Below are positions 1 to 23,153 of a stretch of DNA of 23,153 bases, piece after piece; within the stretch, counting starts at the first letter, position 1; each line of letters starts with the position of its first letter. The stretch spans positions 1 through 23,153 of IMG/VR virus record IMGVR_UViG_3300032323_000787. One strand, given 5' to 3'. Made by a program: the position numbers and the translations under genes. The notes under the pieces are model-generated. The model had not been told where the DNA came from and ran no database searches. It saw only the letters and a program-made list of their open reading frames with translations. The DNA comes from a virus.

Positions 1-124
1 TATTTTTTAAACTCTCTTTGATGTGTGAACATAAATCGTAAACCATTCCGCTTACAAATAAAGTTAGTGCTGTTGAAAAAAGAACTATTCCAAACCACCA
101 AAAAAAGTTATTAAACATATCCAT
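1..124 (-). CDS. Small membrane protein, C-terminus outside window
   Basis: This open frame starts at ATG 124 and runs off the left edge with no stop, giving 41 visible codons. The N-terminus begins MDMFNNFFWWFGIVLF and continues into one hydrophobic segment (about residues 5-27), then a polar stretch with Lys and Glu. That pattern suits a single-pass membrane protein. It lies 14 nt downstream of the 99-aa fibre-associated gene on the same strand, at the distal end of the virion block, where holins and spanins are often found. No family is recognised and a lysis role is only positional inference. A second ATG at 118 would remove two residues. Confidence 0.55.
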   Translation of the reverse strand, partial: MDMFNNFFWWFGIVLFSTALTLFVSGMVYDLCSHIKESLKN

Positions 125-138
125 AGGGCTTTATTGGT

Positions 139-438
139 TTAGGGATTTTCAGTGGGACATGTTGAAATAAGATTACAAAGATAAGCCTGAAGAACAGGAT
201 TGTTTGCAATCGTATCTAATATCTGTGACACTAACTCTTCAGAGCATATTCTTCCATCAATCTTTTCAAGAGCTGTTTCTAAACAATCTCCATTCTGAAT
301 ACCAGTGCAAGAAAGGTTTGGTCCAGTGTACACAACTCTCTCAGCATCTGTCTTCACATAAAGACAAGGGTCACATCCCTTTGGATATACTATTCTTGTA
401 AGTTGCCCATAACAAGGCATTCCAGGTAAACAAGCCAT
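139..438 (-). CDS. Fibre-associated small virion protein (99 aa)
   Basis: A 99-aa protein starting MACLPGMPCYGQ. Residues 37-58 carry the pattern YTGPNLSCTGIQNGDCLETA, close to YTGVDVPVLGIQTGDSL in the collar-type fibre encoded just upstream. Both proteins also begin with MAC and a Cys-containing segment. The shared block suggests a common docking or oligomerisation module for tail appendages. Eight cysteines could form disulfides or bind metal. It starts 18 nt after the fibre stop, behind the A-rich leader AATAACAAATGGC typical of this block. Fibre association is inferred from the shared motif and from position. Confidence 0.6.
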   Translation of the reverse strand: MACLPGMPCYGQLTRIVYPKGCDPCLYVKTDAERVVYTGPNLSCTGIQNGDCLETALEKIDGRICSEELVSQILDTIANNPVLQAYLCNLISTCPTENP

Positions 439-456
439 TTGTTATTGATTTTAAGA

Positions 457-1566
457 TTATGGAAGATAAATGATGTAGTTACAAGCTAATACAGGATGTA
501 CGTTATCATGTGCTTGTCCTTGTCCTGCAGTATTAATGTTTGCAGTTACGTTATTTGAATTTAATCCTGTAAAACCTGTACCTGTGGTAGAAGCTGTCGA
601 AGTCCAAGTTGTAACTTCTCTTTCATTACTTGAGAATTGTGCAAAGTTATTTGTAACTCTTTGTGTATAAGAGTGGCTGTGTCCAGGGTCATTAATGTTA
701 ATCACTGCTGTGTGATTGTGCACAGGCATTTGTGCAGAAGTTAATGTAACTTTATTTGTACCATTTGTACTGTTACCACCAGGCCACACCTCATAGTTAA
801 AGTTACCAAATAAAGGATCTACAATAGGACTAAGTGGTGCTGTACTTTGAACTCCTTGAATAGCACCAATAGGTGATCTACCACGTTTATCTGGAGTGTT
901 ATTAGCACCGTTACACAAATATATCTTATCCCAACCAAGAGCAGATAAACCTTTACCTGTGCTGTCAAAGTTGCTAAGAGGACCGTAGTATTCTACAGCT
1001 GTGTAAGGAACCATCTTCAAATACTGTTGACTACCTCCACCAGGGATACTATCTAAGTATGCTTGGATTAGTGTATCTAAGTCAGCAAGTTTTACGTAGT
1101 TAGCATCTAGATCAACAGCTAATGCAGCTAAATCAACTTCTAACTCACAAAGCTTATTGATTACAGATTGTAGAACATTGTGTGTGTTAGAAGAGTTTGT
1201 AACTCCAGTCAAGCAATCTACAGAGTAATCTGATTCTAAAGCAGTGAATTCATCCTGAAGAGTTCTAACTTCAACATCTAAAACACAAGCAGCTTTTATA
1301 AGAGCTACGAATAAGTCTTTAGCTGTTAATGTCGCACAGTTTGGTAAGTTGGAACCAACAAGAGGACAAATGATTTCTGGATCGATTTCAGGCATGATAC
1401 CTGTAGCATCTAATGTGGATGTAAGGAATTCAATTAGAGCTTGCTCTACATAAGATAGAGAGTCTCCAGTTTGAATACCCAAAACAGGAACATCCACTCC
1501 TGTATATTTTACGCACTTATCTGAAGTTATCTCTGTGCATCCATTATAGCAATTTGAACAAGCCAT
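457..1566 (-). CDS. Tail fibre / receptor-binding protein with collar domain
   Basis: A 369-aa appendage protein. The N-terminal part (about residues 1-60) has the MAC start and the YTGVDVPVLGIQTGDSL block shared with the neighbouring 99-aa protein. It is followed by a helical, probably coiled segment (about 80-180). The C-terminal half looks like a phage tail-collar domain: WDKIYLCNG, then PDKRGRSPIGA, LTSAQMPVHNHT, DPGHSHSY, and a final VHPVLACNYIIYLP. HxH pairs such as HNH and HSH bind metal along the axis of trimeric short fibres of the T4 gp12 type (family knowledge). The likely role is host recognition at the cell surface. Host specificity cannot be read here. Confidence 0.8.
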   Translation of the reverse strand: MACSNCYNGCTEITSDKCVKYTGVDVPVLGIQTGDSLSYVEQALIEFLTSTLDATGIMPEIDPEIICPLVGSNLPNCATLTAKDLFVALIKAACVLDVEVRTLQDEFTALESDYSVDCLTGVTNSSNTHNVLQSVINKLCELEVDLAALAVDLDANYVKLADLDTLIQAYLDSIPGGGSQQYLKMVPYTAVEYYGPLSNFDSTGKGLSALGWDKIYLCNGANNTPDKRGRSPIGAIQGVQSTAPLSPIVDPLFGNFNYEVWPGGNSTNGTNKVTLTSAQMPVHNHTAVININDPGHSHSYTQRVTNNFAQFSSNEREVTTWTSTASTTGTGFTGLNSNNVTANINTAGQGQAHDNVHPVLACNYIIYLP

Positions 1567-1569
1567 GGT

Positions 1570-1836
1570 TTATTTATATTTTAAAAGTTTTACTCTACTC
1601 GCAATCATATCCACTGTGTAAGGCATAGCGTAGTCTGGGTTACAAAACTTGTATGTAAGAATACGTTTGTAGTTTGTTAAGTCCAAAAACACTACACCGT
1701 TCACTGGAAGATTAAGTGAATATATTGTGTTATTATAAAGATTACTAGCTAACTCCTTTAGCTTGCAATCAATGTCTTCTAGAAGCACTGGGATAGTGCT
1801 ACATTCAATACAATTAGTTAAGCTTGGCTGCAACAT
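1570..1836 (-). CDS. Hypothetical 88-aa protein between fibre and CxxC genes
   Basis: The frame is open from 1893, but the likely start is ATG 1836 (MLQPSLTNCIECS). The upstream part lies entirely inside the 44-aa CxxC gene in another frame. With that start the two genes overlap by 23 nt, a normal coupling distance in this block. The protein has three Cys, including CIEC, an Asp/Glu/Lys helix, and a C-terminal beta-like stretch ending RVKLLKYK. No family is recognised. Its place between appendage genes suggests a small structural or assembly protein, which is inference only. Confidence 0.6.
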   Translation of the reverse strand: MLQPSLTNCIECSTIPVLLEDIDCKLKELASNLYNNTIYSLNLPVNGVVFLDLTNYKRILTYKFCNPDYAMPYTVDMIASRVKLLKYK

Positions 1837-1948
1837 ACTTATAAGATTTTGCTGCCTTCTGAGCAGCTTTATGACAATAGGTGCATAGACCATTAATTAA
1901 CTGACAGCCACAACCTACCTTAGTTCCACATTTTGAGCACTGTGCCAT
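1814..1948 (-). CDS. Tiny cysteine-rich zinc-ribbon-like protein (44 aa)
   Basis: A 44-aa frame, MAQCSKCGTKVGCGCQLING followed by LCTYC, a basic Ala/Lys helix and a TAA stop. It has CxxC at residues 4-7, CxC at 13-15, and CxxC-His at 22-26, a spacing that suits one zinc-binding knuckle pair. The ATG at 1948 lies one base after the TAA stop of the preceding 188-aa gene (TAATATG), so it is probably translationally coupled. Its 3' end overlaps the 88-aa gene. Function is unknown; a zinc-stabilised binding module or assembly helper is possible. Confidence 0.65.
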   Translation of the reverse strand: MAQCSKCGTKVGCGCQLINGLCTYCHKAAQKAAKSYKYVAAKLN

Positions 1949-1949
1949 A

Positions 1950-2516
1950 TTAATAGAAATTAGGAGCGTAGTTGTTTCCTGAACAACCACAGTTGTTTCT
2001 CACAAAGTTGTTTAACATTTTGTCTGCCTGAACATAAAGTTTGTTCGCTTCATCAATAGCACAGTTGTTCGCAGCAGCGATTGAACCTTGAATGAAGAAA
2101 TAGATGCTGTTTAAGTCAACTTTTTGTTGAGTCTTAATAGCTCTATCACATTCCATCATATCAAGCTTCATAAAGGCTTTATCAAACTTTTCTTGGATGA
2201 TTTCTGTACGCATGATGGTTTTAGTTACAGTGTTCTCGTAAGAAGGAGCAACAGTGTAAGTAAGAGTGTAAACTCCATCAGGAAGAGGTAACATTGGTTC
2301 CCCAACAGCAGTGATTCCTAAACTTGTTGATGTAAATACGTTGAAGTCATTTACATTAAAAGGAAGTGTTACTTCTCCAAATGTAGGAACAATAATGGTG
2401 ATGGTAGGAGCTGATACAACAGGTGGGTTAGTTGGATACGTAGAAGCATCAGCAACACCCAGTGTGAATGTATTATATGTAGGAATTACTAGAATATCTA
2501 GTTTTAAATCTGCCAT
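1950..2516 (-). CDS. Virion-associated protein with beta-rich N-terminus (188 aa)
   Basis: The frame is open from 2573, but the start is placed at ATG 2516 (MADLKLDILVIPTYN). The 19 extra residues would be encoded by a terminator hairpin, and MAD is also how the neighbouring 389-aa protein begins. Residues 1-105 are rich in Val, Thr, Pro and Ile and look like one or two beta-sandwich strand sets (LPDGVYTLTYTVAPS). Residues 110-175 are helical, and the end is CGCSGNNYAPNFY. The role is unknown; its place between the 389-aa virion protein and the fibre genes suggests a tail or appendage connector. Confidence 0.65.
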   Translation of the reverse strand: MADLKLDILVIPTYNTFTLGVADASTYPTNPPVVSAPTITIIVPTFGEVTLPFNVNDFNVFTSTSLGITAVGEPMLPLPDGVYTLTYTVAPSYENTVTKTIMRTEIIQEKFDKAFMKLDMMECDRAIKTQQKVDLNSIYFFIQGSIAAANNCAIDEANKLYVQADKMLNNFVRNNCGCSGNNYAPNFY

Positions 2517-2520
2517 CTCT

Positions 2521-2575
2521 TTTAAATAAAAAGTGCCAGAGGATTTTGAGAAGATCCTCTCACCCTCTGACACTT
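2521..2575 (-). terminator. Rho-independent terminator after the 389-aa virion gene
   Basis: On the minus strand AAGTGTCAGAGG (2575-2564) pairs with CCTCTGGCACTT (2542-2531), 12 bp with one wobble pair. The loop holds a smaller near-palindrome, GAGAGGATCTTCTC. A U-rich tail, TTTTTATTT, follows at once. It ends about 5 nt before ATG 2516, so it also argues against the longer upstream start. It would separate the abundant 389-aa protein from the appendage genes. Confidence 0.75.
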
Positions 2576-2607
2576 AAGGTTTATCAACAATTATTTACTA
2601 CCTCAGA

Positions 2608-3777
2608 TTAAGGAATGTTAGTAGTAGTGGTTGTAGTAGTTGAAGGAGCAGAAGTTGTAGAAGTTGTAGTGGTGATACAAGTGTTATCACTTGCAACAGC
2701 ACCTAAACCAGCTTCTAATACAGCTTCAATTGCAGTTCCAACGTTACTTCCAGCAGCTACAGCTAAGATAACCATTGCATCTTCTTTGATGTAGTCACCC
2801 CAAGAGTAAGCAGATTTGTCATACTCGTTGAATTTGATGTAGTAAGTATCGTAAGTAGTACCTGCAGATACATAAGACTCAAAGTTCTCGTTGTATCCAA
2901 CCATACGGTATAAGTGCTTCAAGTAACCTGCTTGGTAGCTGTAGTAGTTTTTCTCTAATTGGATGATCTCTGCAGATGTACCGATTGGGTAAGAAGAACG
3001 TTGAGTGATTACAGCATCAGCAACGATGTTACAGTTATCAGCTACGATGAAGTCAGCTGTAGTTGCAGGACCACTGTATACGAAGGTACGGAAGTACATT
3101 CTGTCATACTCAAATGGGAACGCAGCAACATCACATGGTTGACCATATTGAGTTAATGGTTTACCAGAGATAACTAACACAGCGTTTTGATCGTTACCTA
3201 CACGTTGGAAAGTGTAGAAAGTGTTGAAGCTAATGTTGTCAGGGTTGATACCAGGAGCTTGTTGAGTCAATTTCACGATGAATTGATCGATCAATGCAGG
3301 AACATCAACAGTATCGCAAGGATCACCACCACAGTCGCAGCAAGGAGCTTGAACAGTTACTGAACGAGTGAAACCATTGAAATACAAAGTATCAATGTAA
3401 GAAGAGTGTGCACGTAAAGTTAAGGTTACGATATCACCACATTTAACATTCCAGTTACCAACTTGGGTAATTTGAACTGCTGCTGTAGGGCAACCTGCAA
3501 CTTTGTACCACTCGGTTACATTTGAGTTGCAACCAGAACCTGAAGGGCAACCTTTGATTTTGTCAGAGCGTTTGCTACCTTGCAAGTAAGTGTTTTGTCT
3601 ACCTTGTGCAATGTAAAAATAGGGAGCAGCAGCAATGTTACCTGCAGTTGCAACGCTATAATCATTACGGAAAATTCCCACCTGACCAGCGGTCAAGTCT
3701 TGTGTTGATCCAGAGCTAGGTAGAGATGTTTGTCCTACTGGTACAACAAAGAGGGTGGTTAATGAAAAATCAGCCAT
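2608..3777 (-). CDS. Probable major tail or decorating virion protein with Thr-rich tail
   Basis: A 389-aa protein starting MADFSLTTLFVVPVGQ. Residues 1-140 are beta-rich and end in a cysteine cluster (CCDCGGDPCD, about 145-154). A second domain follows, beginning with a helix (VDVPALIDQFIVKLTQ), then strands and a Tyr-rich region near 275-310. The last 21 residues are almost all Thr/Ser (TTTTSTTSAPSTTTTTTTNIP), a low-complexity extension that could be exposed or glycosylated. I recall similar proteins from uncultured Bacteroidota phages, annotated as hypothetical. Position after the connectors and before the fibres, and the terminator directly downstream, suggest an abundant tail or surface protein. 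The exact role is unproven. Confidence 0.6.
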   Translation of the reverse strand: MADFSLTTLFVVPVGQTSLPSSGSTQDLTAGQVGIFRNDYSVATAGNIAAAPYFYIAQGRQNTYLQGSKRSDKIKGCPSGSGCNSNVTEWYKVAGCPTAAVQITQVGNWNVKCGDIVTLTLRAHSSYIDTLYFNGFTRSVTVQAPCCDCGGDPCDTVDVPALIDQFIVKLTQQAPGINPDNISFNTFYTFQRVGNDQNAVLVISGKPLTQYGQPCDVAAFPFEYDRMYFRTFVYSGPATTADFIVADNCNIVADAVITQRSSYPIGTSAEIIQLEKNYYSYQAGYLKHLYRMVGYNENFESYVSAGTTYDTYYIKFNEYDKSAYSWGDYIKEDAMVILAVAAGSNVGTAIEAVLEAGLGAVASDNTCITTTTSTTSAPSTTTTTTTNIP

Positions 3778-3805
3778 TTTGTTTTATGATTAAATTGTTA
3801 AAAGT

Positions 3806-4537
3806 TTACTCGTTTGTTTGAATCCTAAACTGGGCACTTTGCACAGCAGATTGATTCTCAGTGTACATTGCAAGATTTTGAACTGTCAAGTCTAACAATT
3901 CATCTTCCAAGTAAGTTTCTAATTCACAGTCTTGATTTACCGATGGTGTTCCATCAAACTTGATATATCCTTCTTTATCGATGTATTTAGGATATCTCAT
4001 GTAAGATATGTAAATATCTTTTGGAGTGAACGTACCATCTGTGAAGATGCTTATCTCGTCAGATGACAGGAAGTTAAATGTTTCCTGGTATTCAAATGAT
4101 GGCTTATAGTGTTCGTTGTTTAAACAATACTGTAAGTCACCATGTTTTGTCAGATCTCGATTAATCCAGATCTTTCTATCTTTACATCTACCCTTATCTG
4201 CCAGTACATAACTATCTATGTAGAACATGTACTTTGGATCTAGTTGGTGGATGTTTGCTTTCCATTGATGAAGCTCAGCATTCTTAAGTGTTAATGGTAA
4301 TTTACCATCGTTGTAAGGAATCACTAAACTTTGTAGGTCTTCGTATCTTTTCTTAAAAGAATCTAAACCCAGACCGCTCACAACACTAAAACCATCAACC
4401 TTTTGCTTTATAAGCTTAATCTGAGCCTCATTCAGAGCTAAGATTTTATCTTCCAAGTTTATCTGCTGATGCTCGTTTGTTGATAGTTTATTTAGTTTTT
4501 GGTCGATCTTATATAATAAACTATCTACTGGGATCAT
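3806..4537 (-). CDS. Head-tail connector-like structural protein (243 aa)
   Basis: A 243-aa protein with a helical N-terminus (coiled region to about residue 50), a central mixed alpha/beta part, a strand-rich region with PKDIYISYMRYPKYI (about 175-189), and a helical C-terminus (CELETYLEDELLDLTVQNLA). Its ATG overlaps the TGA of the 322-aa gene (ATGA). Gene order after capsid and size match adaptor or ring proteins that sit under the portal. There is no diagnostic motif, so the name is positional. Confidence 0.5.
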   Translation of the reverse strand: MIPVDSLLYKIDQKLNKLSTNEHQQINLEDKILALNEAQIKLIKQKVDGFSVVSGLGLDSFKKRYEDLQSLVIPYNDGKLPLTLKNAELHQWKANIHQLDPKYMFYIDSYVLADKGRCKDRKIWINRDLTKHGDLQYCLNNEHYKPSFEYQETFNFLSSDEISIFTDGTFTPKDIYISYMRYPKYIDKEGYIKFDGTPSVNQDCELETYLEDELLDLTVQNLAMYTENQSAVQSAQFRIQTNE

Positions 4538-5502
4538 ACAGACGCTAACTTCTTAGTTTTCAATTTTTGTTCTAGTGTGAGTAGGGCATCCTGATTATCA
4601 TCATCAATTAAGAATTTAATCAGATCTTCCTCATCTTGAGCAACTTCAAGCTCTCCTTCGTACACTCTACCATTAGGTTTAACTCTGTAGATTGAGTGAG
4701 TGATTGCTTGTTTTACCAAATCTTTAATATGGAGTAAGTTTTCCTTCATGTCTGCAAATCGACCAAATACCTCTACAGGATTTAAGCCTTGGAATTTACC
4801 ACCTGCAAACTCGGTTTGTTTAAGGAGATTATCCACTAAGTTGTAAACAACTTCTTCTTTGCTATCATCGGTTACTGGTAATCCCAATAAGCGAGCAACT
4901 TTGCGTTTCTTCTCAGGAGTCATTGAGTCAAACTTGATAATAGCTTTGTTGATGAGTTGTTTCTTCTTGAACAATACAGCATTTTCAATTTCATCATCAG
5001 CTACGTAGAACTGAGTGTCTGCTGGATATTCACCACGCTCCCAAGCCTGATAAGAACTTGCAATAGTTGGATGAACACGCAACCAAGCAAATGCTAACTC
5101 TTGTAGAGGATTGGTTAAATCGAAGAAGTTATCACCATCTAAAAGTTTTACAGCTTGCACGTGTAATGTATCTTCTGTAGATGTAGACAAACCATAGTTC
5201 CAGAAAGAAGAACGAGAACCTAAGTTAACATCACCTAATGAAGCTTCTAGCTTTTCTTTAAGTTTTGTTACACGTTCAATTTCAAGTTCTCTCTCTGTAG
5301 GATCTTGAATACGTTTGATGTAAGCAGCATTTGGATCTAATCCAGTTCTGTACTGACCATCAAGTTCTTTGTAAGGATATTTGAACACACCTGTACCAGG
5401 AATACGTGTCATACCTTTTGCAGCAAGTCCTCCTTGCATAGTTTGTAACTGAGAGTTGTTATACTCTTTTTTCAAAGTCGAGATTTTTCCTATCTTACCC
5501 AT
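4534..5502 (-). CDS. Hypothetical virion protein downstream of capsid (322 aa)
   Basis: A 322-aa, mostly helical protein starting MGKIGKISTLKKEYNN. Visible landmarks are GDVNLGSRSSFWNYG near residues 90-104, a basic helix FKKKQLINKAIIKF near 178, TPEKKRKVARLLGLPV, and an acidic C-terminal end (IKFLIDDDNQDALLTLEQKL). It follows the capsid gene after a structured 188-nt spacer and begins with a leader almost identical to that of the scaffold-like gene. It may be a head-completion or capsid-associated protein; no family is recognised. Confidence 0.5.
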   Translation of the reverse strand: MGKIGKISTLKKEYNNSQLQTMQGGLAAKGMTRIPGTGVFKYPYKELDGQYRTGLDPNAAYIKRIQDPTERELEIERVTKLKEKLEASLGDVNLGSRSSFWNYGLSTSTEDTLHVQAVKLLDGDNFFDLTNPLQELAFAWLRVHPTIASSYQAWERGEYPADTQFYVADDEIENAVLFKKKQLINKAIIKFDSMTPEKKRKVARLLGLPVTDDSKEEVVYNLVDNLLKQTEFAGGKFQGLNPVEVFGRFADMKENLLHIKDLVKQAITHSIYRVKPNGRVYEGELEVAQDEEDLIKFLIDDDNQDALLTLEQKLKTKKLASV

Positions 5503-5528
5503 ATGTAGTTATTTTTTATTTGGTTTAT
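5500..5528 (-). promoter_or_regulatory. Duplicated translation leader before the 322-aa gene
   Basis: The minus strand reads ATAAACCAAATAAAAAA, then TAACTACATATG, where the final ATG is the start codon. The same leader with a 2-nt insertion precedes the scaffold-like gene at 8546-8576. A-rich leaders replace Shine-Dalgarno sites in many Bacteroidota genes, so this is probably a strong ribosome-recruiting element. A promoter contribution cannot be excluded. Confidence 0.5.
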
Positions 5529-5532
5529 TTAG

Positions 5533-5685
5533 CAGAGTGTTCCCATCGAAGGGTATGCAATGAACATTTGATTCATTCATCACTCTGTATTTGAGAAGGG
5601 TCCCCTCAAGGTGGGACAGTGGGAGGGGACCCAATCTCGGTGTTTTAAAGGCATGAAGCCTTGGTCCTAGGATACTATCCCAGGA
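5533..5685 (-). other. Structured spacer with four inverted repeats after the capsid gene
   Basis: Four hairpins stand in line between the capsid stop and the next gene: TCCTAGGATA/TATCCCAGGA at 5665-5685 (10 bp with one wobble, minimal loop), AAGGC/GCCTT at 5648-5662, GGGTCCCCT/AGGGGACCC at 5598-5632 (9 bp perfect), and CAGAGTG/CACTCTG at 5533-5587 (7 bp). None is followed by a clear U-tract on the minus strand, so this is not a standard terminator. It may stabilise the capsid mRNA 3' end or be a processing site. Confidence 0.6.
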
Positions 5686-5690
5686 GAGGA

Positions 5691-7244
5691 TTAGAATTGT
5701 GGGATTTCCTCAATAAGAACTGTACGAGACAAGTCCTCAATGAATACATCGCAACGATCTTTCATCCAGATTTCATATCCTGGGAATTTGTTCGCAGAGC
5801 TCATACCTTGAGATTTAGCAAAACCTAAGTGGTGACGAGTTCCATCGATGTAACCCCAAGTCATAGAAGGAGCACCCTTCATACGAACCTCACGGATGTT
5901 ATTAACCATAGAACCATCAGACATTGGAGATACGTCAAATACCATGAATACAGGAGTTGACTTCTTGTTCTGACCAAATTCTAAGTTAGTTTGAGGCAAG
6001 TCTAATTCTTTCAAGTGAATCAACTCAACACGACCAGTCTCACGAGTAACCATTGCATCGAATGCAAAGTTGTAAGTGATGTGTTGACCTTCGCCTTGTA
6101 AGTAACGATTTCCAGAATCAGCCATGAAGGTTAAACCAGAGTTCAACGCATCAGTTTTTAAAGCTTGTTGGAATACGTCAAAACCAGCTTCGTTAGTGTA
6201 CATTTTAACACGACGATCCTTAACATCAACACGACGATAGAATAAGTCACCAAACACTGAACGGATCAGGTTAGCAGAGAACTCACCACGGTTGTATTGT
6301 ACTAAGTTACCGTTGTTACGCATTCTGTGGTATACACCTGCAGAAGTACGTTTCAATTCTTGTTTAGAACCGTTAGTTTTAACAGTACCTGGTTTAGACC
6401 AGATCATACGTTTAACTTTCAATTCTAACATAGATTTACGCATCCAGAACTCGATGAACGGTTCCCATTTAACATCATTACGAGTTAAAGGTAATTGGTT
6501 ACGACGTTGAGGAGCATAAACTAAGATGTCAAGAGGCTTACCAGAAGCATCACGCATCATTTTGTCATCAGCCCATTCAGTGATTTTGTGCTCAAAACCG
6601 TATGCAGAACCTAAAGATTCGAACATAGTGATTTGCTCACCTAAACGAGGAAGACCTAATAAGTCTTGGTCGAATTCACCAATAGCAGCATCAACTAGTT
6701 CTAATTCGATACCAGTTTTTAAGAATGTGCCATTAACGAAATCTACAGTAGGGTTGTCAGTCACCAAAGTGAAGGTGTATAAGTAACCCATGTTGTAAGG
6801 AACTGGATCTTTAATCACGTAGAAACGAGGACCATACTGACGAGTACCTACAGAAACGATAGCGTTTTTAGAGAACTCATTAGTGTCAATGATTAAAGAA
6901 AACTCTTGACCATCGATACCAGGCTTGTTCAACGCTAAAGTTGAATCTGGAATATCAATGATTTTAGGGAATTTGTAAGGAACCTGAACTTGCCATTTCC
7001 AAGCATCACTGTTATTATCGATGTAATAAGGTGTGCTTTTGTTGATCATGTCCAAGAAATCATTACTGTACAATGAGCTCTGGGTGTAAAGACTGATAAT
7101 TTTCTTATCATAGTCAGCAGGCTCAGTGGAGTGAAAAGACTCCAAGTGGTTTGCGTCTGTCAGCTTTCCTACAGCACGTTTGTCCATAGAAGCAACACGA
7201 GCATACGTAAAACCAGTTAGACCTGGGATTGTTTGAATTGCCAT
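5691..7244 (-). CDS. Major capsid protein
   Basis: A 517-aa protein starting MAIQTIPGLTGFTYARVAS. Length and position (terL, portal, scaffold-like, then this gene) are those of the major capsid protein in large Bacteroidota tailed phages. The sequence mixes alpha and beta, with long beta-type stretches such as QFGQNKKSTPVFMVFDVSP-like segments near residue 420 and a helical arm near the start. Arginine is coded mainly by CGT, unlike many neighbours that prefer AGA, which suggests very high expression. The leader ends ACAAAATGGC. A fold search against HK97 capsids would settle it. Confidence 0.75.
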   Translation of the reverse strand: MAIQTIPGLTGFTYARVASMDKRAVGKLTDANHLESFHSTEPADYDKKIISLYTQSSLYSNDFLDMINKSTPYYIDNNSDAWKWQVQVPYKFPKIIDIPDSTLALNKPGIDGQEFSLIIDTNEFSKNAIVSVGTRQYGPRFYVIKDPVPYNMGYLYTFTLVTDNPTVDFVNGTFLKTGIELELVDAAIGEFDQDLLGLPRLGEQITMFESLGSAYGFEHKITEWADDKMMRDASGKPLDILVYAPQRRNQLPLTRNDVKWEPFIEFWMRKSMLELKVKRMIWSKPGTVKTNGSKQELKRTSAGVYHRMRNNGNLVQYNRGEFSANLIRSVFGDLFYRRVDVKDRRVKMYTNEAGFDVFQQALKTDALNSGLTFMADSGNRYLQGEGQHITYNFAFDAMVTRETGRVELIHLKELDLPQTNLEFGQNKKSTPVFMVFDVSPMSDGSMVNNIREVRMKGAPSMTWGYIDGTRHHLGFAKSQGMSSANKFPGYEIWMKDRCDVFIEDLSRTVLIEEIPQF

Positions 7245-7279
7245 TTTGTTATTCGTTTAGATTATTTATTGATAAAATT

Positions 7280-8548
7280 TTACATGAACCAAGAGCTAGG
7301 CTTGCTTTCTTTCTTACCTGATTTTACAGCTCCTTTATCGATCTGTCGTGCAACTTCACCAAATAATTCATTTGATTTCTTTGTTACTCCAGTCTTTTGG
7401 ATAGTAGATAAACTTGGATCCTTTTCCAATATCTTCAACAAAAGAGCAACCTTCACTTTCATAGCATGATTTTCTGGTCTCTTTAGTTCTAAGATGGTAC
7501 GATCGAAATCTGTTAAAGTTTCTCCAGAATTTGTCTTGTACTTATCTACTAAAAGAAAGTCTTGTAGTTCGCTAGCTAGTTTAGGATTGAAAGGAATACC
7601 ATCAATCTCTTTTGTTTTCAGTTTCTCTTGGATGATAGACTGAACGTTATTAATGTACTGATTTCTCACTGCAGTTTTTTGTTGCAGGTCTCTTTCAGCT
7701 TGAGCTTCTAGTTGTTGAAGCTTTTGAGCTTCTTTCTTAACTAACACCTTGTGGTGTTTAGTTGCTACTGTTTCAAGATCACCGTAGTTTTTAAGTCTCT
7801 CAACCTCAGTATCGATATCTTCAGCATCAAAACCTTGATCAGCTAATGCTTGTTTAATTACAGTGACTTGATTTGATTCCTGAGATAGGTCCATCTCAGA
7901 GAAGTTAGCAATAGTGTTGTATGCAGCAAAATATTCTTTTGGATCAACACCTTTTACATATATAGCTTCGAATGCTTGTTGATAGTCCTCACCAAATTGT
8001 CCAATGAATTTGTTAACCATATCAATAGCTCCTCTTTGTTTTTCATTCTGGAATCTCTCCAAGAATTCTTCAGGACTATTAACATCAATCTCATCTTCAT
8101 CATCTTCTGCAGTGAATACTCCAAGTTTTAGCAAGTCATTTGCTAAAGCCTTGAATTTACCAGCTACAGGATCAGCACTGTCTTCACCTTCATCTTCATC
8201 ACCTTCTTCTTCAGAAGCTTCAGGTTTTGCAGCAGGTTTTTTATCATCACCTTTTACATCCTCTTCTTCTTCCTCTTGCTCATCATCACCACCTAATAAG
8301 AAATCAGTTAAACTTTTAGTTGTATCTTCTTCTTTATTATCAGGATCGATAGGTGCTTTTGCTTTTGGTGCAGGTGGTTCAGGGTCGTTACCAACCTCTT
8401 TACCAATCTTTTGTAAATCATCGGGATTTGTTGTTTGAGTTTCTGGGGACATTAAGTCATTCAGTAACTCTGCATTTCCCATGCCCATTTCCATAGTATT
8501 CTCAATACCAAATGTGCTAAATGATGGACTTTCTAAGTTCTCAGCCAT
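7280..8548 (-). CDS. Scaffold-like head morphogenesis protein
   Basis: A 422-aa protein. Residues 1-140 are disordered and very acidic (EEEEEDVKGDD and EGDEDEGEDSAD runs, with Pro/Ala/Lys linkers). Residues 150-330 are helical with a strong coiled coil (KKEAQKLQQLEAQAERDLQQK), and the end is basic (GAVKSGKKESKPSSWFM). This composition and the slot between portal and major capsid fit an internal scaffold. No protease signature is seen, and a capsid cargo protein is the alternative. It follows a strong hairpin terminator after the portal gene. Confidence 0.6.
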   Translation of the reverse strand: MAENLESPSFSTFGIENTMEMGMGNAELLNDLMSPETQTTNPDDLQKIGKEVGNDPEPPAPKAKAPIDPDNKEEDTTKSLTDFLLGGDDEQEEEEEDVKGDDKKPAAKPEASEEEGDEDEGEDSADPVAGKFKALANDLLKLGVFTAEDDEDEIDVNSPEEFLERFQNEKQRGAIDMVNKFIGQFGEDYQQAFEAIYVKGVDPKEYFAAYNTIANFSEMDLSQESNQVTVIKQALADQGFDAEDIDTEVERLKNYGDLETVATKHHKVLVKKEAQKLQQLEAQAERDLQQKTAVRNQYINNVQSIIQEKLKTKEIDGIPFNPKLASELQDFLLVDKYKTNSGETLTDFDRTILELKRPENHAMKVKVALLLKILEKDPSLSTIQKTGVTKKSNELFGEVARQIDKGAVKSGKKESKPSSWFM

Positions 8549-8576
8549 ATGTAGTTAAATTTTTTATTTGGTTTAT
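8546..8576 (-). promoter_or_regulatory. Duplicated translation leader before the scaffold-like gene
   Basis: The minus strand reads ATAAACCAAATAAAAAAT, then TTAACTACATATG ending in the start codon. It matches the leader at 5500-5528 except for two extra bases. The segment just upstream (minus strand TTGCATAATTTTACATTA, 8593-8576) partly resembles the dyad motif seen at 15221-15242. Confidence 0.45.
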
Positions 8577-8607
8577 AATGTAAAATTATGCAAGATTCCT
8601 TGAATTT

Positions 8608-8639
8608 AAAAGGGTTAAGTGGTAGTTAACCCTTTTTTT
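8608..8639. terminator. Bidirectional hairpin terminator between portal and scaffold-like genes
   Basis: AAAAGGGTTAA (8608-8618) and TTAACCCTTTT (8626-8636) form a perfect 11-bp stem with a 7-nt loop. There are seven T on the plus side (8633-8639) and four U followed by AAAUU on the minus side. On the gene-bearing minus strand it would cut or attenuate transcription after the portal gene, so scaffold and capsid probably need read-through or their own start. Confidence 0.75.
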
Positions 8640-8687
8640 CACGATAATATAGCATTAAGTTTTTTATCTCTAATCAAAACAGTTAAC

Positions 8688-11273
8688 CTATTTTGATTTT
8701 TTGTTTGCTCTGTTCTGAGCATTCACTTTAGCAACCTCTAAATCGTTCTTCTGATTCTCTCTAGCCACTTGTATTTTCTCTTTCTCAATATCAAACTTTC
8801 TAGCGGCTTCTTGGTTCTGAGAGTTGATTTGAGCCATTTTTAACTCAAACTCTTTAGCAGCTTTCATTTGATCGTTGGAAAGTTTGCTAATCTCTAGAAC
8901 ATCAGGAGTGCCACTTGTATCAACATCTGACAGAGGTCCTGCTTTAGATTCAGCAGCAATTAACGCAATTTCTTTCTTGTTAATTCTGTCTAGCTCGTTT
9001 TGGTAGTTTTGATTAGCAATGTCTTGCTCTTTCATTTGTTGAGCCTGTTGAATCTGAGCTTGAGCAATTTGACCAGCTTGTTCAATCTCTTGTTGCTTCT
9101 GCTGCAATTGAGCTTGCTGCATTGCTTCTTGTTGTTCTTTAAGAGTTTTGAACACTTTCTTCATCTGTCTGATAGACTTAGTAGAGTAGAGTTCAATAAC
9201 ATCGTACAACGATCCACCGTTCTGCATCAAAGGCTGTGCCAATTGACGAAGTTCATTGAACATCTGAGTATCATCAGGTCTGTTGGTCAAGAACACCTTC
9301 AGGTCTCTAAACTTCAAGTCTGTACCATTCACTTGTACGAACGCAGACTCTCCTTCAGATGTAATATAAGACAATGTAGATTGTGGCTTCTTAGATTCTA
9401 CATACAATGCAGCATCAATGATAGCCTGATACAGCTGACCCATTACATACTCGTGTGCCACGAATATAGGCTCTGTCTGAGAATATGATTGAGCAACAGC
9501 AGTGTTTACACCTGTAGCAGATTCAGACGCTGATATAGAGCCCATACGCTGTCTAGACATACCAATCAACTCCCAACATTCATTCTTGATTTGTTGAGCT
9601 AATGTATAACGAGATTGGATCTCTTGTGTACGTGTAAGGTCAATATCTCTGAACTGGTTGAATGAGCTTGGTGATTTCAAGTTCTCAGGAGAGTCATCGA
9701 TAAACACGACACCTCTGTTTCTTGCTTCCATTTCCCATATATCCAATGCATCTTGTGCATCTCCATCTTTAGGAGTGGGAATATGTCTGATTGATGTAAG
9801 ATAAACCTTACCAACCTCTTTCTCAAGAAGCTTGAATAACTGGTTCATACATACGTTGTATATCACCTGGAAAGGCTTCATCAAATCCACTAATGATTTT
9901 GATTCAGTGTTTTTAACCTCATAGGTTATACCAATCACTGGGCAATAATTAAGAAGCTTATAAGGTTTAACATGATAGATGTCTGGTCCAATCTTAACAC
10001 CTTGATACCATTGGTTGATCCATCCCCACTCTAATGAAATTTGTGTAGGAATAGTACCAGACTTGTAATTCTCGTCTACAAGCATTGATTGCTCGTTTCC
10101 TAGTTCATCTGTGTAGATAAGTTTACCAATCTTCTTCTTAGAAATCCAATACGCACGTACAACAACATACTTGTAACCAAAAGAAGATACGTTAGATGTT
10201 AAGCCTAAGAAGTCTTTTAGTCCATCATTGTTCTCTTTCATCTCACTCTCAATCATCATTCTGGTTTGTAACACTAATGGATCGTATGTGTCATATGTAA
10301 CAGAATCGATACCTGGAGAAACTGCATCATTACCTAAGTTAGAGTCTCTAACATTGATAAGTCCGTAGTCTTGTAGAGATGAGCGTAAGTGGTCAATCTC
10401 TTCTTTTGTCAAATCAGGAATGCTCTCAATAATCTCAGAAAGCTCCATAACTTGTACAGTTCCTGCAGCATATGCAGCTTGTGCTCTACCTGTAGGATCT
10501 GAGATGTATTTTCTATCTGGTGTTGTAAGGAACCAAACGTTCTTAGGGTTTGCCACCTCAACATTAAATCCTAGTTTAGAGTTGTCTTCATATATGTGAT
10601 AGAACTCACGACCAGAAATAAGCATATCTCTGAATGCATCTTCTGATTTCTCTTTCAGATTGAACTCAGCTTTCTGACATGTAAGAACGTGATTAGCCCA
10701 TTTCTCAGCGATAGATGTATAGCTATCGAGCTCATCTTTCACATCTTCCATTGTAAGCTGTTGTACATCCTCATCACTAATCTCCTCTCCTGATAACGCA
10801 GCTTGTTCCAAAATCTTTTGTTTAGCTTGCTGCATTACATATTCTTGCAGAATACCAGTCTTAAACTCTAGTTCTTCAGCTTTAGAATCATCATCAAACG
10901 CTTTCACTCTGAATGTATCAGGACGCTTAGAGATTTCACCAACAAGTTCGTTGATTGGTGTAGTGATGATAGAATAGTGCTTTACGTATGCTGGAAGAGC
11001 TAAATCTGCTGTAAGCATATCTGTAAAGCTTTTCACCTGTGGCTCCTGATAAAAGTCCTCTTGACGAAGAATACCTTTTACCAAGTCATAGTTCTTTACA
11101 AATGTGTCCCTATTCTTTACGAACTCAGCATAAGCTTTGTTTGCAAAGTAGTCCATTGTGTTCTTGATCCAGCTCTCATCCTGCTTTTCTCTATCAGTTT
11201 TGAACTGGTCAGGAAATATGTTTAGATACGCATAACGTATCGTAGCATCTTTTGTATACCTAATAATCGCCAT
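8688..11273 (-). CDS. Portal protein
   Basis: An 861-aa protein directly after terL; its ATG overlaps the terL stop (TAATG). Early residues include the wing-type region with helices to about 200. The mid-region has the stretch ISLEWGWINQWYQGVKIGP and a long helix (NVCMNQLFKLLEKEVGKVYL). Then comes a conserved-looking turn ECWELIGMSRQRMGSISASE (about 565-584), as expected for the stem and crown of portals that adopt the SPP1/phi29 fold. Residues 700-861 form a Gln/Lys/Glu-rich coiled coil ending RANKKSK. Length fits portals of large Bacteroidota phages. The role is the DNA entry ring of the head and the docking site for terminase and the connector. Confidence 0.8.
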   Translation of the reverse strand: MAIIRYTKDATIRYAYLNIFPDQFKTDREKQDESWIKNTMDYFANKAYAEFVKNRDTFVKNYDLVKGILRQEDFYQEPQVKSFTDMLTADLALPAYVKHYSIITTPINELVGEISKRPDTFRVKAFDDDSKAEELEFKTGILQEYVMQQAKQKILEQAALSGEEISDEDVQQLTMEDVKDELDSYTSIAEKWANHVLTCQKAEFNLKEKSEDAFRDMLISGREFYHIYEDNSKLGFNVEVANPKNVWFLTTPDRKYISDPTGRAQAAYAAGTVQVMELSEIIESIPDLTKEEIDHLRSSLQDYGLINVRDSNLGNDAVSPGIDSVTYDTYDPLVLQTRMMIESEMKENNDGLKDFLGLTSNVSSFGYKYVVVRAYWISKKKIGKLIYTDELGNEQSMLVDENYKSGTIPTQISLEWGWINQWYQGVKIGPDIYHVKPYKLLNYCPVIGITYEVKNTESKSLVDLMKPFQVIYNVCMNQLFKLLEKEVGKVYLTSIRHIPTPKDGDAQDALDIWEMEARNRGVVFIDDSPENLKSPSSFNQFRDIDLTRTQEIQSRYTLAQQIKNECWELIGMSRQRMGSISASESATGVNTAVAQSYSQTEPIFVAHEYVMGQLYQAIIDAALYVESKKPQSTLSYITSEGESAFVQVNGTDLKFRDLKVFLTNRPDDTQMFNELRQLAQPLMQNGGSLYDVIELYSTKSIRQMKKVFKTLKEQQEAMQQAQLQQKQQEIEQAGQIAQAQIQQAQQMKEQDIANQNYQNELDRINKKEIALIAAESKAGPLSDVDTSGTPDVLEISKLSNDQMKAAKEFELKMAQINSQNQEAARKFDIEKEKIQVARENQKNDLEVAKVNAQNRANKKSK

Positions 11274-13294
11274 TATGTAAACAGTTTACGTTTCCTATTG
11301 TTAAAGAGCCCTTGGGACTCTGTAAATAATATATTCTTTTGTCTTGGTCTGAAGAGTGAAGCCACCCTATCATCACCAGAACCTCCCACCTTTCCAAGGA
11401 TTGGGTCCATTTTTAATGCTTGAGCTATTGCAAGCTCAGCAGCAATGATTCTATCGAAGTTACCCTGATCATTATACTGGATAATCTCTTCTAATAGCAC
11501 AGGGTCAAATATCTTTGTAACACCTGTAAGTTCTTTAATCGTGTTACCATCTGCATCCTTTTCCAAATATACGACTTCTTCCATATACTTTTTCAAGCAG
11601 TTGTGTAAGTAGTCTCTAATCTTCTCAGATGAACGGTGTACACCATACTCACGTTTCACGGTGGTGTTTGGAACAACTTCCATTAGCCACTGTGGTTGTT
11701 TCTCTAGGTAGTGAGCATCTCCCTTAGCTTTCATGTATTCTATGAAGGAGATATCATCATTCTCGCACAATGTACGTGCATTGAAGTATTTGATAAGGAG
11801 TCTAGCTTGTTCTTCCCATGTTTCCTTTTTATCAGGACGTGCTACATAGGATGCAACAAACATATCTTGATACTTCTCTCCAGTGATGTCATGCATACGT
11901 TTGTAGATGTATACAGCACCTAATGAAGAGCTATACTCAGATTTACCCTGTCTGTAAGGGTCAACTCCTGCAACATACAGTCCGTATGGAGGGTTTTCTA
12001 TAGGAAACTCGTATATAACAACAGGAGCGTCCTTTAGATCGCTATTCTTTAATGGGAAGTTGCTTATTGGTTGTTTGTCTGTAAACTCATGGCAAATCTT
12101 TTCACCATCATGGAATAAGACAACAGGCACACCTGTTCTTTCTTGTTGAAGAAGTCTGGACTTCTGACGTTTAGCAGCCTCAATATCAAAGATGTTTGTA
12201 TCCTCATTCAGGAATATATCGTCCACCTCTAATGGGTAGTACATCTTCTCTTTTAAATAGGCTAGTCTATCACCAGCTTTCTTCAGTCTTTCTAAGTTGT
12301 CGTTGGTTATTTGTAATGCTTTCTCTTCATTACTCACCTGCATTTCTACATTATGTAGATCGCTAGACTGAGGAAGATCGAGATAAGCTCCAAGTGTAGA
12401 AGGCTCTTTGGCTTCCATTCTATACTTGTAAGAAATAAAGAATCCATGAATCCTTGCTGTATCTTTTTCATTGTTGTATGTAAGGAAGTTAAAGTTATCT
12501 ACGTCGAACATTAAGCTCTTAGCATCCATGAACTTCTTCATATCACCACCTGTTCCTGTAAGAATTGGAGAACATCCCCAACCAAATGGTGTTGTAAAAC
12601 CTGGAACAGCAGCTTGGAAACCTCTTAAGAAGCTTCCTTTACCAATCTCGTCAATGATGAGTCTACGTGGTTTTGTACCTGCAATAGCCTCCTCATTATT
12701 ACCCTCATCTAAGTTACGTATAAGAATCTGAGAGAATGGAATCCTCTCTCCTGACTTGGTTTTGATACCCAGTGTTACCTGGTTCTTCCAGTTGTCCTCA
12801 ATTCTTTGCCATCTCCAGGCTTCTGGGATGAAATTGAGACCTTTGTCAATCTTATCTGTGATCAGCTTAATATCGGGTGCATTCAGACCAGCAATAATGT
12901 TCTGTGAGTTCTCATCAAACGTAGCACCATGTCCAATATAGCTAGCTTCTAATACAGACTTAGCAAAACGACGAATACCAAGGATGACTAGTCCTTTTCT
13001 TTCCTTATGAGCTCTATCTATCTCGTTTGTTACAAGCCACTCGTTATCTCTGAGCAGAGGGTTAGCATATTTCTGTGCAATACGTCCATAGTCATCAATC
13101 ACATCCACCTCTGTATGCCAGATGTTCAAATGCCAGTATAGGAAAGGATTAATGTAAACACCATCCATCATACACCCATTAACGCACAATTCCCTGTGGA
13201 AGTCAAAGAACATATCGTATTCTTCACTCTCCTTATCAGGGATGCGTTTCTGGTTGATGAACCAGTCTTTGTAATCAATGCTATGTAGTTCCAT
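11273..13294 (-). CDS. terL: Terminase large subunit
   Basis: A 673-aa DNA-packaging motor. The ATPase half shows a variant Walker A, GIRRFAKS (106-113), Walker B RLIIDE (211-216), and a coupling motif ILTGTGGD (245-252). The C-terminal RNase H-type nuclease has the expected acidic residues: D445 in VAGVDPYRQG, a second acidic cluster CENDD (510-514), and GDDRVAS near the end. It is coupled to the 111-aa gene before it and to the portal gene after it by TAATG overlaps. Length is typical. It cleaves concatemers and pumps DNA through the portal. Confidence 0.92.
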   Translation of the reverse strand: MELHSIDYKDWFINQKRIPDKESEEYDMFFDFHRELCVNGCMMDGVYINPFLYWHLNIWHTEVDVIDDYGRIAQKYANPLLRDNEWLVTNEIDRAHKERKGLVILGIRRFAKSVLEASYIGHGATFDENSQNIIAGLNAPDIKLITDKIDKGLNFIPEAWRWQRIEDNWKNQVTLGIKTKSGERIPFSQILIRNLDEGNNEEAIAGTKPRRLIIDEIGKGSFLRGFQAAVPGFTTPFGWGCSPILTGTGGDMKKFMDAKSLMFDVDNFNFLTYNNEKDTARIHGFFISYKYRMEAKEPSTLGAYLDLPQSSDLHNVEMQVSNEEKALQITNDNLERLKKAGDRLAYLKEKMYYPLEVDDIFLNEDTNIFDIEAAKRQKSRLLQQERTGVPVVLFHDGEKICHEFTDKQPISNFPLKNSDLKDAPVVIYEFPIENPPYGLYVAGVDPYRQGKSEYSSSLGAVYIYKRMHDITGEKYQDMFVASYVARPDKKETWEEQARLLIKYFNARTLCENDDISFIEYMKAKGDAHYLEKQPQWLMEVVPNTTVKREYGVHRSSEKIRDYLHNCLKKYMEEVVYLEKDADGNTIKELTGVTKIFDPVLLEEIIQYNDQGNFDRIIAAELAIAQALKMDPILGKVGGSGDDRVASLFRPRQKNILFTESQGLFNNRKRKLFT

Positions 13295-13629
13295 TATTGT
13301 CTATTCTTCAACCACTTCTCTGCCATAGAGGACATCTCACCTTTTCCTCTCACTTCCACCTTAGCTTCCTCCACCTTTCTCAGTTTATCTACCACCTCTA
13401 ACAGTGCTAGATAGTTCTTCATGGTTTCCTGAATAAATTTACCCTGAGATTCAATAGAGGCAATCACCATTGGTAACATTCCTCCCTTTGCTGTAGGCTT
13501 CCACTCAATCCTATCCTTTAATTCGTGCATAGGATTAGCGTCAACATAAGCTTTCCAAGAAGCTAATTGCTGCTCAGCCCAATCGAGCTCAGTGTTAATG
13601 TATGTAGTTTTGTTAATAGTCTTCGCCAT
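13294..13629 (-). CDS. Hypothetical 111-aa protein upstream of terL
   Basis: A helical protein, MAKTINKTTYINTELDWAEQ, with a Trp-rich N-terminal half (DWAEQQLASWKAYVD) and a basic coiled region (VVDKLRKVEEAKVEVRGKGE). It starts 17 nt inside the 95-aa gene and its stop overlaps the terL start. The slot before terL is where a small terminase subunit often lies. No helix-turn-helix is obvious, so that role is only a possibility. Confidence 0.6.
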   Translation of the reverse strand: MAKTINKTTYINTELDWAEQQLASWKAYVDANPMHELKDRIEWKPTAKGGMLPMVIASIESQGKFIQETMKNYLALLEVVDKLRKVEEAKVEVRGKGEMSSMAEKWLKNRQ

Positions 13630-13900
13630 TATCTTCCTGGTCTAATATGGAGCTTAAATTAAGTCCATCTTTGATTATTTCATCTATCTCCTCTTCTGAT
13701 GGACGAGGAGCATCGAGTTCTAGCTCTGTCTTGTATTTCTGTAATGCAAACAGAAGCTCTTTGTCTGTCATCCCCCACACATCTCCATATCCATCTAACG
13801 CTGTAGATAGATGTCTTCCTAAGTTGTAGCTGGGGAAGTCTTTGTGGAGGTCAGTCAGTATGTTGACAATCTCCTTGAATTGGTTTGGTTTTCTTCCCAT
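13613..13900 (-). CDS. Hypothetical 95-aa protein of the packaging operon
   Basis: MGRKPNQFKEIVNILTDLHK opens a helical protein with the segment PSYNLGRHLSTALDGYGDVW (about 23-42), then GMTDKELLFALQKYKTEL, and an acidic C-terminus. The first half could bind another protein or DNA, and the basic start and acidic end are clear. It follows the 90-aa gene by 2 nt and overlaps the 111-aa gene. No named family is recognised; it may be a packaging or regulatory helper. Confidence 0.6.
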   Translation of the reverse strand: MGRKPNQFKEIVNILTDLHKDFPSYNLGRHLSTALDGYGDVWGMTDKELLFALQKYKTELELDAPRPSEEEIDEIIKDGLNLSSILDQEDNGEDY

Positions 13901-13902
13901 GG

Positions 13903-14175
13903 TTATATAATTAGTTGATCGATGTCATCATCTGAGAGCTTCTTATCTTCTTCCTCATCCTCCTCAATCTCTAGCTCCATGTCATCTGGATCTGCCATAT
14001 ACTCATCTGTAACAATGATGCCTATGGTGTCTTGCTGTTCGTCATTAGACCCAACAATATCCACGTAATCAGCTCCTGAGTTGTATACGTTCACAAGTGT
14101 GTCGATGAATGCTTTCAACGCTACCTTTCTAAGAATTACTTGATTCGGGTTTGATTTCTCTGGCATATCCTTCAA
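13903..14175 (-). CDS. Acidic hypothetical protein (90 aa)
   Basis: A short protein with a helix VALKAFIDTLVNVYNSGADYV followed by DIVGSND and an acidic tail (ELEIEEDEEEDKKLSDDDID). ATG 14175 overlaps the zinc-ribbon gene by 47 nt; ATG 14166 (MPEKSNPNQ) would reduce this to 38 nt and is equally acceptable. The acidic tail suggests DNA mimicry or protein binding. No family is recognised. Confidence 0.55.
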   Translation of the reverse strand: MKDMPEKSNPNQVILRKVALKAFIDTLVNVYNSGADYVDIVGSNDEQQDTIGIIVTDEYMADPDDMELEIEEDEEEDKKLSDDDIDQLII

Positions 14176-14467
14176 GCGTGTCTTCCTTTGATTGTTTTAT
14201 TTCTTTCTCCTGTTCTGCTGTTAGCACAGGAATCCACTTATTTATAGGACAGCTACAAGAAAGACACTTTGTTTTAGCAGCCAATGTACATCCACAATGT
14301 GTGCAATGTGCATCTGGCCTAGCTGTCTTATGGAACTTAGAATGATGTGGACATTCTGAGCAGACGTTTAATCTGTCTTGGCTGGTTTTCTCAATTACTT
14401 CCTTCAGTGCTGAGGGGGGAAAGAGGTTGTTCTTCCAGCCCTCGTAGATTTGACTCAAGTTTATCAT
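14129..14467 (-). CDS. Zinc-ribbon protein (112 aa)
   Basis: A 112-aa protein with an N-terminal helix (IYEGWKNNLFPPSALKEVIE), then a Cys/His series: CSEC-PHH, CTHCGC, CLSCSCPINKW. The pattern R-x-x-x-C-x2-C ... C-x2-CGC ... C-P-x-x-KW is common among small phage zinc-ribbon proteins. It probably binds two zinc ions. No other Met is available, so the start stands despite a 77-nt overlap with the HU/IHF-like gene. The function is unknown; nucleic-acid or protein binding is plausible. Confidence 0.65.
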   Translation of the reverse strand: MINLSQIYEGWKNNLFPPSALKEVIEKTSQDRLNVCSECPHHSKFHKTARPDAHCTHCGCTLAAKTKCLSCSCPINKWIPVLTAEQEKEIKQSKEDTLEGYAREIKPESSNS

Positions 14468-14807
14468 TTATTTTTGGTTTTAAAATGTCTATAGCCTTGA
14501 GCAGGGAATCAAGCTTCAATTTAGCCGAATGCTTCTTCTGCTCTGAAACGTTCTCGTTAGCCAATGTAGCCTCTAGAACACCTCTCTGTTCTAGCATCCT
14601 TTGGAAATGTTTTTCAGCCTTCTTCTGGTTAAACAGAAACTTGCCAAACCCTGCAATCTCTATGCTATTGGCTGTGTACAAAGCGTTGTTTGCTGACTGA
14701 AACTGATGCGAAATGACAGAGTCCAGAATCTTCTCTGGCATGTTCATTTTAATCGACATCTTCCTGATGATGAAGTCTTTTAACGACAGACTCTTTGGCT
14801 TATCCAT
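14391..14807 (-). CDS. HU/IHF-like DNA-binding protein
   Basis: A 138-aa protein. Residues 8-70 resemble the HU/IHF fold: helices KDFIIRKMSIKMNMPEKILD and ISHQFQSANNALYTANS, then a strand with IEIAGFGKFLF (50-59) and KKAEKH, comparable to the GFGxF turn of bacterial HU. The usual DNA-clamping arms are not clear, and the tail (residues 70-138) is a separate coiled helix. IHF-type subunits are known in crAss-like phages. It may compact or bend phage DNA during packaging or replication. It overlaps the regulator gene by 8 nt. Confidence 0.55.
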   Translation of the reverse strand: MDKPKSLSLKDFIIRKMSIKMNMPEKILDSVISHQFQSANNALYTANSIEIAGFGKFLFNQKKAEKHFQRMLEQRGVLEATLANENVSEQKKHSAKLKLDSLLKAIDILKPKINDKLESNLRGLEEQPLSPLSTEGSN

Positions 14808-15156
14808 GAACTAAGTTTATCTCTAGTCTAATATCGTTGTTGAAATTAAGAATGATGATGGGGTTCACCTTCACCTTTGTTCCATCTTTCACTAACACAC
14901 CTAACTTCTTAAGCCTACTGATCATGTTGTTGATGGTAGGACTGCTTGTTCCATACTTCTCACAGAACTCCTCTCTGAGGTGTTTGTAAGAGATGTTACC
15001 CTTTATAGCTGTAAAAGCAATAAGCTGTGCTTCTCTCTGTGTTAGCTTTAAGTCATTCAACACAGACAGTATGAAATAATACTTCTCTGCTAGAAGGAAA
15101 TTATCCTCTGTTTGCTTCTTAAGCTTCTGGACTATTATCGTTGGTTGGTTTTCCAT
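14800..15156 (-). CDS. Winged-helix-like transcription regulator (118 aa)
   Basis: The frame is open from 15189, but a perfect promoter (-7 element at 15183-15176) overlaps the upstream part, so the start is ATG 15156 (MENQPTIIVQKLKKQ). Residues 30-95 look like a winged helix-turn-helix: LKLTQREAQLIAFTAI, then SYKHLREEFCEKYG, a recognition-type helix SSPTINNMISRLKKLGVL, and a strand wing VKDGTKVKVNP. It is the first gene of its transcript, ahead of the HU-like and packaging genes, and may control virion gene expression. No exact family name can be given. Confidence 0.6.
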   Translation of the reverse strand: MENQPTIIVQKLKKQTEDNFLLAEKYYFILSVLNDLKLTQREAQLIAFTAIKGNISYKHLREEFCEKYGTSSPTINNMISRLKKLGVLVKDGTKVKVNPIIILNFNNDIRLEINLVHG

Positions 15157-15175
15157 ACTCAATACGTAATTAAAG

Positions 15176-15206
15176 CAAAGATAGGACAATAAAATTTATT
15201 ATCAAA
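15176..15206 (-). promoter_or_regulatory. Bacteroidota-type promoter for the packaging operon
   Basis: On the minus strand TTTG (15206-15203), a 19-nt spacer, then TATCTTTG (15183-15176). This matches the TTTG / TAnnTTTG consensus of the Bacteroidota primary sigma factor. The expected transcript begins near 15170, about 14 nt before ATG 15156. Confidence 0.65.
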
Positions 15207-15220
15207 AACAAATCTTTTAA

Positions 15221-15242
15221 CTAATGCTATATTATGCACTAA
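15221..15242 (-). promoter_or_regulatory. Single dyad site related to the 18404-18600 array
   Basis: The minus strand carries GTGCATAATATAGCA with flanking TTA and TTAG. It matches copy 2 of the array at 14 of 16 positions across GTGCATTATATAGCAC. It sits about 15 bp upstream of the -33 box and about 60 bp upstream of the predicted transcript start, where an activator or operator could act. Confidence 0.5.
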
Positions 15243-15481
15243 TTCTCATTATTCACCTTATAGAAGATGATTACAAGGTTGATAAACACTAGACCAATAA
15301 TGAGTTTTTCTTGTAGAATGTTCTTACTATGAGGTTCACCTATAAACGATATACCAAAGTGGTAATAAGGACTAGAGAACATATTCACTTCCACCACTAC
15401 AGCTGTACCCAATCTCTGATACAACCCATAACCTGCTGCTATGGCTAACAGCGATGCTGTTATGATTGCTAATATAATCAT
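15239..15481 (-). CDS. Small two-span membrane protein (80 aa)
   Basis: MIILAIITASLLAIAAGYGL gives a first membrane segment (about 1-19). A polar loop with HFGISFIGEPHSKN follows, then a second segment IIGLVFINLVIIFY (about 61-74) and a short polar end. It is the first minus-strand gene after the divergent control region and is preceded by a perfect Bacteroidota-type promoter. It might be a holin or envelope-modifying protein; the sequence does not decide. Confidence 0.6.
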   Translation of the reverse strand: MIILAIITASLLAIAAGYGLYQRLGTAVVVEVNMFSSPYYHFGISFIGEPHSKNILQEKLIIGLVFINLVIIFYKVNNEN

Positions 15482-15526
15482 CTCTTATATTCTCTGTTAT
15501 GGGGGATCACTATTAACCCACCCACC

Positions 15527-15551
15527 GCCCCAAAGTTAGGGGCTTTCTTTT
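15527..15551 (+). terminator. Terminator-like hairpin on plus strand
   Basis: GCCCC (15527-15531) and GGGGC (15539-15543) form a 5-bp GC stem with a 7-nt loop, followed by TTTCTTTT. It could stop plus-strand antisense transcripts leaving the virion block. Its loop coincides with the -7 element of the minus-strand promoter. Confidence 0.4.
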
Positions 15552-15562
15552 ACATTTGCAAA
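15531..15562 (-). promoter_or_regulatory. Bacteroidota-type promoter for the minus-strand block
   Basis: On the minus strand TTTG (15562-15559), a 20-nt spacer, then TAACTTTG (15538-15531), an exact match to the TTTG / TAnnTTTG consensus. It faces the 80-aa membrane protein gene and leaves a leader of about 45 nt. Confidence 0.65.
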
Positions 15563-15801
15563 TAGAGCTATGTAAGAATTAACACAATCGGGGTGTAAAA
15601 GGCTGACAGTGAGCCCGATAATTTTTTCTGGGGGGTGGGGTCATTTGCAGCTGGGCCCCCTTAGGTATTAACAACTCTTACAATCCCCCCTACCTATTGT
15701 ATAGATGGGAGAGGAGGTGTATCCATATCAAAACCCCCTGAACAATTTGAGAGGTTGGGGTGTCCCCCCAGTCAAATGTCTTACACTAATGAAATCAAAA
15801 G

Positions 15802-15960
15802 ATGAAACTAATCAATGTAATTTTCATACTCATGGCTATCGCTATGACGTGGTTAACAAGTGCCAAGGTAGAAGATAAAATCTTTCTAACAATATTCTTT
15901 ACAATAGCAATAGGCTTTTGGTTGATGGCAATGCACGATGGTAAGAAGAGAGTGGCTTAG
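15802..15960 (+). CDS. Small membrane protein (52 aa)
   Basis: Starts at ATG 15802 and ends at TAG 15958-15960. The sequence begins MKLINVIFILMAIAMTWLTS, then AKVEDK, a second hydrophobic segment IFLTIFFTIAIGFWLMA, and ends MHDGKKRVA. Two short membrane spans with a basic tail fit a small phage inner-membrane protein. The terminator stem covers its last codons. It is the first plus-strand gene of the right-hand block. Function is unknown. Confidence 0.6.
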   Translation: MKLINVIFILMAIAMTWLTSAKVEDKIFLTIFFTIAIGFWLMAMHDGKKRVA

Positions 15961-15972
15961 CCATTCTCTTTT
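15946..15972 (+). terminator. Rho-independent terminator overlapping the 52-aa gene stop
   Basis: AAGAGAGTGGC (15946-15956) pairs with GCCATTCTCTT (15960-15970), 11 bp with one wobble and a TTA loop, running into TTTT. The stem includes the last codons, so the 172-aa gene downstream needs its own promoter. Confidence 0.75.
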
Positions 15973-16085
15973 CTATCCATCAAAACCTTTTCCTTTCCAT
16001 CCCAAGACCCTTTATACAAATCGATAATTATTTTTATTCACACAATTAAAAACCTTTTGGTGCGTAGGCTAACCATTCGACAATC

Positions 16086-16604
16086 ATGTTACAATTCAAA
16101 AAACAATCAGAGCGAGTTAATTCATTAAAGACTATCGGAACTCTTGCAGAGTTCGTAGGTCAGGGCGGTACTTACGAGCTTGCAAGTAGCAAGAATTTCA
16201 AAGGTACTGTTAATGCAGAAGGTGTTAAAATCCTGAAGAAAGTTTCTCTTAAGCTTACTAACAAAGATAACGAAGTTGAGTACGTTAATTGCTCATCACC
16301 AGTTAGTGCTTGGTTGCGTGAGTCATCAACTCCTGAAGAGTTGAAAGAGAGAATTGCAGAGTTAGGTGCTTTGCCAATCTTAGAGTTGCCTCAGTTAGAG
16401 CGTGACGAGAATAGTCCTAACTTCGGTAAGCCTATTATGGTGGTTGATGAAGAAACAGGCGAAGAGAAGCCTTTGGTTCTTTACAGCATCAGCTTCGCAG
16501 GTAATACTGACATGAGCACCACTCGTGTTGCAATCACTGACGCAATGCTTAAGAAAGAGATTGCTTCTCGTGCAATTAATTTCGAAGACCTTATTGCACT
16601 GTAA
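16086..16604 (+). CDS. Conserved-looking 172-aa protein, probably highly expressed
   Basis: A 172-aa protein, MLQFKKQSERVNSLKTIGTL, rich in beta-type segments early (GTVNAEGVKILKKVSLKLTN) and late (ETGEEKPLVLYSISFAG), with an acidic helix ESSTPEELKERIAELGAL in the middle. Four of its six Arg codons are CGT and one is CGA, whereas the next plus-strand genes use AGA heavily. The capsid gene shares the CGT habit. A hairpin follows its stop. It has its own 125-nt leader after a terminator. It may be an abundant nucleic-acid or virion-associated protein such as an ssDNA-binding protein; no motif proves this. Confidence 0.65.
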   Translation: MLQFKKQSERVNSLKTIGTLAEFVGQGGTYELASSKNFKGTVNAEGVKILKKVSLKLTNKDNEVEYVNCSSPVSAWLRESSTPEELKERIAELGALPILELPQLERDENSPNFGKPIMVVDEETGEEKPLVLYSISFAGNTDMSTTRVAITDAMLKKEIASRAINFEDLIAL

Positions 16605-16617
16605 TAATTCCATCAAT

Positions 16618-16651
16618 ACAATAGTGAGTCCTTAACAGGACTTGCTATTGT
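16618..16651 (+). terminator. Strong hairpin after the 172-aa gene
   Basis: ACAATAGTGAGTCC (16618-16631) pairs over 14 bp, with two wobbles, with GGACTTGCTATTGT (16638-16651) around a TTAACA loop. The tail GTTATATATAT is only moderately U-rich, so it may act as a terminator or as a 3'-stabilising hairpin. Confidence 0.65.
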
Positions 16652-16909
16652 GTTATATATATGGGTGGGAGAAGCGTGCTTATAGGGTGGGAAGTAGAAA
16701 AAACATACAGTAATTAACAGATAGTTAAAGAAATAAAGTTCCATCTGGGACAAAACAAACTTTCATTGCTTACAACTTACAATTTATTAACCACTTGTAT
16801 ATGTTTTGTGTAGATGAAAGAGTTGGTGTGTGTTACATAAGTGGTAAACAGTGGTAAATTGTGGAGGTTGAGAAATGGGTTTATGGTACAATACATATAG
16901 CATTAAGTT
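16652..16909 (+). other. Non-coding spacer before the 77-aa gene
   Basis: No convincing gene is present; an 18-codon frame at 16661 lacks support. The segment just before ATG 16910 reads ATATAGCATTAAGTT (16895-16909). The same 15-mer occurs at 8647-8661 and its core on the minus strand at 15232-15222, so it may be a short regulatory or promoter motif. No perfect TTTG / TAnnTTTG promoter is seen. Confidence 0.4.
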
Positions 16910-17143
16910 ATGAAACACAATAAAACAGAGACAATCCTTCAAGCTATCAGAATAATAGACACTGGTAAGTTTAAGTATAGACGTAATAGAGATGATTCTT
17001 CTAAGAGTATGTTAGTTACATCTAATGATAGATCTGGTGTTGTTATAGATGATGAGCTGTTTTGGGCCTTGTTTGGGTTGTATTACGATTCATCAGAGTT
17101 CTTTACAAAGGAAGGTGTTAATATGAACTGTTCAATGATGTGA
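16910..17143 (+). CDS. Hypothetical 77-aa protein
   Basis: MKHNKTETILQAIRIIDTGK opens a protein with a helix, a basic patch KYRRNRDDSSK, and a hydrophobic segment ELFWALFGLYY. Arginine and Lys codons are AGA/AAA-rich, like its plus-strand neighbours. It is flanked by non-coding DNA on both sides. No family is recognised; it may be an early host-interaction protein. Confidence 0.5.
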   Translation: MKHNKTETILQAIRIIDTGKFKYRRNRDDSSKSMLVTSNDRSGVVIDDELFWALFGLYYDSSEFFTKEGVNMNCSMM

Positions 17144-17214
17144 TAAGCAAATGTATGTTCTCTTTACATAGCTTAGTTGTTATGTATAGGAAACAGTGGT
17201 TTGCTTAACATATT

Positions 17215-17270
17215 ATACCTGTTTGGGTATGATTTGTCTGATATCGGCAGATTCATACCTATTCGGGTAT
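17215..17270 (+). promoter_or_regulatory. Pair of 16-bp dyads with alternative long hairpin
   Basis: ATACCTGTTTGGGTAT (17215-17230) and ATACCTATTCGGGTAT (17255-17270) are two near-identical dyads exactly 40 bp apart. The right arm of the first and left arm of the second can also pair (GGTATGA with TCATACC), enclosing a TCTG/CAGA stem. They lie 34 nt before ATG 17304 and could be a two-site operator or an attenuator. Confidence 0.6.
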
Positions 17271-17303
17271 ACACACTTCACACATTATTAAAAAAGACAA
17301 ATT

Positions 17304-17735
17304 ATGATGACGGAACCAAATTTCTTATTCACAGTGGATAGAGTAGGAGGGAGAGTCAGAGAAAGATTTGCATCTCCATTAAATCCTATTTTCTCTATTA
17401 AGATGGAAAGGACATTACCTAAGCCACCTTCAAGAGTAGAGGGACCAAGACTATGTTCTTCCATGAAAGAAACAAGAATGGTAGTAGAAGTTAATGTAAG
17501 AGATAGAGCTGTTATATTAATGCATCTTAATCCTGAGCTTGATGCTAGAAGAGCTTATTACATGGCTTTAGATGATGAGTACAATTATTATCATCAGCTT
17601 AATAATAAAGACAGAGTGTTATACAGATCAGGACAGCTTACTGACTATGTAGAAATAGACCATAGCATAAGTGGTGATGAAACAATGCAGTCATTGTATA
17701 CGATGGCTTACAACACAGAAGTGCTACACTACTAG
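17304..17735 (+). CDS. Hypothetical 143-aa protein
   Basis: MMTEPNFLFTVDRVGGRVRE is followed by a basic region with RTLPKPPSRVEG, a strand RMVVEVNVRDRAVILMHL (about 58-75), and a helical Tyr-rich part ARRAYYMALDDEYNYYHQL. It is Arg-rich, almost always AGA. An ATG at 17307 is an equal start. The gene is boxed in by the 17215 dyads upstream and the 17721 pseudoknot-type repeat overlapping its last codons. No family is recognised. Confidence 0.5.
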   Translation: MMTEPNFLFTVDRVGGRVRERFASPLNPIFSIKMERTLPKPPSRVEGPRLCSSMKETRMVVEVNVRDRAVILMHLNPELDARRAYYMALDDEYNYYHQLNNKDRVLYRSGQLTDYVEIDHSISGDETMQSLYTMAYNTEVLHY

Positions 17736-17780
17736 CACAACAAGTCTATAGATGTAGTGCTAACAAAGGTCTATAGACTT
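17721..17780 (+). other. Pseudoknot-topology repeat at the 143-aa gene end
   Basis: Arms are arranged a1-b1-a2-b2: TAGCAC (17733-17738), AAGTCTATAGA (17742-17752), GTGCTA (17757-17762), TCTATAGACTT (17770-17780). The b arms pair perfectly over 11 bp. TAGCAC can instead pair with GTGCTA at 17721-17726. The tail ATTTAAG is weakly U-rich. It may be a terminator, a 3'-protecting fold or a regulated structure. Confidence 0.5.
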
Positions 17781-18101
17781 ATTTAAGACATTAGAATAGC
17801 TAGCTGATCAACACTAGACAGTACAAATGAACAAACTACCTATTACAAGGTGAAAGATAGAGTATCTACAACGTGAGAGTAGCTATCTCCATTACATTCT
17901 GACTTGGAGTGTACAGTGGTCCAAGAGGAAAAGTGAAAGTTTGTACAACACAGTTCTAAGATGTGTTTGGTTTAGGTTGATAACATGAGATCCATATGCA
18001 CTGATATGTAGGTGATCGATATTGCAAGTTCATTACTTGTTGATTGAGAGTTTCGTGTTCCTACTTAGAAGGCAGTTAGTTATTCTATTATTTAGACATT
18101 T
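17781..18101 (+). ncRNA. Non-coding stretch with further hairpins, possible ncRNA
   Basis: This 321-nt gap has only very short frames (8 codons or fewer). Visible folds are AGATAG-5 nt-CTAC ... GTAG-CTATCT at 17855-17888, 10 bp with a bulge, and CTTGG/CCAAG around a 13-nt loop near 17914-17936. No tRNA or known RNA family is recognised. An untranslated regulatory RNA, or a long leader of the 86-aa gene, is possible. Confidence 0.3.
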
Positions 18102-18362
18102 ATGGAGACAATTACAGTTGAATACATTGTGCAGGATATTTCTCCTGTGTTTGTAGATATTATGTACAACATTTGGTACGCATTGTATGTAGAAGATAAT
18201 GAGATAAGTGCTATGCATTACCAGAAACAGCTTGACAAGCTTAAGCCTGTTGTTAAACAGCTTGATCCAATTAACTATGCTATTTATGAGCATTGTGAGT
18301 TTGATTGGGACAAGTACAGACATTACATAGATGGTGTAGATGAGATTGGGTTAGAGATGTAG
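18102..18362 (+). CDS. Hypothetical acidic 86-aa protein
   Basis: METITVEYIVQDISPVFVDI begins a mostly helical, acidic protein with many Tyr (YNIWYALYVEDNEIS) and a Lys/Gln helix KQLDKLKPVVKQLD. It ends YIDGVDEIGLEM. It carries no transmembrane segment or Cys motif. It lies alone between two long non-coding regions. The composition is that of small early phage effectors, but there is no recognised family. The complementary-strand frame over it is Asn/Cys-rich and is a shadow. Confidence 0.5.
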   Translation: METITVEYIVQDISPVFVDIMYNIWYALYVEDNEISAMHYQKQLDKLKPVVKQLDPINYAIYEHCEFDWDKYRHYIDGVDEIGLEM

Positions 18363-18403
18363 TGTGCATGATGTTTTTGGAAAAATTCATGCAAATCCGA
18401 ATT

Positions 18404-18600
18404 AAAGTGCATTATATGACACTTTTTGTTAAATTTTATAGCACTACTCGGAGAATTTACGAACTAATGTGCATTATATAGCACTTTTACTGCAGTATAT
18501 AACACTTTTACTAAACTTTGTTACGCAATTCGGATAGTTGCAAGTTAAAGTGCTTTATATGGCACAAATCTGTGCATTTTTGTGACTTATAAGACACATT
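18404..18600 (+). repeat. Array of 22-bp imperfect dyads (five copies plus one half)
   Basis: The consensus is AAAGTGC, ATTATATA, GCACTTT (22 bp). Copies start at 18404, 18466, 18487, 18547 and 18579, each 22 bp, with a right-half copy in 18426-18447. Start spacings are 22, 40, 21, 60 and 32 bp, close to whole helical turns. A perfect inverted pair ATCCGAATT (18395-18403) / AATTCGGAT (18527-18535) flanks the first three copies. The array lies in a 518-nt gene-free region. It may be an operator cluster, iterons of an origin, or promoters. Confidence 0.7.
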
Positions 18601-18607
18601 ATCACTA

Positions 18608-18683
18608 ACCTATCTGGTGGTATTAGTTTTAGTTTGGTTAGATATAATAACGGTTAAGAGCTACGATAGGTGTAGCTCTTCTT
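18608..18683 (+). other. Hairpin whose loop complements an upstream segment
   Basis: AAGAGCTAC (18656-18664) and GTAGCTCTT (18672-18680) form a perfect 9-bp stem. All seven loop bases, GATAGGT (18665-18671), are complementary to ACCTATC at 18608-18614, allowing a pseudoknot. CTTTAAG follows, a weak U-tract. It could terminate a transcript crossing the dyad array or be part of a regulatory RNA. Confidence 0.5.
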
Positions 18684-18770
18684 TAAGACATTGGGTGAGA
18701 GGTGTTACATTCTTTCTACTTCACAGAAAGAAAGCTTTATGGTGATGCTAAACCATTTTTGTAATGCACC

Positions 18771-18879
18771 ACAACTCACTTCCCAAGGGTGAGCAGTTGT
18801 AATAGTAGTGAAGTCCATAGGTTGCAAACTATGCCTGTAAAGATGCCACATAATAGGTGTGGAAGGACTATTACAATTG
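18771..18879 (+). ncRNA. Branched, switch-like fold before the AT-hook membrane gene
   Basis: CAGTTGTAATAG (18794-18805) can close a branched fold with CTATTACAATTG (18868-18879), 12 bp with one wobble. Inside lie the hairpins CATAG/CTATG (8-nt loop) and CCACA/TGTGG (7-nt loop). GTTGT (18796-18800) can instead pair with upstream ACAAC (18771-18775) around TCAC/GTGA. The two forms exclude each other. It ends 46 nt before ATG 18926. No known riboswitch class is recognised. Confidence 0.4.
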
Positions 18880-18925
18880 AGTGCAGAGGGGAATTAACCT
18901 ATTTATTCATTTAATCACTTACAAC

Positions 18926-19336
18926 ATGACAAAATTTATTAAATCCTATTGGCTACACTTAGCACTAATCATTGGTGCTGCTGTGTATGCTTGCATCAAG
19001 TTTGCCAATTACGAATGGGCAGATGGTATTATGGCTATTACACTAGGTGTAGTGACTGCTGGTGCATTGTTAACAAGAATAGACTATGATCTATTACATG
19101 AGGAACATGCTCAGCTAGTTATTGATTACATCAAAGAACTAGACAGTAATCTGGAGTTCATTAACAAGTCCAAAGCAACATTACATAGCATCATGGCAAC
19201 AATTGATGATGTTAGCAAGGATGTAGAAGTCTTGAGCTTTGAAGAGCTAAAGAATCCTGCCACTGGTGAGGTGGATACAATCGTTGTATCAGCTAAACCA
19301 AAGAAGAAAAGAGGAAGACCAAAGAAAAAAGCTTAA
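18926..19336 (+). CDS. Two-span membrane protein with C-terminal AT-hook
   Basis: The frame is open from GTG 18881, but ATG 18926 is preferred (MTKFIKSYWLHLALIIGAAV), leaving the folded leader untranslated. The 136-aa protein has two membrane spans (about 9-27 and 33-50), a soluble helical, probably coiled part (DYDLLHEEHAQLVIDYIKEL to about 95), and a last segment KPKKKRGRPKKKA. RGRP within Lys is the classical AT-hook core, which binds the minor groove of AT-rich DNA. The arrangement suggests a protein that ties DNA to the inner membrane, perhaps replicating phage DNA. That role is inference. Confidence 0.7.
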   Translation: MTKFIKSYWLHLALIIGAAVYACIKFANYEWADGIMAITLGVVTAGALLTRIDYDLLHEEHAQLVIDYIKELDSNLEFINKSKATLHSIMATIDDVSKDVEVLSFEELKNPATGEVDTIVVSAKPKKKRGRPKKKA

Positions 19337-19338
19337 TC

Positions 19339-19433
19339 ATGAGAAACATTAGTACTGGAACAACAATTAACTAACTTAAAACCAATGGTTTGATTTTAGT
19401 GTGTTTAAACAAGCTAGTGCTAATGTTTCTTAT
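19339..19433 (+). other. 18-bp inverted repeat enclosing small hairpins
   Basis: Bases 19339-19356 (ATGAGAAACATTAGTACT) pair with 19416-19433 (AGTGCTAATGTTTCTTAT) over 18 bp, two of them wobbles. Inside is AAACC/GGTTT and the palindrome GTTTAAAC. It fills the gap between two membrane-protein genes. The left arm opens an 11-codon frame (MRNISTGTTIN), which may be a leader peptide or chance. Confidence 0.55.
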
Positions 19434-19447
19434 CAATCAATCAAATC

Positions 19448-19672
19448 ATGAAACCAGTAAACAAATTTAAGGATGAACAGCCCACAAGAGGTAGTTCACC
19501 TTATGGAAACTCATTAGACGCATTACTTTTATCTACAGGAGTTATTATGCTTGCAGGACTCGTAGCTATGTTTAGCTACAAACTAGCAATCTTCAGCATC
19601 TTGTATTTCATTACATATGTAATCTGTCTAATTAGATTTAAACAAACAAACAATTCACACAAACACAATTAA
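19448..19672 (+). CDS. Small membrane protein (74 aa)
   Basis: MKPVNKFKDEQPTRGSSPYG gives a polar N-terminus, then two adjacent hydrophobic spans, LLLSTGVIMLAGLVAMFSY (about 26-44) and IFSILYFITYVICLI (about 48-62), with a His/Asn/Lys tail. The layout suits a hairpin-type inner-membrane protein. It follows the AT-hook membrane protein and precedes the ParB-like gene by 11 nt, so the three may form one transcript. Function is unknown. Confidence 0.6.
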   Translation: MKPVNKFKDEQPTRGSSPYGNSLDALLLSTGVIMLAGLVAMFSYKLAIFSILYFITYVICLIRFKQTNNSHKHN

Positions 19673-19683
19673 AAGACAAAGTC

Positions 19684-20469
19684 ATGGACAAAAAATTAAC
19701 AGAATTAAAAAACTTATTGATGCACTTATTAAAAGGAACTAAGTGGATAACTGATTCATCTAAAATCAAATTAAGCTATCTAGCAGGTATCAATAGACCA
19801 ATTTATCCAGCTCAGGTAACAAAGCTTGCAGAATCACTACTTAAAATGGGTAATATTAGACCTGTTGTAGTATGTGAAATTGATTTCATCAATGGTAAGA
19901 AAGGACATTATATCATCGATGGTCAGCACTTATTCAATGCATTATTAAGACTAGGTTGGGAAATTCCTTACGTAACAATTCAGGTTAAGGATAAACAAGA
20001 TCTGGTTGAAAAGATTGCATTGCTAAACTCATCATCTAAATCATGGACTATGCAAGACTATGTTCTTGCTTGGGCATCATTGGTTCCTGATTATGTGAAA
20101 TTAAATCACTATTTTCAGGTGTATGATATTGAGATGAGCGTTATTGCAGGCATTTTATCTAATGGAAATGTTAGTACAGCAGGACCAATCACTAAAAAGA
20201 TCAAAGCTGGAGAATTTGCTATTCAAGATGAAGAACTCAATGTATCTATACTAAACGGTATTACAGATGTATTGAAATTTATTCCTCGCATGAATAGATT
20301 CGAGAATCGCTATGTTTGTTCAGAGTATGTAAACTTCAGAAGAACTACAGGTTGTGACTATGATCACAAGAAGTTCATGAAAAGTTTAGAGAACAACAAA
20401 CAGAAGTTTATTCTTGCTACTCAGGAGCAACAGAAACTTGCTGACATGTTTAGAAAGTTAGTTAAGTAA
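19684..20469 (+). CDS. ParB/sulfiredoxin-fold protein
   Basis: A 261-aa protein. Residues 25-120 resemble the ParB N-terminal domain: KLSYLAGINRPIYPAQVTKL, then ESLLKMGNIRPVVVCEI, HYIIDGQHLFNALLRLG (the DGQH-x-x-x-A phosphate-binding motif) and IPYVTIQVKD. The next segment NSSSKSWTMQDYVLAWASL is also typical of phage ParB-like proteins. No clear helix-turn-helix follows, unlike chromosomal ParB. Such phage proteins may bind nucleotide, act as nucleases or regulate transcription; CTP binding cannot be judged here. It precedes the 64-aa gene by 2 nt. Confidence 0.75.
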   Translation: MDKKLTELKNLLMHLLKGTKWITDSSKIKLSYLAGINRPIYPAQVTKLAESLLKMGNIRPVVVCEIDFINGKKGHYIIDGQHLFNALLRLGWEIPYVTIQVKDKQDLVEKIALLNSSSKSWTMQDYVLAWASLVPDYVKLNHYFQVYDIEMSVIAGILSNGNVSTAGPITKKIKAGEFAIQDEELNVSILNGITDVLKFIPRMNRFENRYVCSEYVNFRRTTGCDYDHKKFMKSLENNKQKFILATQEQQKLADMFRKLVK

Positions 20470-20471
20470 TT

Positions 20472-20666
20472 ATGGGATGGACTCAAAGAGAGGACAGTCC
20501 ACGAAAGCTAAATGCACAGAATAGAAAAGAATGGAGATTATTGTTTGAGGAGTTCAAAACCACTGAACTCTTCAAACGTTCTCCAAGTTTAACTATATTT
20601 GTGGTGTTTCAGGACTGGGTAGCAGATACCTACAATTCACCAAGTAAAAGAACGATATGCAAATAG
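20472..20666 (+). CDS. Hypothetical 64-aa protein
   Basis: MGWTQREDSPRKLNAQNRKE opens a small, basic, helical protein with WRLLFEEFKTTELFKRSPSL and a C-terminal part VVFQDWVADTYNSPSKRT. It starts 2 nt after the ParB-like stop and overlaps the next gene by 10 nt, so it is read as part of that operon. No family is recognised. Confidence 0.6.
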   Translation: MGWTQREDSPRKLNAQNRKEWRLLFEEFKTTELFKRSPSLTIFVVFQDWVADTYNSPSKRTICK

Positions 20667-21019
20667 AGGTGTCAAATGGAGAAATAGTAGACAAACAAAC
20701 TATTCTCCTAATTAAGAAAGAAAAAATAACAGACGAATCAAAGCTAGAGAACATCCAGAAAGAGCTATCCATGCTTAATGATGTCATCAATGAGATAGAT
20801 TACTATATTGCTGATTACATTAAGCTATTAGTTGTTAATAGAAAGCTATGGGAAGTAGAAGATGAGATTAGACTATGTGAAAAAGAAGATAGATTCGATG
20901 ATTATTTTATCACACTAGCACGACAGGTGTATATCCTGAATGATGAACGTGCTGCAATCAAAAAACAAATCAACCTTTCTACAGGATCATCACTTGTAGA
21001 AGAAAAATCGTATCAATAA
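20657..21019 (+). CDS. DUF6165-like protein (120 aa)
   Basis: The sequence opens MQIEVSNGEIVDKQTILLIK, then KITDESKLENIQKELSMLN, LLVVNRKLWEVEDEIRLCE, and FDDYFITLARQVYILNDERA followed by AIKKQIN. The order EVSNGE-xxDK-xxIL-xIK ... LW-x-x-ED-x-IR ... ND-x-RAAIK-x-x-IN matches my recollection of the DUF6165 family, which in bacteria is often near polysaccharide biosynthesis genes. The biochemical role is unknown. It is a full-length helical protein. Its TAA stop overlaps the start of the interrupted MKTITL gene (TAATG). Confidence 0.6.
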   Translation: MQIEVSNGEIVDKQTILLIKKEKITDESKLENIQKELSMLNDVINEIDYYIADYIKLLVVNRKLWEVEDEIRLCEKEDRFDDYFITLARQVYILNDERAAIKKQINLSTGSSLVEEKSYQ

Positions 21020-21063
21020 TGAAAACAATCACACTCACACAAATTTTACATTCCTTAAACTAA
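21019..21063 (+). pseudogene. Remnant 5' end of the MKTITL gene, cut by HNH insertion
   Basis: The frame reads MKTITLTQILHSLN then TAA, overlapping the DUF6165-like stop as TAATG. Its first six residues equal those of the 48-aa gene that begins at the HNH stop (21816). It is best read as the original start of that gene, disconnected when the HNH gene arrived. A genuine 14-aa peptide is a less likely alternative. Confidence 0.5.
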
Positions 21064-21067
21064 AAGA

Positions 21068-21099
21068 TTTGGTAGACTGAATAAGATTTGTTACATTTG
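21068..21099 (+). promoter_or_regulatory. Bacteroidota-type promoter of the HNH gene
   Basis: TTTG (21068-21071), a 20-nt spacer, then TACATTTG (21092-21099), an exact TTTG / TAnnTTTG match, 15 nt before ATG 21115. It is the only exact match found on the plus strand of the right half. It shows that ATG 21115, not TTG 21088, is the start. Confidence 0.7.
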
Positions 21100-21114
21100 T
21101 TAAAACAAAAATCT

Positions 21115-21819
21115 ATGGAAAAGCAATGTACTAAATGTAATACCAGTTTACCAGCATCTGAGTTTAGGAAAGGTAGAGTTTGTATTAGTTGTGAAAGAAA
21201 ACATCACAGAGATCTCTATCAGAAGAATAAAGAACAACGACTGTCTCAAGTTAAGGAGTATCGTGAAAAAAATCTTGATAAGATAAAAGCTTATCACAAA
21301 AAGAAATACTCACAAAACTCTGAAGCTCTTATTAACAAGTCAAAAGACTATTACAATAAGAACAGAGACAAGTGTTTAGCAAAGGTTACAGAGTATCGAA
21401 ACAAAAACAGAGAGCTCATCAATGAGAAGAGAAGATCAAAACAGTATCATCTCTCACCAACAGCTAAAGTCAAAGCATCATTACACAATCGATTAAACAA
21501 GATTGTAAGATACAAAGGACTTAGACTGCATAACAGAGCTGTTAAGTTTTTAGGATGCACTGTGAATGATCTTATTCAACACCTAGAATCACAATTTCTT
21601 CCAACTATGACTTGGGAGAATCATGGTAAAGTGTGGCACATTGATCATGTTATACCATGTGCTCATTTTGATTTGACTAAAGAAGAGGATCAGTTGAAAT
21701 GTTTTCATTACAGTAATCTACAACCCTTATTTGCAACAACTACCACAATAGATGGTACTACCTACATAGGTAACTTAAACAAAAAAGATAAAATTACACA
21801 AAATCACACACAATCATGA
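21115..21819 (+). CDS. HNH homing-type endonuclease
   Basis: A 234-aa protein starting MEKQCTKCNTSLPASEFRKG. Two CxxC pairs (CTKC 5-8 and CISC, about 23-26) form an N-terminal zinc finger. A long, very basic helical region follows with repeats of the type EYRxKN / YYNKNRDK. The catalytic part has HIDHVIPC (H175, D177, H178) and HYSNLQPLFA with N201, the expected HNH residues. It has its own host-type promoter and its TGA overlaps the next ATG (ATGA). Free-standing HNH genes commonly spread in phages by cutting relatives lacking them. It nicks or cuts DNA; the target is not known. Confidence 0.88.
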   Translation: MEKQCTKCNTSLPASEFRKGRVCISCERKHHRDLYQKNKEQRLSQVKEYREKNLDKIKAYHKKKYSQNSEALINKSKDYYNKNRDKCLAKVTEYRNKNRELINEKRRSKQYHLSPTAKVKASLHNRLNKIVRYKGLRLHNRAVKFLGCTVNDLIQHLESQFLPTMTWENHGKVWHIDHVIPCAHFDLTKEEDQLKCFHYSNLQPLFATTTTIDGTTYIGNLNKKDKITQNHTQS

Positions 21820-21962
21820 AGACAATTACATTATCAATCGAAGAATTTTATCAGTTCAAAGAACTGGCACACAAATTACGCATCTGGTTTACTATCAACG
21901 TAGCAAATGGTTTTGTACAAGTTGAAGCAAATGCAGATGTATTAGAAAAATTAGGCTATTAG
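21816..21962 (+). CDS. Hypothetical 48-aa protein with rebuilt 5' end
   Basis: MKTITLSIEEFYQFKELAHK, then LRIWFTINVANGFVQVEANA and DVLEKLGY. It starts inside the HNH stop (ATGA) and ends 2 nt before the 160-aa gene. Its MKTITL start repeats the remnant at 21019, which lies just after the DUF6165-like gene where this gene would have followed without the HNH. It appears to be a small helix-plus-beta protein of unknown role. Confidence 0.6.
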   Translation: MKTITLSIEEFYQFKELAHKLRIWFTINVANGFVQVEANADVLEKLGY

Positions 21963-21964
21963 TT

Positions 21965-22447
21965 ATGTACTTTTTAGCTGAACTGGTATTCAAGTCTTAC
22001 GAAGTTAGTGAGCTTGAACCAGGGATGATCTTTGTTGACTTACTTTATCCAGGCACAGGTGACGAACAAATCTATGCATTTGTACTGAATAAAGTACCTC
22101 AAGACCAAGAATCATTCCTAAAAGAGCATGGATTTCCTGTAGAGTTCTACATATTGGCAACAGATGATAGAGAAAGCTTTACAGAGATATTAGCTTATCC
22201 TAGTCAGATAGGATGGTTTGATGAAGGCGATGATACAGATGAACTGTATGAGGTAGATATACTTATCATCAATGACATATTGAACTATTACGATGGAATA
22301 GTGGCAATTGACACAGATGGTGAGACAGGCGAACCAACTCTCTATGAGGATAAAGTGATCATAACCTATCCTGAGGAAGAGGAAGAGATTGATGATGACT
22401 TGCAGTGGGAATACATGAATGGGGAATACCCAGAAGAAGATACTTAA
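21965..22447 (+). CDS. Very acidic hypothetical protein (160 aa)
   Basis: MYFLAELVFKSYEVSELEPG leads into a beta-rich protein (MIFVDLLYPG, IYAFVLNKVP, VEFYILATDD, YEVDILIIND) with dense Asp/Glu and an acidic tail (EEEEEIDDDLQWEYMNGEYP). Basic residues are rare. Strongly acidic phage proteins may mimic DNA to block host nucleases or regulators; here this is only a possibility. It lies 2 nt after the 48-aa gene and is followed by a strong terminator. Confidence 0.6.
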   Translation: MYFLAELVFKSYEVSELEPGMIFVDLLYPGTGDEQIYAFVLNKVPQDQESFLKEHGFPVEFYILATDDRESFTEILAYPSQIGWFDEGDDTDELYEVDILIINDILNYYDGIVAIDTDGETGEPTLYEDKVIITYPEEEEEIDDDLQWEYMNGEYPEEDT

Positions 22448-22475
22448 GGATTAGGTTGTGAAGTGAGAAGGAAAT

Positions 22476-22509
22476 GGGGCTAACTACGCTGGTTAGTCCC
22501 TTTCTTTTT
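22476..22509 (+). terminator. Rho-independent terminator closing the ParB-HNH operon
   Basis: GGGGCTAAC (22476-22484) pairs with GTTAGTCCC (22492-22500), 9 bp with one wobble and a 7-nt loop, followed by TTTCTTTTT. Adjacent GAAA and TTTC can extend the stem. Confidence 0.85.
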
Positions 22510-22524
22510 AATAACAGATTTGGT

Positions 22525-22559
22525 TAGTTTTGTATAGAAAACATATGTGTTTGTATAAT
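22525..22559 (+). promoter_or_regulatory. Candidate promoter before the 99-aa gene
   Basis: TAGTTTTG (22525-22532) matches TAnnTTTG but has only TTTC, not TTTG, 20 nt upstream. An alternative is TTGTAT (22530-22535), an 18-nt spacer, TATAAT (22554-22559). Which one is used is uncertain, but the gene needs a start after the terminator. Confidence 0.4.
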
Positions 22560-22620
22560 ACACTACTAACACAAGCTTCTTATAACTAACTTAGTATAAA
22601 CAATTTAAAAAACAAAAATT

Positions 22621-22920
22621 ATGAAAAAACAAGAATTAGAACCAAAAACAATTACAAAAGAAAATGGTGAACTGCGCATTTTATTAAGCGAGTTACATCA
22701 AAATTTAGATTACGCTTTTTGGCAGAGAAGAAGAATTGAAGAAAGTCTATTATCTATTGACAGCAATTCATTGGACATCGATTTATCTCCAGAAACTTAT
22801 TTAATGAGGGAGTGTAGTAGTGATGACATTGTTACTACTCTAAAGTTTGCTCTCAATAGAGTTGAGATACAAGCGACTAATCTTGCCAAAATAGCAACAT
22901 CTCTTGACAAATTAGTTTAA
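22621..22920 (+). CDS. Hypothetical 99-aa coiled protein
   Basis: MKKQELEPKTITKENGELRI starts a helical protein (LLSELHQNLDYAFWQRRRIE, then LKFALNRVEIQATNLAKIAT and SLDKLV). A short acidic spacer sits in the middle. The leader is A-rich (AAAAAACAAAAATT). It stands alone after the terminator. No family is recognised; it may be a small binding or dimerisation protein. Confidence 0.6.
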   Translation: MKKQELEPKTITKENGELRILLSELHQNLDYAFWQRRRIEESLLSIDSNSLDIDLSPETYLMRECSSDDIVTTLKFALNRVEIQATNLAKIATSLDKLV

Positions 22921-22964
22921 TCATTAACACCTCACGATGTATAGGTTAATCGTATTTAAGGATT

Positions 22965-23153
22965 ATGAGAAACAACAATTTATCAGCCACAGGAACCTCG
23001 ATAACTGAAAATAATCAATGGGGCACACCACAATTCATAGAAGCATTAGATACTGGTAATTCTATTGAATTTATTTACAAGCAATATAGTACCATCCATA
23101 ATTTATACAATATAGGTTATATGCCAAATCAAAACCAATGCAGAGTATTTAAA
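22965..23153 (+). CDS. Hypothetical protein, C-terminus outside window
   Basis: An open frame from ATG 22965 with 63 codons and no stop before the right edge. It begins MRNNNLSATGTSITENNQWG, then TPQFIEALDTGNSIEFIYKQ and YSTIHNLYNIGY. It is polar and Asn-rich, with no membrane span or recognised motif in the visible part. The 44-nt gap before it shows no clear promoter. The first residues loosely resemble the mini-frame MRNISTGTTIN at 19339. Confidence 0.5.
   Translation, partial: MRNNNLSATGTSITENNQWGTPQFIEALDTGNSIEFIYKQYSTIHNLYNIGYMPNQNQCRVFK

What the first reader, a model, noticed from the sequence alone, without database searches (positions are those of the whole stretch)
18404..18600. 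Helically phased array of 22-bp dyads in a gene-free region
Five 22-bp copies and one half copy of AAAGTGC-ATTATATA-GCACTTT occupy about 200 bp. Start spacings of 22, 40, 21, 60 and 32 bp keep most copies on one DNA face. A distant 9-bp inverted pair (ATCCGAATT/AATTCGGAT) brackets the first part. Arrays like this are typical of origins with iterons, multi-site operators or centromere-like loci. The conserved TATA core also allows repeated promoters. The same motif appears in front of the minus-strand operon, so one protein may coordinate both blocks.
Basis: partly seen in the sequence, partly recalled or inferred. Interest (0 to 1): 0.75.

Follow-up and report, generated by a model that had tools for sequence, protein, structure and literature searches.

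The report
Helically phased binding-site array in phages
A short stretch of non-coding DNA in a freshwater crAss-like phage carries evenly phased, mirror-symmetric sites that probably hold a DNA-binding protein; the same sites recur, usually once per genome, in related and in apparently unrelated phages, so they look like a shared control point whose exact job is still unknown.

Summary
The array is real. A matrix built only from other phages scores four window sites (18404, 18466, 18547, 18579) at 23-24 bits; the next best site in 23 kb scores 9.8, and 300 simulated windows never exceeded 16.8. A weak copy (18487) and a half copy (18426) also exist. The window is a piece of a crAss-like phage. 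Ten of 12 near-complete relatives carry a clear cluster of these dyads, usually one per genome, non-coding. Spacings cluster at 31-33, 51, 61-62, 72-74 and 81-83 bp (62 of 65 within a quarter turn of an integer); one natural indel between sites is exactly 10 bp. The same pair occurs in apparently unrelated phages, some just upstream of the large terminase gene. A once-per-genome 29-bp palindrome (window 18365-18393) accompanies the dyads in 26 of 49 cases. No host-type promoter is associated with the pairs. The look-alike before the minus-strand operon is a different motif (4.5 bits), upstream of a Bacteroidota-type late promoter. Best reading: a cooperatively bound operator array (about 45%); main rival: an origin, partition or packaging site. 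The binding protein is unidentified.

The parts
18404..18425 (.). dyad 1 (AAAGTGCATTATATGACACTTT)
   Evidence: 23.8 bits with a matrix made without the window
18426..18447 (.). half copy (only ...TTTTATAGCACT kept)
   Evidence: direct repeat D7
18466..18487 (.). dyad 2 (AATGTGCATTATATAGCACTTT)
   Evidence: 23.2 bits
18487..18508 (.). weak dyad (TTACTGCAGTATATAACACTTT), overlaps the previous one by a base
   Evidence: 9.6 bits; below 8 with the independent matrix
18547..18568 (.). dyad 3 (AAAGTGCTTTATATGGCACAAA), first of the 32-bp pair
   Evidence: 23.1 bits
18579..18600 (.). dyad 4 (TTTGTGACTTATAAGACACATT), second of the 32-bp pair
   Evidence: 23.9 bits; 32-bp pairing conserved in relatives
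18365..18393 (-). second element 'P2', 29-bp palindrome TGCATGAATTTTTCCAAAAACATCATGCA, one copy per genome where present
18395..18403 (.). ATCCGAATT flank abutting dyad 1; TCCGAATT also abuts dyads in L187
18527..18535 (.). AATTCGGAT, inverted partner, 11 bp before dyad 3
15224..15239 (-). look-alike 'motif B' GTGCATAATATAGCAT upstream of the late operon; NOT an array site (4.5 bits)
15176..15183 (-). -7 box TATCTTTG of a Bacteroidota-type late promoter (TTTG box 19 bp upstream)

Best explanation
The array is a multi-operator control site. Each 22-bp dyad binds one dimer of a sequence-specific regulator, and neighbouring dimers, placed an integral number of helical turns apart (most often three, 31-33 bp), bind cooperatively on one face of the DNA. 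The complex sits at the head of a transcription unit (an early unit in this phage, the late unit in a sister clade and in some apparently unrelated phages) and sets when it is read. Shown: the sites, their conservation, their phasing, their non-coding position and their near-uniqueness per genome. Inferred: that a dimer binds, that binding is cooperative, and that the effect is on transcription. The binding protein is unknown; because apparently unrelated phages share the site, it may be host-encoded or a widely shared phage protein.
For: Independent matrix scan. Clusters in near-complete relatives, none in reversed-sequence controls. Spacings 31-33 (46 of 65), 51, 61-62, 72-74, 81-83, 62 of 65 within a quarter turn of an integer. 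A natural deletion between two otherwise near-identical arrays (G005 vs L027/G020) is exactly 10 bp. Arrays end 1-60 bp before a start codon in several genomes (G003, G005, G012, L041, L043). In several phages of other lineages the pair lies directly upstream of TerL or late genes (L192, L216, L301, L306); in clade 2 it lies before the first gene of the late operon. Second clusters in G007 and G031 stand before another gene start. An HTH gene (MUG113/T5orf172 + HTH_3) lies near a pair or P2 in 14 of 18 loci found through its protein, in at least 4 lineages. The 3-turn dyad pair resembles cooperative repressor operators (general knowledge).
Against: No host-type promoter is enriched within 150 bp of pairs (3 of 45 vs 9.7% of random intergenic points). 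The gene downstream differs from genome to genome. Usually one cluster per genome, and a second, strongly conserved once-per-genome palindrome nearby, both of which suit a DNA-maintenance site at least as well. In the window the next sizeable ORF starts 325 bp after the array. The HTH gene was not found in most array-bearing relatives, so no universal regulator was found.
Confidence: 0.45

Rival explanations
1. A DNA-maintenance site: replication origin, partition site or packaging site, in which the phased dyads are wrapped by a binding protein and the 29-bp palindrome P2 is the acting core.
For: One cluster and at most one P2 per genome in most; P2 and dyads within 900 bp in 26 of 49 P2 sites against a background of 12 hits in 335 kb, once as one compact element (L292); near the replication module (DNA polymerase, DnaB) and, in 10 of 15, within 5% of the genome length from the GC-skew minimum; immediately upstream of the polymerase gene in G012; a DnaA-box-like TTATCCACA next to the pair in clade 2; shared by apparently unrelated phages.
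Against: The skew minimum follows the coding-strand switch, and stays there when the array is 10-13 kb away (G012, G019); G018/G022 lie near the skew maximum; some genomes have two clusters; dyads are palindromes at 3-turn spacing, unlike the directly repeated iterons of most plasmid origins; no initiator gene tied to the array; P2 not found in several array-bearing genomes.
Confidence: 0.35
2. Array of phage promoters: the TATA-cored dyads are recognised directly by a phage RNA polymerase (crAss-like phages carry a virion RNA polymerase for early and middle genes).
For: Early-side location; no host-type promoter in the window array; a review states that the virion polymerase reads early and middle genes and probably the host polymerase reads late genes (PMC10136315).
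Against: Sites occur about once per genome, not before each early operon; they are near-symmetric and appear in either core orientation; they occur in phages with no detectable TerL or portal relation to crAss-like phages.
Confidence: 0.08
3. The dyads are boxes of a known host regulon: SOS (Bacteroidetes LexA), NrdR or a CRP type.
For: GTGT-N8-ACAC has the geometry of an E. coli-type LexA box; 3-turn pairing resembles NrdR boxes (from memory).
Against: [quoted passage not shown] NrdR boxes (from memory) have the half sites the other way round (ACAC-N8-GTGT).
Confidence: 0.07

Closest known systems
Cooperative multi-operator arrays (lambda CI operators; NrdR-box pairs)
   Same: Palindromic sites of about 20 bp, several copies, centres an integral number of turns apart, in front of genes
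   Different: Different half-site sequence; no host-type promoter at the site; protein unknown; usually a single cluster per genome with an extra palindrome P2
Iteron-type replication origins (lambda ori with O-protein iterons, plasmid iterons)
   Same: Several phased copies in a gene-poor stretch, about once per genome, near replication genes
   Different: Spacing mostly three turns and variable (5-8 turns), no initiator gene attached, GC-skew minimum does not follow the array
Plasmid resolution sites (cer, psi: Xer core plus accessory regulator sites)
   Same: About 30-bp palindromic core next to phased accessory sites, once per element, shared among unrelated elements
   Different: P2 does not resemble dif/cer cores as known to me; exact P2 not found in GTDB genomes except chance coding hits
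parS/ParB centromeres
   Same: Clustered sites; a ParB-like gene 1.1 kb downstream in the window
   Different: ParB-like gene found near only some arrays (window, G012, L090); site unlike parS as known to me

Membership tests
Multi-operator array | Several copies of one dyad, more than chance | tested here: met
Multi-operator array | Helical phasing of neighbouring sites | tested here: met
   62 of 65 spacings within a quarter turn; exact 10-bp natural indel
Multi-operator array | Overlaps or adjoins a promoter | tested here: inconclusive
   no host-type promoter enriched; phage-polymerase promoters unknown
Multi-operator array | Bound by an identified regulator | not testable with these tools
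   no universal candidate gene found
Iteron replication origin | Once per genome in non-coding DNA | tested here: met
   in most genomes; second clusters in G007 and G031
Iteron replication origin | Coincides with GC-skew minimum independent of gene strand | tested here: not met
   skew minimum stays at the strand switch when the array is displaced (G012, G019)
Iteron replication origin | Replication starts there | not testable with these tools
   needs an infection time course
ParB/parS centromere | Cognate parB gene adjacent | tested here: inconclusive
   ParB-like gene near the array in window, G012, L090 only
Bacteroidota sigma-type promoter | TTG/TTTG-N17-21-TAnnTTTG | tested here: not met
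   none in the window array; present at the late operon, 15176
Bacteroidetes LexA (SOS) boxes | GGA-N5-TCC or CTAA-N5-TTAG | tested here: not met
   dyad half sites are GTG(T/C)...(A/G)CAC with an 8-bp centre
NrdR boxes | ACAC-N8-GTGT half-site orientation (from memory) | tested here: not met
   half sites are GTGT...ACAC
Headful packaging (pac) site | Bound or cut by terminase | not testable with these tools
   only location upstream of terminase in several lineages

The most novel reading that the evidence does not exclude
The phased dyads plus the 29-bp palindrome P2 form a portable cis-element, usually one per genome, shared by crAss-like and apparently unrelated phages, that engages the same host protein for replication, resolution or packaging of the phage genome.
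Probability: 0.28. Interest if true: 0.75.

Novelty: new member of a known kind. Interest (0 to 1): 0.5.

Why it matters
How crAss-like phages time their genes and where they start replication or packaging is largely unknown; a review calls the exact replication mode unknown (PMC10136315). A short, precisely defined, recurring element gives a direct bait for finding the protein, and its presence in apparently unrelated phages hints at a common partner.

Tried and rejected
Long consensus search: too strict. DNA similarity of the region or the pair in GenBank phages and plasmids: none, or chance. P2 in GenBank phages: only partial chance matches. P2 in GTDB genomes: two hits inside one kinase-like gene of Oxalobacteraceae, chance. 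Tyrosine recombinase as owner of P2: absent from 13 of 16 genomes. Host-type promoters in the array: none. Motif B as an array site: 4.5 bits. Bacteroidetes LexA boxes: different motif. MUG113/T5orf172-HTH as universal binder: not found in most array genomes. Closest GenBank relative by TerL (Lbo-JY46): no dyads in the 90 kb looked at. Rfam on the window: nothing.

Full report
What the window is. It is a 23-kb fragment of a crAss-like phage: terminase, portal and major head protein match PHROG families, TerL has hundreds of relatives in IMG/VR at up to 89% identity, and its GenBank matches are crAss-like phages of Bacteroides, Flavobacterium and Cellulophaga, with a best match of 40% to a Leptolyngbya phage. 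The minus-strand late operon has a Bacteroidota-type promoter, TTTG-N19-TATCTTTG at 15176, with a separate conserved motif (GCATAATATAGCA) about 60 bp upstream of the expected start in most of 63 relatives. The host is therefore probably a Bacteroidota (inference).

Is the array real? Yes. The strongest test is independent: a matrix trained on 67 dyads from other sequences, none from the window, gives 23-24 bits to four window sites, 9.8 to the next best site in 23 kb, and never more than 16.8 in 300 Markov simulations. The training set was first gathered with a seed matrix that included window sites, so it is independent in sequence but not in how it was found.

Conservation. Relatives carry the same dyads in non-coding DNA, with 31-33 bp pairs and 61-62 bp neighbours. 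In near-complete relatives of this phage family (G001, G003, G005, G007, G010, G012, G020, G021, G029, G031) one cluster stands out; G013 has a weak pair and G011 none. Reversed-sequence controls give no pair in any genome. G007 and G031 have a second cluster in front of another gene, in G031 with a P2-like palindrome. The cluster is not in a fixed gene neighbourhood: it moves within the early side, and in one clade lies before the first late gene.

Phasing. Of 65 distinct neighbour spacings, 46 are 31-33 bp and most of the rest are 51, 61-62, 72-74, 81-83; 62 fall within a quarter turn of an integer at 10.5 bp. Two nearly identical arrays differ by a deletion of exactly 10 bp between sites. 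In the window itself only four of six sites share a face. The spacings come partly from related phages, so they are not fully independent.

Spread beyond relatives. A strict pair pattern finds 45 stretches in IMG/VR; its reversed control finds none. Some hits may be chance (two lie inside an ORF). Several lie in phages with no detectable TerL or portal similarity to this one, such as G028, or with other terminase families: between a putative TerS and TerL (L192), and upstream of TerL (L216, L301, L306). How these phages would be classified was not tested formally.

The second element. A 29-bp palindrome, P2, at 18365-18393 recurs in 48 IMG/VR stretches, once per genome even with four mismatches, with 19 of 29 positions invariant in 18 sequences (the search pattern itself fixed most of these, so that number overstates conservation). 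Dyads lie within 900 bp in 26 of 49 cases, against 12 background hits in 335 kb elsewhere; several of these 49 are close relatives. In L292 P2 and a dyad pair form one compact element.

Function. Against host promoters: none in the window array, 3 of 45 pairs against 9.7% of random intergenic points. For an origin: near-uniqueness, replication genes nearby, and closeness to the skew minimum in 10 of 15 genomes; but that minimum follows the strand switch when the array lies elsewhere. For operators: dyad symmetry, three-turn pairing, short distance to start codons, second clusters at gene starts, and an HTH gene (MUG113/T5orf172 with HTH_3) near pairs or P2 in 14 of 18 loci found by protein. 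That gene has its own repeats (AGTAAAG) around a host-type promoter and was not found in most array-bearing genomes, so it is not the general binder. I favour operators (0.45) over a maintenance site (0.35). The binding protein is not identified; a host protein would explain sharing among unrelated phages, but host genomes could not be scanned.

Literature. No paper found in the searched library describes this element; published Bacteroidetes SOS motifs differ (PMC8565304); a review leaves the replication mode of crAss-like phages open and notes early transcription by the virion polymerase (PMC10136315).

Noticed in passing
window 18690-18925 (+): Candidate structured RNA just downstream of the array: core TAATGCACCA..CTTCCCAAGGG..GTTGTAATA and a distal block TATTACAAC-TGAGTGCAGAGGG, found in at least 12 crAss-like loci, 7 of 17 predicted pairs with changes on both sides; TTCCC may also pair with GGGAA (by eye). 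No Rfam match. Single-sequence folding is only modestly stable (z -1.7).
   Followed up: partly
window 17740-18101 (+): Second non-coding stretch with unusually stable predicted folding (z -4.2, 0 of 100 shuffles); a 35-nt piece is 97% conserved in L076/L078.
   Followed up: partly
window 15224-15239 (-): Motif GCATAATATAGCA, conserved upstream of the late-operon promoter in most relatives, at about the distance of a class I activator site.
   Followed up: partly
L227:4303-4773, L216:1784-2278, L291-L308: Small phage gene family with MUG113/T5orf172 and HTH_3 domains, near dyad pairs or P2 in 14 of 18 loci, with AGTAAAG repeats at its own promoter.
   Followed up: partly
L056, L058, L071, L075, L077, L079, L080 near 7742-7749; G007 53958: DnaA-box-like TTATCCACA next to the dyad pair in one clade.
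   Followed up: no
window 19684-20469 (+): ParB-like gene 1.1 kb downstream of the array (PHROG match 1.5e-14), with relatives near arrays in G012 and L090 only.
   Followed up: partly
window 14391-14807 (-) and 14800-15156 (-): HU-like protein and a small winged-helix-like protein at the start of the late operon; both conserved in nearly all relatives.
   Followed up: no
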